This document shows, piece after piece, positions 1 through 64,000 of a stretch of DNA of 64,000 bases. How positions within the stretch are numbered: position 1 is the first letter of the stretch; each line of letters begins with the position of its first letter. Made by a program: the position numbers and the translations under genes. The stretch spans positions 1 to 64,000 of the forward strand of contig CAMDFK010000011.1 of NCBI GenBank assembly GCA_945897465.1. The letters are read 5' to 3'. Under the pieces are notes generated by a model. The model ran no database searches. It was not told the origin of the DNA and worked only from the letters and a program-made list of their open reading frames with translations. Source of the DNA: Limnohabitans sp. Rim8 (lineage in GTDB: Bacteria > Pseudomonadota > Gammaproteobacteria > Burkholderiales > Burkholderiaceae_C).

Positions 1-147
1 GTTCATGGCCATCTCCAGGTGATTGAACCCCTGGAGCATGCCTCGTGCGCAAAATCAAATTCAAATCGTGGACACCCATGAAACCTCTGAAACCCTTGCC
101 GTTACTCGCTTGCAGCGGGTTGGCCATCAAATAAACCGGACACTACT
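1..147. mobile_element. possible end of an insertion sequence (unconfirmed)
   Basis: No complete gene is seen in the first 100 bases; frame 1 is open only to a stop at 79-81, and a short ORF of 18 codons runs from 78 to 134. The adjoining DUF2189 gene loses similarity to its family at about 150-165, just beside AAACCGGACACTACT (134-148), which read on the other strand begins AGTGTCCGG and resembles the terminal inverted repeats of some insertion sequences. Only one edge lies in the window, so neither a transposase nor a second inverted repeat can be shown. The call rests on the break in the neighbouring gene and is weak. Confidence 0.25.
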
Positions 148-554
148 GAACTCACAGGCTCTTTGTTGTGCAGCGTTTGCCATTGCGTCCAAGTTTTGAA
201 TAAAAGGTGCAGGTTCACGGCCTCGTTTCTTTCGATGGCTCGACTCATGGCGTACAGGCTGGTGGCCAAAACCGGGGCGATCACCAAAAAGCCAGAAATT
301 GCGCCAGCAAGCAGCCAAAACCGATCGTGAGCCAACCCAGTGATCAAAGCACCACCTGTGACTATGAGTAAGCCATGCACCAAGCTCAACCACGGGGAGT
401 GACCAATGTCCTTCAGGCCCAGATAAAGCCAAAACAAGGGTTGCTTGCCATCAATCGGCAGAACATCGGGCAAGTTCAGACGTCCATGACTTGTTTTGGG
501 AGGTTCAGGCAGCGGATTGGGGGAGGGCTGTGGGGGAGGAGGTGCATGTGTCAT
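102..554 (-). pseudogene. DUF2189 integral membrane protein, C-terminally truncated
   Basis: This is a 150-residue product starting at the internal ATG (552-554), which follows a proline-rich N-terminus (THAPPPPQPSPNPLPEPP). Two hydrophobic segments follow, around LSLVHGLLIVTGGALITGL and FWLLAGAISGFLVIAPVLA, then LYAMSRAIERNE, the typical DUF2189 pattern for an inner-membrane protein of unknown function. Family members are usually about 250 residues with further membrane segments, but here the similarity stops after LLFKTWTQWQ and a short unrelated tail ends the frame. I infer a truncation by insertion or rearrangement at about position 150-165. An upstream ATG at 671 would add 39 residues with no family character and would overlap the terminator at 608-630. 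Confidence 0.6.
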
Positions 555-607
555 GCCATTGAGCTTACCCGTCACTCGATTTGTGAATTTGACCTGTATC
601 AAATGAC

Positions 608-630
608 AAAAGGCTGCCAAGCAGCCTTTT
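608..630 (-). terminator. intrinsic terminator of the spy-like gene
   Basis: A perfect 10-bp stem (AAAAGGCTGC / GCAGCCTTTT) with a 3-base loop lies 38 bases beyond the stop of the Spy-like gene. On the minus strand the descending arm ends in TTTT, as in a Rho-independent terminator. The hairpin is symmetrical, so it could also act on plus-strand transcripts. Confidence 0.8.
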
Positions 631-667
631 GAATACAGTACTGTGGATCTCAGACCCAGCGACTTTG

Positions 668-1153
668 TCAATGATGACCGCGACCACCTTCGTGTTTTGT
701 GCCATGCATGCCAAAACCCTTCATTCTGCGTACAGTTTCTTTGTCAAACACTTGTTTTTGTTCAGCATTCAAGGTGGTGTAGAAAGCTTTGGTGGCTTCT
801 GAACGTTGTTGGATATGAGCGTCGCGTTGGGCTTTCATGGCTTGCATCATGTCCAAGCGTTCGGGCGTGGTCATTTTTTCAACGCTTGCGCGTTCAGGTC
901 GCGCTATGCGGGTAGGCGGTTCCATCGACTGAATAAAAGTATTCCAAGCAGGCTCTTGCGCCGCTTGCAAATTCAGTTTGGCCTTGAGTTGGGCCAAATG
1001 TTGCATGTGGCGCTCACCCCTGTGTTCACGCATTTTCTCCATGCGGCCAACGCGGTCGTTGTCGGCAGGAGGGGTGGTATTTTGTGCCAAAGCCAGACCG
1101 GTCAAACCGGCCATCAGGGCGGTGGCGATCAAGGTGGTGCGAATCGATTTCAT
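668..1153 (-). CDS. Spy/CpxP-like periplasmic LTXXQ-motif protein
   Basis: The product has 161 residues. The start at 1153 follows a good ribosome site (AAAGGATG) and opens directly into a signal peptide (MKSIRTTLIATALMAGLTGLALA, cleaved before QNTTP). The mature protein is helical, rich in Met, His, Gln and Arg, with the TTPERLDMMQAMKAQRD and TTLNAEQKQVFD segments that correspond to the LTxxQ repeats of the Spy/CpxP family. These proteins act as ATP-independent periplasmic chaperones or metal-responsive envelope stress factors. The C-terminus GMHGTKHEGGRGHH is His-rich, suggesting metal binding. It sits beside DUF2892, copZ and copA, so a role in copper or envelope stress is likely but inferred. 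Confidence 0.8.
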   Translation of the reverse strand: MKSIRTTLIATALMAGLTGLALAQNTTPPADNDRVGRMEKMREHRGERHMQHLAQLKAKLNLQAAQEPAWNTFIQSMEPPTRIARPERASVEKMTTPERLDMMQAMKAQRDAHIQQRSEATKAFYTTLNAEQKQVFDKETVRRMKGFGMHGTKHEGGRGHH

Positions 1154-1239
1154 GGAAACATCCTTTCGTTGATGGGATGCCTCCAGTGTGATCCGCCCAT
1201 GTATACGGGCTGTGCCCAAATGGTGCTGATTTGTAAAGA

Positions 1240-1434
1240 TCAGGTATTTTTATTCTTGCAGGTGTTGATGCCCAGCAAGCTGTAAGGCGGGCACCAACCC
1301 ATCAAGCCTGCGACCAAAGGCACCAAGCCTACCCAGCCCCAAACGCCCACGGTATTTGTAGCGGCCAGAGCGATCAAAACAAGTCCACCCACAATGCGGA
1401 TGATGCGTTCGATGTTGCCAATGTTTTTGGTCAT
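1240..1434 (-). CDS. DUF2892 (YgaP-like transmembrane) small membrane protein
   Basis: The product has 64 residues; the start at 1434 (MTKNIGNIERIIRIVGG) was chosen because it matches the conserved N-terminus of the family. It has two closely spaced membrane segments, IIRIVGGLVLIALAATN and GWVGLVPLVAGLMGWCPPYSLLG, and the WCPPYSLLGINTC signature typical of DUF2892. The family resembles the membrane part of the rhodanese YgaP and is often found with sulfur or heavy-metal genes. Here it lies between the Spy-like gene and copZ on the same strand. The function is not known; metal or sulfur stress is a guess from context. Confidence 0.8.
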   Translation of the reverse strand: MTKNIGNIERIIRIVGGLVLIALAATNTVGVWGWVGLVPLVAGLMGWCPPYSLLGINTCKNKNT

Positions 1435-1460
1435 AAGAAACTCCCGGTTGGTTAAAAAAT

Positions 1461-1658
1461 TCAAGCGGTGACGCGGTAACCTTCATCGACAATGGCCTGA
1501 GCCAAAGTCTCGCGTCTTTTTTCTGAATCCACTTGTACGCTGTTGTGTGTGCGGTCGATCACAACCTTGGCCTGTGCATCTAAGGACAATATGGCTTTGG
1601 TCACTGCTTTTTCGCAATGGCCACACGTCATGCCTTCAACGGTGAAAATTTGGTTCAT
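1461..1658 (-). CDS. copZ: CopZ-like heavy-metal-binding protein (HMA domain)
   Basis: This 65-residue protein is a single ferredoxin-like HMA domain with the metal-binding motif GMTCGHC near residue 8-14, so it should be a cytosolic copper chaperone that delivers Cu(I) to a P-type ATPase. The start at 1658 has a GGAGAG ribosome site; a longer reading frame to 1766 crosses the copA promoter and is rejected. The gene is divergent from copA with 76 bases between starts, an arrangement that suggests shared copper-dependent control. Mercury chaperone function (MerP) is less likely because MerP is exported and this protein has no signal peptide. Confidence 0.85.
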   Translation of the reverse strand: MNQIFTVEGMTCGHCEKAVTKAILSLDAQAKVVIDRTHNSVQVDSEKRRETLAQAIVDEGYRVTA

Positions 1659-1686
1659 GATGCATTCTCTCCAATGAACTGAACAC

Positions 1687-1718
1687 GACCCGTTAGGGTC
1701 TGGTCTAAGCATAGACCA
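1687..1718. promoter_or_regulatory. two adjacent dyads in the copZ-copA intergenic region
   Basis: GACCC-GTTA-GGGTC (1687-1700) and TGGTCTA-AGCA-TAGACCA (1701-1718) lie end to end between the divergent copZ and copA starts. The first has the short spacing seen in MerR-family (CueR) operators. On the minus strand a 19-base gap separates TTAGAC from TTCAGT across this dyad, like the long spacers of CueR promoters. Binding by CueR is inferred; no regulator gene is present here. Confidence 0.5.
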
Positions 1719-1734
1719 TCTAGGACTACATGCC

Positions 1735-3942
1735 ATGACACAGATCAAGATTGAACCCCCCATCACCTATGACATCGGTATCAGCGGCATGACTTGCGCA
1801 TCGTGTGTGGCGCGGGTCGAAAAAGCCCTGAAAAGAATGCCTGGTGTGCTCAGCGCCACGGTCAACCTGGCCACCGAATTAGCCCGCATCGAAGTGGCGT
1901 CAAACGACGTGAGCGACGCCCGCCTGCGCCGCGCTGTGCGCGACGCTGGGTATGAGCCCCGAACACCCGAAGCACAAGCCGATGCAGGCCGTGAATCACC
2001 CTGGGCAGGCTTCATGCCGGTCGGTATGGGCCTGTTACTGACCACGCCTTTGGTCTTGCCCATGCTGGCCGAATTGTGGGGGCAGCACTGGACGCTGCCC
2101 GCTTGGGCTCAATTTGCATTGGCCACACCCGTTCAGTTTGTGCTGGGCGCACGTTTTTACAAAGCCGGTTGGCACGCTTTGAAGGCGCTCACGGGCAACA
2201 TGGATTTGTTGGTGTCTTTAGGCACCACCGCAGGCTGGGCCTTGTCGGTTTGGTCGTGGCTCACGGCGCACGAAGAGCATGCACCGCACCTGTATTTTGA
2301 AGGCTCGGCAATGGTCATCACTTTGGTGATGCTCGGCAAATGGCTGGAGACGCGTGCCAAGCGCCAAACCACCGAGGCGATCCGTGCTTTGCACGCCTTG
2401 CGGCCGGACAAAGCGCATTGGTTGGGCGAAGACGGCGAAGTCGATATGCCTGTGGACGAAATCCTGGTGGGCGACCGGATCGTGGTGCGGCCCGGTGAGC
2501 GTTTTCCGCTGGACGGTGAACTGGTCGAAGGGCAAACCCAGGTGAACGAATCCATGCTGACCGGTGAACCCTTGCCCGTAGGCAAGGCATTGGGTGCTGC
2601 CTTGACAGGCGGGTCGATCAATGGCGAAGGGCGCGTGCTGATGCGCGTGACGGCCGTGGGCCACGAAACCGTGCTCTCGCACATCATCCGATTGGTCGAA
2701 GACGCACAAGCGGCGAAAGCGCCCATCCAGCGGCTGGTAGATAAAGTGGCCGAAGTGTTTGTGCCCGTGGTGCTGCTGATCGCCCTGATTACCTTGGGTG
2801 CGTGGATGGTGACCGGTGTCGATTTTGAAACCGCTCTCATCCACGCGGTGGCGGTGCTCGTCATTGCCTGCCCCTGCGCCCTGGGCCTGGCCACGCCTGT
2901 GGCCATCATGGCGGGCACGGGTGTAGCGGCCAAACACGGCATCTTGATTAAAGACGTGCAGGCGCTGGAATTGGCGCACCGCGTGCAAACCGTGGCTTTT
3001 GATAAAACCGGCACGCTCACCGTGGGCCAACCGCGCTTGCTGGCCCATGTGCCCGCGCCCGGGCAAGATGCGCCAACCGCTTTGGCGCTGGCCGCACGCG
3101 TGCAAAGCGGCAGCGAACACCCCTTGGCCCGTGCGGTGGTGAGTGCCGCAGAAAAACAGGGCCTGTCAGGCCCCACAGCCCAAGACCTGCAAGCCGTACC
3201 CGGCAAGGGCGTGTTGGCCGAGGTGGATGGTAAGCAGCTGTTGCTGGGCAGTTTGCGCTGGCTCCAAGAAGAAGGTCTGGACATCGGCATGTGGCAGCCA
3301 GACATTGACGCCCTGCAGGCGCAAGGCGCGAGCTTGTCGGCCTTGGCCGAGCGCACCGATGCGGGTTTGCAGGCCTTGCTGCTCATGGGTTTTGGCGATG
3401 AACCCAAAGTGGGCGCTGCACAAGCATTGGGTGCGCTGCGCGATCGCGGCTTGAAGCTGGTGATGATTTCGGGCGACAACCAGGCCGCTGCCGAAGCCAT
3501 GGCCCGCCGCTTGGGCCTGCACCCCGAAACGGGAGAAGTGCTGGCCAATGTGCTGCCCGGTGAAAAGTCGGCGCAGGTGCAAAAACTGCGTGCGGGTGGC
3601 CAAGTGGTGGCCATGGTGGGTGATGGGGTGAACGATGCGCCCGCCTTGGCCGCCGCCGATGTGGGCATGGCCATGGGCAACGGCACCGATGTGGCCATGC
3701 ACGCGGCCGGCATCACCCTCATGCGCGGTGAAGTGGCTTTGGTGGGCGCAGCGCTTGACATCTCGGCCCGCACCGTGGCCAAGATTCGGCAGAACCTGTT
3801 TTGGGCTTTTGCCTACAACGTGGCGGGCATCCCTTTGGCTGCTTTAGGTTACCTCAACCCCATGATGGCGGGCGCGGCCATGGCGCTCAGCTCGGTGAGT
3901 GTCATGGCCAATGCCCTGCTGCTCAAGCGCTGGAAGCCCTAA
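1735..3942 (+). CDS. copA: Cu(I)-exporting P1B-type ATPase
   Basis: The 735-residue product pumps monovalent copper out of the cytoplasm at the cost of ATP. One N-terminal HMA domain (GMTCASC, Cys21 and Cys24) is followed by membrane helices, the actuator motif MLTGEP, the copper-site CPC motif (Cys379-Pro-Cys381, in [11 protein letters not shown]), the phosphorylation motif DKTGT (Asp423), the SEHPLA histidine-proline motif of the nucleotide domain and the [10 protein letters not shown] hinge. The length is normal for a CopA with one HMA domain. A weak TAGGA site lies 9 bases before the ATG. CopZ, encoded divergently, is the probable metal donor. Ag(I) may also be transported. Confidence 0.95.
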
Positions 3943-3965
3943 AGGCGCTTAAAACAACATGTTGT

Positions 3966-4619
3966 TCAAAAAATCCATTTCGTCCCGAGTGTCAGCAAGT
4001 TGAGCCCGCTCTGACGGCCAACGCTGGCGTCCAGCTGCAAGCTGGGCAAGACGTTGGTGCGCAAGCCAGTAGCCCAGGTGGGCTTGTCATGTTGTTGGCC
4101 ATACACCTCTACATGGGCGGTGATGACGCCATACGCACGTTCCCAAGCCAGGCCCCATGTGCCGATGCGTTGGCTGCTGGAAACATCCAACGCTCCCAAA
4201 TTGGTGTGTAAGCTGCCCAGATTGGCATGGTTGCAGGTGAACAGCGCGTTCACATAGCCTTTGGATGTCTCGCCGGTGGTGCGGGCAGTGCCCACCACAG
4301 CGCCCACATTGCAGCCGTTGTCTTGTGACGGGGTGATGCGGAACTTGGCTTGAATGTTTTGGGTCTCAAGCCCTGTTTTTTGTTCACGCGCTAGGCCCGC
4401 GCCCAGTTCAACGTTCTGGATAGGCGCATAGGCGGGCGCAACGGTCCAGTTGCGTGAACCGTCGGGTGCCCGCGTCCACCAGCCTTCCACATGGCCTTGG
4501 CCCACATCGTTCACGCTGGCGTCGTCCACGGTCAAGGGCCGACCGGCTTGGGCGCTCAGCAGGCCACTCAAGCCCAGCAACAAAAATAGCATTTTAGGCA
4601 ATTGGGTTGAGGTCTTCAT
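3966..4619 (-). CDS. exported protein, probably outer-membrane associated, unknown function
   Basis: The product has 217 residues with a clear signal peptide (MKTSTQLPKMLFLLLGLSGLLSAQA). The mature part is rich in alternating polar and hydrophobic segments (NVELGAGLAREQK, NIQAKFRITP, LQLDASVGRQS) and ends in TLGTKWIF, with a terminal Phe as in many outer-membrane beta-barrels. I do not recognise a named family; it resembles hypothetical MetA-like or transporter-like barrel proteins of betaproteobacteria. The gene is convergent with copA, with a 14-bp palindrome (AACAACATGTTGTT, 3953-3966) between them, and stands just downstream of the broken oxidoreductase gene. Confidence 0.55.
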   Translation of the reverse strand: MKTSTQLPKMLFLLLGLSGLLSAQAGRPLTVDDASVNDVGQGHVEGWWTRAPDGSRNWTVAPAYAPIQNVELGAGLAREQKTGLETQNIQAKFRITPSQDNGCNVGAVVGTARTTGETSKGYVNALFTCNHANLGSLHTNLGALDVSSSQRIGTWGLAWERAYGVITAHVEVYGQQHDKPTWATGLRTNVLPSLQLDASVGRQSGLNLLTLGTKWIF

Positions 4620-4636
4620 GATTGGATTTTGTTAGG

Positions 4637-5749
4637 TCAAAAAGGGGTAATCAATGTACCCCACATCGCCACCACCATAAAAGTAGCGCGGTCGGGTATT
4701 TTGAAGGGGCCGCCTTGGCGCAGGCGTGCACCCAAATCGGGGTTGGCAATGAAGGGGCGACCGAAGGCGATCAGGTCCGCACCACTGGCTAGAGACTGAT
4801 CGGCCAAGCTCAGGTCGTAACCGTTGTTCAGCATCCATGCGGCGCGCCCACCCGCTTGGCTGTAGGCCTGGCGCAAAGCGGCGTAGTCAAACGGCAACTC
4901 GCCTTGTTGGTGGTCGCGTGCCGCGCCCGTCGAGCCTTAGATCACATGCACAAAAGCCAAATCCATCGGGGCCAACAAACGCGCCACATGCTCAAACAAA
5001 GGCTGAGGCTGGTCGTCGCTCACGCCGTTGGCGGGTGTCACGGGCGAAATGCGGATGCCCGTGCGTGCGCCACCAATTTCGGCCACGATGGCCTGCATCA
5101 CTTCTTGCAAAAAGCGGGCGCGGTTCTCAATGGAGCCGCCATAAGCATCGCTGCGGTGGTTGCTGCTGCTGCGCAAAAACTGGTCGATCAAATAGCCATT
5201 GGCCGCGTGCACCTCCACGCCGTCAAACCCGGCAGCAATCGCGTTGGCCGCTGCGCGGCGGTAATCCTGCACGATGCCCGGCAGCTCGGCCGCGTCGAGC
5301 GCACGCGGCGCGGACACGGGCTCAAACTTGGGCTGGCCGTCGACCAGCAACACGGTCTTGGTTTGGGCCGTGATGGCCGATGGCGCCACAGGCGCTGCGC
5401 CGCCGGGCTGCAAGCTGGTGTGCGAGACACGGCCTACATGCCACAGCTGCATCACGATCTTGCCGCCTTCGGCGTGCACCGCATCGGTCACTTGTTTCCA
5501 AGAGGCGACTTGTTCGGCGCTCCAGATGCCGGGCACATCGGCGTAACCCTGGCCCTGGTGGCTGATGGCCGTGGCCTCGGTGACGATCAGGCCCGCCCCT
5601 GTGGTTGGGTTAGCGCGTTGGCGGTAATAGGTGCCCATGCGGGCGTTGGCCAGCGAGCCAGGTGCGCGGTTGCGCGTGAGTGGGGCCATCACGATGCGTG
5701 AGGCCAAAGTGATGCTGTCGACCTGGCAGGGTTCAAACAAAGAGCGCAT
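4637..5749 (-). pseudogene. nemA: Old Yellow Enzyme (NemA-type alkene reductase), interrupted by an in-frame stop
   Basis: The frame encodes a 370-residue FMN-dependent ene-reductase (reduction of activated C=C bonds of enones and nitro compounds with NADPH), but TAA at 4937-4939 stops it at codon 271. The upstream part ends in LAFVHVI; the same frame then continues GSTGAARDH...PFDYAALRQ and GADLIAFGRPFIANPDL to a normal C-terminus. The family reads HVIEG here, so a GAA to TAA change explains the break. The N-terminal part keeps MAPLTRNRA, the catalytic region HVGRVSH and HAANGYLIDQFL. The start at 5749 has an AAGGA site and lies 8 bases after the aldolase stop. It may be a recent mutation or a sequencing error. 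Confidence 0.85.
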
Positions 5750-5756
5750 GGGGTCC

Positions 5757-6542
5757 TTAATGGGTGTAATCGGGGCTTTCGCGTTGCAGCTTGCGCAGCA
5801 GCGAAGGCCAAACAAACGCGCCGCCCAAACCACCGGTTTGCACGCGCATGGCGTTGGCCACGCCGTTCAAAATTTGCGGGTCCACAGCCGTCAGATCTTT
5901 GAGGCCCGCTTGGCCTGCCAGCGCATCGACCTGGATGCGGCAGGTGTTCTCGAAGGTGTACATCGACAAGAACGCGTCGGCAATGGTTTTGCCCACGGTG
6001 AGCAAGCCGTGGTTGCGCAGCATCAGGTAATTGGCGGTGCCCAAATCGGCTTGCAGGCGCAGCTTTTCTTCGTCGTGAATAGCCACGCCCTCGTAGCCAT
6101 GGTAGGCCAGCGAGGCCAGCACAAACGTGCTTTGCTGGCTGATGGGCAACACGCCGTGCGCCTGCGCGCTCACGGCCACGCCCGCCCGGGTGTGGGTGTG
6201 CAGCACGCAACCGGCATCGGGCCGCGCCTCGTGCACCGCGCTGTGGATCACAAAGCCCGCCGGATTGACCGGAAAGGGGCTGTCGTGCAGCTTGTTGCAC
6301 TGCATGTCCACCTTGACCAGGCTGGACGCGGTGATCTCGTCAAACATCAGCCCGTAGGGGTTGATCAAAAACTGATGGTCCTGACCTGCCACCGACTCGG
6401 GCAGCTTGGCGCTGATGTGGGTGAACACCAGATCGCTCCAGCCGTAAAGCGCCACCAGCCGGTAACACGCGGCCAAGTCCAGCCGCAGCTGCCATTCGTC
6501 GGGGTGAACGCTGTCTTTTAAAGAAGGAATTTCAAACGCCAT
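5757..6542 (-). CDS. class II aldolase/adducin-family protein
   Basis: The 261-residue product belongs to the class II aldolase (FucA/AraD) fold, zinc enzymes that cleave or epimerise sugar phosphates or related hydroxy acids. The start at 6542 (MAFEIPSLKDS) follows GGAG. Metal-binding histidines are visible in VLHTHTRAGV, and a third in LMLRNHGLLTVG; AACYRLVALYGWSDLVFTHIS is the typical N-terminal helix and strand. The close relatives in proteobacteria are of unassigned substrate, often annotated with adducin. The gene is first in a two-gene unit with the broken ene-reductase. Confidence 0.85.
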   Translation of the reverse strand: MAFEIPSLKDSVHPDEWQLRLDLAACYRLVALYGWSDLVFTHISAKLPESVAGQDHQFLINPYGLMFDEITASSLVKVDMQCNKLHDSPFPVNPAGFVIHSAVHEARPDAGCVLHTHTRAGVAVSAQAHGVLPISQQSTFVLASLAYHGYEGVAIHDEEKLRLQADLGTANYLMLRNHGLLTVGKTIADAFLSMYTFENTCRIQVDALAGQAGLKDLTAVDPQILNGVANAMRVQTGGLGGAFVWPSLLRKLQRESPDYTH

Positions 6543-6653
6543 GGCCGTGCTCCGAGGGGTCAGCAAAAGGGCTTCAGCTTAGCGGCAAGCGGGGAGGGGG
6601 GGATGACTTGTTGGTGACTGGGCGTGGAGGTTAAGCCCTAATGGGGTCATACA
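6543..6653. other. intergenic region between the aldolase and YkgJ genes
   Basis: This 111-base stretch must contain the promoter of the minus-strand aldolase unit. I see no clear hairpin followed by a T-run and no convincing promoter hexamers. Confidence 0.4.
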
Positions 6654-6926
6654 TCACCTCGGCCGCGTCAACTCCTCCAATCGAATCAGCCAAGCCCGGG
6701 CGTGCACCCCGCCATCCTCTACAGCCCCACACATCTCCACCGACGCTTGCAGTTGCCCGCACACCGCAGGCCGTTCGGATTGTCCAAAAATTTTGCAGCG
6801 CAGTTGCTCGTCGAGTTGAATACAAGGCACGCCCGCAGGTTTACCTTGGGGCATGCCGGGGATGGGCGAGGAGATGGAGGGTGCGGAGCAGCAAGCGGCG
6901 CAGCCGGGGCGGCAGGTCAAAGGCAT
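6654..6926 (-). CDS. YkgJ-family cysteine-cluster protein
   Basis: A 90-residue protein with the family signature CRPGCAACC near the N-terminus, then [29 protein letters not shown], and further cysteines at AVCGQL and EMCG. The family is thought to bind zinc or an iron-sulfur cluster through these cysteines; its cellular role is unknown. The start at 6926 (MPLTCRPGC) was preferred because the longer frame to 7094 reads through the end of mltA with no family character. It lies 19 bases downstream of mltA on the same strand, so the two may be cotranscribed. Confidence 0.85.
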
Positions 6927-6945
6927 CAGGTTTTGGGCATCCGCT

Positions 6946-8124
6946 TCAGCGTGGCCACAAGGCCCACATTTGCAATGGTTGCTTGAGGCGCCCGGCCAAT
7001 TCTCCTGCTGCCGGGCCGGAGCCTGCGTAATAGTCGGCCCGCACGGCGCCGACGATGGCGGTGCCGGTGTCTTGGGCCAGCACCAAGCGGTCAAAAGACG
7101 TTTGGGGGCCGGTGGACTTCATCCACACCGGAGTGCCGTAGGGGATGCTGCGGCGGTCCACTGCGATGGACCGCTCAGCTGTGAGCGGCACGCCTTGTGC
7201 GCCTTTGGGGCCGGGTGGTGTGGTGCCCTGGGGCAGGGCTTCTTCGCGGAAGAACACCACGCGCGGGTTTTGCCATAGCAACTCATTCACCCGCGAGGGG
7301 TTGCGGTCGATCCACGCTTTGATGCCGGGCCAGCTGGCGTCGGTGATGAGTTTGCGGTCGAGCAGCCAGCGGCCAATGCTTTTGTAGGGTTGGTTGTTGG
7401 TGCCTGCAAAGGCCATGCGCACCCAGCGCTGGCGGCCGTCGGGCTCGGTCACATTCACCAGGCCCGAGCCTTGGATGTGCAGCACCATGGCGTCTACCGG
7501 GTCGGCCAAATACAGCAGCTCTTTGCCGCGCAGGGCAGCGCGTGCGGCGGGCAGGGTTTCCATTTCTTGTCGGCTGAACCAAGGCTTGCGCTGGGCCAGT
7601 TGGGCAGGCGGCGCGTAGAGCGGCACCTGGAAAACGCCTTGTGCCCGGCGTGAGCCCGTCAAGGCGGGTTCGTAATACCCTGTTAGCAGACCCTGTGTAC
7701 CTTGGTCCAGTGTCTCGATACGGTAGGGCTGAAGTTTTTCGCGCATCCAGTGGCGCTGTTCATCGGCGCTGGCATTGGCCAGTCGGGCAATCTCTGGGCA
7801 GAGCGCCCGCCAAGCGGGTGCCGGGCGTTGGCAGCTTTGTAGCCAAGCGGGCCAGGCTTCGTTGATGGCATCGAGTTCCAAGCCGGGCAGCTCGGACCAG
7901 CGCACGGGTACCCAGCGGCTTTGCTCGCGCAACAGAGGCGGCGGCAGGGGCCGGGTGTCTTCCATGGCTGGGATGTTTTGGACACTGGGCAGCGGCGATG
8001 GGCTTGAGGTGGTCGGGGTTTGCACCACGGGGGCGACCGAGCAAGCGGCCAGCATGCCTACAATCGCGGCCATCAAGAAGCCGACCCGCAACGGGCGGCG
8101 GGATAAGAAACGGGGTTTTTGCAT
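6946..8124 (-). CDS. mltA: membrane-bound lytic murein transglycosylase A
   Basis: This 392-residue enzyme should cleave the beta-1,4 glycosidic bond of peptidoglycan with formation of 1,6-anhydromuramic ends, acting at the outer membrane. The N-terminus [20 protein letters not shown] is a lipoprotein signal with the lipobox LAAC. The body has the MltA domain ([34 protein letters not shown]) and the C-terminal 3D domain with [19 protein letters not shown], which contains the catalytic aspartate region. The start at 8124 shares bases with the start of the divergent small gene at 8123. No strong ribosome site is visible, and an ATG at 8169 is an alternative. Confidence 0.9.
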
Positions 8125-8374
8125 GGGTCTGATTTTGCTGGAAGCTTTGCTGGCCTTGCTTATTTTCATTGTGATTGTTTGGTGGACCATGTTTTCCGGC
8201 CGCAGCAAAGGTGAATTGCGCCAGGCCCCGGCCGCGCCTGAAAAAGCGCCCAACGAGGCCAGCCCGCATGCCCCGGGTGCTGTATTGAGCGAGGTGGCCC
8301 CAACACCATCGCCAACATCAGCGTCAAAAGATGCCCCAACAAACCACGCAACACCAGACGATACCCGCCGCTGA
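8123..8374 (+). CDS. small single-span membrane protein, unknown function
   Basis: This 83-residue frame starts [21 protein letters not shown], one strong membrane segment with almost no N-terminal tail, then TMFSGRSKGELRQ and a flexible Pro/Ala/Ser-rich cytoplasmic or periplasmic tail. The composition is typical of a real small membrane protein rather than an antisense shadow, and a GGGG stretch lies about 8 bases upstream. Its ATG overlaps the mltA start on the other strand within the four bases CATG (8122-8125). It ends 5 bases before the stop of the convergent NlpC gene. No known family was recognised. Confidence 0.55.
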   Translation: MGLILLEALLALLIFIVIVWWTMFSGRSKGELRQAPAAPEKAPNEASPHAPGAVLSEVAPTPSPTSASKDAPTNHATPDDTRR

Positions 8375-8379
8375 AGTGC

Positions 8380-8928
8380 TCAGTCCAACAGGGTGTGTGC
8401 TCCTTCAAAGCGTTGGGCGTAATAGCGGTTGCTGAGCGCATCGATGCGTACCCCGGTGCGTGGGTTGCTGGCGTGCACAAAACGGTTGTCACCCACGTAC
8501 ACCCCGACATGCGAGTGGCGTGCGCCCAGGGAGTTGAAAAATACCAGATCGCCCGGTTGCAAATCGGACCGGTCGATGGGGCGGGACATGCGGCCTAAGT
8601 CGGCCGCAGAGCCCTGGACCCGCAAGCCGCCCCCTACGCGCATCACATGGGCCACCAGGCCGGAGCAGTCAAAACCGGTGGCCGGGCCACGGCCGCCCCA
8701 TGCATAAGGCGTGTCGAGCAAAGACAGCGCCGCCATGGCCACATCGTTGCGCACGCTGTTGTAGGGGCCGGGTGGCCGCGGGCGCGATGCAGCAGGGTTG
8801 GCGGGCACACCACTGGCGGGCGCAGGTCGTTTGGCTGGGGGCGATGAGCAACCCGCCAGCAAGAGGGCAGCCCCCAGACCGCTGAGCAAGCAGCTGCGTC
8901 GTTTGTTGGATTGCGCAGTTGCCTTCAT
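8380..8928 (-). CDS. NlpC/P60-family lipoprotein endopeptidase
   Basis: The 182-residue protein has a lipoprotein signal (LLSGLGAALLLAGC, lipobox LAGC), a proline-rich linker and an NlpC/P60 (C40) domain. The catalytic Cys is in FDCSGLVAHV and the His in ARHSHVGVYVG; PGDLVFFNSLG is the conserved central motif. Such enzymes (Spr/MepS-like) hydrolyse peptide cross-links in murein on the inner face of the outer membrane. Its ATG overlaps the stop of the response regulator gene by four bases, so it is probably translated from the two-component mRNA. Confidence 0.9.
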   Translation of the reverse strand: MKATAQSNKRRSCLLSGLGAALLLAGCSSPPAKRPAPASGVPANPAASRPRPPGPYNSVRNDVAMAALSLLDTPYAWGGRGPATGFDCSGLVAHVMRVGGGLRVQGSAADLGRMSRPIDRSDLQPGDLVFFNSLGARHSHVGVYVGDNRFVHASNPRTGVRIDALSNRYYAQRFEGAHTLLD

Positions 8929-9590
8929 GCCATTTGCCGCATCAGGTTGGCCAGCTCGACGGCCGACTTCACTTCCATCTTGTCGAACACCCGAGCGCGG
9001 TGCACTTCCACCGTGCGCACGCTGATGTCGAGCTGGTCGGCGATCAGTTTGTTGGGCAGGCCTTCGACCACCAGGCGCATCACGTCACGTTCACGCTCGG
9101 TCAACTCCAGCAGGCGCGACTGCAGGCGCTGCTGGGTTTGGCGGGCCAGCAAACGCGCTTGTGACAAGGCCAGGGCCTGTTCGACCCGGTCGACCAAGGC
9201 GTTGTCCGAGAAAGGCTTTTCGCAAAAATCAAAAGCCCCGCGTTTGACGCTGTCCACCGCGGTAGGCACATCGGCGTGGCCAGTCAAAAAAATCACGGGC
9301 CAGGCCTGCCCCATGCCTTTGGCCAGCAGTTGCTCAAACAAGGCCAAGCCGCTCATGCCGGGCATGCGCACGTCCAGCAAAATGCAGCCCGACTGCTGCA
9401 GCCTTAACGGGTCGGGTTGCCAAGCACTGCCGTGGCCTGTGCCCTTGCCCTGCACCATGGCCAAGAAAGCTTCGGCGCTGTCAAAAGATTCACTGAACAA
9501 GCGCCGCGTGCGCAGCAACCAAGCCATGCCCTCACGCACACTGGCGTCGTCATCGACAATGAAAACGGTGGGCGTGTCGGTGAAATTCAT
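8925..9590 (-). CDS. FixJ/DctR-type response regulator
   Basis: This 221-residue protein has an N-terminal receiver domain (acidic pocket VDDD at 13-15, phospho-acceptor Asp73 in LLDVRMPGMSG, conserved Lys125 in CEKPF) and a C-terminal LuxR-type helix-turn-helix (LTERERDVMRLVVEGLPNKLIADQL). The region around residues 46-64 is longer than in typical FixJ receivers by roughly 15-20 residues. It overlaps the kinase gene by four bases. Relatives include DctR and TtrR, which activate uptake genes; the target genes are not evident here. Confidence 0.9.
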   Translation of the reverse strand: MNFTDTPTVFIVDDDASVREGMAWLLRTRRLFSESFDSAEAFLAMVQGKGTGHGSAWQPDPLRLQQSGCILLDVRMPGMSGLALFEQLLAKGMGQAWPVIFLTGHADVPTAVDSVKRGAFDFCEKPFSDNALVDRVEQALALSQARLLARQTQQRLQSRLLELTERERDVMRLVVEGLPNKLIADQLDISVRTVEVHRARVFDKMEVKSAVELANLMRQMA

Positions 9591-11695
9591 GCGCTGATCT
9601 TATCCAAAAGCACAGCGGGCAAGGTGAAGCGAAAGACCGTGCCCCGGGGTGTCAGGGGCTCGAAACTCAGGTGACCGCCGTGCTGCTCAACCACTGTGCG
9701 GCACAGGCTCAGGCCCAAGCCCATGCCTTCGGCCTTGGTGGTGAAAAACGGGGTGAACAGTTGCCCGGCCACGTCCTCGCCAATGCCTACACCGACATCG
9801 CTGACCGAGAATTCCACCCAGCCGTGTTCGGCGTGGGAGGTGTCGTTGGGAGCGGTACGCCGCACCTGCAGCACCAGCACCCGATCGGTGCTGCCGGGCT
9901 GGTCCATGGCCTGCATGCCGTTGCGCGCCAGGTTCAGCAGCACCTGCTCGACCATGGTGCGGTCGCACAGGACCGGGGGCAGTTTGGCCTCGATGCGGGT
10001 GTGCACCCTGACCTGGAGTTTGCGGGCCTGCAGATTGACCAGCGGGGCAATCGCGTCGAGCAGGGCCACAGGCGCCACGGCTTCGCGGGCCTGGTCGCGG
10101 CGGCGCACAAAGTCGTGCACGCTGTTGATGACCTTGCCCGCCCGCCCAGCTTGCTCGGCAATGCGGCGCAGGGCCATGTGCACATCGTCCAGGGTTTGTG
10201 GCACGGCGGCGGGGTCTTTGAGCAGGTTGAGCGAGCCATTGGCATAGCTGGCGATGGCGGCCAGCGGCTGGTTCAGCTCGTGGCTGAGCAAGGAGGCCAT
10301 CTCGCCCACGGTGGCCAGGCGGGCGGTGGCCTGCAGGCGCTCTTGGCTGGCCCGCGAGAGTTCTTCGATGCGTCGCTGTTCGCTGATATCGATCACCGCG
10401 CCCATCCAGCCGGTTTGTTGGCCTTGGCCACTGATGAGCGGCGCTTCGATGATGAGCACCTCAAATCGCGTGCCGTCCGCTCGCATGAAGACCGACTCGA
10501 AGCCTTCGCGTGGTGGGGCGTTGCCTGCCAGCCGGATGGCCTGACGCTGCTGGTATTCGTCCACCATTTCTGGGGGCCAATAGGGCATGGGGGCCAGCTT
10601 GCCGGTGAGCTGTTCGGCCGTCAGCCCCACCATTTGGCAAAAGGCCGGGTTCACGTAGGTGATGCGCCCTTCCAGGTCGCGGGCACGCAAGCCGGTCACC
10701 AGCGAGTCCTCCATGGCCTTGCGAAAAGCCAGGGCCTCGGCCAAGTCGTTTTCGGCTTTCAGGCGACGGCGCGAGTCTTTGGCGAGCAAGACCATCACGG
10801 TGATCAGGGCGATCGACATGCCCGTCACCAAGGCGGTCAGCACGTTGGGGAACAGGTCAGGCTCGCCTCGGCGGCCGTCCATGCGCAAGACCAGGGTGTT
10901 GCCAGGCAGGTCCACCAGTTGTTGGGCAGTGAACACCCGCAGGCCTCGGCTTTGGGTGCCCGCAATGGCCAGGCGGGTGCCGTCGGGTTCGGTGAACGAG
11001 ATTTCGTTGCGTCGACCAAAGTTCTCGCTCAAGCGTTCGCTGATGAGCTCTTGCAGCCCGTAGGTCACGACCGTGAAACCCACCAATACGCCACTTTGGG
11101 TGTTGGGCAAGCACATGTCCATGACCTCCAGGCCCAGCCCATTGTTTTGAGGCAAAAAATATGAACGTGAATAACTCGCCCCACTGCTGCGCTGGGCCCG
11201 CAGACAAGCTTGTTGGGCTTCGCTCAGTGTTTCGCTTCGGGGCACACGTTCGAAGACAGGACTGCGCAAAAAGGAATCAGCAGATCGGTTCAGGTTCAGC
11301 TCCGTGTCACGCCACTCGATGCGCAGCATGTCGCGGTTGTCGCGCAACAGGGCTTGTGCCTCCAAGGACCAGAAGTCATCTGTGGGGAGGCTCGATTGAA
11401 GACCCTGAAAGACCTGCACATGGCGAGCCAGTTGGGTGTGTAAATCATTGACCGCATTGGCAGTGTCGCGTTCCAATTCAGCCTGCAGTTGGCTGGCTTC
11501 GTAACGCCCAGCCAGCCAGACCAGGGTCACCAGCACCGCCATGACCAGCGCGATCAAGGCGCTCCAAAGACTTCGGCGCCCTCGCCCGCCGGGCAGTGCG
11601 TCCTCCAACGCCAGCCACCAGGCCAAGGTGCGAGCTTTGAATGTGGAGATCAGATGCTGCAGCGCTTGGGATGTCATCCCTGCATTGTCCTGCAC
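9587..11695 (-). CDS. PAS-containing sensor histidine kinase (DctS-like)
   Basis: This 702-residue inner-membrane kinase has membrane segments near residues 42-63 and 285-306 that flank a periplasmic sensor region of about 220 residues. A PAS domain follows (about 320-440, with GRITYVNPAFCQMVGLTAEQL), then the phospho-acceptor helix (His472 in LLSHELNQPLAAIASYANG) and a HATPase domain (GVGIGEDV, FTTKAEGMGLGLSLCRTVVEQHGG). The LNQPL H-box and the overall plan match DctS/FixL-type kinases, which sense dicarboxylates or other ligands. The ligand is unknown since no transporter lies nearby. Met7 (11677) is an alternative start. Confidence 0.9.
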   Translation of the reverse strand: MQDNAGMTSQALQHLISTFKARTLAWWLALEDALPGGRGRRSLWSALIALVMAVLVTLVWLAGRYEASQLQAELERDTANAVNDLHTQLARHVQVFQGLQSSLPTDDFWSLEAQALLRDNRDMLRIEWRDTELNLNRSADSFLRSPVFERVPRSETLSEAQQACLRAQRSSGASYSRSYFLPQNNGLGLEVMDMCLPNTQSGVLVGFTVVTYGLQELISERLSENFGRRNEISFTEPDGTRLAIAGTQSRGLRVFTAQQLVDLPGNTLVLRMDGRRGEPDLFPNVLTALVTGMSIALITVMVLLAKDSRRRLKAENDLAEALAFRKAMEDSLVTGLRARDLEGRITYVNPAFCQMVGLTAEQLTGKLAPMPYWPPEMVDEYQQRQAIRLAGNAPPREGFESVFMRADGTRFEVLIIEAPLISGQGQQTGWMGAVIDISEQRRIEELSRASQERLQATARLATVGEMASLLSHELNQPLAAIASYANGSLNLLKDPAAVPQTLDDVHMALRRIAEQAGRAGKVINSVHDFVRRRDQAREAVAPVALLDAIAPLVNLQARKLQVRVHTRIEAKLPPVLCDRTMVEQVLLNLARNGMQAMDQPGSTDRVLVLQVRRTAPNDTSHAEHGWVEFSVSDVGVGIGEDVAGQLFTPFFTTKAEGMGLGLSLCRTVVEQHGGHLSFEPLTPRGTVFRFTLPAVLLDKISA

Positions 11696-11740
11696 CCAAG
11701 CTTCAGAAATGGACGGATGGTCGTTTTTGGCCGGTTCTGA

Positions 11741-14700
11741 TCATGGCGGGGTTTTCGGTGGGGTGGCTTGGACCGCGCGTTCGTCAACCCGGGTGACTTG
11801 AGGGCTGGCCCAACTGCCTTCCACCAAAAACTCCTGGGCCGAGGCGCGTGCAAGGGGGTTTTTCAGCAGCCACTGGGCAATGAAGGTGGTCAGGCCAACC
11901 ACGGGGTTCACGGCCAGGGCCGCCACCAAGGACGCGGTGCCTGTGTCCACAATGGGCAGAATTTGTACACGCAATTTTTGGGTCTCGCGAGCCAGATCGG
12001 CCGAGCCGTCCATCTGCACCAACGCGTTGACACCTTTGATGTTCAAGTTGCGGGTATTGGCCATGCCATGCACGATGGTCACGTCGCCTTGAACAGCGTC
12101 AAACGCAAAGCCTTGTGCAAATACATCCCTGAAATCAAGCAGCAAGCGCCTGGGCAAGGCCTGCAGGCTCAATACGCCCAGCAGTTTGGCCACGCCGGGT
12201 TCGGCTTTGAGGAATTGACCTCGACCCATTCGCACATCCAGGTGGCCGTTCAGGCTAGGGTAATGCAAGCTGAGTGGTGAGCCTTGCCAACTGATCACGC
12301 CTTCGAGTTGGCCCGCGCCGCCGCGCAAAGCGTCGGGCGTACCCATTCGGATCAACAATGCGCCAGCATCGTGCACGTCCATCACAAAATCCATCTCGGT
12401 CTTGCGCCAAGGGCTGCCTTCGCGGGCGGCCAGCCAGCGGCCCGTGCCGCGCAACGAGGCTTCGGGCAAATCGATGTTGAATTTTTTCAGTTGCCATTCA
12501 CGGGATGCCGAGGTTTGGGTGATGCCTTTGACGGTGTTGACGGCTTCGATTTCGACACGCCCCAAGGGTTTGCCGCGCAGCACCATCGCATCCACCACGA
12601 TATCGAGGCCGGGCAGGCTGGTGGGCGGTGCTTCAAGCAGGCTTTCTACCTCGTTTGCACTCGAAGGCGGTAAATTTAGGCGGCTCAGTCGAGCAAACAA
12701 TTGACCGGCTTGTTCGGATTTCTCGGGTTGGGCGGGCTCAAAGACCAGATGGCCGCTGAGTTCGTCGGCGTCGATGTTGACGCGCCAGCGACCTGCTTCG
12801 TGAATGCCGCCCGCTTGCACCTGATGCAGATGGCGGTCCTTGGCTAACAAGCGGCTGGCTTTCAGGCCCAGGCGTGTCGGCAGGTAGTCTTGCCAAACAG
12901 GGGAGGGTGTTGGTGAAGCGGGTCTTGCCTGAGCCGTTGGTGCGGGCATCAAAGCCAACCACTCGTCCACCACCAGTTGGTCCATGACGATGTGGGCGGT
13001 CACCCCGGTTCTGGGCAGCGCGGGCAGGTTTTCGGGCAACACGCCCAGACCCAGTCGGCCGCGCAACACCTTGGGGGTGTCACTGCTCAAATCGCGCACG
13101 TACTGCACGTGCACTTTGTTGCCCAAAGCGAGCTTGATTTCATCTTGGAGTCCAGCTGGCGTTTGTAGGCTGCGGATCTGCAGGCTCAGAGGCTGTTCGG
13201 CTGCAGCGGTTTTGCCCAAGGGGGCGGGCAGTTGCAAGCCCAGGCCGCCAAGCTGGCTGCGCACCGTCAGCTCGGGCAGGCCTTTTGGCCATGCCAGGCG
13301 GGCGTGGTAGTCGGTGGCACCGTTGGCGTGCTGGGCCAGCAGGGCCAGCGGGGCTACATCGTCTGCCGCGAGCAGGCCCGCCGCGCTCACACGGCCCCGG
13401 GCCTCCAACACCGTCTGGGCTACCTTGGAGGCTGTTTGACCCGCAACCGGTTCAGGCGTGTTCATGCCGCCATCGATCAGGGCAGGGCCACCCAGCAGCG
13501 TGGCCTGCAGCTGGCGCACCTCAAACCCTCGTTCGTTGAACGTCAGTGTGCCGTTCAGTTTTCTCAGCCAGGGTGTACCGGGCAGCATGCGCAAGTCGTT
13601 GCCATTGAACTGCACGCTGCCTTGAACGCGGCTTTTGCTCAAGTCTTGCAAGGGCAGCTGCAAGGCAAAGCGGGTGAGCACAGGCCCGCTGGCCTGTGCG
13701 GGCTGCAAGGCGCTCGCGAGCATCTCGTTCAACGGCGATTGCCGCACCAGACCCAGCAACAAGGGCGCATCGGCCTGACTTTGGGCTTGTACACGCAGTA
13801 CAGGCTCTTGGGTCATATCGTCGATGACTACCGCATCGGCTTTCAGCTCGACGGCTTGTACGCCCTCCCCCATCAAGGCGCGGGCTTCGTGCAGTTGCAT
13901 GCCCAAGCGGTCAAAAGTCAGTTGGCCTTGTAAGCCACGCAAGCGTGGCCAAGGAACTTCACCGGGATTCATCAGGGAGGCGGGCACCATGTCCAGTTCG
14001 CCGTCTTTCAATTCCCCTGTAAAGAGGAATGTGCCGTCTTCGGGCCGCGCAAAGGGCAGTTTGTCCAGATCTCCCTGGATTTGAACCTGCACATTTTCAT
14101 AGCGGCCTTGCACCAGCGCATCGCGCAGGTAATGGCGCACCTCAGGTGGCAAGCTTAGGGGCAGGTAGCGGTGTACGGATGCGGCTTGCGCCCGCTGAAT
14201 GCGCCCTTGTAAGCTCAAGATGCCAGGGCCATGGCCTAGCGGGCCAGGCCGCCATTGGCCCTGCCATTGGCCTTGTAAGTCGGCATTGGCCAGACGCAAG
14301 GACCAGTTCGGCACATGCCAGCTGGCGTCGCCACTTTGGCCTGTTTCTCGAGCCCAGCTCAGTCCCGCGTGCATTTCTTGCAAGGACACTTTGGATGGCT
14401 CCAGCAGCCCCGGTAACCACAGGGTACTGCCCTCGCCGGTTTGCAGGTCCAAACGGCCACCGTTGGCGGTCATGGCCAGCGTCAATTGCCCACCGTTCAG
14501 GCCGGGCACATCGGCACCGGGGAGCGCGCCCCAGGCGGCCACCACCTCGGAGCCGGGCGCCCAACTCAGGCCCTCGACTTGGGCCTGCGCCTCTTGAATG
14601 TCGGGTTTGTGCCAGTCGCCATGCCACAGCAGGTTCAAGGACGTGAGTTGGCCTTGCACATCACGCGCCTGCAAAGCACTGCGCAACCGTGGGGGCAGCG

Positions 14701-15910
14701 CCATGTCCGCAGGCATGCGCAAAGCCAAGGCCCGAAGGGCTTGTAAGTCCAGTTGCGCCGCTTGCAAGTGGCCTTTGGCCGGGCGAGCGCCTTGGGCATT
14801 TGTGTAATTCAGCTTCAATGGGCCCCCGGGCCAGCGCAGGCCTTGTTCGCCGATGATGCGCAGCGCCTGTGATTCGGCCACAAAGCCTTCGGCATGCACT
14901 TGCAGGCCCAATCGACCCGTCAGGCTTTGCAAGTTCAGGGGCGGCTGGTTGGGGTTGAATCGGAGTTGCAGGTCTTTCAGGTCCAGATCGGCCAAACCAC
15001 CTCGCCACTGGCCTTCGAAAACATCGGCCCACAGGTGCAAACGCCCCACTCCTTTGATGGGCCCGTGTTGGGCCGACCCGCTGGCAGGCCCTGGCAGGCC
15101 CTGGGCGGACCAGCGAGCCATGTCCAGTTGCGGAAAGTGGGCAAAGGCTTGGCCTGACCAATCGCTCAATCGCCCTGGGTGCAAAGACAGCAACTTGCGC
15201 TTGAACTGGCCCATCAGCACAAAACGTTCGCCCCAGCCTGGGGGCGGGGTGGCGTCCAGGCGCAGCGCGTGTTGCCGGGCCGAGTTGCGCATCACCAAGT
15301 CCACGTCGCGCAGCGTCACAGGCTCTGGGCTGGTGCGGGGTTGAGCGGGTGTGCTGCTCAGGCCTTGGCCTGGCCCATACCAATGCACCTTAGCGCCCCG
15401 TACCACCACCTCGCGCTGGCTCAGCAGCCAGTCAGCAGCAGGCGAATTTGCGCTGGCGGTGGGGCCCCAATCGATTCCGGCGATTTGCCATTGCCCATCG
15501 TCCAGTAGGCGCAGCGTCAGTTCGGGCGCATCCAGCACCAATTGGTCCAGCTTGCCTTGCACCACGGCGTGCAGACTGAGCGCCACCTGTACTTTGGGCA
15601 GGTGCAGTGCGGGCCGCCCTACGGCGTCCAGCAGTTCAATGTCGCGCAGCTCAAAAGACGGCACCCAGCCTGTACTTTGGGCTGATACGCCACCAATTCG
15701 AACGGGAACACCCAGCGATTGTCGGGCAAGGGTTTCCAGGGCAGGGCGAAATTCGGCGATTCGCGGCACAATCCAGAAATGCAGCGTTGCCCAGGCCAAA
15801 CCCAACACCAGCCCGGCAACCAGCAGGCCCCATAAGACAAGCCGAATCACCCACGCCAGCCAAGGCAGCAGCGGGGTTTCGGTCGTGGGCTGGGTGGGTG
15901 AAGACGACAC
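11741..15910 (-). CDS. yhdP: YhdP-family AsmA/TamB-like envelope protein
   Basis: A very large protein (1389 residues from the GTG at 15910) with one N-terminal membrane anchor (WLAWVIRLVLWGLLVAGLVLGLAWA) and a long periplasmic body of repeated beta-rich segments, ending in the AsmA-like C-terminal region (LNGHLDVRMGRGQFLKAEPG, LNIKGVNALVQMDGSADLA). YhdP and its relatives TamB and YdbH form hydrophobic bridges that carry phospholipids to the outer membrane. The reading frame extends to a TTG at 15952, inside the divergent glnE gene; GTG at 15910 is a compromise because neither has a clear ribosome site. Confidence 0.85.
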   Translation of the reverse strand: MSSSPTQPTTETPLLPWLAWVIRLVLWGLLVAGLVLGLAWATLHFWIVPRIAEFRPALETLARQSLGVPVRIGGVSAQSTGWVPSFELRDIELLDAVGRPALHLPKVQVALSLHAVVQGKLDQLVLDAPELTLRLLDDGQWQIAGIDWGPTASANSPAADWLLSQREVVVRGAKVHWYGPGQGLSSTPAQPRTSPEPVTLRDVDLVMRNSARQHALRLDATPPPGWGERFVLMGQFKRKLLSLHPGRLSDWSGQAFAHFPQLDMARWSAQGLPGPASGSAQHGPIKGVGRLHLWADVFEGQWRGGLADLDLKDLQLRFNPNQPPLNLQSLTGRLGLQVHAEGFVAESQALRIIGEQGLRWPGGPLKLNYTNAQGARPAKGHLQAAQLDLQALRALALRMPADMALPPRLRSALQARDVQGQLTSLNLLWHGDWHKPDIQEAQAQVEGLSWAPGSEVVAAWGALPGADVPGLNGGQLTLAMTANGGRLDLQTGEGSTLWLPGLLEPSKVSLQEMHAGLSWARETGQSGDASWHVPNWSLRLANADLQGQWQGQWRPGPLGHGPGILSLQGRIQRAQAASVHRYLPLSLPPEVRHYLRDALVQGRYENVQVQIQGDLDKLPFARPEDGTFLFTGELKDGELDMVPASLMNPGEVPWPRLRGLQGQLTFDRLGMQLHEARALMGEGVQAVELKADAVVIDDMTQEPVLRVQAQSQADAPLLLGLVRQSPLNEMLASALQPAQASGPVLTRFALQLPLQDLSKSRVQGSVQFNGNDLRMLPGTPWLRKLNGTLTFNERGFEVRQLQATLLGGPALIDGGMNTPEPVAGQTASKVAQTVLEARGRVSAAGLLAADDVAPLALLAQHANGATDYHARLAWPKGLPELTVRSQLGGLGLQLPAPLGKTAAAEQPLSLQIRSLQTPAGLQDEIKLALGNKVHVQYVRDLSSDTPKVLRGRLGLGVLPENLPALPRTGVTAHIVMDQLVVDEWLALMPAPTAQARPASPTPSPVWQDYLPTRLGLKASRLLAKDRHLHQVQAGGIHEAGRWRVNIDADELSGHLVFEPAQPEKSEQAGQLFARLSRLNLPPSSANEVESLLEAPPTSLPGLDIVVDAMVLRGKPLGRVEIEAVNTVKGITQTSASREWQLKKFNIDLPEASLRGTGRWLAAREGSPWRKTEMDFVMDVHDAGALLIRMGTPDALRGGAGQLEGVISWQGSPLSLHYPSLNGHLDVRMGRGQFLKAEPGVAKLLGVLSLQALPRRLLLDFRDVFAQGFAFDAVQGDVTIVHGMANTRNLNIKGVNALVQMDGSADLARETQKLRVQILPIVDTGTASLVAALAVNPVVGLTTFIAQWLLKNPLARASAQEFLVEGSWASPQVTRVDERAVQATPPKTPP

Positions 15911-15941
15911 AAACGTATGAATTAGAAAGTCAGCAGGAATT

Positions 15942-18722
15942 ATGACCCGCAACCCGTCCTTGGACGATCGTTTTGACCCTTGCGCCGCGATTGTTTTGCC
16001 CCTTGGTGTGTCTGGACCTCAGGGTTTCCCCGCTGAATTGACCGTGTACTCCCGCTTTGTGCAGCGCCTGCACCGTCGGTATGCCGATGAACTCCCACTG
16101 CTGCCCCCCGGCGCACCGACACGCGCCAGCTTGAACGCCGCCTACGCCGCCTTGCAGGCCAAAGGCCTGGACACCAGTGCGGCTTTGCGTGTGCTGCGCC
16201 AACTCTCGCTGGAGCGCCTGGCCCAGCTTGACTGCAGCCGCCAAGCCGATTTGACGGCGGTCACTCACGGCATGACCTGGCTGGCCGAGGTCACCCTTGA
16301 CATCGCCTGGCAGCAAGTCATGGCCGACCTGGACGCCTTGCACGGCGCCCCGACCAAGTCCGACGGCCAGCGCGCCGAGATGTGGATTGTGGGCATGGGC
16401 AAACTGGGTGCCCGCGAGCTGAACGTGTCGAGCGACATCGACCTGATTTATGTCTACGACGAAGACGGCCAGACCTTGGGCAACAGCGAAGGCCGCAACA
16501 AGGTCTCGTGCCAGGAGTACTTCACCCGCGCGGTCAAGCGCATGTACGCCCTGATCGGCGACACCACCGAGCACGGCTTTGTGTTCCGGGTGGATTTGGC
16601 GCTGCGCCCCAACGGCAACTCCGGCCCCAGCGTGGTGTCGCTCGACGCCCTGGAAGAGTATTTGCTGGTGCAAGGCCGCGAGTGGGAGCGCTTTGCCTGG
16701 ATGAAAAGCCGTGTGGTGGCGCCCCGCAGTGCGGTGCTCAATGGTTCCTCCCAGGCGTTGCGGGCCGTGGTGCTGCCTTTTGTGTTCCGGCGCTACCTCG
16801 ACTACAACGTGTTCGAGTCGCTGCGCACCTTGCACCAGCAAATCCGCGACCATGCCTCCAAGCGCAGTGCGGGCCACCCCGAACGCGCCAACGATGTGAA
16901 GCTCTCACGCGGCGGTATCCGCGAAATCGAGTTCACGGTGCAACTTTTGCAGGTGGTGCGCGGCGGCCAGTTTCCCGAATTGCGCACCCGCCCCACGCTG
17001 GACGCCCTGCAGCGCGTGGCCAAGGCCGGGCTCATGCCGCAGGCCACAGCCGACGCATTGGGCGCGGCGTATGTGTTTTTGCGCCAGGTGGAGCACCGCA
17101 TCCAGTACCTGGACGACCAGCAAACCCATGTGTTGCCCACCCGCGACGACGACCTGGCCTGGATTGCGCAGTCCCTGGGCCACACCGACGCCTGCGCCTT
17201 TTTGAGCGAACTGGATGCCCACCGCGAGGTGGTGGCGCAGGAGTTCGACACCTTGCTCGGCGGTGACCGCGAATGCAAAACCTGCAACGGCAAGAACGGT
17301 AAAACCAACCGCGAGCACGCCGAGCTGGACGGGGTGTTGGGTGATTTCAGTGGCCCGGTGCGCGAGCGCTTGGCGCAATGGGTCGACAACCCGCGAGTGC
17401 AGTCTTTGCGCGACGACGCCCGGGGCCGTTTGATGCGATTGCTGCAGCGCACCGCCCAATGGCTGGACACAGGCCGCGTGAGCGAGGAAGCCGTGCTGCG
17501 CATGGTCGACTGGATCGAGCCGCTGCTGCGCCGCGAAAGCTATCTGGCCCTCATGCTCGAGCGCCCGTCGGTGCACGAACGCTTGCTGCGCTTGCTGGGC
17601 GCGGCCAAGTGGCCTGCCCGCTACCTGCTGCAACACCCGGGGGTGATCGACGAGCTGGCCGGGGGCAACCTGTTTGACAGCCGCTTTGACGCTGCCGAAT
17701 TCGAGGGTGAGTTGCAGGCCCGCTTGGTGGCGCTGCAGCGCACGGGCGAAGACGACGAGGAGAGCTTGCTCAATTTGCTGCGCCGCGCCCACCATGCCGA
17801 GCAGTTCCGCACGCTCGCGCGTGATGTGGAAGGCGTGCTCACGGTAGAGCAAGTGGCCGACGACCTGAGTGCCCTGGCCGATGCCGTGCTGCGCGTGACG
17901 GCCCGCTGGTGCTGGAGCCGCCTCAAAACCCGTCACCGTGAGGTGCCAGCGATTGCCATCATTGGCTACGGCAAGCTCGGCGGCAAGGAGCTGGGCTACG
18001 GCAGCGACCTGGACATCGTTTTTGTGTACGAAGACGAGGACGAACGCGCCCAGGAAATCTATGCCGCCTATGTGCGCAAACTCATCAACTGGATGACGGT
18101 GAAAACCGCCGACGGCGACCTGTACGAAATCGACACCGCGCTCAGGCCCAACGGCAACTCGGGTTTGTTGGTCACCCGCTTTGAGGCGTTTGCCGATTAC
18201 CAGCAGCAGCGCGGCAGCAACACCGCCTGGACTTGGGAACACCAGGCCATGACCCGCGCCCGCTTTGTCATGGGCCTACCAAGCTTGGCCCCGCGCTTCG
18301 ATGGGGTGCGCCACGCGGTCATCAGCGCCCCGCGCGATGCGGACAGCCTCAAGGCCGAAATCGTGGCCATGCGCGACAAAGTGCGCCAGGGCCACCCGGT
18401 CAAAGCCGAGCGTTTTGACGTGAAACACAGCCCCGGTGGCATGGTGGATGCCGAGTTTGCCGTGCAATACCTGGTGCTGCTGCACACCGCGTCCCACCCC
18501 GAGCTGGCCGACAACGTGGGCAACATTGCTTTATTGATCCGTGCTGAAGCCGTGGGTTTGCTGCCGCTGGGCACGGGACAGGCCGCCGCCAATGCTTACC
18601 GTGAGCTGCGCCGGGTGCAACACCGCGCCCGCCTGAACGAAGAGCCCACCGACGTGCCGATGGCCGAATTGGCTGACGAGCGCGGTGCTGTATTGGCGTT
18701 GTGGCGAGCGGTGATGGGTTGA
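15942..18722 (+). CDS. glnE: glutamine synthetase adenylyltransferase/adenylyl-removing enzyme
   Basis: This 926-residue bifunctional enzyme adenylylates and deadenylylates glutamine synthetase in response to PII and glutamine. Two nucleotidyltransferase domains are visible: the N-terminal removase near residue 150 (GMGKLGARELNVSSDIDLIYVY) and the C-terminal transferase near residue 673 (GYGKLGGKELGYGSDLDIVFVY). Each is followed by its regulatory helical domain with DTALRPNGNSG or DLALRPNGNSG. The length is normal. An AGCAGGA ribosome site lies 5 bases before the ATG. The gene is divergent from yhdP with only 31 bases between the chosen starts. Confidence 0.97.
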   Translation: MTRNPSLDDRFDPCAAIVLPLGVSGPQGFPAELTVYSRFVQRLHRRYADELPLLPPGAPTRASLNAAYAALQAKGLDTSAALRVLRQLSLERLAQLDCSRQADLTAVTHGMTWLAEVTLDIAWQQVMADLDALHGAPTKSDGQRAEMWIVGMGKLGARELNVSSDIDLIYVYDEDGQTLGNSEGRNKVSCQEYFTRAVKRMYALIGDTTEHGFVFRVDLALRPNGNSGPSVVSLDALEEYLLVQGREWERFAWMKSRVVAPRSAVLNGSSQALRAVVLPFVFRRYLDYNVFESLRTLHQQIRDHASKRSAGHPERANDVKLSRGGIREIEFTVQLLQVVRGGQFPELRTRPTLDALQRVAKAGLMPQATADALGAAYVFLRQVEHRIQYLDDQQTHVLPTRDDDLAWIAQSLGHTDACAFLSELDAHREVVAQEFDTLLGGDRECKTCNGKNGKTNREHAELDGVLGDFSGPVRERLAQWVDNPRVQSLRDDARGRLMRLLQRTAQWLDTGRVSEEAVLRMVDWIEPLLRRESYLALMLERPSVHERLLRLLGAAKWPARYLLQHPGVIDELAGGNLFDSRFDAAEFEGELQARLVALQRTGEDDEESLLNLLRRAHHAEQFRTLARDVEGVLTVEQVADDLSALADAVLRVTARWCWSRLKTRHREVPAIAIIGYGKLGGKELGYGSDLDIVFVYEDEDERAQEIYAAYVRKLINWMTVKTADGDLYEIDTALRPNGNSGLLVTRFEAFADYQQQRGSNTAWTWEHQAMTRARFVMGLPSLAPRFDGVRHAVISAPRDADSLKAEIVAMRDKVRQGHPVKAERFDVKHSPGGMVDAEFAVQYLVLLHTASHPELADNVGNIALLIRAEAVGLLPLGTGQAAANAYRELRRVQHRARLNEEPTDVPMAELADERGAVLALWRAVMG

Positions 18723-18737
18723 GAACAAGGCTGTTTT

Positions 18738-21473
18738 TCAAAAGCGCAGATTCAAACCGATTCGCCAGGTACGCCCCCATGCACTGTGCAATCGGGTGTC
18801 AATTCCATACGCCTGAGCCGACGAATTGTCGACAAAGGACAGTGGCGCTGCTTTGTTGAATGCGTTTTGCACACCAAAACGGAAATCCACATCCGGTCGT
18901 GGTCTGTAAGACACATTCGCATCGAGCGTATAAAAAGCTTCCACGTCGCGGGCCACATTGGTCAGGTCACCATCACTCTGTCGCCATGCTGGGTTGGCAT
19001 TTCCCGAATACTTCCCGTTGTAGTTGATGGTTACCGTGTTCGTCCATTTGTCCCGCTCAAGAGTGCCTATGATCTGGGCCCGCATTCTGGGGGAGCTGAT
19101 CCCGCGGTCACTGGTTTTGCCTAAGACTTCGTTGAAAATTTCAGACTTCAAAATGTAGGTGGCTTTTGCGCCAATGCTCCAGCGACCCCAATGACCAGGA
19201 TGACGAAAGGCCCCTTCAAAATCCAAACCTGAACGCGTGATGGCGCCTTCATTCTGCATGGGCAAATAAATCGCGAGAAGATCATTTCTCAGAAGGTAAT
19301 TGGCTTCGTATGCCAAAGGGTTATTGAGCACAAGTCCCAATTCGAAGGGCTTGATGCGGTCCCGAACCCTCAGGGCCCATGCATCGACGGCTATCCTCAG
19401 GTTTCGCTGAGGCATGAAGGCAAGACCCCAGGTCAGTTGCGTGGATTTTTCGGGTTTGAGATCCACATTTCCGTTGCTGAGGATGTCAGGGTTGAACAGG
19501 TTGGATAAAGAACAGTTTCCGCCCAGCCTTTGGGCGATCGCTTTCCTTGAGTCATCACACGGCACCGGTACGATGGACTGCCCAACCACAAAAGGGTTTT
19601 CCAATTCTTTGGTCTGTGCCACCACGGGCGCGCGAAAACCAGTACCAACGGAGCCACGCATGGACCATTGTGGCGTGATGGCCCATCGGCTGAAAACCTT
19701 GCCGTTGAAGGTGCTTCCAAGGTCGCTGTAATGGTCAGCCCGCACGCTGGTGTTCACCTCCCAATTGGGCTGGACAGGGATCAGCAATTCAGCAAAGCCT
19801 GCGGTCAATTGCCGTGAGTTGGAAAATGTGGGGGGTTGAAGTTGCAGTTCAGGCGCCAAGTTTTCATAAGTGGTTCGTTCTTGTCTGACTTCGGCTCCCA
19901 AGGCCAGTGAGACATCGTGCCCGTTGAGTTCCATGAGGCTTCTTGAGCCAGTCGCCTGGACACCAGTGAAACGATTGGTGCCTATTTCTGCGTCTTTCAG
20001 GCCCCCTCTCAAGCTCAGAAGTTGCCCAGTCAAGGGGTTGCTTTGATCCAGAGGCTGCATGACAGATGCGTTGGTCCAGACCTGTTTATTGCCCAGTCCC
20101 AAGCCGCTGTAGTCCAATTCGCCAAAAGCATCGTATTGGGTTTTGGCCTGAGATTGCGACAAATAAGCACGTGATCGGAAGAACCAATCTTGCCATTGGC
20201 CTGAAACGCCTGCACTGATGCGCGAATTCGTTTGGGCCGAAGCCTGGCGTAAAGCAGCCAACTCAGGCATCCAGAAGAGCGCTGTTTTTTGTGGATCCAA
20301 GCCGGCCTTCATGGCTTGCTCGTAGCCCACAGAGTTCGGCAAGAGACCGTAAGCACTTTCGGCCCAGGACCAGTTGCGGATGGACTTGACCATCACATTG
20401 CGACCAATGAGCCAGTCGGCAAAAACACGTGCATTCCCCCCCAAGACGCGTTCCCCTTTGATGTACAAATTCATTTTTTCTTGTGCTGGATAAATACCAA
20501 GTCTGGGATAAGAGTTAAGCAGGCACCCACTGACATGCTCAATGGGGCCCATTAAGGGCAGCAGGGGCAGGCTTTCCGCATCGCACTGGCCGTTTTGGTA
20601 CAGATGGTTTGAAAATGCGCCGTTGGGTTTGTTGGCGGATGGCAATTGAACCAAGCCTGGCGGGCTTGTATAGATGTTGGTGAAATTGTTCAGGGGCCAA
20701 TATTTTTCGCCCTTCCACTCAAACGCTCGCACGTTGTTGGATGCATAGGGCCGGTCTTTACCCAGTAATTCATGGTTTGCAGATGCCTCTGCCGACACCA
20801 TCAAGTTGTAGCCGTCCTTATGGGTGTCTCCTGTGCCCCAGCCGAAGTTGGAGGTCCATCCTGTGCCAGCCCCGCCATAGGGACGTGTGGTGTTGGCCGA
20901 TATTTCAAGCCCTTTGCGTTCATTGCGCAAGATGATGTTCACTACGCCGGCAATGGCATCTGTGCCGTAAAGCGAGGAAGCGCCATCGCTGAGCACCTCG
21001 ATCCGTTCCACAGCTGCAAGCGGCAGAGTACTCAAATCCACGCCAGAACGCTCAGGTCCTGAGATGGGTGTTAGGCCAAATGGGGCAAGTCGAAGGCCGT
21101 TGACCAACACCAGTGTCTGATTTCGCATGCCCCGAATTGCGGCGCTGCTGTAACCGCCGATGACCATTCCGACCAGGCTTGCGTTGGTAAAACCATACAT
21201 CAGCGGCAGGGACTGCACCACATCGGTGATGGATTGCAGTCCACTGCGCCTGATGTCCTCTTGGGTGATCACTTGTACAGGCAGGGCTCGTGTTTGTTCT
21301 TTGCGAACAATGGAAGAGCCCGTGATTTCTACTTTTTCGAACTGTCGGAATTCTTGTGGCTGTCCAACCACGGTGATGGGCGCATATTCACGGATGACTG
21401 TGTTCGCAGCAACCCAGTTTGTTGCAACAACGTTCAGTGCTGAAAAGCAGCACCAAGAGATCAATCGGTTCAT
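18738..21473 (-). CDS. TonB-dependent outer-membrane receptor (paralogue 1)
   Basis: The product has 911 residues from the ATG at 21473, with signal peptide MNRLISWCCFSALNVVATNWVAA. A plug domain (ALPVQVITQEDIRRSGLQSITDVVQSLP, RIEVLSDGASSLYGTDAIAGVVNII) is followed by a long beta-barrel that ends in RTWRIGLNLRF with terminal Phe. It imports an unknown ligand through the outer membrane using TonB energy. The plug begins with EFRQFEKVEITGSSIVRKEQ, shared almost unchanged with the divergent receptor at 21786. No FecR-type regulator or siderophore gene is near; sugar or other organic ligands are possible. Confidence 0.92.
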   Translation of the reverse strand: MNRLISWCCFSALNVVATNWVAANTVIREYAPITVVGQPQEFRQFEKVEITGSSIVRKEQTRALPVQVITQEDIRRSGLQSITDVVQSLPLMYGFTNASLVGMVIGGYSSAAIRGMRNQTLVLVNGLRLAPFGLTPISGPERSGVDLSTLPLAAVERIEVLSDGASSLYGTDAIAGVVNIILRNERKGLEISANTTRPYGGAGTGWTSNFGWGTGDTHKDGYNLMVSAEASANHELLGKDRPYASNNVRAFEWKGEKYWPLNNFTNIYTSPPGLVQLPSANKPNGAFSNHLYQNGQCDAESLPLLPLMGPIEHVSGCLLNSYPRLGIYPAQEKMNLYIKGERVLGGNARVFADWLIGRNVMVKSIRNWSWAESAYGLLPNSVGYEQAMKAGLDPQKTALFWMPELAALRQASAQTNSRISAGVSGQWQDWFFRSRAYLSQSQAKTQYDAFGELDYSGLGLGNKQVWTNASVMQPLDQSNPLTGQLLSLRGGLKDAEIGTNRFTGVQATGSRSLMELNGHDVSLALGAEVRQERTTYENLAPELQLQPPTFSNSRQLTAGFAELLIPVQPNWEVNTSVRADHYSDLGSTFNGKVFSRWAITPQWSMRGSVGTGFRAPVVAQTKELENPFVVGQSIVPVPCDDSRKAIAQRLGGNCSLSNLFNPDILSNGNVDLKPEKSTQLTWGLAFMPQRNLRIAVDAWALRVRDRIKPFELGLVLNNPLAYEANYLLRNDLLAIYLPMQNEGAITRSGLDFEGAFRHPGHWGRWSIGAKATYILKSEIFNEVLGKTSDRGISSPRMRAQIIGTLERDKWTNTVTINYNGKYSGNANPAWRQSDGDLTNVARDVEAFYTLDANVSYRPRPDVDFRFGVQNAFNKAAPLSFVDNSSAQAYGIDTRLHSAWGRTWRIGLNLRF

Positions 21474-21785
21474 GCTTCGCTCTTTTAACGGCCTCGCCAA
21501 AGAGAAAGATACATCAAAATTAAATACTCAAGGCCTAAAAGTTAAATATTTTGTCAAATATTGTGAATAACAACGCCTATCAATAGTCCTCACTCAACTT
21601 GTGTGTCAAGCCTTGATGTCTTTGCCATGCGAACCCCGCAGGCCTGCTTGCCGGGCCCTGTCCGTGAGGTTCAAAACGGCAAATCGGGGTGTGTATGGCC
21701 AATAATTTTTTGGAAAATAGGAATACCAAAGTTCAATCAATGACAGAATCGTGCCTATGCTGGGTGCATACAGAGGGGATAGGGC
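21474..21785. promoter_or_regulatory. AT-rich divergent promoter region between two receptor genes
   Basis: These 312 bases separate two divergent TonB-receptor genes and are much richer in A+T than the flanking genes. A dyad AATATTT-TGTC-AAATATT (21545-21562) stands out, and a TTCAAT-N18-TATGCT pair lies upstream of the plus-strand gene at about 21730-21760. I see no Fur-box-like sequence and no convincing small gene. Confidence 0.45.
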
Positions 21786-24584
21786 ATGGGTAAAAGACAA
21801 TTTTTCACAAATCGACAGCTTGTCAGCATTTGGGTTTGTGCAGGCCCCGTGGCTTGCGCAATGGCCCAAAACGCCGTTTCGGCAACCACAAGTTACCCCA
21901 CAATTCTTGTACAAGGCAAGGTCAGTGAATTTCGGCAGTTTGAGAAAGTTGAGATTACAGGGTCTTCGATTGTCAGAAAAGAGCAGACACAGGCCTTGCC
22001 TGTGCAAGTCATCACGCGCCAAGACATACAGCGCCGCGGCGAAGAAAGCTTGACCGAGGTGGTGCAAGGGCTGACGGCTGTGTTCAATGGCCTCGATGGG
22101 ACGCAAATCGGATCGAATCAGGGCGCCATGAGTACGGCAGCATTGCACGGGATGCCGAACGGAACCTTGGTCTTGCTCAATGGAAAGCGGTTGGCGCCAT
22201 ATGCCATTCAAACCATTTCTGGCAAGGAGCGCAGCAGTGTCGATTTGGGATTGGTTCCGTTGTCGTCGGTCGAGCGGATTGAAGTGCTCACCGATGGCGC
22301 TTCCACACTTTACGGCACCGATGCCATCGCGGGCGTGATCAACATCATCACCCGAACTGAATTCAATGGCACAGAGATCCATGTCAACCATGGCCGACCC
22401 CGAGCAGGCGCTGGGCAGGGACACGTGGTTAGCTTAAATTGGGGTCTTGGGCAAATGCGTCGAGACGGATTCAGTTTCCGTTTGTCAGCAGAAATGGACC
22501 AGTACGAGGCCCTCCGAACCGCTGATCGCCCCGGTGCTGCACAAGGCAGGGTTGGCTTTGAACAAGGAGGTAAGGCATATGAAGCCGACAGTTTGAAGTT
22601 GATGGAGTATTCATCGCCGGCTTGGTTGTATTCACCTCGAACAACTCGCAAGGCCTATTCGGGCTTGTTCATGGATGGCGCTTGTGTTCAAGGCAGCTGG
22701 AGTTACCGCAACTTTCCCGGCGGGTGTCGGCAGAGCCTTTTACCCACGTATGACATTTACCCAGAAAGAGCAAGCCACAAGCTCCATTGGACGGGAGAGA
22801 AATTGCTCAATGCCAACGCCACGGTGTATGCGGAGTTCCTCTATGGCAAGCAAAAAGAGCAATTGGCCATCAACGACTGGCCGATGATTAGTGGCCGGGT
22901 AATGAGTACACCTGGCTCTGTCGGTTACACCGAGATGATTGAAAATGGGATGGATCCCAATTTTGGTTTTTATTATTGGCAACCTGACTTGAGGGCATTG
23001 AGACAAAGTTTTGACAAGTCACAGATGCGTGCACTGATTGGCTTGCGCGGGGAGTTGGCAAATTGGGACTACCAAGCCAACATTTTCCAAAGCAGATCGC
23101 AAGTGAAACAAATCCATGAGCGAGAAAACTACAACAATTTAGGCATTTTCAATACGGGGCTCTCGTCACCCTTGATGGACGAACGGCTGTTGAGACCATT
23201 GGATGCCAACAACAGCCTCACTGGCCAATTGTTGAACCAGCGGTTTTGGGAGCCGCAAGTGACAGGGCAGACCACTTTGACAACGAGCGAAGTTCGGGCG
23301 TCCCGGCCATGGTTCGAAATAGAGGGCAAAGATGTCATGATCGGCTGGGGCTTGGAAATAAGGCGTGAGCAGGTGGCGTCAATGGTGAACCCCGATTTGA
23401 GTGCAGCCACCTTTCCGCCGCCAAGTTTCCAGGGCACTCGACGCAATGCAGCGGCTTACGCAGAAGCGCAGATTCCTGTAAAGCCTGATTGGGATGTGAT
23501 TGCAGCCATTCGAAGCGACCACTACAACGATGTGGGACCGAGCCATAACGGCAAACTGGCTACAAGGTGGAAAATCAATTCCCGGTGGGCTTTGAGGAGT
23601 TCGATAGGCACCGGTTTTCGGGCGCCTTCCATCGGACAAGTGCAGGTGGTCGCTGAACCATTCCGCAACGGGCAGACCAATTTGAAAGCGTGTACAGAGG
23701 CGATGGAGGTCAGAACACGCCAACTGGTGTCAAGCACAGGATTGCCGGTTCTGTGCCCATCCAATGGGCCAGCGTCGCTGTTCACAAATGGCAATCCTGA
23801 CCTGCGTCCAGAAAAATCCACACAAGCCACCTTGGGGCTGGCTTTTGCCCCAACCCGCAACATGAGCGTGTCAGCCGATTATTGGCGGGTAGAAATGCGC
23901 GATACATTGCAATTTGAAAGTTTGAGTGCGGTCTTGGCTGATCCAGTGGCTTATGCAGCAGCCTATGTGGTCAACCCTGAGGTGCGGGTGCGCAACTTTG
24001 GGACAGAGCGATTTCATTGGTTGGGCTTTTATTTGCAGATGCAAAATTTAGGAGCTTCTGTCAAAGAAGGCGTTGATGTGGATTTGCGTTATCGAATTCC
24101 CTTCAATTCGGGTCGATTGATGGTGGGTGCACAGGCGACCTACATGATCACATCCAAGGAAAAAACCAATCCACAGGCGGCATGGTCCTCGGACTTGGCG
24201 GCTTATTCATCCATCACAGAAATGGTGACGCCAAGGGTGCGAGGGCGTTTGATGTTCAATTGGGAAACTGTCCACACAAATTGGCAGCTGAACGCCAATT
24301 ACAACAGCGGATACCGCGACAAGAGCGTGCGCGCATACAACACCACCGACAGTAAATTTGAGACTGTAGAGGGTCGACGTGTAGGAAGTTACCTGACATG
24401 GGATCTTTATGGCGGTCATCAGGTGAGTCAATCGACCCGTTTGCGTTTTGGGATCACCAACATCACAGACCGCAAGCCGCCCTTGTCTTTTTATTCGCCC
24501 ACAACGGCTGTTTGGGGTGTAAACAGCCAGAACAACAGTTTATTGGGGAGAAAAATTCAACTGGGAGTAACGTTTAAATATTAA
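21786..24584 (+). CDS. TonB-dependent outer-membrane receptor (paralogue 2)
   Basis: The product has 932 residues, with a signal peptide ending in CAMA or AMAQ and a GAGGGGA ribosome site 8 bases before the ATG. The plug carries SEFRQFEKVEITGSSIVRKEQ and ALPVQVITRQDIQRRGEESLTEVVQGL, then RIEVLTDGASTLYGTDAIAGVINII; the barrel includes FRAPSIGQ and NPDLRPEKSTQATLGLAF and ends GVTFKY. It is clearly homologous to the divergent receptor along its full length but the barrel loops differ, so the ligand is probably related but not identical. The ligand cannot be told from the sequence. Confidence 0.92.
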   Translation: MGKRQFFTNRQLVSIWVCAGPVACAMAQNAVSATTSYPTILVQGKVSEFRQFEKVEITGSSIVRKEQTQALPVQVITRQDIQRRGEESLTEVVQGLTAVFNGLDGTQIGSNQGAMSTAALHGMPNGTLVLLNGKRLAPYAIQTISGKERSSVDLGLVPLSSVERIEVLTDGASTLYGTDAIAGVINIITRTEFNGTEIHVNHGRPRAGAGQGHVVSLNWGLGQMRRDGFSFRLSAEMDQYEALRTADRPGAAQGRVGFEQGGKAYEADSLKLMEYSSPAWLYSPRTTRKAYSGLFMDGACVQGSWSYRNFPGGCRQSLLPTYDIYPERASHKLHWTGEKLLNANATVYAEFLYGKQKEQLAINDWPMISGRVMSTPGSVGYTEMIENGMDPNFGFYYWQPDLRALRQSFDKSQMRALIGLRGELANWDYQANIFQSRSQVKQIHERENYNNLGIFNTGLSSPLMDERLLRPLDANNSLTGQLLNQRFWEPQVTGQTTLTTSEVRASRPWFEIEGKDVMIGWGLEIRREQVASMVNPDLSAATFPPPSFQGTRRNAAAYAEAQIPVKPDWDVIAAIRSDHYNDVGPSHNGKLATRWKINSRWALRSSIGTGFRAPSIGQVQVVAEPFRNGQTNLKACTEAMEVRTRQLVSSTGLPVLCPSNGPASLFTNGNPDLRPEKSTQATLGLAFAPTRNMSVSADYWRVEMRDTLQFESLSAVLADPVAYAAAYVVNPEVRVRNFGTERFHWLGFYLQMQNLGASVKEGVDVDLRYRIPFNSGRLMVGAQATYMITSKEKTNPQAAWSSDLAAYSSITEMVTPRVRGRLMFNWETVHTNWQLNANYNSGYRDKSVRAYNTTDSKFETVEGRRVGSYLTWDLYGGHQVSQSTRLRFGITNITDRKPPLSFYSPTTAVWGVNSQNNSLLGRKIQLGVTFKY

Positions 24585-24692
24585 TTTAAACAAGGACCCA
24601 TGGCTTCAGCGAGATGGCCTTGAAGTTCCTTGGAAAATCTCAGCCGCTAAACTCTGCAGCGCAAAAAACGGCAATCGATCAAGAGAAAAGTC
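24585..24692 (+). other. region between receptor 2 and the RND operon
   Basis: These 108 bases carry the ribosome site of the adaptor gene (AGAGAAAAG just before 24693) and probably its promoter. I see no clear terminator for the receptor gene and no regulator gene. Confidence 0.35.
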
Positions 24693-25826
24693 ATGAAAAA
24701 ATGCAGTGCGCGGGTTTGGTTGATCATGGGCGCTTGGGCATCTGTGTCTTCTCAGGTTTATGCCACAGATGACATCAAAGTACCCAGTCGGTCCAAACCG
24801 TCTTTGACGGTCACGGTGGTGGAAGCGCAAGTGACCAGCTTGGCGCAAAAAATAAGCGCCAATGGCAATCTGGCCGCCTGGCAGGAAGCCATCGTAGGGG
24901 CTGAGGCCAATGGATTGAAGATCACCGAGGTGCGTGTGAACGTGGGTGACCGTGTGCGGCGTGGCGATGTGTTGGCGCTGTTGCAAAGCGAGACCTTGCG
25001 GGCCGAATTGGCGCAAGCCGAAGGCACGCTGGCTGAAGCCACAGCCAGCGCCCAAGAGGCCAAGGCCCAGGCCGAACGCGCCCGCAGCCTGCAGCAGCAA
25101 GGCTTTTTCAGTAATGCTCAATTGAGCCAAGCGCTTGCCGCCGATGCGTCGGCGCAGGCGCGTGTGCAGTCGGCTCGCGCCCTGGTGCAGCTGCAAAACG
25201 TGCGCTTGTCCCAAACCCAGGTGCGTGCCCCCGATGCGGGTGTGATTTCGGCCCGTCAGGCCACCGTGGGCAGCGTGGTGGGTGCAGGCACCGAATTGTT
25301 CCGCCTCATTCGCCAGGGCCGCCTCGAGTGGCGGGCTGAGGTGACGGCTGCCGAAATTGGCCGCATCCAAGTGGGCGCGCCTGTGCAAATCAAAGCGGCC
25401 AGTGGCCAGCTGCTGCAAGGCAAGGTGCGCATGGTGGCGCCTTCGGTCGATGCCCAAACCCGCAATGCCTTGGTGTATGTGGACTTGCTTGCGCAAACCG
25501 GCAGCGCCCGCGCAGGCATGTACGCCCAAGGCGAGATCGCGCTGGGTCAAAGCCAGGCGCTCACCGTGCCGCAAGCGGCGGTGGTGGTGCGCGATGGTTT
25601 CAGCTATGTCTACACCGTGGGGGCCGAGCAAAAGGTCAGCCAGATCAAGGTGCAAACCGGACGCCGAAGCGGTGAACGCATTGAGGTGACCAGCGGCCTG
25701 AAAGCCGATGCCCGCGTCGTGGCCAGTGGCGGTGCCTTCTTGAACCACGGCGACACCGTGCGCGTCGTGGATGCGCCAGCCGCTCAAGCAGCTCAAGCCG
25801 CACCAGCTGCCCCAGCCACCCAATAA
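24693..25826 (+). CDS. RND efflux periplasmic adaptor (membrane fusion protein)
   Basis: This 377-residue protein has an N-terminal signal sequence (LIMGAWASVSSQVYA) and the four-part adaptor layout: lipoyl half-motifs (GLKITEVRVNVGDRVRRGDVLALL and VRAPDAGVISARQATVGSVV), a coiled-coil hairpin of Ala/Gln/Glu-rich heptads between them (about residues 105-165), then beta-barrel and membrane-proximal domains (YAQGEIALGQSQALTVPQAAVV). It lacks a lipobox cysteine. It should couple the pump encoded 10 bases downstream to an outer-membrane channel, which is not encoded here. Substrate unknown. Confidence 0.92.
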   Translation: MKKCSARVWLIMGAWASVSSQVYATDDIKVPSRSKPSLTVTVVEAQVTSLAQKISANGNLAAWQEAIVGAEANGLKITEVRVNVGDRVRRGDVLALLQSETLRAELAQAEGTLAEATASAQEAKAQAERARSLQQQGFFSNAQLSQALAADASAQARVQSARALVQLQNVRLSQTQVRAPDAGVISARQATVGSVVGAGTELFRLIRQGRLEWRAEVTAAEIGRIQVGAPVQIKAASGQLLQGKVRMVAPSVDAQTRNALVYVDLLAQTGSARAGMYAQGEIALGQSQALTVPQAAVVVRDGFSYVYTVGAEQKVSQIKVQTGRRSGERIEVTSGLKADARVVASGGAFLNHGDTVRVVDAPAAQAAQAAPAAPATQ

Positions 25827-25835
25827 AGGGACGTC

Positions 25836-28800
25836 ATGCTCAACGTCTCCTCTTGGTCGATCCGCAACCCGATTCCGGCCGTCATGCTGTTTGTGCTGCT
25901 GACGGTGGCAGGTTTCATCGCCTTCGGTTCGATGAAGGTGCAAAACTTTCCGGACCTGGACGTGCCCACCATCTCGGTCACCGCCAGCTTGCCCGGGGTT
26001 GCGCCCTCGCAGCTTGAAACCGATGTGGCCCGCAAGCTCGAAAACGCGCTGGCGCCGCTGCAAGGCCTCAAACACATCACCACCAAGGTGCAAGACGGCG
26101 TGGTGTCCATCACTGCCGAATTCCGCATGGAAAAGCCCACCCAAGAAGCGGTGGACGATGTGCGCTCAGCCATCCAGGGCGTGCGGGCCGATTTGCCGGG
26201 TGACCTGCGCGACCCGGTGGTGCAAAAGCTCAACCTGGCGGGCTCGCCCGTGCTGGCCTACACCGTGCGCTCGTCGCGCATGGACGATGAGGCCCTGTCT
26301 TGGTTGGTGGACAAAGACATCACCCGCAAGCTTTTGTCGCTGCGCGGTGTGGGCGCCGTCAACCGCGTGGGTGGGGTGACGCGCGAGGTGCGTGTGGCCC
26401 TCGATGTGAACCGCTTGCAGTCGCTGGGCATCACGGCGGCCGAGGTGTCGCGCCAGCTCAAGCAGGTGCAGCAAGAGGGCTCGGGCGGGCGCATGGATTT
26501 GGGCGTGGGTGAGCAACCCGTGCGCACTTTGGCCACCGTCAAAACGGCGCAAGAAGTGGGCCAAATTGAGCTGGCCACATCGCGCGGCGGTCGTGTTCGC
26601 TTGGACCAAGTGGCCACGGTGAGTGACACGCTGGCCGATGCTCGCTCGGCAGCCACTTTGGACGGTGTGCCTGTGGTCGGTTTTGAGGTGGTGCGCAGCA
26701 AAGGCGAGAGCGAGGTGGCCGTGGGCCGCTTGGTGCGCCAGGCCCTGGCCGAATACCGCTTGCAAAACCCGGACATCGAGATCACCGAATCCTTCGACTT
26801 TGTGACCCCGGTGGAAGAGGAGTACGACGGCTCGCTCGTCTTGCTTTATGAGGGCGCGATTTTGGCGGTGCTGGTGGTGTGGCTGTTTTTGCGAGACTGG
26901 CGGGCCACCTTTGTCTCGGCGGTGGCGCTGCCGCTGTCGGTCATCCCGGCTTTCATCGGCATGGCGTATCTGGGCTTTTCCATCAACGTGGTGACTTTGC
27001 TGGCGCTGTCTTTGGTGATTGGTGTGCTGGTGGACGACGCGATTGTCGAGGTGGAAAACATCGTGCGCCATTTGCGCATGGGCAAGTCGCCGTATCAGGC
27101 GGCCATGGAGGCGGCCGATGAAATCGGTCTGGCCGTGATCGCCACCACCTTCACCCTGATTGCGGTGTTTTTGCCCACGGCCTTCATGAGCGGCATTCCG
27201 GGCAAGTTCTTCAAGCAGTTTGGCTGGACGGCGTCGCTCGCGGTGTTCGCCTCGCTGGTGGTGGCGCGGGTGCTCACGCCCATGATGGCGGCTTACATCT
27301 TGAAGCCCATCGTCACGGCCGAGCGCGAATCTGGCTGGCTCAAGCGCTACATGGTCTGGGCCACTTGGTGCATGAAACACCGCTTGGTCACCATGGTGCT
27401 GGCGACCCTGTTTTTCATCGGCTCCATCATGCTGGTGCCTTTGCTGCCCAAGGGCTTCATTCCGCCGGACGACAACTCCCAAACCCAGGTTTATGTGGAG
27501 CTGCCTCCGGGTTCGACCTTGGCGCAAACCCAGGCCAGCGCCGAGCACGCCCGCAAGCTGCTCATGACGGTGAACGACGTGAAAAGCGTTTACACCACCA
27601 TTGGCGGCGGCAGCGCAGGCAGCGACCCGTTTGCAGGCGGTGGCGCGGCCGAGGTGCGCAAGGCCACGCTCACCATCCAATTGAGCGAGCGCGGCACACG
27701 CCCGCGCAAGCAAGCGATCGAAAACGACATCCGAGTGGCTTTGCAGCAGCTGCCCGGTGTGCGCAGCAAGGTGGGCTTGGGCGGCTCGGGTGAGAAATAC
27801 GTGCTGGTGCTCACGGGCGAAGACCCGCAAGCCCTGCAAACCGCCGCCATGGCGGTGGAGCGCGACCTGCGCACCATTTCAGGCTTGGGCTCGATTGCGT
27901 CCACCGCCAGCTTGGTGCGCCCCGAGATCGCGGTGCGCCCCGATTTTGCCAAGGCCGCCGATTTGGGCGTGACCAGCGCGGCCATCAGCGACACCTTGCG
28001 TGTGGCCACTTTGGGCGATTACGACGCGGCCCTGCCCAAGCTCAATTTGTCTGAGCGCCAAGTGCCCATCGTCGTGAAATTGGGTGACGAGTCCCGGCAC
28101 GATCTGACCACGCTCGAGCGCCTCATGGTGCCCGGCAGCCGCGGCCCGGTCATGCTGGGTCAGGTGGCCAGCATCGAGGTGGCGGGTGGCCCGGCGGTGA
28201 TTGACCGCTATGACCGCCAGCGCAACATCAACTTCGAGATTGAACTCTCGGGCATGCCGCTGGGCGACGTGACGGCGGCAGTGCAAAAACTGCCTGCGCT
28301 GCAAAGCCTGCCGCCGGGCGTGAAGGTGGTGGAAGTGGGTGACGCCGAAGTCATGGGCGAATTGTTCGCCAGTTTTGGCTTGGCCATGACGATTGGTGTG
28401 CTGTGCATCTACATCGTGCTGGTGCTGCTGTTCAAAGGCTTTTTGCACCCCATCACCATCTTGGCGGCGCTGCCGCTGTCGCTGGGCGGCGCCTTTGTGG
28501 GCCTGTTGATCGCACAAAAGAGCTTCTCTATGCCCTCGCTCATTGGCCTCATCATGCTCATGGGCATCGCCACCAAGAACTCCATCTTGCTGGTGGAATA
28601 CGCGATCGAGGCGCGGCGCGGCAAACCTGCCGAGGGTGACCGTCCCGCTGTACCGCCCATGAGCCGCTGGGACGCCATGCTGGACGCTTGCCACAAGCGT
28701 GCTCGCCCCATCGTCATGACCACCATTGCCATGGGTGCGGGCATGCTGCCGATTGCGGTGGGCTGGGGCGCGGCCGACGCGAGTTTCCGCTCGCCCATGG

Positions 28801-28934
28801 CGATTGCCGTGATCGGCGGCTTGCTCACCAGCACGGTGCTCAGCTTGCTGGTGGTGCCGGTGGTGTTTACTTATCTGGATGATTTGGGGCTGTGGGCTGG
28901 CCGCATGTGGGTGCGTTTGATGCGGGTGCGGTGA
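25836..28934 (+). CDS. RND-family efflux pump, inner-membrane permease (HAE1 type)
   Basis: The 1032-residue product has the usual twelve-helix plan with two large periplasmic loops. The proton-relay aspartates are seen in LSLVIGVLVDDAIVEVENIVRH, and GFIPPDDNSQTQVYVELPPG marks the start of the second loop. The C-terminal repeat carries LIMLMGIATKNSILLVEYA. It exports organic compounds by proton antiport together with the adaptor upstream. The Gly-rich stretch GGGSAGSDPFAGGGAAE is a small low-complexity insert in the second periplasmic loop. It converges with the sbtA-like gene with only 4 bases between. Confidence 0.93.
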   Translation: MLNVSSWSIRNPIPAVMLFVLLTVAGFIAFGSMKVQNFPDLDVPTISVTASLPGVAPSQLETDVARKLENALAPLQGLKHITTKVQDGVVSITAEFRMEKPTQEAVDDVRSAIQGVRADLPGDLRDPVVQKLNLAGSPVLAYTVRSSRMDDEALSWLVDKDITRKLLSLRGVGAVNRVGGVTREVRVALDVNRLQSLGITAAEVSRQLKQVQQEGSGGRMDLGVGEQPVRTLATVKTAQEVGQIELATSRGGRVRLDQVATVSDTLADARSAATLDGVPVVGFEVVRSKGESEVAVGRLVRQALAEYRLQNPDIEITESFDFVTPVEEEYDGSLVLLYEGAILAVLVVWLFLRDWRATFVSAVALPLSVIPAFIGMAYLGFSINVVTLLALSLVIGVLVDDAIVEVENIVRHLRMGKSPYQAAMEAADEIGLAVIATTFTLIAVFLPTAFMSGIPGKFFKQFGWTASLAVFASLVVARVLTPMMAAYILKPIVTAERESGWLKRYMVWATWCMKHRLVTMVLATLFFIGSIMLVPLLPKGFIPPDDNSQTQVYVELPPGSTLAQTQASAEHARKLLMTVNDVKSVYTTIGGGSAGSDPFAGGGAAEVRKATLTIQLSERGTRPRKQAIENDIRVALQQLPGVRSKVGLGGSGEKYVLVLTGEDPQALQTAAMAVERDLRTISGLGSIASTASLVRPEIAVRPDFAKAADLGVTSAAISDTLRVATLGDYDAALPKLNLSERQVPIVVKLGDESRHDLTTLERLMVPGSRGPVMLGQVASIEVAGGPAVIDRYDRQRNINFEIELSGMPLGDVTAAVQKLPALQSLPPGVKVVEVGDAEVMGELFASFGLAMTIGVLCIYIVLVLLFKGFLHPITILAALPLSLGGAFVGLLIAQKSFSMPSLIGLIMLMGIATKNSILLVEYAIEARRGKPAEGDRPAVPPMSRWDAMLDACHKRARPIVMTTIAMGAGMLPIAVGWGAADASFRSPMAIAVIGGLLTSTVLSLLVVPVVFTYLDDLGLWAGRMWVRLMRVR

Positions 28935-28938
28935 CGTT

Positions 28939-29946
28939 TCAAATCAGCACCGACCGCGCCACCGCCAGATAGACCGGGATGCCCAGCACGATGTTCAAGG
29001 GAAAGGTCAGCCCCAGGCTCAGCCCGAAATACAGAGCAGGTTTGGCCTCGGGCAAAGCGGTGCGCAACACGGCGGGCACGGCGATGTAGGACGCGCTGGC
29101 GGCCAGCACCATGAGCAAGGCCCCGTCACCCGGGCTCAGTTTCAAGAGCATGGCCAGGCCCAGGGCCAGGCTTGCGTGCACCAGGGGGCCGATCACCGCA
29201 TAAGCGATGAGCGCAGGTGATTGGCCTTTGACTTGCGGCAGGTTGCGTGCCGCCATCAAGCCCATGTCGAGCAGGAAGAAGGCCAGCATGCCTTTGAACA
29301 GGTCTACCGAGAAGGGGGCCATCGCCTCTTTGCCCGCTTCGCCCGTGATCAGGCCAATCACCATGGCCCCCAAGAGCAGCAACTGGGCGCCATCCGTGAA
29401 AGACTCGTGCAGGATCTTGCCCACCGAGGCGCCATGAGGCGTGGTAGACCCACCCAAGGCGACCCCGCCTCCCCCTTGCAGAACCCCGCCGGAGGCCTGC
29501 TTTTGCCGCAATGAATTGGCCAACACCACCGCCAAGATGATGGCGGGCGATTCCATCAGGGCCATGGCCGCGGCCATGTGGCCGCCATAAGGCACGCCTT
29601 GGTTCTCTAGCGTCTGCACCGCCGTGACAAAGGTCACCGCGCTGACCGAGCCATAGGTGGCGGCCACAGCCGCTGCGTCAAAACCCGAGACAAAGCGGCG
29701 CAGCACGGCGTAACCGATGAGCGGGATGACGATGGCCAACAACACCGCAGCGGCCAAGCTGATGCCCACGGACGTCGTCAGGCCCGATTGCGACAGCGCA
29801 AAGCCGCCCTTCAGACCTAAGGCCATCAACAGGTAGAGCGACAAAAAGCGGGAGATGGCGGGCGGAATTTCGAGGTTGGATTTGACGGTGCCCGCCAGCA
29901 CGCCGAAGATGAAAAAGAGAATGGCGGGATCGATCAGATTTTGCAT
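28939..29946 (-). CDS. SbtA-type sodium-dependent bicarbonate permease family protein
   Basis: The 335-residue protein has ten or so hydrophobic segments and matches the SbtA family: MQNLIDPAILFFIFGVLAGTVKSNLEIPPAISRFLSLYLLMALGLKGG at the N-terminus and a second half beginning ELFKGM-like (DLFKGMLAFFLLDMGLMAARNL). SbtA in cyanobacteria imports bicarbonate with sodium; betaproteobacterial members are mostly uncharacterised. The start at 29946 is favoured over 29970 since it begins at the conserved MQNL. A Gly/Ser-rich central loop (GGVLQGGGGVALGGSTTP) divides the halves. The divergent LysR gene is the likely regulator. Confidence 0.85.
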   Translation of the reverse strand: MQNLIDPAILFFIFGVLAGTVKSNLEIPPAISRFLSLYLLMALGLKGGFALSQSGLTTSVGISLAAAVLLAIVIPLIGYAVLRRFVSGFDAAAVAATYGSVSAVTFVTAVQTLENQGVPYGGHMAAAMALMESPAIILAVVLANSLRQKQASGGVLQGGGGVALGGSTTPHGASVGKILHESFTDGAQLLLLGAMVIGLITGEAGKEAMAPFSVDLFKGMLAFFLLDMGLMAARNLPQVKGQSPALIAYAVIGPLVHASLALGLAMLLKLSPGDGALLMVLAASASYIAVPAVLRTALPEAKPALYFGLSLGLTFPLNIVLGIPVYLAVARSVLI

Positions 29947-30030
29947 GAGGGTGTTCCTGGCGCCGATCATAGAAACGGACAGGGCACTTGTAAAATCGAT
30001 TCTTCAACTTTTAGGTATAGATAAAATTCT
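29947..30030. promoter_or_regulatory. divergent control region of sbtA-like and lysR genes
   Basis: The region contains ATAGA-TAAAAT-TCTAT (30017-30032), a short dyad that reaches the lysR start codon and is a candidate LysR-type site. There is no Shine-Dalgarno sequence close to the lysR ATG (the nearest AGG is 16 bases away). Autoregulation is inferred from the arrangement only. Confidence 0.4.
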
Positions 30031-30927
30031 ATGAACGTCAGCTTTCGTCAATTGCGACTTTTTCTGGCTTTGGCCGAAACCGGCAGCGTGAGTGCTGCGG
30101 CCAAGGTGATGCACGTCACCCAGCCCACCGCCTCGATGCAGCTCAAAGACATGAGCGGATCCGTGGGCTTGCCGCTGTATGAGCTGGTGGGCAAAAAGCT
30201 CTACCTGACCGAGGTGGGCCAAGAGCTGGCGAAGACCGCCCGTGCTGTGGCGCACACCTGGGATGCCTTTGAGCAAAACGTGGACGCCGCCAAGGGCTTG
30301 TCGCGCGGCAAGCTGCGGGTGGCGGTGGTGAGCACGGCCAAGTACTTCATGCCGCACCTGATTGGCAGTTTTTGCAAGCGGCATCCGGCCATTGACGTGT
30401 CGCTCGAAATTCTCAACCGCGATGGTGTGGTGCAGCGCCTGCGTGACAACCTTGACGACCTCTACATCATGTCCATGCCACCCAAAGACATGGACTTGGG
30501 CGATGAGGCCTTCATGCCCAACCCGATTGTGGTGATCGCGCCCATGTCCGACCCATTGGCCAAGCGCAGCGCTGTGCCTTTGCACGAGCTGGTGCAGCGT
30601 CGTTTTATCTTTCGCGAAAAAGGCTCGGGCACGCGCATGGCCGCTGACCAGTTTTTCAAGCAGATGAAGTTCCGACCCGATGTGCGGCTGGAGCTGGGCA
30701 GCAACGAGGCCATCAAGGAGTCCGTGGCTGGAGGGCTGGGGGTGGGCGTGGTCTCGCGCCACGCCTTGCATGGCCACCAGAAAGAAAACGGTGTGCGTGT
30801 GATCGACGTGCAGGGCTTTCCCCTGCCCTCAGCCTGGCACATCGTCTATCCGGCCGGTAAAAAACTCTCACCGCTGGCGCTGGCCTTCAAGCAGCATGTG
30901 CTCCAACAAATCAGTCGGCGCAAATGA
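30031..30927 (+). CDS. LysR-family transcriptional regulator (CbbR/CmpR-like)
   Basis: A 298-residue regulator with an N-terminal winged helix-turn-helix (FRQLRLFLALAETGSVSAAAKVMHVTQPTASMQLKDM) and a periplasmic-binding-protein-like effector domain (GKLRVAVVSTAKYFMPHLIGSFCKRHPAIDVSLEILNRD; GVGVVSRHALHG). The effector region, with KYFMPHLIG and NRDGVVQRLRDNLDDLYIM, is close to CbbR and CmpR, which respond to carbon status. Its divergent neighbour is an SbtA-like bicarbonate permease, which agrees with that. No Rubisco genes are in the window. Confidence 0.88.
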   Translation: MNVSFRQLRLFLALAETGSVSAAAKVMHVTQPTASMQLKDMSGSVGLPLYELVGKKLYLTEVGQELAKTARAVAHTWDAFEQNVDAAKGLSRGKLRVAVVSTAKYFMPHLIGSFCKRHPAIDVSLEILNRDGVVQRLRDNLDDLYIMSMPPKDMDLGDEAFMPNPIVVIAPMSDPLAKRSAVPLHELVQRRFIFREKGSGTRMAADQFFKQMKFRPDVRLELGSNEAIKESVAGGLGVGVVSRHALHGHQKENGVRVIDVQGFPLPSAWHIVYPAGKKLSPLALAFKQHVLQQISRRK

Positions 30928-30937
30928 CCGTGGCGTC

Positions 30938-32476
30938 TCAGACGCTGTCCAGCCCCGCCCGCGTGGCATCCGCTTGCAGATTGATCTGCGCCTTGTTTTC
31001 CGCGCTCATCTTGCCCACATGCTTGACCATGAGCGCGGTGCGCGGGTTGCCCGCAAAGTCTTGTTCGTGGCGGATCAAAAAATCCCAATACAAGGTGGTC
31101 ATGGGGCAGGCGCTGGGGCCGGTGCGCACTTCAGGCTGGTAACGGCAGCCTTTGCAGAAGTTGCTCATGCGGCTGACGTATTGGCCGCTGGCCACATAGG
31201 GCTTGCTGGTGAATCGCCCGCCGTTGGCGTGCAGGGCCATGCCCAGGGTGTTGGGCGTTTCCACCCATTCCACCGCATCGATATACATGGCGCGGTACCA
31301 GGCGCTGACTTGCTGCGGTGACAGCCCGGCCAGCACCGCAAATTGCCCGGTGACCATGAGGCGCTGGATGTGGTGGGCGTAGCCGTGCTGCAGGCTTTGC
31401 CCAATGGTGGCTTGCATGCAGGCCATGTGGGTGTTGCCTGTCCAGTACCACTTGGGCAAGTCGCGGCTGTGGCCGTAGTGGTTGGCTTCGGCCATGTGCG
31501 GCATGTCCAGCCAATACACCCCGCGGATGAACTCGCGCCAGCCCAGCACCTGGCGGATGAAGCCTTCCACGCTGGCCAGCGGCAGGCCGCGTTCGTGATA
31601 AGCCTGCTCGGCCGCCACAATCACTTCGCGCGGGTGGAGCAGGTGCAGGTTCAGGCTGCTGCCCACCAGGGCGTGCCAGCCAAAGGGCAGCGTGGTCCAC
31701 ATGGCGTCTTGCCATGCGCCAAAATTTTCGAGCCGCTGGTCGATGAAGTGCTGCAGCGCCACCAGCGCGTCCTCGCGGGTCACGGGCCAAGCAAAGTGCT
31801 CGAGTGTGCCCGGGTGCTGGGCAAAGCGTGTTTGCACCAGCGTGATCACGTCTTGTGTGACGCGGTCGGGTGCAAAGCGGGCGGGCGGCGGCACGGTACC
31901 CGGGCCTTTGGCGCCAAAACCTTTGCGGTTTTCGGCGTCGTAGTTCCATTGGCCGCCGATGGGCTCTTTGCCTTCCATCAGCACGCCGTGCTTTTTGCGC
32001 ATCTCGCGGTAAAAGAATTCCATGCGCAGCTCTTTTTTGTCGCCCGCCCACTTGGCAAATTCGGCGCGGCTGCACAAAAAGTGCTTGTCGCCCACCCAAC
32101 GCAGCAGTATCTGGGCTTGGGCTGTGGTGTCTTCGATCAGCCTTTCCATGCGCCAGGCCCCGGCTTCCATGACCACCAGGGCTTGGGGTCGGTGGGTGGC
32201 CAAGGCGTGGGCCAAGCGCCCGGCAAAGTTCAAGGGGAGCTCGGTGTCGTCCACCTTCACATAAGTGCAGGGCCAGCGGCGGCGGTGCGCTTCATTGGCA
32301 AAGTGCCGCATGCCCGACAAAAAGATGGCGATCCGGGCTTGATGGTTCCAGACTTCATCGGCTTCGCTGTCGGCCTCGATCATCAAGAGCCGGTCTTGGG
32401 CAGGGTCAAAGTCGGCCAAGGCCGGGTTGTCCCAGCCGAGCTGGTCGCCCAGCACCAAAATCAGGTGGCGGGTCAT
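30938..32476 (-). CDS. phrB: iron-sulfur (6-4) photolyase/cryptochrome (PhrB-type)
   Basis: The 512-residue product matches the FeS-containing bacterial cryptochrome/photolyase group, flavoproteins that repair (6-4) photoproducts with blue light. It begins MTRHLILVLGDQLGWDNPAL, the family's N-terminal motif. Cysteines at 353, 441, 444 and 457 (HMACMQ, FCKGCRY, SACPM) have the same spacing as the four cluster ligands of Agrobacterium PhrB. FAD-domain motifs include GFIRQVLGWREFIRGVYW and FAVLAGLSPQQVSAWYRAMYIDAVEWVE. The start at 32476 overlaps the stop of the DUF2256 gene by four bases. It is convergent with lysR. Confidence 0.9.
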   Translation of the reverse strand: MTRHLILVLGDQLGWDNPALADFDPAQDRLLMIEADSEADEVWNHQARIAIFLSGMRHFANEAHRRRWPCTYVKVDDTELPLNFAGRLAHALATHRPQALVVMEAGAWRMERLIEDTTAQAQILLRWVGDKHFLCSRAEFAKWAGDKKELRMEFFYREMRKKHGVLMEGKEPIGGQWNYDAENRKGFGAKGPGTVPPPARFAPDRVTQDVITLVQTRFAQHPGTLEHFAWPVTREDALVALQHFIDQRLENFGAWQDAMWTTLPFGWHALVGSSLNLHLLHPREVIVAAEQAYHERGLPLASVEGFIRQVLGWREFIRGVYWLDMPHMAEANHYGHSRDLPKWYWTGNTHMACMQATIGQSLQHGYAHHIQRLMVTGQFAVLAGLSPQQVSAWYRAMYIDAVEWVETPNTLGMALHANGGRFTSKPYVASGQYVSRMSNFCKGCRYQPEVRTGPSACPMTTLYWDFLIRHEQDFAGNPRTALMVKHVGKMSAENKAQINLQADATRAGLDSV

Positions 32477-32658
32477 CGGGCACCTCGGTCGCCGTTGGGG
32501 CTTTTGGACTTGTCGGCTCTGCAGCGGTCGCTGCAATACAGCACGTTATCCCAGTTTTTGGCCCAGCTTTTGCGCCAGCTCATGGCCCGGCCACAGACGG
32601 TGCACGGCTTTTGCGGCAAATCCTGTTTGTTCCCTTTAAAACCCGAGGTTTTGGGCAT
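32473..32658 (-). CDS. DUF2256 zinc-ribbon protein
   Basis: This 61-residue basic protein has four cysteines in the pattern CTVCGR...YCSDRC, with RAMSWRKSWAKNWDNVLYCSDRCR, the hallmark of DUF2256. Such proteins are often encoded next to photolyase/cryptochrome genes; the function is unknown, possibly nucleic-acid or zinc binding. The start at 32658 was chosen at the conserved MPKTSGFKGNKQDLPQKPC. It overlaps phrB by four bases (ATGA), so the two are translationally coupled, and it is divergent from the peroxidase operon. Confidence 0.88.
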   Translation of the reverse strand: MPKTSGFKGNKQDLPQKPCTVCGRAMSWRKSWAKNWDNVLYCSDRCRADKSKSPNGDRGAR

Positions 32659-32745
32659 GTTCGTCTCCGGTGAAAAGGTGCTGACGTGACAATTGATCCA
32701 AACAAGTTTAAACTGAGCAGTCACAAAATGGATTTTCAAGTGCAA
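32659..32745. promoter_or_regulatory. divergent promoter region of photolyase and lipid-modification operons
   Basis: The region holds TGATCC (32694-32699), identical to the -35 element of ChrR-type ECF sigma factors, a 10-bp palindrome AGTTTAAACT (32705-32714), and a wider dyad GTGAC (32686-32690) / GTCAC (32720-32724). A matching -10 for the ECF factor is not evident at the usual distance, so the sigma assignment is tentative. Confidence 0.4.
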
Positions 32746-33351
32746 ATGAACCACTCATGGGTAAAACAATGGGGTGCCAGTCTGCTGATGGCCATCGTGG
32801 CTGCCATGCTGGGCTTGGGACTCGAAACCGTGCAGGCCAGCCCTCCAAAAGCGGCTAACGCTCAGGCCTGTCCCGCCATCCTCAACCACACGGTTGACCG
32901 TTTACAAGACGAAAAGCCCCAATCTCTGTGCCAATATGCAGGCAAAGTGGTGCTGGTGGTCAACACTGCGAGTTTTTGCGGCTTCACGTCCCAATACAAA
33001 GGTCTCGAAGCCCTGAACACCCAGTACAAAGACAAAGGCTTGGTGGTGCTTGGCTTCCCGTCCAACGATTTCTCGCAGGAAAAAGGCAGCAACAAGGACA
33101 TTGCGGCCTTTTGCGAAAGCACCTTCGGCGTGAAGTTCCCGATGTTCACCAAAACCCAAGTGACTGGCGAGGGCGCAGCCCCCCTGTTCAAACAGCTCAC
33201 CGCACAAACTGGCCAAAAGCCCCGCTGGAACTTTCACAAATACCTGATTGGCCGCGACGGCAAGGTGATTGACCAATACAACAGCATGGTTGGGCCCGAG
33301 AGCAAAACCCTGTTGGCGGCCATCGACAAAGCCCTGAAGGCGCAGCCATGA
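32746..33351 (+). CDS. exported glutathione peroxidase-family protein
   Basis: The 201-residue product starts MNHSWVKQWGASLLMAIVAAMLGLGL and has a signal peptide with likely cleavage after VQA. The peroxidase domain has the catalytic Cys78 in VNTASFCGFTSQYKGLE, the GFPSNDF motif with the family's later Gln-equivalent region, and WNFHKYLIG with the active-site Trp and Asn. It should reduce lipid or hydrogen peroxide in the periplasm with thioredoxin-like donors. Other possible starts are ATG 32728 and GTG 32686; the latter has an AAAAGG site, but the signal peptide best fits 32746. It is the first gene of a nine-gene overlapped operon. Confidence 0.85.
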   Translation: MNHSWVKQWGASLLMAIVAAMLGLGLETVQASPPKAANAQACPAILNHTVDRLQDEKPQSLCQYAGKVVLVVNTASFCGFTSQYKGLEALNTQYKDKGLVVLGFPSNDFSQEKGSNKDIAAFCESTFGVKFPMFTKTQVTGEGAAPLFKQLTAQTGQKPRWNFHKYLIGRDGKVIDQYNSMVGPESKTLLAAIDKALKAQP

Positions 33352-34691
33352 GTGTGATAACCCAGCCGCGCATGAAACTGGCCATTGTGGGTTCGGGCAT
33401 CTCCGGCTTGGCTGTGGCCCACACCCTGAAAGACCATGCCGACATCACCCTGTTCGAGGCGGGTGACTACTTTGGTGGCCATACCCACACGGTGGACGTC
33501 ACGCTGCCCACGCCCAAAGGCCTGGTCACACACGGCGTGGACACGGGTTTTTTGGTGTTCAATGAGCGCACCTACCCCAACCTGATCAATCTGTTTGCCG
33601 AATTGAAGGTCGAGACTGCGCCGTCCGACATGTCGTTTTCAGTCAAGGTGCCCGGGGCCCTGAACGGCAAAACCCTGGAGTGGAGCGGCACCGACCTGAA
33701 CAGCGTGTTCGCGCAGCGCGGCAATTTGGTCAACCCACGTTTTTGGCGCATGTTGGCCGACGTGATGCGCTTCAACGCGCTGTGCACCCGCATTGCCAAA
33801 GAGCAGCGCGAAAAAGAGCTGCAGCAGCCCCTGTCCGACTTTTTGCGCACGCACCAATTCAGCGAGCCGTTTCGCGACTGGTACTTTTTGCCCATGCTGG
33901 GCTGCATCTGGAGTTGCCCGACCGACCAGATGCTGCAGTTCCCGGTGGCGACCATGATCCGTTTTTGCCACAACCATGGCCTGATTCAGGTGACGAACCG
34001 CCCGCAGTGGTTCAGCGTGGTGGGCGGCGCCCGAAACTACGTCGAGAAAATTTTGGCGGGCCTGCACGACAAGCGCTTGAACACGCCCGTGCGCTTGATC
34101 GAGCGCGACGCAAAAGGCGTGCGCATCATCACCGACGGACACGCCGAGCGCTTTGACCAAGTGGTCATTGCGACCCACACCGACCAGGCGCTGAACCTGC
34201 TGCGCCAGGCTTCTGGTGAGGAGCGCAGTTTGTTGGGCGCCATTCGATACCAAGACAACCGCGCGGTGCTGCACACCGATGCCAGCGTGCTGCCGGCCAA
34301 CCCCAAGACCTGGGCCGCTTGGAATTACGAACGCGCCGCCAGCAGCGAGCGCGAGTCCTCGCGCGTGTGCTTGCATTACTTGCTCAACCGTTTGCAGCGC
34401 ATCCCGTTTGCGCAGCCCGTGGTGGTGTCACTCAATCCTTTGCAGGACATCGACCCGGCCACCATCTTGGGTGAATTCGACTACGCCCACCCGGTGTTTG
34501 ACTTGGCCGCCATCGAGGCGCAAAAACGTCTGCCCTTGCTGCAAGGCCAGCAGAGCACCTGGTTTGCCGGGGCATGGGCAGGGTATGGCTTCCACGAAGA
34601 CGGCTTGAAGTCTGGCCTGCAAGTGGGCCGCGCCTTGCTCAAACTCATCCACGAACAGGCCAGCCCTGTTCAGGACAGACTGGTCGCATGA
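33348..34691 (+). CDS. FAD/NAD-dependent oxidoreductase (amine-oxidase-like)
   Basis: This 447-residue flavoprotein begins with a Rossmann dinucleotide fold (KLAIVGSGISGLAVAHTL, then TLFEAGDYFGGHTHTVD), has HGVDTGFLVFNERTYPNL and ends with WFAGAWAGYGFHEDGLKSGLQVGRALL, the C-terminal FAD motif. It belongs to the group linked to COG2907, found with DUF1365 and Cfa-like genes. A role as fatty-acid desaturase or oxidase, as in the furan fatty acid pathway, is suggested by the neighbours but not proved. It overlaps the peroxidase gene by ATGA and the next gene by ATGA. Confidence 0.85.
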   Translation: MSVITQPRMKLAIVGSGISGLAVAHTLKDHADITLFEAGDYFGGHTHTVDVTLPTPKGLVTHGVDTGFLVFNERTYPNLINLFAELKVETAPSDMSFSVKVPGALNGKTLEWSGTDLNSVFAQRGNLVNPRFWRMLADVMRFNALCTRIAKEQREKELQQPLSDFLRTHQFSEPFRDWYFLPMLGCIWSCPTDQMLQFPVATMIRFCHNHGLIQVTNRPQWFSVVGGARNYVEKILAGLHDKRLNTPVRLIERDAKGVRIITDGHAERFDQVVIATHTDQALNLLRQASGEERSLLGAIRYQDNRAVLHTDASVLPANPKTWAAWNYERAASSERESSRVCLHYLLNRLQRIPFAQPVVVSLNPLQDIDPATILGEFDYAHPVFDLAAIEAQKRLPLLQGQQSTWFAGAWAGYGFHEDGLKSGLQVGRALLKLIHEQASPVQDRLVA

Positions 34692-35569
34692 AGTCCACAC
34701 AGGTCCCTGCTGCCACCGCCCTCATCGGCTGGGGACAGGTGCGCCACACGCGCCACCGCCCGGCGCACCACGCGTTTGCTTACCCCACCGCGTTTTTGAT
34801 GCTGCCCATGCGCAGCTTGCAGGTTATACAAGCGCAACAGGTCCATGGATCGACTGGGCCCCTCAAAATCGCCGTCACTGCGAGCGAAGCGCGGCAGTCC
34901 ATGGCGGGGTCGACCTTCAACCCCGCTTTGGCCCTGAGCATCAACCGCAGCGCCTGGATTGCCTTTCACGATGCCGACCATGGCGACGGCCGCCCGGCAG
35001 AGACGGGCGGGGCCTTGGCCTGGCTCGATGCCTTGCTGCAGCGCGAGGGCATTGAAGACGCCACAGGCGAGGTCTGGCTGCAGGCTTTCCCGCGTGTGCT
35101 GGGCCATGCCTTCAAGCCCGTGAGTTTTTGGTATGCGCACCGCACTGACGGCAGCCTGGCCGCCATCGTGGCCGAGGTGAACAACACCTTTGGTGAACGC
35201 CATTGCTACCTGCTGCCCGAGCCGCAATACGGTCAAACCATGTTGGCCCACAAAGTCTTCCACGTCTCGCCCTTTTGTGATGTGCAAGGCGAGTACCGAT
35301 TCCGCTTCATGCGTGTGACGCACGGCGGGCAAGACCGCATCGTGGCGCGTGTGGACCATGGCGACGCCGACGGCCCCTTGATTGACACCAGCTGGAGCGG
35401 CGTGCTCGAGCCCGCCACCGCTGCCGCGCTGCGCCGCGTGATGTGGCGTTTTCCGCTGCTGACGTTTGGCGTGGTGGCCCGCATCCACTGGCATGCGCTG
35501 TTGCTGTGGCTGAAAAAAGTACCGTTTTGGCGCAAGCCCGAGTTGCCCCGCGATTTTGTGACCCGATGA
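34688..35569 (+). CDS. DUF1365-family protein with an in-frame REP-like insert
   Basis: The 293-residue product begins MKSTQVPAATALIGWGQVRHTRHRPAHHAFAYP and carries the DUF1365 features FLMLPMRSL, FHDADHGDG, FPRVLGHAFKPVSFWYAHR and EVNNTFGERHCYLL. The family occurs beside Cfa-like methyltransferases and FAD oxidoreductases in lipid-modification clusters; the reaction is not established. Between the MRSL and INRSAWIAFHDADHGDG motifs there are about 25 extra residues that family members lack, encoded in part by a REP-like palindromic element (34873-34904) translated as VTASEARQSMA. The frame stays open across it. The start overlaps the preceding stop by ATGA. Confidence 0.85.
   Translation: MKSTQVPAATALIGWGQVRHTRHRPAHHAFAYPTAFLMLPMRSLQVIQAQQVHGSTGPLKIAVTASEARQSMAGSTFNPALALSINRSAWIAFHDADHGDGRPAETGGALAWLDALLQREGIEDATGEVWLQAFPRVLGHAFKPVSFWYAHRTDGSLAAIVAEVNNTFGERHCYLLPEPQYGQTMLAHKVFHVSPFCDVQGEYRFRFMRVTHGGQDRIVARVDHGDADGPLIDTSWSGVLEPATAAALRRVMWRFPLLTFGVVARIHWHALLLWLKKVPFWRKPELPRDFVTR
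34842..34904. repeat. REP-like palindromic element inside the DUF1365 gene
   Basis: The unit CGTCACTGCGAGCGAAGCGC continued to CCATGG (34873-34904) matches a widely scattered intergenic repeat of proteobacteria that I know as CGTCATTGCGAGCG... ending in CAATCCATGG. A CCATGGATCGACTG arm at 34843-34856 is roughly complementary to the CAGTCCATGG end, so the insert can fold. Such elements are normally intergenic, yet this one is within a coding frame and keeps it open. Confidence 0.7.
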
Positions 35570-36840
35570 ACACTGGACCCCACTGGATGCCCACCACGAT
35601 GAAGACCGCCGACCACGCCCAATCCTTGGGAAGCCGTGCCAACACCATTTCGCACGCCAGCTTGCCCAAAGCCGCAACGCGCTTGCTGAGCCTGTTGACA
35701 CGCCTGAAAATCGGCACGCTCACGGTGCATGCGCCGGATGGCCATCAACAGGTTTTTGGCACACACGAAGCGCCCTTTGCGGCTGTGCATATCCATCGCT
35801 GGGACATGTGTGCCGAGGTGCTCAAATCGGGCGACATTGGTTTTGCCGAGGGCTACATGGCGGGGGATTGGACAACGCCCGATCTGGCCGCCCTGCTGCG
35901 CCTGACGATCGCCAACCGCGACCACATCGAGAGCGCGATTTATGGCCATTGGCTGGGACGTTTGTTCTACCGCATCAAGCACTTGCTCAACCGCAACAAC
36001 CGAACCAACAGCCGCAAAAACATCCACGCGCATTACGACCTGGGCAATGCTTTTTACGAGCTGTGGCTGGATGGCACGATGAACTACTCGTCGGCCTGGT
36101 TCGAGGGCGACCACACGAAAGACATGGCCGAAGCCCAAAGGGCCAAGGTGCGCCGCGCCTTGCGTATGGTGAATGCCAAGCCAGGCGACCGGGTGCTGGA
36201 AATCGGCTGCGGCTGGGGCGCATTGGCCGAGGCGGCCACCACCGAGTTTGGTGCACACATCACGGGTGTGACCTTGTCCACTGAGCAGTTGGCTTTTGCC
36301 AACGCCCGCATGCAATCGTTCGGTGTTCAAGGAAGCGCTGACTTGCGATTGCAAGACTACCGTGACATCCACGACGGCCCTTACGACGCGGTGTGCTCGA
36401 TCGAGATGATCGAGGCGGTGGGGCAAGAATATTGGCCGACCTATTTCCAGACCGTGAGCCGCATGCTCAAGCCCGGTGGACGCGCGTGTATCCAAAGCAT
36501 CACCATCGATGACCGATTTTTTGAGCGCTACTTGCAATCGACCGACTTCATTCAGCAGTACATCTTTCCAGGGGGTTGTTTGCCCAGTCCCAGCGAGTTC
36601 CGCAAACAGGCGAAAGCAGCGGGCTTGCAGGTGGTGGACGAGCTCAACTTTGGACCCGATTACGCCGAAACCCTGCGCCGTTGGCGCGGCAGCTTCATGT
36701 CGCAATTGGACACCGTGCGCTCGCTGAAATTTGACGACAGATTCATTCGGCTGTGGTCCTTTTACCTGGCGTACTGCGAAGCGGCTTTTGACGAAGCCAG
36801 TATCGACGTCATCCAATTTACATTGGCCAAACCGGCCTGA
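35566..36840 (+). CDS. cfa: cyclopropane-fatty-acid-synthase-like SAM methyltransferase
   Basis: The 424-residue product has the Cfa plan: an N-terminal lipid-binding region (LKSGDIGFAEGYMAGDWTTPDL), then NIHAHYDLGNAFYELWLDGTMNYSSAWF and the SAM site VLEIGCGWGALAEAA, then IEMIEAVGQEYWPTYF and FIQQYIFPGGCLPS. It should transfer a methyl or methylene group from SAM to double bonds of phospholipid acyl chains at the inner membrane. The DUF1365 and FAD neighbours suggest a specialised product (methylated or furan acids) rather than plain cyclopropane rings. It overlaps the previous gene by ATGA and the next by one base (TGATG). Confidence 0.92.
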   Translation: MNTGPHWMPTTMKTADHAQSLGSRANTISHASLPKAATRLLSLLTRLKIGTLTVHAPDGHQQVFGTHEAPFAAVHIHRWDMCAEVLKSGDIGFAEGYMAGDWTTPDLAALLRLTIANRDHIESAIYGHWLGRLFYRIKHLLNRNNRTNSRKNIHAHYDLGNAFYELWLDGTMNYSSAWFEGDHTKDMAEAQRAKVRRALRMVNAKPGDRVLEIGCGWGALAEAATTEFGAHITGVTLSTEQLAFANARMQSFGVQGSADLRLQDYRDIHDGPYDAVCSIEMIEAVGQEYWPTYFQTVSRMLKPGGRACIQSITIDDRFFERYLQSTDFIQQYIFPGGCLPSPSEFRKQAKAAGLQVVDELNFGPDYAETLRRWRGSFMSQLDTVRSLKFDDRFIRLWSFYLAYCEAAFDEASIDVIQFTLAKPA

Positions 36841-37460
36841 TGCCCATGAGCCACTTGTTCCAAAACATCCGCGCACCGCGCCTTCACCCATGGGGTCTGC
36901 AGGTGCTGGCTTGTGCGCTGTTGTTGGGTGCCTTGGCGTGTGAGGTGCGGGCGCAAAGCACGACCGTGAGCAGCCCGAATGCGGCCTTCTCGCGCCCCGA
37001 AGTGACCAGCTTGGGCGGCGTGGTGCCGACCGCGCCTGTGCGTTTGCGGGTCTGGGGTTTTGAGGTGTACGACGCCCGTTTGTGGACGCCCGTGGGTTTT
37101 CGGCACAGCGCTTACACGCAGTTTCCGTTTGCGCTGGAGTTGCAGTATTTGCGCAAACTCGAAGGCGCGGCGATTGCCAGCCGCTCGATCGATGAGATGC
37201 GGCGCGTGGGTTCGTTCAATGACGCCCAAGCGCAAAGCTGGCTGACCGCCATGCGAGAGCTGTTTCCCAATGTGGCTGCGGGGGAACGCATCACGGGCGT
37301 GAACCTGCCGGGCGTGGGGGCCGAATTTTGGGTCAATGGGCAGCGTGTGGGCGCGGTGAAAGACCCAGCTTTTGCGCGTTTGTTTTTTGGCATCTGGTTG
37401 GATGAGCGCACATCGGAGCCCAAAATGCGTGCCCAGCTGCTTCAAGGTTTGCAGCCATGA
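36840..37460 (+). CDS. chalcone-isomerase-like exported protein
   Basis: This 206-residue protein has a signal peptide (LQVLACALLLGALACEVRAQS) and the bacterial chalcone-isomerase-like fold: VRLRVWGFEVYDARLWTPVGF, ALELQYLRKLEGAAIASRSIDEMRR, ANGQRV-like FWVNGQRVGAVKDPAFARLFFGIWLDERTS. Plant enzymes of this fold isomerise flavonoids and some bind fatty acids; bacterial periplasmic members have no settled function. The fatty-acid-binding character of the fold fits the lipid-modifying operon. The gene overlaps both neighbours (TGATG and ATGA), so it is coupled to them. Confidence 0.85.
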   Translation: MPMSHLFQNIRAPRLHPWGLQVLACALLLGALACEVRAQSTTVSSPNAAFSRPEVTSLGGVVPTAPVRLRVWGFEVYDARLWTPVGFRHSAYTQFPFALELQYLRKLEGAAIASRSIDEMRRVGSFNDAQAQSWLTAMRELFPNVAAGERITGVNLPGVGAEFWVNGQRVGAVKDPAFARLFFGIWLDERTSEPKMRAQLLQGLQP

Positions 37461-38791
37461 GCGGTTCTGTCCTGTTAGACCCGGCAACTCTGCCGAGCCA
37501 GGCCTCGGCTGCGTATGGCTTGCTGGGCTTGCCATTGGCTTTTGTGGCCTTGCCGGTGTATGTGCATTTGCCCAATTTGTATGCCCAACAGTACGGTGTG
37601 ACGCTGGCCGCTTTGGGCGCCGTGCTTTTGCTCAGCCGCAGCATTGACGCGGTGGTGGACCCTTGGCTGGGGCGTTGGGGCGACAAGTTGTACCGCCATT
37701 CATGGCAGGCTGTGTGGCTGGCGGCTGTCTTGTTGGCCCTGGCCGTGGCGCTGGGTTTTGCGGCTTTGTTTTTTCCACCCGCAGCGGCTTTGTCGCCTAC
37801 GGGTTTGCTGGTGTGGGTAGCTTGTGCGCTCACGCTCAGTCACTTGGCGTACAGCGGCTTGGGCATCTTGCACCAGGCCTGGGCGGCGCGGCAAGGCGGT
37901 GGTGGGGTCGCGCAAAGCCGCTGGGTGGCTTGGCGCGAGGGATTCGCGCTGGTGGGTGTCTTGCTGGCGTCTGCCCTGCCCGCGCTGTGGGGTTGGGGGC
38001 CAACAACGGCCTTGCTGGTGCTCATGCTGGCGCTGGGCTTGCTCTTTTGGCGGCGGGTGGCACGCAGCCCCTTGGCATCGACCGTCCCGGTGGTCGCCAG
38101 TCATGCCGTGGGCAGCCTCTGGCAGCCCTGGCAGCACGCGGGCTTTCGCCGCTTGTTGATGGTTTTTATGCTCAACGGCCTGGCCAGTGCCGTGCCCGCT
38201 ACGCTGGTGCTGTTTTTTGTGCAAGACCTGATCCAAGCGCCCAAGACCATGGAGCCGCTCTTTTTAGGTCTGTACTTTGCTGCTGGAGCGCTGTCGTTTC
38301 CCTTGTGGCTCAAGGTGATCGACCGCGTGGGACTGCTGCGCACCTGGGCCACTGGCATGGTTTTGTCGGTACTGGCTTTTGTGGGGGTGGTCACGCTGGG
38401 CGCGGGTGACACCACAGGGTTTTTGATCGTGTGTACTTTGTCTGGCATGGCACTGGGCGCAGACCTCACGGTGCCTGGTGCCCTGCTCAATCAGCTGATC
38501 GACCGCTGTGGTGAGCGCGGGCGCACAGACGGCGCGTTCATGGGTTGGTGGAATTTGGCCACCAAACTCAATTTGGCTTTGGCCGCTGGGCTGTCGCTGC
38601 CATTGCTCGGTCTGTGGGGTTACACCCCAGGCCAGCAAGGTGCCGATGCTGTGCTGGCGCTGGGCCTGGCCTATGGCCTGCTGCCTTGTGTACTCAAGCT
38701 TTTGGCCGGACTGGCTTTGTATGCGGGCCTGATGCGTCGCCCTGATTTGATTTCGGGGTCTGATGCAACCCAAGCCCACCCCCCGGCGTGA
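37457..38791 (+). CDS. MFS transporter of the GPH (sugar/cation symporter-like) type
   Basis: The 444-residue protein has about twelve hydrophobic segments and GPH-type motifs: AAYGLLGLPLAFVALPVYVHLPNLYA, LLLSRSIDAVVDPWLGRWGDKL near the N-terminus and GADLTVPGALLNQLIDRCGERGRTDGAFMGWWNLATKLNLALAAGLSLPLLG near the C-terminus. Its substrate is unknown; in similar clusters the transporter may move lipids or be a repurposed melibiose-type symporter. It overlaps the chalcone-isomerase-like gene by ATGA. A 33-base gap precedes the DUF3833 gene. Confidence 0.88.
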   Translation: MSGSVLLDPATLPSQASAAYGLLGLPLAFVALPVYVHLPNLYAQQYGVTLAALGAVLLLSRSIDAVVDPWLGRWGDKLYRHSWQAVWLAAVLLALAVALGFAALFFPPAAALSPTGLLVWVACALTLSHLAYSGLGILHQAWAARQGGGGVAQSRWVAWREGFALVGVLLASALPALWGWGPTTALLVLMLALGLLFWRRVARSPLASTVPVVASHAVGSLWQPWQHAGFRRLLMVFMLNGLASAVPATLVLFFVQDLIQAPKTMEPLFLGLYFAAGALSFPLWLKVIDRVGLLRTWATGMVLSVLAFVGVVTLGAGDTTGFLIVCTLSGMALGADLTVPGALLNQLIDRCGERGRTDGAFMGWWNLATKLNLALAAGLSLPLLGLWGYTPGQQGADAVLALGLAYGLLPCVLKLLAGLALYAGLMRRPDLISGSDATQAHPPA

Positions 38792-38824
38792 TGCCGCTTT
38801 GAACAGACAACACGGGAGCCCCCC

Positions 38825-39421
38825 ATGCAACAACCGCACATCGCCATGATTCACCGCCGCACCGCCCTGAGCCGCCTGGGCGCTTTGTCCGTGGTCGCGG
38901 CCACGCCCTTTGTGGCCAGCTGCGCTGGGCCGCAGGTGCAACAGTACGCACAAGAAAAACCGCTGCTGGATTTGCGCACCTACTTCACCGGCACCATCGA
39001 CGCTTGGGGCGTGTTCACCGACCGCAGTGGCCAGGTGGTCAAACGTTTCACCGTGGTCATGGACTGCAGCTGGAACGGCGACGATGGCGTGCTGGACGAG
39101 GCCTTTGTGTACTCGGATGGCACCAAGCAGCGCCGTGTCTGGCGGCTCAAAGCTGGGCCCAACGGCAGCTACACCGGCCGCGCCGACGATGTGGTGGGCG
39201 AGGCCTCGGGCCAAGTCAGTGGCAACGCGTTCCGCTGGGGCTACACCCTGGCTTTGCCGGTCGATGGCCGGGTCTGGAATGTTGATTTTGACGACTGGAT
39301 GTATCTCATGGACGACCGTGTCATGCTCAACAAAGCCACCATGAGCAAATGGGGCGTGAAACTGGGCGAGGTCACTTTGTCGTTCACACGCCGCATGCCT
39401 TTGGCGGCCAAGCCGGGTTGA
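38825..39421 (+). CDS. DUF3833 lipoprotein-like protein
   Basis: The 198-residue protein has an N-terminal export signal with a twin-arginine-like RRTALSRLGALSVVAATPFVASC and a lipobox-type Cys, then LDLRTYFTGTIDAWGVFTDRSGQVVKRF and WNGDDGVLDEAFVYSDGTKQRRVWRL, the DUF3833 pattern. This lipocalin-like family is regularly found with SDR, Cfa and MFS genes in photo-oxidative-stress operons. The start at 38825 has GGGAG 8 bases before; ATG 38849 is possible. The stop overlaps the SDR start (TGATG). Confidence 0.85.
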   Translation: MQQPHIAMIHRRTALSRLGALSVVAATPFVASCAGPQVQQYAQEKPLLDLRTYFTGTIDAWGVFTDRSGQVVKRFTVVMDCSWNGDDGVLDEAFVYSDGTKQRRVWRLKAGPNGSYTGRADDVVGEASGQVSGNAFRWGYTLALPVDGRVWNVDFDDWMYLMDDRVMLNKATMSKWGVKLGEVTLSFTRRMPLAAKPG

Positions 39422-40314
39422 TGCGCATGAACCCCCATTCCTCTGGCGCCGCTGCACTGCCCACTGAAACGGCCGATATGCCCATGCCCAAAGTGGGTCC
39501 ACAAACTGCTTCGCCTTCCCCGCAGGCCCCAGCCAGAAACTGGCTGCAGCTGAACACGCCCATCACCGATTGGCAGGGCCGCCGGGTTTGGCTGGTGGGT
39601 GCTTCCACCGGCATTGGCTTGGCTTGTGCACAAGCGCTGCGCTCGGCCGGGGCGCAGGTGGTGGTGTCGGCCCGCAATCCGCAAGGCGTGTTGGAATGGG
39701 CCAAGAAAGATGCGGGCGTGAAGTGGTGTGCGCTGGATGTGAGCGATGCCGCCCAAGTGCAGGCCATGGCCCGAGCCTTGTTGGCCGAAGGCCCACTCGA
39801 TATGGTCGTTTATGCGGCGGGTTACTACCGCGCCCAACGCGCCACGGCCATGGACATCAACGACTTGCTTCAGCACGACAGGGTCAACTACCAAGGCGCT
39901 TTGCAGGTGATTCACGCGGTGCTGCCCGGCATGCTCGCGCGAGGCAGCGGGCACATCAGCCTGCTCAGCAGCGTGGCCGGTTGGCGTGGCCTGCCCAATG
40001 GTCTGGCTTACGGCCCGACCAAGGCCGCCCTCACCCACTTGGCCGAGACGATGTTCATGGATTTGCAAGACCGAGGCATTGGCGTGAGCGTGGTCAACCC
40101 CGGCTTTGTGGCGACACCGCTCACGGCGCAAAACGAATTCACCATGCCCGCCCTGATCAGTCCCGAAGAGGCCGCCCGCCAAATGCTCAAAGGCTGGGCT
40201 GCAGGTCAGTTCGACATCCATTTCCCCAAGCGTTTCACGCTTTGGCTCAAACTGCTGCGCTTGCTGCCTTATCGCCTCTACTTCCCGTTGGTGCGCAAGT
40301 TCACGGGGCTGTAA
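39421..40314 (+). CDS. short-chain dehydrogenase/reductase
   Basis: This 297-residue SDR has an N-terminal extension rich in Pro, then the cofactor site GASTGIGLACAQALRSAGAQVVVSAR, the NAG equivalent YAAGYYR, and the catalytic Ser...Tyr-x-x-x-Lys (LLSSVAGWRGLPNGLAYGPTKAAL). NAD(P)-dependent oxidation or reduction of an alcohol or ketone is expected, probably of a lipid-derived substrate in view of the operon. The first residues (MRMNPHSSGAAAL) are less conserved, so a start further in is possible. It overlaps the DUF3833 stop by one base. Confidence 0.9.
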   Translation: MRMNPHSSGAAALPTETADMPMPKVGPQTASPSPQAPARNWLQLNTPITDWQGRRVWLVGASTGIGLACAQALRSAGAQVVVSARNPQGVLEWAKKDAGVKWCALDVSDAAQVQAMARALLAEGPLDMVVYAAGYYRAQRATAMDINDLLQHDRVNYQGALQVIHAVLPGMLARGSGHISLLSSVAGWRGLPNGLAYGPTKAALTHLAETMFMDLQDRGIGVSVVNPGFVATPLTAQNEFTMPALISPEEAARQMLKGWAAGQFDIHFPKRFTLWLKLLRLLPYRLYFPLVRKFTGL

Positions 40315-40334
40315 GTCTGAATTGAAAGCCGATC

Positions 40335-40769
40335 ATGGACAAGCGACAAACCACACAAAAACTGGCCACGTTTTTTGAAACCCTGTCACCGCAAAGCGTG
40401 ACCCAGCTGAATACGGTCTACCACGCACAAGCCACCTTCAAGGACCCTTTTAATGAGGTGCAGGGCCTGCCCGAGATTGAGCGCATTTTTCGGCACATGT
40501 ATGTGGCACTCGAGCAGCCGCACTTTGTGGTGACCGGCCAGGTGGTGGACGGCTCACAGGCCTTCCTGACCTGGGAGTTTCGCTTTCGTTTCAAGCGCTT
40601 TGACACCGCCACACTGCAAGCCGTGCGGGGTGCCAGCCATGTGGTGTTCAACGAGCAAGGCTTGGTGACGATGCACCGCGACTACTGGGATGCGGCCGAA
40701 GAGCTGTACGAAAAACTGCCGGTGCTCGGCGGCGTGATGCGTTGGCTCAAAAAACGCGCCAACAGTTGA
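40335..40769 (+). CDS. SnoaL/NTF2-like protein
   Basis: A 144-residue protein of the NTF2-like cone fold, with YHAQATFKDPFNEVQGLPEIERIFRHMYVALEQPHFVVTGQVVDGSQAFLTWEFRFRFKRF and HVVFNEQGLVTMHRDYWDAAEELYEKLPVLGG. Nuclear transport factor 2-like and SnoaL proteins include isomerases and ligand carriers; members next to SDR and Cfa genes are called nuclear transport factor 2 family without known substrates. It is the last gene of the operon, 20 bases after the SDR stop. Confidence 0.88.
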   Translation: MDKRQTTQKLATFFETLSPQSVTQLNTVYHAQATFKDPFNEVQGLPEIERIFRHMYVALEQPHFVVTGQVVDGSQAFLTWEFRFRFKRFDTATLQAVRGASHVVFNEQGLVTMHRDYWDAAEELYEKLPVLGGVMRWLKKRANS

Positions 40770-40792
40770 GGCACAGCCAACCGTGTCGGGGC

Positions 40793-40824
40793 TTGACAGG
40801 ATTGGCTACGGTGCAATTTAGAAT
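40793..40824 (+). promoter_or_regulatory. orphan sigma70-like promoter
   Basis: TTGACA (40793-40798) and TAGAAT (40819-40824) are near-perfect consensus hexamers, but the spacer is 20 bases and no plus-strand gene follows: the next coding sequence is the convergent Bug-family gene. It may be a relic of a gene displaced here, or give an antisense transcript to the binding-protein gene. Confidence 0.35.
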
Positions 40825-40842
40825 GCGCTTGATTCAAGTGAG

Positions 40843-41811
40843 TTATTCAATCTTGATTCCTGCTTCTTTCACCACTTTGCCCCATTTGTCGAGTTCAGAC
40901 ACCATCAACTGGGACATCGCATCGGGTGTTGACAGGCTGACTTGAACGCCAGCGTCGAACATGGCTTTTTGGGTCTCGGGCGTGTTCATGATCTTGGCGA
41001 CGTCGCTGTTGAGGCGGTTGACGATGTTGGCAGGTGTGCCTGCGGGGGCCAAAAGGGCCAGCCAAATCGTGGCGTCATAACCGGGCACGCCCGCTTCTTG
41101 CATGGTGGGCACATTGGGCAGTTGGGGAATGCGTTTGGCGCTGGTCACAGCCAATGCGTTGAGTCGGCCATTGGGCACTTGGGCCAGTGCATTGGGCACG
41201 CCTGCAAAACTGCTCTCCACGACACCGGCGACCAAGTCTGTGGCTGCCAAATTGCTACTTCGGTAGGGCACATGCTTGAGTTGGGTCTTGGTCATGGAGG
41301 CAAACAGCCCGCCAATCAAGTGCTGAGCGCTGCCATTGCCCGATGAAGCGAAATGGACACCATTGGGTTGCGCTTTGGCCAGAGCAATGAACTCCTGGAC
41401 GTTTTTGGCAGGGACCTTGGGGTTGGTCAATAAAACATAAGGTGAGTCCACCAACTTGGTCACAGGTGTGAAGGCTTTGATCGGGTCATAGGGGATGGTT
41501 TTGTAAATCCAAGGGCTGATCACGTGGGTGGAAGACACAATCAACAGGGTGTGTCCATCCGGGTTCGATTTGGCGACCTGGTCGGAGCCGATCGTGGAGC
41601 CAGCGCCAGGCTTGTTTTCAATCACCACGGGCTGGCCAAGGCTTTCACTCAGCTTCACACCCAAAATGCGCGCCACCACATCGGTGAAGCCGCCGGGCCC
41701 AAAGGGCACCACAATTTTGACGGGTTTACTGGGATAGGTTTGGGCCCAAACAGCACTTGCCGAGAAGGTCAACAAGGCTGCAGTGCATACGGCGTTCAAT
41801 AGCTTTTTCAT
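40843..41811 (-). CDS. Bug-family (TctC) periplasmic solute-binding protein 1
   Basis: A 322-residue binding protein with signal peptide MKKLLNAVCTAALLTFSASAVWA and the Bug signature YPSKPVKIVVPFGPGGFTDVVARILG, VIENKPGAGSTIGSDQVAKSNPDG, NGVHFASSGNGSAQHL and VPYRSSNLAATDLVAGVVESSF. Bug proteins capture carboxylates and other organic compounds in the periplasm for tripartite tricarboxylate transporters, often encoded elsewhere. Last gene of a five-gene minus-strand operon; 3 bases separate it from the hydrolase upstream. The ligand is not known. Confidence 0.92.
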   Translation of the reverse strand: MKKLLNAVCTAALLTFSASAVWAQTYPSKPVKIVVPFGPGGFTDVVARILGVKLSESLGQPVVIENKPGAGSTIGSDQVAKSNPDGHTLLIVSSTHVISPWIYKTIPYDPIKAFTPVTKLVDSPYVLLTNPKVPAKNVQEFIALAKAQPNGVHFASSGNGSAQHLIGGLFASMTKTQLKHVPYRSSNLAATDLVAGVVESSFAGVPNALAQVPNGRLNALAVTSAKRIPQLPNVPTMQEAGVPGYDATIWLALLAPAGTPANIVNRLNSDVAKIMNTPETQKAMFDAGVQVSLSTPDAMSQLMVSELDKWGKVVKEAGIKIE

Positions 41812-41814
41812 GAT

Positions 41815-42729
41815 TTAACCTTTGTAGGCGGGTTGGGGTTGGGAAAAAAAACTGTGCAAAATCTGATAAACCATCAGATGGTTTTTTTGCTGAAAGCTGG
41901 CATGCGAGATGCCTTGCATGATGCTGAATTGTTTGTTGGTGCAGGGCAGTAGTTTGAAGAAGTTGAGCAGATCATCGAGACTCGCAATGCCGTCATATTC
42001 GCCGCGCATGATGAGTGTGGCCGATTTGACTTGGGTAGGGTCCACCAGCGGCAATTTGGAGCACATGTCCACATACGTGCCCGTGGGCATGGAGGAGTCG
42101 AGTGTGAGGATGGCGTCGGCAAAAGCATCTTTGGTGGCTTCGTCGGCGCAAGCGGCGTGGTCGCGGTTGAAAATGCTGTGCACAAAAGCACGGTCGATAG
42201 GGCGACTGTTTTTGGCCAAAAACTCGGGCAGTTTTTTGGTTCTTTCGGCCAGTGTGGGGCTTCCTTCACCAGTCCAGACAAAGGCGTCGAGTGCGAGTTT
42301 GGCCACGCGCTCCGGGTGGCGCTGCGCAAACAAGGCGGCCTTCAGGGCGCCCGAAGAAATCCCATAAACCAGCAGCTGCTGAGCGCCGGTGGTTTTCAGG
42401 ATGTACTCGCTGCCCGCCGCCAAGTCATCGGCGCCGTTGCTGATGTCGAAGTTGATGGGGCGGTGTTTGTCCGAGCGGCCATAGCCTTCGTTGTCCATGC
42501 ACCAGGTGTCAAAGCCACGCTCGGCAAACCAGTCCATCACCGAGGAGTGGGGCCTGCCCGGAACGTGCAAATCAAACGTGGGTTGTGAGGCCATGGAAGA
42601 GCCATGGACAAACAAGATGGTGCCCGCAGACGGAGCATCAGGAGATGCGGGTTTGTTCCACAAGAAGAGACGGATATCTTCTTTGTGGGTCCAGTGTTCC
42701 TGGCCACCAGACCATTGAACGTTTGTCAT
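41815..42729 (-). CDS. alpha/beta hydrolase 1 of the catabolic operon
   Basis: This 304-residue alpha/beta-hydrolase has the oxyanion region ILFVHGSSMASQPTFDLHVPG, the nucleophile elbow VYGISSGALKAALFA (G-I-S-S-G), an Asp in MRGEYDGIASLDDL and a His in GISHASFQQ. Together these form a plausible Ser-Asp-His triad. It shares GEGSPTL, GTYVDMCSKLPL and AERGFDTWCMDNEGYGRS with the second hydrolase upstream, so the two are paralogues. The substrate is unknown; an ester, lactone or C-C bond hydrolase of an aromatic or carboxylate catabolic pathway is plausible. Confidence 0.85.
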   Translation of the reverse strand: MTNVQWSGGQEHWTHKEDIRLFLWNKPASPDAPSAGTILFVHGSSMASQPTFDLHVPGRPHSSVMDWFAERGFDTWCMDNEGYGRSDKHRPINFDISNGADDLAAGSEYILKTTGAQQLLVYGISSGALKAALFAQRHPERVAKLALDAFVWTGEGSPTLAERTKKLPEFLAKNSRPIDRAFVHSIFNRDHAACADEATKDAFADAILTLDSSMPTGTYVDMCSKLPLVDPTQVKSATLIMRGEYDGIASLDDLLNFFKLLPCTNKQFSIMQGISHASFQQKNHLMVYQILHSFFSQPQPAYKG

Positions 42730-42904
42730 GTTGCGTGTCTCCTGTTTGGAATTCGAGGTCTCTGATCGGGTCTCTAGATGGACCTTTTTGGTGCTTTGGT
42801 GTGTGTTTGATCAGACGCTTGATTGGGGTTTTGGCAAACGCTGCTGTACACATCTGAACAGCAGGGTGTTTCCACCGCCTGAGAGATTCCTTTATAAAGT
42901 CCGA
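42730..42904. other. gap between the two hydrolase genes
   Basis: The 175 bases carry a possible hairpin CTGCTGT...ACAGCAG (about 42839-42864) and no coding potential that I trust. It may hold an internal promoter for the second half of the operon. Confidence 0.35.
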
Positions 42905-43798
42905 TCACAAGGGTGCTTTGAGGAAGTTCTCCAAGGCAAAGTGGAATTTGTTGCGCACCACCCCCATCATGGGGTTGTGTGCAATGCCCGACAGCACCAC
43001 AAACTGCTTGTCTTTGGTCGGCAAGCGTGTGAAGAAATCCAGCAAATCGGGTTCTGCGGCAATGCCATCGAATTCGCCTCGAATCACCAAAGTGGGGCAG
43101 GGAATCGCCTCTGGCTTGGCCAAAGGCAAGTTGGCGCACATGTCCACATAGGTGCCTGTGGGTACTTCGCTGACCAAGGGCAACTCGGCCGCGGCAATGG
43201 CTTTGGGCACGCTGTCTTCGCTGGAGCCTGGCTTGTCGCGGTTGAACATGCCCTCGTAAAAAGCCAAGTCCACCTTGCGGCGGGGGCTGGCGCTGTATTC
43301 GGGCAGTTTTTTGCGGCGCTGCTCCAGTGTGGGTGAGCCTTCGCCGGTGTAGACCAGTGCCGACAAGCCCAGGCGAGACACGGTTTGGGGGTGCGCTTCG
43401 GTGTAGAGGCAAGCTCGCAGTGCCCCCGATGACGAGCCAAAAATGTTGATTTTTTCAACGCCAGTTTCTTGCATTATGAAGGGCACGACCGATGCCAAAT
43501 CTTTGGCACCTGTACGCACATCGCTGTTGCCTCTGCCCGACCAGCTGGAGCGGCCGTAGCCTTCGTGGTCCACTGTCCAGACGTCGTAGCCACGCTCCGC
43601 AAAGTAATCCATCACCGAATAGTCTTGGCCTCCGGGTACTTGCAGGTCGTAGGTGCTGCGGCCCGACACGGTCGAGCCGTGAACCAGAAGCAAGACGGGC
43701 TTGGCAGTTTCGCCGGCCGCAGGCGCTGTGGCGCGCTTGCGGTAAACATACAGGCGAACATCTTCGCGGGTGACAAAATACCCATGGCTCCAAATCAC
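42905..43798 (-). CDS. alpha/beta hydrolase 2 of the catabolic operon
   Basis: The 297-residue product has LLLVHGSTVSGRSTYDLQVPG, a nucleophile elbow at FGSSSGALRACLYT, Asp in IRGEFDGIAAEPDL and His in LSGIAHNPMMG. It resembles hydrolase 1 throughout (GEGSPTLEQRRKKLPE and GTYVDMCANLPL match closely). A 175-base gap separates it from hydrolase 1. Like its paralogue it should be a cytosolic hydrolase of unknown substrate; two variants in one operon suggest successive or alternative substrates. Confidence 0.85.
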   Translation of the reverse strand: MIWSHGYFVTREDVRLYVYRKRATAPAAGETAKPVLLLVHGSTVSGRSTYDLQVPGGQDYSVMDYFAERGYDVWTVDHEGYGRSSWSGRGNSDVRTGAKDLASVVPFIMQETGVEKINIFGSSSGALRACLYTEAHPQTVSRLGLSALVYTGEGSPTLEQRRKKLPEYSASPRRKVDLAFYEGMFNRDKPGSSEDSVPKAIAAAELPLVSEVPTGTYVDMCANLPLAKPEAIPCPTLVIRGEFDGIAAEPDLLDFFTRLPTKDKQFVVLSGIAHNPMMGVVRNKFHFALENFLKAPL

Positions 43799-43887
43799 AT
43801 TTTTTCCTTTACTGAGGTTTCAAAATGGCAGCGGATCACCGTCTCTCCAAAGCTGTTTTGGCGGGTGACTCTGCGCCATGAAGCCAT

Positions 43888-44868
43888 TCAATCAACCTTG
43901 CCGATGCGCTTGACCAAGGCACGCATTTCCGTGGCATCGGCTTGTACAAAGCGCTCAAATTCAGGCGCATCCTGGTACATGAAGGATGTGCCTGCAGCTG
44001 TCAAAGCACCCACGGCGCGGGCATCTTGTGCAGCGAATTTGGCGGCTTGGCGCAAACTGTCAACCACCGCAGCAGGGGTGTCGGCAGGCACAAACATACC
44101 GGCCCATTGTGAGTATTGGATCGGCACACCCAATTCCCTGAAGCTGGGTACCTCGGGCATGCTGGCCAAACGTCCATTCCCCCAATGCGCCAAGGGGCGC
44201 AAGCGGCCAGAAGCGATGTGTTGCTTCACACTGGCAGGTCCGGTGGACAAGGCTTCGATTTGACCGCCGAGCAATGACAAGACGGCCGGGCCAGCACCCG
44301 TGTAGGGCACATGCAGCATGAAGGTCGAGGTGGCGGCTTTGAGCTGTTCCATGGGCACATGCATCGTGCCGTAGTTGCCAGACGATCCGAAGCTGATGCG
44401 GCCCGGGTTGGCCTTGGCGTAAGCAATGAAGTCGGCATAGGTTTTCCAGGGGCTGTCGGCACGCACCACCAAAACGGTCGGGTCAGCAGTGAAGCGCGCC
44501 ACAGCTTTGAGTTGGTTTGTCTCGTACATGGGCGCACGTTGCAAAATTTTGGCGGCTTCTGGTAAGACCACCAAGGACGACAAGGACATCAGGACGGTGT
44601 AGCCGTCCCCTTTGGCTTTGGCAACTTGGGCCATGCCGATACCGCCTCCTGCGCCCCCCTTGTTTTCCACCACCACACTTTGCTTGAGATGCCTTGACAT
44701 GGCCTCGGCCACAGGTCGCCCCACGGTGTCGGCCACACCACCAGGCGGAAATGGCACCACCATGGTGATGGGTTTGGCGGGGTAGGCTTGGGCGAAGGCC
44801 GTTTGGCCTAAACCGGCCACGGCCAGCGAAATGCTCAGTGCGGCGCAGATGAGGGGGCGTCGGTTCAT
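43888..44868 (-). CDS. Bug-family (TctC) periplasmic solute-binding protein 2
   Basis: The 326-residue product starts MNRRPLICAALSISLAVAGLGQTAFA (start at 44868, with the signal peptide) and has YPAKPITMVVPFPPGGVADTVGRPVAEAM, VVENKGGAGGGIGMAQVAKAKGDG and GRISFGSSGNYGTMHVPMEQLKAATSTFMLHVPYTGAGPAVLSLLGG, all typical of Bug proteins. It is a distant paralogue of the one at 40843. The presence of two different Bug proteins in the operon suggests that two ligands, or one ligand with two affinities, are taken up. Confidence 0.92.
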   Translation of the reverse strand: MNRRPLICAALSISLAVAGLGQTAFAQAYPAKPITMVVPFPPGGVADTVGRPVAEAMSRHLKQSVVVENKGGAGGGIGMAQVAKAKGDGYTVLMSLSSLVVLPEAAKILQRAPMYETNQLKAVARFTADPTVLVVRADSPWKTYADFIAYAKANPGRISFGSSGNYGTMHVPMEQLKAATSTFMLHVPYTGAGPAVLSLLGGQIEALSTGPASVKQHIASGRLRPLAHWGNGRLASMPEVPSFRELGVPIQYSQWAGMFVPADTPAAVVDSLRQAAKFAAQDARAVGALTAAGTSFMYQDAPEFERFVQADATEMRALVKRIGKVD

Positions 44869-44926
44869 GTGAAGTCTCCTGGTGGTGGGGTGCTGCGAAA
44901 GCCAGACTTTGGCTGTTCGCATCGGT

Positions 44927-45799
44927 TCAAACAAAACGGTTTTCGATCAGACCTACGCCATCGATTTCGACACGGATCACATCGCCTCTGGCGATGTAGC
45001 GAGGTGGATTGAATCCCATGCCCACACCGGCTGGCGTGCCCGTGGCGATGATGTCGCCGGGGTAGAGCGTGATGCCGCGCGAGATGGTTTCAATCAGGGT
45101 GGGGATGTCGAAAATCATGTTCTCGGTGGGGCCGTCTTGGCGCAACTCGCCGTTGACCCAGCAACGCACCCGGGTTTGGCGGCCATCCACTTCATCGGCG
45201 GTGACGATCCACGGGCCCATGGGGCAAAAGGTGTCAAAGGACTTGCCCATGTCCCATTGCTGGTGGCGCATCTGCACATCGCGGGCGGTCACGTCGTTGA
45301 CCACGGTATAGCCGAACACATGCTGCATGGCGTCGGCTTGGCTGATGTTTTTGCCGCCTCGGCCAATGATCACGGCCAACTCGGCTTCGTAGTCGATCTG
45401 CTCTGACACGGCGGCTCCCGGCAGCTGCACGTCGTCGGTCGGACCGACCACACACTCGGGCACTTTGGTGAACACGATGGGCCAAGCCTTGGAGTCGGAG
45501 TTGCTGTCCTTGAAGACCGAGGCCTGCAGCTCTTTGGCGTGCGCATGGTAGTTGCGGCCCACGCACCAGACGTTGCGGCGCGGCACAGGCAGGGGTGATT
45601 CGAGCTTGACGGAGGACATGTCCAGCGCGGCACCCGCCAAGGCCGGCAGGGCCTGCCCGGCAACCAGGGCTTCAATGATGGGCTGTGCGCCGCGATGGGC
45701 TTGTGAATCGTTCAGAGCAAATGGTGTGACATGCTGGCCATCGGCAGACACTTGGCCGACGTGGCGTTTTCCATTATGAACAAATGTGGCGATGCGCAA
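44927..45799 (-). CDS. fumarylacetoacetate-hydrolase family protein
   Basis: The 290-residue protein has the FAH-type fold: NVWCVGRNYHAHAKELQ, IDYEAELAVIIGRGGKNI with metal-binding Glu residues, GYTVVNDVTARDVQMRHQQWDMGKSFDTFCPMGPWIV and DIIATGTPAGVGMGFNPPRYIARGDVIRVEIDGVGLIENR. Family members are Mg-dependent C-C bond hydrolases, hydratases or decarboxylases of aromatic and sugar catabolism. Being first in the operon and divergent from the GntR gene, it is probably the key enzyme of the pathway. The exact reaction cannot be told from sequence. Confidence 0.9.
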   Translation of the reverse strand: MRIATFVHNGKRHVGQVSADGQHVTPFALNDSQAHRGAQPIIEALVAGQALPALAGAALDMSSVKLESPLPVPRRNVWCVGRNYHAHAKELQASVFKDSNSDSKAWPIVFTKVPECVVGPTDDVQLPGAAVSEQIDYEAELAVIIGRGGKNISQADAMQHVFGYTVVNDVTARDVQMRHQQWDMGKSFDTFCPMGPWIVTADEVDGRQTRVRCWVNGELRQDGPTENMIFDIPTLIETISRGITLYPGDIIATGTPAGVGMGFNPPRYIARGDVIRVEIDGVGLIENRFV

Positions 45800-45847
45800 A
45801 ATTCTCTCCAGATGCGGGTGACCGGCTTCAAAGCCAGGTCAGGTGAA

Positions 45848-45866
45848 TTGGTTGAAATTCAACCAA
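45848..45866. promoter_or_regulatory. 19-bp perfect palindrome, probable GntR operator
   Basis: TTGGTTGAAATTCAACCAA is an exact palindrome with 9-base arms, about 50 bases upstream of the FAH-family gene and 160 upstream of gntR. Its right arm TCAACCAA recurs at 46015-46022. A site of this kind between a divergent GntR gene and its operon is most simply read as the repressor's binding site. Confidence 0.75.
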
Positions 45867-45988
45867 AGCGAACCATCATAAGGCGCAAGAGAGCCTGGTC
45901 AAGGCATGAACCGACAATTTTGATGAGGGTTTTTACGGGGATGTGGAGCGTGATCTGGGCAACAAAGTGCTTTCGGTCAGCGCGTTAA

Positions 45989-46023
45989 ATTGGTATGATT
46001 TGGTATTTTTTGACTCAACCAAT
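45989..46023 (+). promoter_or_regulatory. gntR promoter with overlapping operator half-sites
   Basis: A strong -10 element TATGAT (45994-45999) sits inside two TTGGTAT repeats (45990-45996 and 46000-46006), exactly 10 bases apart. ATTGGT (45989) and ACCAAT (46018-46023) form an inverted pair around it. The -35 (TTTCGG, 45971) is poor. This suggests autoregulation of gntR by its own product. Confidence 0.55.
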
Positions 46024-46026
46024 AAC

Positions 46027-46713
46027 GTGAACTCCACATACCTTTTTCGCGTCACCTTGCTGGACCAATTGCACAGTGGTCAATGGCAGGCGGGCGATCG
46101 ATTGCCCACCGAGCGCGAGTTTGGTGAGCAGTACCAGATCAGCCGCAGTACCGTGCGCAAGGTGCTGGCTGAGATGAAGGCCCAAGGTTGGATTGCACAG
46201 ACGGTGGGCAGCGGCACGTATGTCACCGATAAGGCCTTGGTCGCTGTCCCTCACAACAAGGCAAGCACAGGCAGTTCGCCCAATGCGGGCTGGCACACCA
46301 GCCCTGCGGAACTCATGGAGGCTCGCATGGCCTTGGAGCCCGCCATCATTGAGATGGTCATTGGCAACGCCACAACGGCCGATTTTGAGCAGATGGCGCA
46401 CTGCTGCACACGCGCGGAAGCGGCCACCAGTGTCGAAGAGTTTGAAGAGTGGGATGGCATGTTTCACGAGGTCATTGCGCGTGCCGCGCACAATGGTTTT
46501 GTGGCCCGCTTGTTCAAACTCATGAACCAGGCCCGCGCCCAAGGCGAGTGGGGCATGTTGAAAAAACGCAGCCTCACGCCAGAGCGGCGTTTGGCCTACC
46601 AGTTAGAACACCGTGCTTTGCTGCAGGCCATCAAGGCGCGAGACCCGGTGCAAGCCAAGGCCTTGGCCGTTCAACACTTGGTTCATGTGCGGCGCAATTT
46701 ATTGAACTATTGA
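46027..46713 (+). CDS. GntR/FadR-family transcriptional regulator
   Basis: From the GTG at 46027 the product has 228 residues. An N-terminal winged helix-turn-helix (LLDQLHSGQWQAGDRLPTEREFGEQYQISRSTVRKVLAEMKAQGWI) is followed by a C-terminal FCD effector domain (ELMEARMALEPAIIEMVIGNATTADFEQM; EEWDGMFHEVIARAAHNGFVARLFKLMNQAR). FCD domains usually bind small carboxylates and a metal ion. The GTG was chosen because it follows a -10 box at 45994 with a short leader; a longer frame to 45943 would translate the promoter. It divergently flanks the five-gene catabolic operon. Confidence 0.88.
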   Translation: MNSTYLFRVTLLDQLHSGQWQAGDRLPTEREFGEQYQISRSTVRKVLAEMKAQGWIAQTVGSGTYVTDKALVAVPHNKASTGSSPNAGWHTSPAELMEARMALEPAIIEMVIGNATTADFEQMAHCCTRAEAATSVEEFEEWDGMFHEVIARAAHNGFVARLFKLMNQARAQGEWGMLKKRSLTPERRLAYQLEHRALLQAIKARDPVQAKALAVQHLVHVRRNLLNY

Positions 46714-46741
46714 CTCGCTGGCAGCGGGCTACCCTGGCTCA

Positions 46742-47356
46742 TCAAGTGGGGGAGGTGTCGATGAAGCTTGGCCGCTGCGCCAATTTGTCGTGCAGTTTGT
46801 GCAGATTGGGGTAAGGCGTGCGCCAGTCGATCTGGGGGAATCTGAAGTCCAGATAGGCCAAGGCGCAGCCCACGGCAATGTCGGACAAGCTCAGGTGGAT
46901 ACCTGAACAAAAGGCTATGTCGCCCAAACCGGTGCTCATGGCCCGCAGCGCGTGCTGAATTTTGTCGAGTTGACGATCGATCCAGGCCTGGCTGCGCTGG
47001 CTGTCTTCACGGCCTGTCCAGACGGACTCCATACGTGCCAGCAAAGCTGCGTCGAGCAGGCCATCGGCCAAGGCTTCCCAGGTCTTGGCTTCGGCACGCT
47101 CACGTCCGGCAGTGGGAATGAGCTTGCCCACAGGCGATAAGGTGTCCAGGTACTCCACGATCACACGCGAATCAAACACCGCCTCGCCACCTTCCATCAC
47201 CAAGCAAGGCACCTTGCCCAAAGGGTTGGACACATGGATCTGGGTCTGTGCCGACCACACGTCTTCGGTGATGAACTGGTAGTCCAGCTTTTTCTCGGCC
47301 ATGACAACACGCACCTTGCGAACGTAGGGACTGGTGACAGAGCCGATGAGTTTCAT
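46742..47356 (-). CDS. glutathione S-transferase family protein
   Basis: This 204-residue protein has an N-terminal thioredoxin-like domain (MKLIGSVTSPYVRKVRVVMAEKKLDYQFI, with Ser9 or Ser near SPYVRK as candidate catalytic residue, and NPLGKVPCLVMEGGEAVFDSRVIVEYLD, the glutathione-binding cis-Pro and DSRVI motifs) and an all-helical C-terminal domain (LHLSLSDIAVGCALAYLDFRFPQIDW). The type is of beta or zeta GSTs, involved in detoxification or isomerisation. The gene is convergent with gntR and divergent from purB. Confidence 0.9.
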   Translation of the reverse strand: MKLIGSVTSPYVRKVRVVMAEKKLDYQFITEDVWSAQTQIHVSNPLGKVPCLVMEGGEAVFDSRVIVEYLDTLSPVGKLIPTAGRERAEAKTWEALADGLLDAALLARMESVWTGREDSQRSQAWIDRQLDKIQHALRAMSTGLGDIAFCSGIHLSLSDIAVGCALAYLDFRFPQIDWRTPYPNLHKLHDKLAQRPSFIDTSPT

Positions 47357-47513
47357 AAATTAAAAGAAGCAACAAATAAATGGATATTGGATTCTAGGTG
47401 AAGCCGAGGAATGTTTTTGGCGTCTTTCGTCAAGCTGCTCGTTTGAGGGGACAAGATATTTCCATCGGAAGGGCGTCATCGTGTTGGTGCAACGCGGCAA
47501 TTACAATCCATGA

Positions 47514-48914
<1,401 letters not shown>

Positions 48915-48921
48915 GGTTCAC

Positions 48922-49482
48922 ATGGCCCTCAAATCCACCATCTACAAAGCCAACCTGTCGATCGCTGACATCGATCACAGTTATTACGAAGACCACCAAC
49001 TCACGTTGGCGCGTCACCCCAGCGAAACCGATGAGCGCATGATGATCCGCTTGCTGGCGCTGGCCATCAATGCCTACAAGCTGCAGGCCGTGTGCCAGGG
49101 CGACGGCAAGCTGGCTTTTGGCGCGGGTCTGTCGGACCCGGACGATCCGGACTGCAGCCTGCGCGACTTCACCGGGCAGACCCGCATGTGGATCGAGGTC
49201 GGCCAGCCCGAAGACAAGCCGATCATGAAAGCCTGCCAAAAGGCCGATGAGGTCTTGCTGTATTGCTTCAACCACGCGGCCGAAGTCTGGTGGAAAGGCA
49301 TCGAAACCAAACTGACACGCCTGGACAAGCTGCAGGTCTGGCGCGTGCCGACTGAAGGCTCTCAGGAACTGGCCAAACTGGCCGAGCGCAGCATGCAGCT
49401 GCAAGCCACGGTGCAAGAAGGCAGCGTGACCTTCAGCAGCGACAAAGGCAGCGTGCACATTGAGCTGAGCCGCTGGAAGTGA
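48922..49482 (+). CDS. yaeQ: YaeQ family protein
   Basis: A 186-residue protein starting MALKSTIYKANLSIADIDHSYYEDHQLTLARHPSETDERMMIRLLALAINA, the classic YaeQ N-terminus, with CSLRDFTGQTRMWIEVGQPEDKPIMKACQKADEVLLYCFNHAAEVWW and a PD-(D/E)XK-like core. YaeQ was once thought to compensate for RfaH loss; its true biochemical role is unclear, possibly nuclease-like. The start at 48922 follows an AAGG, and the gene is close behind purB. Confidence 0.93.
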   Translation: MALKSTIYKANLSIADIDHSYYEDHQLTLARHPSETDERMMIRLLALAINAYKLQAVCQGDGKLAFGAGLSDPDDPDCSLRDFTGQTRMWIEVGQPEDKPIMKACQKADEVLLYCFNHAAEVWWKGIETKLTRLDKLQVWRVPTEGSQELAKLAERSMQLQATVQEGSVTFSSDKGSVHIELSRWK

Positions 49483-49489
49483 ACAACAC

Positions 49490-49537
49490 TTGGCCCCTTT
49501 GATGGGGCCAAATCAACCATGACCTTTGTGGTCATGG
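49490..49537. terminator. two tandem hairpins between convergent yaeQ and argC
   Basis: TTGGCCCC/GGGGCCAA (49490-49497 and 49504-49511, six-base loop) and CCATGACC/GGTCATGG (49517-49524 and 49530-49537, five-base loop) are both perfect 8-bp stems. There is no T-run after either, so they may act as a bidirectional terminator or as mRNA-end stabilisers. Confidence 0.55.
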
Positions 49538-49553
49538 ACAAAGCGCAAGCGGT

Positions 49554-50477
49554 TTACAAGCCCAACATCAACTCGATGTTTTGCACCGCCGCGCCGCTGG
49601 CACCCTTGCCCAGGTTGTCCAGACGGGCGATGACCACCGCGTGACGTGCTTCTTCATTGGCAAAGACACGCAATTCCAGCTTGTTGGTGTCGTTCAGTGC
49701 TGTGGCGTTGAGTTTGGCATCGGCAGTGGCGCTCTCCACGCTGACCCAGCCTCCTGCAGCCTGGCTTGCCGCATAGTGCGCTGTCAATGCCGCATGCACA
49801 TCCGCACCGGTGGGTTTGCCGGGTAAGGTGTCGAGATGCAGGGGCAGTTGCACCAGCATGCCTTGGCGGAAATTGCCTACAGCGGGCACAAACATGGGCC
49901 GACTGGTCAAGCCGGTGTAGCGCATGATTTCAGGGATGTGCTTGTGCTTCAGGGTCAGGGCGTAGGCCTCGAACAGAGGGGCACGACCGGCTTCATAGTC
50001 TTCGATCATGGCGCGGCCGCCACCGGAGTAACCACTCACTGAAGGCAAACACACCGGAAAATCAGGTGGCAGCAGACCGGCATCGATCAAGGGGCGCAAG
50101 ATGGCGATCGCGCCTGTGGCGTAGCAGCCAGGGTTGGCCACGCGCTGGGCTTGGCGTACAGCAAGCAACTGGTCAGGGGCCAACTCGGGAAAGCCAAACA
50201 CCCAGTCCGGGTGGCAGCGGTGGGCGGTCGAGGCGTCCACAATGCGCGGCTTGCGCCCGGGCAGACTGTCGATCATGGCCACCGACTCGATGGCCGCATC
50301 GTCGTGCAGGCACAACACGACCAAATCGGCCGCGGCCATCAACTCGCGTTTGGCTTCGGGGTCTTTGCGGCGGGCTGGGTCGATGCTGAGCACCTCGACT
50401 TGGGGCATCCGTGCCAGGCGCTCGCGAATTTGCAAACCAGTGGTGCCGGCTTCGCCATCGATGAATATTCTGGCCAT
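49554..50477 (-). CDS. argC: N-acetyl-gamma-glutamyl-phosphate reductase (short type)
   Basis: The 307-residue product starts [21 protein letters not shown] (start at 50477) and is an NADPH-dependent reductase of arginine synthesis. The GEAGTTGL nucleotide-binding motif, [20 protein letters not shown] and the catalytic Cys in [18 protein letters not shown] are present; [15 protein letters not shown] matches the short ArgC type 2. It converges with yaeQ. A dyad TTGCGTC-N12-GACGCAA lies upstream at 50508-50533. Confidence 0.94.
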
Positions 50478-50507
50478 GGGTATTACTTTCTCAGGACTGT
50501 TCTTGCC

Positions 50508-50533
50508 TTGCGTCAATTCAATGTAAGACGCAA
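50508..50533. promoter_or_regulatory. dyad upstream of argC
   Basis: TTGCGTC (50508-50514) and GACGCAA (50527-50533) form a 7-bp inverted repeat with a 12-base gap, 31 bases before the argC start. It could be an operator or an mRNA hairpin; the sequence is not that of an ArgR box. Confidence 0.3.
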
Positions 50534-50652
50534 AGCTCAGGATTGGTGCGTTGCAGCATGATACAGTCGCACGCTGCAGTGTCCAGAGCCTGCTGACGGG
50601 TGAATCACCGCGGCAGACCGGTCAAATCAACCACCCTCTGAGAGAAGACCTC

Positions 50653-51813
<1,161 letters not shown>

Positions 51814-51866
51814 ATGACTTTGTGGGACAGATCTTCAGCTCTGTCCCCTACTGATTAGGAAACCCC

Positions 51867-52763
51867 ATGTCGATCTACATCAACAAAGACACCAAAGTCA
51901 TAACCCAAGGCATCACCGGCAAAACCGGTCAGTTCCACACTGAAAAGTGCCAGGAATACGCGAACGGCAAAAACTGCTTCGTCGCGGGTGTGAACCCCAA
52001 GAAGGCTGGCGAGTCCATCTTCAACATCCCCATCTACGCCTCGGTCAAAGAAGCCGCCACCCAAACTGGCGCGACCGTGTCCGTGATCTACGTGCCCCCA
52101 GCAGGCGCAGCCGCTGCGATCTGGGAAGCTGTCGAGGCTGACCTGGACATGGCGATTTGCATCACCGAAGGCATTCCAGTGCGCGACATGCTCGAAGTAC
52201 GCAACAAGATGAAGGCCAAAGAAGCGGCTGGCGGCAAGCGCACGCTGCTGCTGGGCCCCAACTGCCCTGGTCTGATCACCCCTGACGAAATCAAGATCGG
52301 CATCATGCCCGGTCATATCCACCGCAAAGGCCGCATTGGCGTGGTGTCCCGCTCGGGCACTTTGACCTATGAAGCCGTGGCGATGTTGACCGAAGTGGGC
52401 CTCGGCCAATCCAGCGCCGTCGGTATCGGTGGCGACCCGATCAACGGTTTGAAGCACATCGAAGTGATGCAAGCTTTCAACGACGATCCCGACACCGACG
52501 CCGTCATCATGATTGGCGAAATCGGCGGTCCAGACGAAGCCGAAGCCGCTCAGTGGTGCAAGGCCAACATGAAAAAGCCCGTGGTCGGTTTCATCGCCGG
52601 TGTGACTGCCCCTCCCGGCAAGCGCATGGGCCATGCGGGTGCTTTGATTTCAGGCGGCGCCGACACGGCCGATGCCAAGCTGGCCATCATGGAAGAATGC
52701 GGCTTCATCGTCACACGCAACCCCTCTGAACTGGGCAAATTGCTCAAGGCTCAGTTGAAGTAA
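51867..52763 (+). CDS. sucD: succinyl-CoA synthetase, alpha subunit
   Basis: This 298-residue partner of SucC binds CoA through a Rossmann fold ([38 protein letters not shown]), carries the catalytic phosphohistidine in [14 protein letters not shown], and has [37 protein letters not shown]. Length and motifs are normal. Together the pair forms the usual sucCD unit, closed by a strong terminator at 52826-52863. Confidence 0.97.
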
Positions 52764-52825
52764 TTCAAATTCTTCCAAGCTGAAACCCCTTGTTGCCAGC
52801 AGGGATGTGGTTTGCCACAATATAA

Positions 52826-52863
52826 AAGCCGGATTTTCTGAGGGAAAATCCGGCTTCTTTTTT
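52826..52863 (+). terminator. intrinsic terminator of sucCD
   Basis: AAGCCGGATTTTC (52826-52838) and GAAAATCCGGCTT (52844-52856) form a perfect 13-bp stem with a 5-base loop, followed by CTTTTTTTT-type T-run. This is a textbook Rho-independent terminator. Confidence 0.95.
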
Positions 52864-52908
52864 GCACATCAAATGTAAGCGCCCGCCACAACGGGCTGAA
52901 GGACCACC

Positions 52909-53619
52909 GTGGAAGAATTTCTGACCCCCGCCTTTTGGTTCGCCGTCGGCCAGATCATCATGATCGACATCCTGCTGGGCGGTGACAACGCTGTGGTGAT
53001 TGCACTGGCCTGCCGCCAGCTGCCAGACCATCAACGAACCAAAGGCATCATTTGGGGCACCGCGGGTGCCATCATTTTGCGTGTCATCCTCATTTTCTTT
53101 GCGCTCACACTGCTGGCCATCCCCTTCCTCAAATTCGTGGGCGCCCTCTTGCTGATTTGGATTGGCGTCAAACTGCTCACCCCCGATGCAGAAGACGATC
53201 ACAGCAATATCCAAGGCAGCGACAAGCTCTGGGGCGCGGTCAAAACCGTGATCATTGCCGACTTGGTCATGAGCGTGGACAACGTCATCGCCATCGCCGG
53301 TGCCGCCCAGACCTCGGGCAACGCCGACCACCAGATGCCTTTGGTCATCTTCGGTTTGCTGGTCAGCATCCCGATCATCGTCTGGGGCAGCCAGTTGGTG
53401 CTCAAGTTAATGGACCGTTTCCCGATGATCATTACCGCCGGTGGCATGCTGCTGGGTTGGATCGCGGGCACCATGATGCAAACGGACCCTGGCTTGGTGG
53501 ATTATTTGCCTCAAGACAAGGTGTGGGGTTATGGCATGGGCTTGGCGGGTGCTTTGCTGGTGCTGGCCCTGGGCAAAATCATCATGTCGCGCCGTCCGGC
53601 CTCGCAAGAAGCGGCTTGA
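52909..53619 (+). CDS. TerC-family integral membrane protein
   Basis: The 236-residue protein has seven or so membrane segments and two TerC motifs: IIMIDILLGGDNAVVIALACRQLP and VIIADLVMSVDNVIAIAGAA, whose acidic residues bind metal. TerC relatives export manganese and help metalation of secreted enzymes; the classical tellurite link is indirect. The start is a GTG at 52909 with a GAAGGA site. There is no room for a yybP-ykoY manganese riboswitch between it and the sucD terminator. Confidence 0.92.
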   Translation: MEEFLTPAFWFAVGQIIMIDILLGGDNAVVIALACRQLPDHQRTKGIIWGTAGAIILRVILIFFALTLLAIPFLKFVGALLLIWIGVKLLTPDAEDDHSNIQGSDKLWGAVKTVIIADLVMSVDNVIAIAGAAQTSGNADHQMPLVIFGLLVSIPIIVWGSQLVLKLMDRFPMIITAGGMLLGWIAGTMMQTDPGLVDYLPQDKVWGYGMGLAGALLVLALGKIIMSRRPASQEAA

Positions 53620-53743
53620 ACAGAGGACTCTATTGCCCTGCCTGGGCTTGTGTGGCCGCTGTCACCACAATGCCAATTTCAGCACTGGAATTCGGGTCAT
53701 GCATGAATTACCATCATGACCCAATCACCAGGGAGGACATGCC

Positions 53744-54226
53744 ATGCAAAAAAGGCAACAAGGTTTGACATTAATCGAGCTGATGATCGTCATTGCGATC
53801 ATCGGCATCTTAGGCGCTTTGGCCCTGCCAGCCTACCAAGACTACAGCATCCGGGCAAGAGTCTCGGAAATGCTGCTGGCGGCAAGCGGTTGCAAAACCG
53901 CTGTCAATGAGGCCATCACCACCGCTTCACAGGCCGATGTTTCGGCCACTTTGCCCCAAATCTGCGAAAACCAGACCAGCAAATACGTCAGCCGCCTCAG
54001 TGCCGATGCCAACGGTGTGATCACTGTGGTCGGCAACCATGAGGCGCTGCGCGGCAACACCAGTGCAGCGGCCAACAGCATCAGCCTGACCCCGATCCAG
54101 ACGGGCAGCACCGCTGTCAACGGCAGCACCGACGGCGGCAAGCCCATTGCCAGCTGGCGCTGTGGCCCGGCAGCCACCAATGCTTTACCGCTCAAATACC
54201 TGCCCGCTTCGTGCAAGGCATCCTGA
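53744..54226 (+). CDS. pilA: type IV pilin (major or minor PilA-type)
   Basis: The 160-residue prepilin has a short leader MQKRQQG cleaved by PilD before [27 protein letters not shown] (with Leu instead of Phe at position 1, and Glu5). The globular part has a disulfide-type loop near the C-terminus ([23 protein letters not shown]) and ends in Ser. It forms the pilus for twitching, attachment or DNA uptake. No sigma54 site of standard sequence was seen upstream. A terminator follows, and then a glycosyltransferase gene. Confidence 0.92.
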
Positions 54227-54247
54227 TTTTTGGGCGCTCACCTGAAC

Positions 54248-54273
54248 GCCCGGCCCGAGCCGGGCCTTTGTTT
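54248..54273 (+). terminator. intrinsic terminator behind pilA
   Basis: GCCCGGC-CCGA-GCCGGGC (54248-54265) is followed by CTTTGTTT. It should separate most pilA transcripts from the gene behind, a common way to keep pilin in excess. Confidence 0.8.
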
Positions 54274-54288
54274 GTGAACTGAGTTCAC

Positions 54289-55755
54289 ATGACAGTGCTT
54301 CGGGCCTCAGCGCAGGACACGGGCCGCATCCACCATTTGTGGCTGGTGTTGCTGTTGGCTTGGCCATGGGTTCAGCCTTTTTCCAGCAGTCCCTTGCCCA
54401 ATGTCTGGCCTTGGCTGACCAGCTGGACGTGTTTGGCGTTGGCCTTGTGGACGTGGCAGCGCATGAGTCTGGCCACCGTGGTTCAAGGCTGGGTGCTCGC
54501 AGCCTTGCTCAGCAGTGCCATGGGTCTGGTGCAGTTTTTTGGGCAGGCCGAGCTTTTGGCACCCTTCTTGCACGTCCCATCCTACTTGGGTGATGCGATG
54601 GGCAATTTGCGCCAGCGCAACCAGTTGGCCACGCTGCTGGCCATGGGCGTGCTGGCAGTCTTGGTCTGGCGTGCTTTGGGCCTGACCATCGCCCATTCGC
54701 TTTGGATGCTGGCCTTGTTGGCCATGGGCATGGCCGCCACCGCTTCACGTACGGGATTGCTCCAGCTGGTGTTCATCGGCCTGTGGATGCTGCTGCACCG
54801 CGCAGCCCCCAAAGGGCGCGAGGCTTTGCTGTTTACTGGATTCGCGCTGGGTGTGTATGCCCTGGCTTCCTGGCTTTTGCCACAGCTCTTGCAGCACCTG
54901 ATTGGACAGGCCACAGACAGCGCCATGGCCCGCATGGGCGCCCTGGGCGGCTGCGGCAGCCGCCAGGCGCTCTGGGCCAATGTGCTGCACTTGGTGGCGC
55001 AGCATCCGCTGGGCGGGTGGGGTTGGGACCAGTTGCGCTATGCGCACTACATCACCGAATACCCCTCACTGCGTTTTTGTGACATGTTGGGCAACGCCCA
55101 CAACCTGCCCTTGCACATCGCCTTTGTTTGGGGGGTGCCCGTGGCCGTGTTGGGCTGCCTGGGTGTGATGGTGTGGGTGGTTCGCGCAAAGCCATGGCAA
55201 CACAAGGGTGGGGGGCAACAGCTCGCTTGGGGCGTGCTGGGTGTTTTGGCTTTGCACAGTTTGCTCGAGTACCCGCTTTGGTATGGGCCCTTTCAAGTGG
55301 CCTTGCTGTTGTGCTTGTGGCTCATGAAGGGGCGCATTTGGCAAGTCTTACAAGTGAAGGGCCGCGCGCGGGGGCTGGCCCTGGTATTGGGGGGCGTTAT
55401 GGCGTTTGTGGCCTATGACCATGCGCAAGTTCGGCAAATTTACCTGCCTGCAGCGCAGCGCTATGGCTTTTGGCGTGAGCCAGCGCTGCAAGTGGCCCAG
55501 CGCTCTTGGCTGTTCCATGGCACGGCCGTGTTTGCGCTGGTGACGACCACGCCGGTCCACGCAGGCAATGCCCGCACCATGCTGGCGGCCAGTTTGGAGG
55601 CCATGCATACCTCGCCCGAGCCACGCGTGATTGAAAAGCTGCTCGACAGTGCCCGATTGCAGGGGGAAGACACACTTTATGAAAAACATAAAAAGCATTT
55701 CCAGCGTGTTTATCCGCAAGCCTACTTGGCCTGGGCGTACCACCGCCAACCTTGA
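54289..55755 (+). CDS. PglL/TfpO-type protein O-oligosaccharyltransferase (Wzy_C family)
   Basis: This 488-residue membrane protein has ten or more hydrophobic segments and the features QRNQLATLLAMGVLAVL, NAHNLPLHIAFVWGVPVAVLG and LHSLLEYPLWYGPFQVALLLCLWL, which are typical of the PglL branch of Wzy/WaaL enzymes. These transfer undecaprenyl-linked glycans to Ser/Thr of exported proteins such as pilin. The soluble C-terminus is TPR-like. The place directly behind pilA suggests pilin as substrate. There is a palindrome GTGAAC-TGA-GTTCAC (54274-54288) immediately before the ATG instead of a ribosome site. Confidence 0.85.
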   Translation: MTVLRASAQDTGRIHHLWLVLLLAWPWVQPFSSSPLPNVWPWLTSWTCLALALWTWQRMSLATVVQGWVLAALLSSAMGLVQFFGQAELLAPFLHVPSYLGDAMGNLRQRNQLATLLAMGVLAVLVWRALGLTIAHSLWMLALLAMGMAATASRTGLLQLVFIGLWMLLHRAAPKGREALLFTGFALGVYALASWLLPQLLQHLIGQATDSAMARMGALGGCGSRQALWANVLHLVAQHPLGGWGWDQLRYAHYITEYPSLRFCDMLGNAHNLPLHIAFVWGVPVAVLGCLGVMVWVVRAKPWQHKGGGQQLAWGVLGVLALHSLLEYPLWYGPFQVALLLCLWLMKGRIWQVLQVKGRARGLALVLGGVMAFVAYDHAQVRQIYLPAAQRYGFWREPALQVAQRSWLFHGTAVFALVTTTPVHAGNARTMLAASLEAMHTSPEPRVIEKLLDSARLQGEDTLYEKHKKHFQRVYPQAYLAWAYHRQP

Positions 55756-55950
55756 ACACTGACCGCTTGGGTGGAGGTTTTCACCCATCAACCGTTTGGA
55801 CTGATGGCCCATGCGTTTTGAAAATGACAAATTCACTCGAAAGGTTCCGACGTGATGCAGAGGACGGTGTTGACGTTTCCTCTTGTGTAAACTGTCAACC
55901 GTTGAATCAGTGCCGTGGTTTTGCTTGGGCGCGGTTAAAATATTCACTTG
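55756..55950 (+). other. leader region before the SAH riboswitch
   Basis: These 195 bases lie between the ligase stop and the riboswitch. They should contain the metH promoter; I see TTGCTT (55921) and TTAAAATATTC (55935-55945) that could be part of it. No small gene is convincing. Confidence 0.4.
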
Positions 55951-56063
55951 TTCCAAGGAGCGTTGCAGCCCGCCGCCGTCAAAGCGCAGCGGGTCAGGCT
56001 TGGGGTCGTTCAATGTTTGAATGATTTTGCACAACGACGCTCACCTGTTATTCCAAGGTGAGC
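55951..56063 (+). ncRNA. S-adenosylhomocysteine (SAH) riboswitch
   Basis: The stretch fits the SAH riboswitch: CCAAGGAGCGTTGC (55953-55966), a CCCGC/GCGGG hairpin (about 55969-55993), CAGGCTTGG (55995-56003) closing CCAAG/CTTGG, and CAACGACGCTCACC (56032-56045) that pairs with GAGCGTTG as a pseudoknot. In the expression platform GCTCACCT (56039-56046) is complementary to AGGTGAGC (56056-56063), which contains the ribosome site AAGGTGAG of metH. Without SAH the site would be masked, and SAH binding should free it, so the switch is probably ON. The consensus match is from knowledge of the family; a covariance search was not run. Confidence 0.88.
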
Positions 56064-56065
56064 CT

Positions 56066-58831
56066 GTGTCCGTTGTCTCGTCTTCCATCGTGTCTGTTCC
56101 CCCCATGAAGTTGTCCGGACTGGAGCCGGTCTCCATCGGCAGCGGTTCCCTGTTCGTCAACGTGGGCGAGCGCACCAACGTCACCGGCTCCAAAGCCTTT
56201 GCCCGCATGATCTTGAACGGCGAGTACGAGCAGGCTTTGGCCGTGGCACGTCAGCAAGTCGAGAACGGCGCACAAATCATTGACGTGAACATGGATGAAG
56301 CCATGCTCGACAGCCAGGCGGCCATGGTGCGGTTCTTGAACCTCATGGCCGGTGAGCCCGACATCGCCCGCGTGCCGGTGATGGTGGACTCCTCCAAGTG
56401 GTCGGTGATCGAAGCCGGTTTGCGCTGCATTCAAGGCAAGCCAATAGTCAACTCGATCAGCATGAAAGAAGGCGTGGACGAATTCAAGCGCCAAGCCAAG
56501 CTGGTCAAGCGTTACGGCGCGGCGGCTGTGGTCATGGCGTTTGACGAAAAAGGCCAGGCTGACACCTACGCCCGCAAAATCGAGATTTGCGAACGCGCTT
56601 ACCGCGTGCTGGTGGACGAGGTCGGCTTTCCACCCGAAGACATCATTTTTGACCCGAACATTTTTGCCATCGCCACCGGCATCGAAGAGCACAACAACTA
56701 CGCGGTGGATTTCATAGAAGCCACGCGCTGGATCAAGCAGAACCTGCCGGGCGCCAAGGTCAGCGGTGGCGTGTCCAACGTGAGTTTTTCCTTCCGCGGC
56801 AACGACCCGGTGCGCGAGGCCATCCACACGGTGTTCCTGTACCACGCCATCCAGGCGGGCATGGACATGGGCATCGTCAATGCGGGCATGGTCGGCGTGT
56901 ACGACGACCTCGAGCCCACGCTGCGCGAGCGGGTGGAGGACGTGGTGCTGAACCGCCGACCTGATGCGGGCGAGCGTTTAATCCAGGTAGCCGACAGCGC
57001 CAAGGGCGCCGCCAAAGATGAATCCACCAAGCTGGCCTGGCGCGGCACGCCCGATGCGCCTGTGCGCGTGGCGCAGCGTTTGTCACATTCTTTGGTGCAT
57101 GGCATCACCGACTTCATCAGCGATGACACCGAAGAGGCCTACCGCGAGATTTTGGCTAAGGGCGGTCGCCCACTGCATGTGATCGAAGGCCCGCTGATGG
57201 ATGGCATGAACGTGGTCGGTGACCTGTTCGGCCAAGGCAAGATGTTCTTGCCCCAAGTGGTGAAAAGCGCCCGCGTGATGAAGCAGGCCGTGGCGCATTT
57301 GCTGCCCTACATCGAGGCTGAAAAGCTCGCACAAGAAGCGGCAGGCGAAGATGTCAAAGCCAAGGGCAAGATCGTGATCGCCACCGTCAAGGGCGATGTG
57401 CACGACATCGGCAAAAACATCGTCACCGTGGTCTTGCAGTGCAACAACTTTGAAGTGGTGAACATGGGCGTGATGGTGCCTTGCCACGAAATTTTGGCCA
57501 AAGCCAAGGCAGAAAACGCCGATATCATCGGCCTCTCGGGCCTGATCACGCCCAGCTTGGAAGAGATGCAATACGTGGCGGCCGAGATGGAAAAAGACCC
57601 CTACTTCCGCGAGCGCCAGATGCCGCTCTTGATTGGCGGCGCCACCTGCAGCCGCGTGCACACGGCTGTGAAGATCGCGCCCAACTACTCAGGCCCCGTG
57701 GTCTATGTGCCCGACGCCTCGCGCAGTGTGGGGGTGGCGCAGGGCTTGCTGTCTGAGCAAGCGGCCAAGTTCATCGCCGACCTGAACACCGACTACGACA
57801 AGGTGCGCGAGCAGCACGCCAACAAAAAACAAACCCCCATGTGGACGCTGGCACAGGCCCGCGCCAACAAGACGCCCATCGACTGGTCACAAGGCGTGCC
57901 TGCTGCGCCCAAGTTCATTGGCCGCCGTGTGTTCAAGAACTACGACCTGGCCGAAATCGCGCAATACATCGACTGGGGCCCCTTCTTCCAGACCTGGGAC
58001 TTGGCCGGGCCTTTCCCCGCGATCCTCAACGACGAGGTCGTGGGTGAGCAAGCCCGCAAGGTCTATGCCGACGGCCAAGCCATGCTGCAAAAAATCATCG
58101 ACGGCCGCTGGGTCACGGCCAACGCGGTGCTGGGCCTGTACCCCGCCAACAGCGTGAACGACGACGATATCGCGCTGTATGCCGACGCCTCGCGCAGCCA
58201 AGTGGCCATGACCTGGCGCGGCCTGCGTCAGCAGTCCGAGAAACACATGATCGATGGCCCGGATGGAAAAAAAGTCCAGCGCCCCAGCCGTTGCCTGGCT
58301 GACTTTGTCGCGCCGCAAGGCACAGCGCCTGACCATGTGGGCGTGTTCGCCGTCACCGCAGGCATTGGTGCCGACAAACGCGCCGCCGCTTTTGAAGCCG
58401 CACACGACGACTACAGCGCCATCATGCTCAAGTCCCTGGCCGACCGCCTGGCCGAAGCATTGGCCGAATGCCTGCACAAAAAAGTGCGCACCGACCTGTG
58501 GGGTTACGCTGCCGCTGAGGCGCTGAGCAACGAAGAACTCATTGCTGAAAAATACCAAGGCATCCGCCCCGCGCCCGGCTACCCCGCTTGCCCCGACCAC
58601 AGCGCCAAAAAAGCGATGTTTGACTTGCTGCAATGCGAGGACATTGGCATGGGCCTGACCGAAAGCCTGGCCATGACGCCTGCGGCCAGCGTGATTGGTT
58701 TTTACATCGCCCACCCCGAGGCGCAGTATTTCAACGTCGGCAAAGTGGGTGATGACCAAGTGCAGGACTTGGCGCAGCGCAGCGGCGTGCAAGTCAAAGA
58801 CCTGCAACGTTTGTTGGCACCCAACCTCTGA
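56066..58831 (+). CDS. metH: cobalamin-dependent methionine synthase lacking the homocysteine domain
   Basis: The 921-residue product has the pterin-binding (methyl-H4folate) domain ([52 protein letters not shown]), the cobalamin cap and binding domain ([11 protein letters not shown], ligand His446, and [14 protein letters not shown]), and the SAM-dependent activation domain ([17 protein letters not shown] near residue 830). The N-terminal homocysteine-binding domain of full-length MetH (about 350 residues, 1227 in E. coli) is absent and is not encoded nearby. GTG at 56066 was chosen because AAGGTGAG lies 4-11 bases before it, while the ATG at 56021 lies inside the riboswitch fold. Confidence 0.93.
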
Positions 58832-58961
58832 AGTGGCGGTCAGACGCTCAGACAGAGGCGGCTTGACGGGTAATTGAGCGGGTTGTTGATCGGGGTGTGC
58901 GTTTGTCCGCGATCACATGGGTTAAGCTTTTCTTTGTCACACCGCTTGGGAGAAAAGACTT
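58832..58961 (+). other. region between metH and lemA
   Basis: The 130 bases should contain the lemA promoter. TTGGGAGAAAAGA before the ATG gives the ribosome site. I see no clear terminator for metH. Confidence 0.35.
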
Positions 58962-59567
58962 ATGAACCGTATCGCGATGCGCGTCAGCGCCTGGATGGCC
59001 ACCGCAGCCTTGGCGCTCAGCCTGACCGGCTGCGGCTACAACGATTTCCAGCGCCTGGACGAGCAGACCACGTCCGCTTGGTCCGAAGTGCTCAACCAGT
59101 ACCAGCGCCGTGCCGATCTGGTGCCCAACATCGTGGCTACGGTCAAGGGCGAGGCCAATTTCGAGCAGGAAACCCTGACCCAAGTGATTGAAGCGCGGGC
59201 CAAGGCCACAAGTTTCCAGATCACCCCCGAGGTGCTGACCAACCCACAGGCTTTGCAGCAGTTCCAGGCCATGCAGGGGCAACTCTCGAGCGCCCTGTCG
59301 CGCCTGATGGTGGTGTCTGAGCAGTATCCCAACCTCAAGGCCAACCAGGGCTTTGCCGATTTGCGCGTGCAGCTTGAAGGCACTGAAAACCGCATCACCG
59401 TGGCGCGCAACCGCTACATCGCTGCTGTGCAGGAATACAACGTGCTGGCGCGCAGTTTCCCGAGCAACCTGACCGCCAAGGTCTTTGGCTACGCGCCCAA
59501 GGCCAATTTCACGGTGGCCAACGAAGCCGCCCTCAGTGCGCCGCCCAAGGTGGACTTCGGCAAGTGA
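58962..59567 (+). CDS. lemA: LemA family lipoprotein
   Basis: The 201-residue protein has a lipoprotein signal with lipobox (LALSLTGCGYNDFQ) and the LemA pattern of long antiparallel helices (EQTTSAWSEVLNQYQRRADLVPNIVATVKGEANFEQETLTQVIEARAKA, ENRITVARNRYIAAVQEYNVLARSFPSNL). LemA proteins often go with TPM-domain proteins; the role is in the envelope and not clearly defined. The stop overlaps the GTG start of the next gene. Confidence 0.92.
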   Translation: MNRIAMRVSAWMATAALALSLTGCGYNDFQRLDEQTTSAWSEVLNQYQRRADLVPNIVATVKGEANFEQETLTQVIEARAKATSFQITPEVLTNPQALQQFQAMQGQLSSALSRLMVVSEQYPNLKANQGFADLRVQLEGTENRITVARNRYIAAVQEYNVLARSFPSNLTAKVFGYAPKANFTVANEAALSAPPKVDFGK

Positions 59568-60556
59568 CTCACCCCCGCATGCCCCAACCTGGGCCGATGT
59601 GCGGGGTCAGCGCTCAGGCCCTGTCCAAAGGCTTGACCCGGCTGCTGTTGGTCGTGTTGGCGTGGGTCACGTTGAGCCTGTCGCCCGCATGGGCCCAAGC
59701 ACTTGTGCCTGTGCCACCCCTGACCGCTCGGGTCATGGACCAGACCGGCGCCTTGACCGCCGCCGATGTGGCGGCTTTGGAGCAGCAACTCCAAACCTTT
59801 GAACAGCAGCGCGGCACCCAGATCGTGGTGCTGGTGTTGCCCAGCACCGCGCCCGAGGACATCGTCGACTTCACGCAACGTTTGGGGGATGCCTGGAAGA
59901 TCGGTCGGCGCAAGGTGGGCGATGGTCTTCTGCTGGTGGTGGCGCTCAATGACCGCCGATTGCGCATCGCGCCAGCCAAGTCACTCGAAGGCGCGGTGCC
60001 CGACTTGGCGGCCCAACGCATCATCGATCAAGTGATTGCGCCCGCATTTCGCCAGGGCGATGTGGCCCGGGGGCTGCGTGCAGGTCTCAGCCACTTGCAA
60101 GCCCGCATCGTGGGCGAGGCCTTGCCGCTGCCTGAACCCGGTGCACCCCGGCAGGCAGATGGGGTGGATTGGCTGGACCTGGCCGTGTTGTTCATCGTGG
60201 CCGTGCCCTTGGTGGCCACGGTGCTGCGGCGTCTGCTGGGCCAGCGCTTTGGCGCATTGGCCGCAGGGGGCGCGGCCGGTTTTCTGGCCTGGAACATGAC
60301 GGGCTTGATTTGGCTGGGCGTGATCGCCGCCATGATCGGCTTGATGACGGCCTTGTTCATGCAGGCCCTGCCCAGCCCGGCGGTGCGGCGCAGCCAGCGT
60401 GGCACAGGCCGCAGCGACTTTCCAAGTTGGGGTGGTGGCCATGGTGGGCACGGCGGCTGGGGTGGATCGGGCGAATCTGGCGGTTTGGGCGGGGGCGGAT
60501 TTTCATCGGGCGGCGGTGGTGATTTTGGGGGCGGTGGTGCCTCCGGGAGCTGGTGA
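59564..60556 (+). CDS. TPM domain protein (YgcG-like) with Gly-rich C-terminus
   Basis: This 330-residue protein has a signal peptide (LTRLLLVVLAWVTLSLSPAWA), a TPM domain (LTARVMDQTGALTAADVAALEQQLQTFEQQRGTQIVVLVLPS, with GDGLLLVVALNDRRLRI), two membrane segments (LDLAVLFIVAVPLVATVL, and GLIWLGVIAAMIGLMTALFMQ) and a Gly/Ser-rich tail (GGHGGHGGWGGSGESGG...). TPM proteins occur with LemA and are linked to photosystem repair in plants and to unknown envelope functions in bacteria. The GTG at 59564 overlaps the lemA stop; ATG 59579 is possible. Confidence 0.9.
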   Translation: MTHPRMPQPGPMCGVSAQALSKGLTRLLLVVLAWVTLSLSPAWAQALVPVPPLTARVMDQTGALTAADVAALEQQLQTFEQQRGTQIVVLVLPSTAPEDIVDFTQRLGDAWKIGRRKVGDGLLLVVALNDRRLRIAPAKSLEGAVPDLAAQRIIDQVIAPAFRQGDVARGLRAGLSHLQARIVGEALPLPEPGAPRQADGVDWLDLAVLFIVAVPLVATVLRRLLGQRFGALAAGGAAGFLAWNMTGLIWLGVIAAMIGLMTALFMQALPSPAVRRSQRGTGRSDFPSWGGGHGGHGGWGGSGESGGLGGGGFSSGGGGDFGGGGASGSW

Positions 60557-60557
60557 C

Positions 60558-61100
60558 ATGCGTGAATCGCTTCTGAGCTTTTGGGTGCGTTGGTGGCGAC
60601 ACCGCTGGATGGACGAGCGGGCCGCCGTGCGGGCGGTGCCGCCGGCCCTGGCCGAGCAGCTGCAGGCCCGGGTGAAGGCCAGCGAAGCGCGACACAGCGG
60701 CGAAATCGTGCTGTGCGTCGAAGCCGCTTTGCCCAACAGCTACCTGTGGCGGGCGGGCCGCGAAACGCCTTTGCCCGTGGTGATACGTGAGCGCGCACTA
60801 TCGTGGTTTGGCAAGCAACGCTTGTGGGACACCGAGCACAACAATGGCGTGCTCATCTATTTGCTGCTGGCCGAGCGCCGGGTTGAGATCGTGGCCGACC
60901 GGGGCATCAGCCGCCATGTGCCCGATGCACACTGGCAAGCGGTGGTGCTGCATTTGGGTGAGCACTTGCAAACCGGGGACTTCGACAGCGGTCTCACCCA
61001 GGCGCTGCAGGAAGTCTCGGCGCTGCTGGTGCAGCACTTCCCGCTGCAGCCCGATGAGGCGAATCCGAATGAACTGTGCAACCGGGTGATTTGGGCCTGA
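60558..61100 (+). CDS. second TPM-domain protein
   Basis: The 180-residue product starts MRESLLSFWVRWWRHRWMDERAAVRAVPPALAEQLQARVKASEARHSGEIVLCVEAAL, then ERALSWFGKQRLWDTEHNNGVLIYLLLAERRVEIVADRGISRHVPDAHWQAVV, a TPM domain of the shorter type. It has no signal peptide, so it probably works in the cytoplasm or is anchored by the N-terminal Trp-rich helix. It is one base behind the previous TPM gene. Together with lemA they form a three-gene unit. Confidence 0.88.
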   Translation: MRESLLSFWVRWWRHRWMDERAAVRAVPPALAEQLQARVKASEARHSGEIVLCVEAALPNSYLWRAGRETPLPVVIRERALSWFGKQRLWDTEHNNGVLIYLLLAERRVEIVADRGISRHVPDAHWQAVVLHLGEHLQTGDFDSGLTQALQEVSALLVQHFPLQPDEANPNELCNRVIWA

Positions 61101-61165
61101 GCTCGGGGCCGAACCAGAACAAAGACCATCGACACCCTTCGGGGTGGCAAGACCAAAGACTCAAC

Positions 61166-62095
61166 ATGCACAACCTCTGGACCGCTTGCGGCCACCAACA
61201 CCTGACCCGCAACGCCCGCGGCTGGATGAGCGCCACGCCCGACTACTGGCGTTTGTGGCTGCAGCGCCCCGAGCTGGCGCTGGTGCCGGAATCGTGCCCC
61301 GCCGAAAAGCGTTTGCACCAGGCCCTGCTGGATGCGCCCGGGATGCAGGTTGCGCCCGCGCAAATGAAGGCCTTCAAGGACGGGGATGCGCGGGAAAACT
61401 ACGAGCTTTTTCGGCGCTTTCGTGACGACGTGGAAGCCGCAGGTTCGCTGGAGTCGGCCTACATTGCCTGGATGCGCCATGGTCAGATCCAGCTGCCCCC
61501 GCTGTTCATCGACCTGGTGGTCCAAGCCATCGTGTGCAATGTGCTGGCCGATGTGCAGGACGCTTGGGTCTGGCGTGCGGCCGAGTTGCTGTTTCGCCGC
61601 CAGTGCATCACCATCGAAGGCGGCCGTGTGCTGTCGGGCGACAGCGAGACGCTGGACAGTCTGAAATCCACAGGTGGCTTGGGTGAGATGGGCCGCATCT
61701 TGATGGAGGGTGGGGCCGCGCTCAAGGCGGTCGATGTGAAGGTGCTGCACCCGGACAATGCGGAGCGCTACCTAGCGCAGCGCGAGGGCTTGGGGCGCTA
61801 CGCCTTTTTGCTCGACATGACACACGAGCTGAAGAACGAATTGCCGCACGGCTTGATTTTGAGCATGGTCAACGCCCGCTCAGGCCTCAAGGCCTTGTCG
61901 GTGGTGCTGGCCCGCTGGGTTCAGCACTTTTTGGGTGTGGCCGTCAGCATCGAGCCTGTGCAACAGGTGGACGACCCGGCCTGGCGCTGGCATGTGGGGC
62001 TGGATGTGACGGCGACCGCCCTGCTCAACGACCTGTACCAGGGCACCGAGCTGTCAACCCAGCGCCAACAGCAACTCATCAGCCTTTTAAATTGA
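61166..62095 (+). CDS. DUF6352 family protein
   Basis: This 309-residue protein starts MHNLWTACGHQHLTRNARGWMSATPDYWRLWLQRPELALVPESCPAEKRLHQALL and has ARENYELFRRFRDDVEAAGSLESAYIAWMR and LLDMTHELKNELPHGLILSMVNARSGLKALSVVLARWVQHFLGV, features I associate with DUF6352 of betaproteobacteria. The function is unknown. The start was chosen because it begins at the conserved motif; the ORF to 61076 overlaps the TPM gene. It has no membrane segment or signal peptide. Confidence 0.75.
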   Translation: MHNLWTACGHQHLTRNARGWMSATPDYWRLWLQRPELALVPESCPAEKRLHQALLDAPGMQVAPAQMKAFKDGDARENYELFRRFRDDVEAAGSLESAYIAWMRHGQIQLPPLFIDLVVQAIVCNVLADVQDAWVWRAAELLFRRQCITIEGGRVLSGDSETLDSLKSTGGLGEMGRILMEGGAALKAVDVKVLHPDNAERYLAQREGLGRYAFLLDMTHELKNELPHGLILSMVNARSGLKALSVVLARWVQHFLGVAVSIEPVQQVDDPAWRWHVGLDVTATALLNDLYQGTELSTQRQQQLISLLN

Positions 62096-62235
62096 GTTTT
62101 GACAATCCGCAAGACATGCGTGCCGTCGTGCAGGGCAAGCCGGTTTATTTGGGCTTGGCCATGAATGAGCTAGGCTTGCTCAAGCTCAAACCTCAAAACC
62201 TGTTGCTCAATTTGCCACTGGCCAGCGAGGTTTAA
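62092..62235 (+). CDS. possible small gene coupled to the DUF6352 gene
   Basis: From a TTG that overlaps the DUF6352 stop (TTGA), a 47-codon frame encodes SFDNPQDMRAVVQGKPVYLG... ending in LPLASEV. An internal ATG at 62116 would give 39 residues. The composition looks protein-like, but there is no known family and only weak evidence of translation. Confidence 0.3.
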   Translation: MSFDNPQDMRAVVQGKPVYLGLAMNELGLLKLKPQNLLLNLPLASEV

Positions 62236-62277
62236 AAACGCTCGCTCAGCTGCCAGGAGTGGCGTAAAGCCGTGCGC

Positions 62278-62916
62278 TCACCAGCGCAGCCATCGCCCAC
62301 CGAGCAGGGCGCCCAAACCGGTGGCCAAGGCCATGCCCCCCACGTACCAGACGGCGAAAAACGTCAGGCTGGTTTCGGGGCAATGCAGCGAATAAATACT
62401 GGCTGACAAGCTGCCCGCCAACATACCCGCTACGGCACCCGTGAGTACCGGGCGGGTGGGGGCCAGCTGGCGCAAGGCCCAAAACATGGCGCCCAATATC
62501 GGCAAAGCCAAGGCCGCGATGCTCACCGAGCAAACCTGCCAGGAGCCGCCCATCCAGTGTGCGGTGCGTGTACCTGCATCGGTTTGCAGCAGCTGCACCA
62601 GACCCAAGCTGAACATGGCCATCAGCGCCAGGCCCATGCCCCACAGGGTGTGACCCGCCCCCATGCCGGGCCGGGCCAGGCGAAACAAACCATACAAACT
62701 GAAGCCCATCAGGGCCGCCAACCACAGCATCTTGGTGGCAAAGGCGGGGTGCGTTGCCATTTCGTCCATGCGTGGGTTCAGGCCGAACAAAGCGAGCAGC
62801 AGCACGCCACAGACCGCCGCACCGAGCACCAGTTTCTGCAGCAATTGCTGGCGCACGGGAGGTTGTGGCTGCAGCGTATCGCTGGCCAGCAAGGCAATCA
62901 GGTCGTTCGTTTTCAT
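62278..62916 (-). CDS. nrsF: NrsF family (DUF1109) anti-sigma factor
   Basis: The 212-residue protein starts MKTNDLIALLASDTLQPQPP, a short cytoplasmic N-terminus, and has six membrane segments. Two conserved cysteines in or near periplasmic loops (SWQVCSVSIAALALP and YSLHCPETSLTFF) match those of NrsF, which senses heavy metals and keeps the sigma factor inactive. It overlaps the sigma gene by four bases (ATGA). In Caulobacter the pair SigF-NrsF reacts to chromate and cadmium; here the signal is not known. Confidence 0.9.
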   Translation of the reverse strand: MKTNDLIALLASDTLQPQPPVRQQLLQKLVLGAAVCGVLLLALFGLNPRMDEMATHPAFATKMLWLAALMGFSLYGLFRLARPGMGAGHTLWGMGLALMAMFSLGLVQLLQTDAGTRTAHWMGGSWQVCSVSIAALALPILGAMFWALRQLAPTRPVLTGAVAGMLAGSLSASIYSLHCPETSLTFFAVWYVGGMALATGLGALLGGRWLRW

Positions 62917-63473
62917 GACTTCGCTCCCCATTTGGCCATCAAGGTTTTCAGGCCCCTGTGGATGTTGACTTTGACCGAGGCTTCGCTTTGCCCGGTCCGC
63001 TCGGCGGTCTCGGTGATCGACAAACCCATCAGCCGCGTGTGCTCGATGGCTTCACGTTGGCGCACAGGCAAATCGGCCAACATCACATCCAAGTCCTTGT
63101 GTGCATCGCTGGCGGCTTCATCGCTGTCCACCGCCAGGATTTCAGACCAGTCGTCGATGTCGTCGTGCAGGCCCTCACGGCGGCCGTGGGCGCGCAAATG
63201 GTCCACCCATTTGTAACGCGCAATCGCATACATCCAGGCCGTCAGGGGCTGGTCGCTTTGGTAGGTGTGGCGCTTTTGATGGATCGCCATCAGGGTTTCT
63301 TGCACAAGGTCCTCGACATCGCTGAGTTGGGATTGCATCCGTTTTTGCAAAAAGCGCCGCACATGGCCACTCATCAGGCTCAAGGCCCGTTGGTAACTGG
63401 CGTGATCGCCTTGCAGGGATTGCATCCATGCGGCGTGCAGTTCGGCTTCATGGGTTTGCAGGCTTTCGCTCAC
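62913..63473 (-). CDS. sigF: ECF sigma factor, SigF-type
   Basis: The 186-residue product has sigma2 (RRFLQKRMQSQLSDVEDLVQETLMAIHQKRHTYQSDQPLTAWMYAIARYKWVDHLRA) and sigma4 (DLDVMLADLPVRQREAIEHTRLMGLSITETAERTGQSEASVKVNIHRGLKTL) regions and no sigma1 or 3. A GTG at 63473 fits the usual family start (VSESLQTHEAELHAAWMQSLQGD), while the frame to 63557 reads into AT-rich DNA. It is controlled by the membrane anti-sigma factor downstream. A matching promoter motif lies just upstream at 63542-63567 but points the other way. Confidence 0.9.
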   Translation of the reverse strand: MSESLQTHEAELHAAWMQSLQGDHASYQRALSLMSGHVRRFLQKRMQSQLSDVEDLVQETLMAIHQKRHTYQSDQPLTAWMYAIARYKWVDHLRAHGRREGLHDDIDDWSEILAVDSDEAASDAHKDLDVMLADLPVRQREAIEHTRLMGLSITETAERTGQSEASVKVNIHRGLKTLMAKWGAKS

Positions 63474-63697
63474 AACGTCAGTTCGTTTTGGTGGGTGGAA
63501 AAGTGACAAGCTTGCCGGAAAATAAAAAATTTTTGAGTACTGTAACCATTTGGACAAGGGCCTCGAATGACAAAAGGACGACCGTTGATGCGGTTACTTG
63601 AGCATTGCCCAAGGTCGTCAATAGGACGAATGCCCTACAGTTTGTCTCATGAATCACAGTGGGCCAATGGCCAAAGCTTTTTTTGAATAAAACACTT
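63474..63697. other. divergent intergenic region of sigF and the ynjB-like gene
   Basis: This 224-base region holds the SigF-like promoter motif described separately and a second GTAACC on the minus strand (63592-63597) without a partner. A 39-codon frame from 63567 is open on the plus strand but lies over the promoter and is not credited. The region is A+T-rich near 63520-63535. Confidence 0.5.
63542..63567 (+). promoter_or_regulatory. SigF-type promoter motif
   Basis: GTAACC (63542-63547), 16 bases, then CGAA (63564-63567) match exactly the GTAACC-N16-CGAA motif that I recall for SigF of Caulobacter. It points to the ynjB-like gene, 131 bases downstream, and away from sigF. The consensus is from memory, so a check is needed. 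Confidence 0.5.
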
Positions 63698-64000
63698 ATG
63701 CAGTTCAAATATCTTGCTCCGGGTGTGTCGGTGGTCAACTTGACACGGCGTCAATCGCTCGCTTTCTGGACGCTCGCCGCAGTGCCCGCTTGGGCGCAAG
63801 CGCAAAAGGCCGATTGGGCTGCCACCGAGCGTGCCGCCCGTGGCCAGACGGTGTACTTCAATGCCTGGGCCGGCAGCGAACGCATCAACGCTTATCTGCA
63901 ATGGGCGGCAGGCGAGTTGCAGCGCGACTTTGGCGTGAAGCTGCAGCACGTCAAGATCAGCGATGCGGCCGATGTGGTCAAACGCATTCGCGCCGAAAAG
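63698..64000 (+). CDS. YnjB-like ABC transporter substrate-binding protein (partial)
   Basis: The first 101 residues of this protein are in the window. It starts MQFKYLAPGVSVVNLTRRQSLAFWTLAAVPAWAQAQ, with twin-arginine-like export signal TRRQSLAFW and cleavage after AQA. The mature part reads GQTVYFNAWAGSERINAYLQWAAGELQRDFGVKLQHVKISDAADVVKRIRAEK, close to YnjB, the binding protein of a putative thiamine or related ABC importer. The gene is cut by the window end in frame. No clear ribosome site is seen before the ATG. Confidence 0.8.
   Translation, partial: MQFKYLAPGVSVVNLTRRQSLAFWTLAAVPAWAQAQKADWAATERAARGQTVYFNAWAGSERINAYLQWAAGELQRDFGVKLQHVKISDAADVVKRIRAEK

Follow-up and report, generated by a model that had tools for sequence, protein, structure and literature searches.

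A probable translational ON SAH riboswitch ahead of metH2, the gene for one half of a split cobalamin-dependent methionine synthase, in a presumed Comamonadaceae bacterium

The metH2 locus and the compared leaders

The analyzed stretch of DNA, referred to as the window, has a length of 64 kb. On its forward strand, an SAH riboswitch aptamer (55949 to 56049) precedes the gene metH2 (56066 to 58831), which encodes a protein of 921 amino acids and was assigned using Pfam and NCBIfam TIGR02082. Counted from the GTG at 56066, the Pfam domains Pterin_bind, B12-binding_2, B12-binding and Met_synt_B12 were identified. A homocysteine S-methyltransferase domain was not found by Pfam in the 921-aa frame, and the NCBIfam metH model TIGR02082 was matched only from model position 324 onward. 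Since this domain is missing and the TIGR02082 match is partial, the gene was identified as metH2, and the cobalamin-dependent methionine synthase as a split one. The sequence-only reading had named it metH, which holds for the cobalamin/folate half according to both Pfam and TIGR02082, but the gene is not a full-length metH.

PF02574 was matched just once in the genome, on another contig (C5:73537-74463), and no Rfam match at gathering level was found in the fetched stretch surrounding it. The split MetH has its halves on different contigs, and an SAH riboswitch precedes the cobalamin/folate half but not the other one. At many metH loci without a pattern-found riboswitch, the homocysteine half was observed directly upstream. 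In total, the genome contains two SAH riboswitches, one before metH2 and one before ahcY. Among named relatives, the nearest is a metagenome-assembled genome of the Comamonadaceae, with 97% identity in the best segment, and the bacterium was assigned to this family by its named relatives. The upstream neighbor of the riboswitch (54289 to 55755) encodes an O-antigen ligase/PglL-like protein (Wzy_C, PglL_A) and is itself preceded by a pilin gene (53744 to 54226), a gene pair which suggests pilin glycosylation.

For comparison, 138 metH leaders (L033-L170) were examined, 50 from a search of the genus (53 genomes with a match among 60 searched) and 88 from a family search outside the genus (144 such genomes with a match among 150 searched). 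At least one SAH riboswitch match was present in 146 of the 150 genomes of the family sample. A set of 40 loci was mostly picked for a listed riboswitch near the gene, so that the riboswitch share among them is not a prevalence. Five of the 138 leaders have no recognizable aptamer tail (L035, which is cut by the contig end, L077, L086, L088 and L154). The remaining 133 include L075 and L152, which were missed by a stricter pattern and have doubtful tails.

The aptamer and its helices

The Rfam family RF01057 (SAH riboswitch) was matched at 55949 to 56049 on the forward strand with a score of 50.2 bits, compared to a gathering cut-off of 37, and an E-value of 2.7e-6. The cmscan alignment covers the full length of the model (1-78 of 78), and the match is the only one to an RNA family at gathering level in the 64-kb window. 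An SAH riboswitch core had been recognized in this leader from the letters alone, and the covariance-model search proposed as a check on it was the one that yielded this match. By sequence inspection, the three core motifs GGAGCGTTGC (55957-55966), CAGGCTTGG (55995-56003) and CAACGACGCTCACC (56032-56045) were all found in the positions given for them. In line with the location of the family ahead of SAM-cycle genes, metH lies downstream, and the second copy of the genome lies ahead of ahcY. Compared to RF01057, the aptamer of the window matches over the whole length above the curated cut-off with a SAM-cycle gene downstream and is otherwise unremarkable; a linker hairpin predicted by folding at 56007 to 56023 sits at the insertion of the model. 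The ATG at 56021 is part of the 3' arm of this hairpin, at its 3' end, and lies inside the Rfam match, in agreement with its earlier placement within the aptamer. The element was assigned to the SAH riboswitch family, and we infer from this class that it binds SAH.

The P1 helix is formed by GTTCCAA (55950 to 55956) and TTGGGGT (56000 to 56006), as determined from the Rfam alignment and the comparison of leaders. In 130 parsed metH leaders (three others were unparsable), the inner five pairs are standard in 127-128 cases, with changes on both sides in 0 to 32 sequences per pair, and the outer two pairs in 101 and 33 cases. The fraction of cells with standard pairs was 0.848 in register and 0.18-0.68 when one strand was slid by 1-3 positions. 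These values are consistent with the P1 helix of RF01057, including its support by covariation.

The pseudoknot strands, identified by leader conservation and, for the second, also by the Rfam alignment, are GAGCG (55958 to 55962) and CGCTC (56038 to 56042). Both are present in the window, and of 132 leaders at least 131 retain each of the five pairs. Few mismatches in these strands were allowed by the search patterns, so that their conservation, nearly invariant and without covariation, is partly due to selection.

The hairpin at the Shine-Dalgarno sequence and the start codon

The anti-Shine-Dalgarno strand GCTCACCT (RNA GCUCACCU; 56039 to 56046), whose GCTC is common to the pseudoknot, is the perfect complement of AGGTGAGC (RNA AGGUGAGC; 56056 to 56063). 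The latter was identified as the Shine-Dalgarno strand by its 16S-tail duplex energy and its conservation, and it lies at ribosome-site distance from the GTG at 56066; both the complementarity and its role as ribosome site of this GTG had been recognized earlier. The hairpin comprises 8 bp (-12.7 kcal/mol). As an inverted repeat with 3 to 33 nucleotides between the arms, it has a single occurrence in the window and none in 100 shuffles, whereas AGGTGAGC by itself occurs three times versus 1.9 expected. Since the single strand is near its expected count, the pairing and its position are the unusual part.

Of 132 distinct metH leaders, 119 have a Watson-Crick helix of at least six pairs between the 3' tail of the aptamer and the sequence downstream, compared to 3.0% of 13,200 shuffles. 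The Shine-Dalgarno-masking hairpin claimed ahead of metH was therefore recovered across many genera of the family. The spacing of the six-base arms ranges between 11 and 46 nt. Leaders in which an exact GGTGAG is followed by an in-frame start after 4-12 nt were designated type A, a definition by which these six core letters are selected. All six core positions are paired with the tail in each of the 103 distinct leaders of type A (48 from the genus and 55 from other genera), five of which have G-U instead of A-U. The next pair toward the loop is standard in 97 of the 103, and the next pair away from the loop in 94, of which 37 are G-U. In the 35 gap-free leaders of the genus the loop (56047 to 56052) varies, and both stem arms are invariant except for position 56063, which is C or T, both able to pair with G. 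Outside the core, pairing in the 55 leaders from other genera is scarcely better within a leader (1.75) than between different leaders (1.63). The support for the hairpin core, which hardly varies, is thus mostly conservation and not covariation, and it could partly reflect the constraints on the aptamer and on the Shine-Dalgarno sequence. An extension of the hairpin across the GTG (CAACG/CGUUG) was discarded, since by eye it is absent from members of the genus that carry AAACC or AAACT where the window has CAACG.

The near invariance of the core pairs and the extension pairs without clear covariation would also be expected if the hairpin were a by-product, with GGTGA kept as Shine-Dalgarno sequence, the tail kept for the ligand and the complementarity idle. 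This is improbable in view of the base following GGTGA. Near the start, this base is a G in 103 of 104 metH leaders, compared to 2 of 15 other open reading frames (Fisher p 1.8e-14, with related and hence non-independent leaders), a comparison that is free of the selection for exact GGTGAG and uses mechanical, uncurated open reading frames of at least 200 aa as controls. The 16S tail would favor a T at this position. The G, which forms a pair with the aptamer strand, is unneeded by the Shine-Dalgarno sequence. In addition, both strands persist despite the variable arm spacing, and in leader L140 both are changed together (GCTCACTC with GAGTGAGC).

It is still less probable that the switch acts at transcription, with the GCTCACCT/AGGTGAGC hairpin as an intrinsic terminator. 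The same strand pair does precede CTGTTTTT in the ahcY leader of the genome, but CTGTGTCCG comes after the metH hairpin, whose Shine-Dalgarno strand lies at ribosome-site distance from the start. No terminator-like site was detected in 55750 to 56150 by a consensus terminator scan, which is not very sensitive and called no terminator in the ahcY leader of the genome either. A run of at least four T soon after GGTGA is present in only 8 of the 103 type A metH leaders. On the basis of the scan and these T runs, a terminator was rejected for metH: the hairpin followed by a T run that is expected of a transcriptional riboswitch was not found at the metH hairpin by site scan and sequence.

The start codon of metH2 is very likely the GTG at 56066 to 56068, 15 codons inside the longest open reading frame, as judged from the comparison of leaders. 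In the 49 tail-bearing leaders of the genus, the start 4-12 nt past GGTGAG is GTG in 41 and TTG in eight, and it is an invariant GTG in the 35 gap-free ones, followed by a constant N-terminus VSVV; this speaks for the GTG start proposed earlier. In 31 of the 49 leaders, there is no other start between the GTG or TTG and the preceding in-frame stop, which lies 6, 12 or 18 nt upstream. An ATG at -45 in open frame, corresponding to 56021, is found in 13 of the 49, including the window, and not in the other 36. Variation by codon position in 56066 to 56104 was 0.33/0.12/0.55 bits in the 35 gap-free leaders, compared to 0.26/0.23/0.54 bits in metH proper. The 16S-tail duplex, calculated with an assumed 3' tail sequence, has an energy of -8.5 kcal/mol at 56050 to 56068, -4.6 kcal/mol before the ATG at 56021 and -3.3 kcal/mol before the ATG at 56105. 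Translation from one of these two ATG, in which case the hairpin would mask no real start, is the least probable alternative and was dismissed: both are in frame, and the one at 56021 opens the longest frame (936 aa) and recurs in those 13 leaders, but the frames of the remaining genus leaders argue against 56021, the metH-like codon variation against 56105 and the weaker Shine-Dalgarno sequences against both.

The proposed switch, its variants and the ahcY copy

The element is most probably a translational ON SAH riboswitch ahead of metH2, as far as can be judged from sequence comparison. In the absence of SAH, the tail GCUCACCU (56039 to 56046) would pair with AGGUGAGC (56056 to 56063) and hide the ribosome site of the GTG at 56066. 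With SAH bound, the pseudoknot GAGCG/CGCUC (55958 to 55962 with 56038 to 56042) would capture GCUC and leave the hairpin with no more than 4 of its 8 pairs, and ribosome loading would become possible. More MetH2 would then be produced when SAH, which arises as a by-product of methylation, builds up, and homocysteine, the product of SAH hydrolysis, would be re-methylated. SAH binding, the ON direction and the size of the effect are expectations from the riboswitch class. The direction is deduced from the mutual exclusion of pseudoknot and hairpin, which have GCTC in common, together with the behavior of the class, in which SAH turns expression ON. The founding SAH riboswitch study, by Wang et al. 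in 2008, reportedly described SAH-dependent activation of SAM-cycle genes.

In folding predictions, the cost of opening the start region of the window decreased from 14.9 to 4.5 kcal/mol when CGCTC was blocked. The cost difference exceeded 1.5 kcal/mol in all 103 distinct type A leaders (median 6.7), compared to 55 of 309 shuffled leaders. When P1 was enforced and the pseudoknot strands were blocked, a 4-bp remnant ACCU/AGGU was still predicted, and when P1 was left free, pairing of the Shine-Dalgarno region with the aptamer strand CAGGCUUGG became possible. The freed state may therefore be less open than in the simple model. The earlier proposal that SAH frees the ribosome site agrees with the sharing of GCTC by pseudoknot and hairpin; the predicted remnant would mean a weakening of the hairpin and not full exposure.

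The kind of switch and its position before metH are already known: SAH riboswitches before metH were reported for the Comamonadaceae (PMC4239095), which is the same RNA class, gene and bacterial family. In the covered text of that study the members of the regulon are named, and a Shine-Dalgarno-masking helix and the start codons are not described. The SAM/SAH riboswitch RF01727 (PMC2864571, covered in part) also senses SAH among other ligands and precedes a SAM-cycle gene, but it is a different motif, found in Rhodobacterales before metK, and not the match of the window. Among publications on SAH riboswitches and their platforms, judged by title and start of the abstract, none beyond PMC4239095 was found to treat a Shine-Dalgarno-masking platform, with the 2007 and 2008 papers on the class outside this scope; in one riboswitch review, the passages on the term concern other classes. 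To PMC4239095, the present comparison adds the conservation of the platform, a control restricted to the B12/folate half of the split MetH and the contrast with the ahcY copy. The metH2 leader thereby becomes a fully specified, testable switch within a known class, with the likely start fixed at GTG and a masking design kept across many genera. Of wider interest are the unequal control of the halves of a split enzyme and the use of two platforms by the same aptamer class within a single genome.

The plain rule is missed by 29 of the 133 tail-bearing leaders, 14 without GGTGAG and 15 with GGTGAG but no in-frame start 4-12 nt on. In the folding test, masking (more than 1.5 kcal/mol) was predicted in 10 of the 29 and none in 19. 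The test comprised 30 rows (the 29 leaders and L101, which duplicates a leader of type A), of which 10 are above 1.5 kcal/mol with a median of 0.24: L074, L082, L120, L123, L126, L139, L140, L142, L151 and L164. For L147, L157 and L164, the start was placed mechanically at an ATG near the tail and is doubtful. Masking through other letters was found at the Shine-Dalgarno sequence in L074 and L140 and through a tail complementary to the start codon region in L126. By eye, the tail of both L126 and L145 seems complementary to the start codon region and not to the Shine-Dalgarno sequence (TCATCGAT with ATCGATGA; CGTCA with TGACG); of the two, only L126 is backed by folding.

In 21 off-rule leaders, GGTGAG or a near form is located 23-74 nt before the start, and the fetched stretches of these leaders are richer in G+C than those of type A (median 0.654 versus 0.595). 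In L082, L090, L120, L134, L135, L144, L151, L157, L159, L168 and others, GCTCACC and GGTGAG are kept, but the metH start follows tens of bases later. A relay design, composed of GGCCGC-GGTGAG-GCGGCC and a start-proximal GGCCGCC, found no support when matched and mismatched pairing was compared in the 21 leaders (E2:E3, 4.43 matched versus 4.47 mismatched; E1:E2, 5.43 versus 5.01, with 4.18 for shuffled sequences). That simple masking or the relay would account for most off-rule leaders is not supported by these sequence and folding comparisons.

The gene downstream of the second SAH riboswitch (C14:28986-29077, minus strand) is ahcY (TIGR00936, 602.9 bits versus a cut-off of 497.6). Its leader, L001, contains GCTCATC...GGTGAGC followed by CTGTTTTT. 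From a set of 71 ahcY loci (L001, L003-L032 and L252-L291), 69 were parsed (L029 and L284 were not), and 63 remained after removal of five metH rows and of L023 with its wrongly called start. All 63 were confirmed by tblastn with the AhcY protein of the L001 genome. In these leaders, a far strand ahead of the start is the pairing partner of the stretch that follows the pseudoknot strand, with a mean of 6.16 bp matched, 4.47 bp with the strands of other genomes and 4.11 bp shuffled. At least 7 bp are formed in 24 of the 63, compared to 5.7% of mismatched and 1.3% of shuffled pairings. The far strand ends at a median of 28 nt before the start (range 18-44 in the 41 leaders with at least 6 bp).

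Judged from these sequences, the ahcY copy may work by termination and the metH copy at translation. It is possible, though rather doubtful as a whole, that in this family the two aptamers of a genome follow a different output logic, the metH2 copy with an anti-Shine-Dalgarno tail at translation and the ahcY copy as a three-strand switch with a near strand at GGTGAG against the covarying far strand, and that only the cobalamin/folate half of MetH would be controlled by SAH, so that the ratio of the halves would shift with SAH. Among the 55 ahcY leaders with a near GGTGA-like strand, 11 have a run of at least four T after it, including that of the genome analyzed here.
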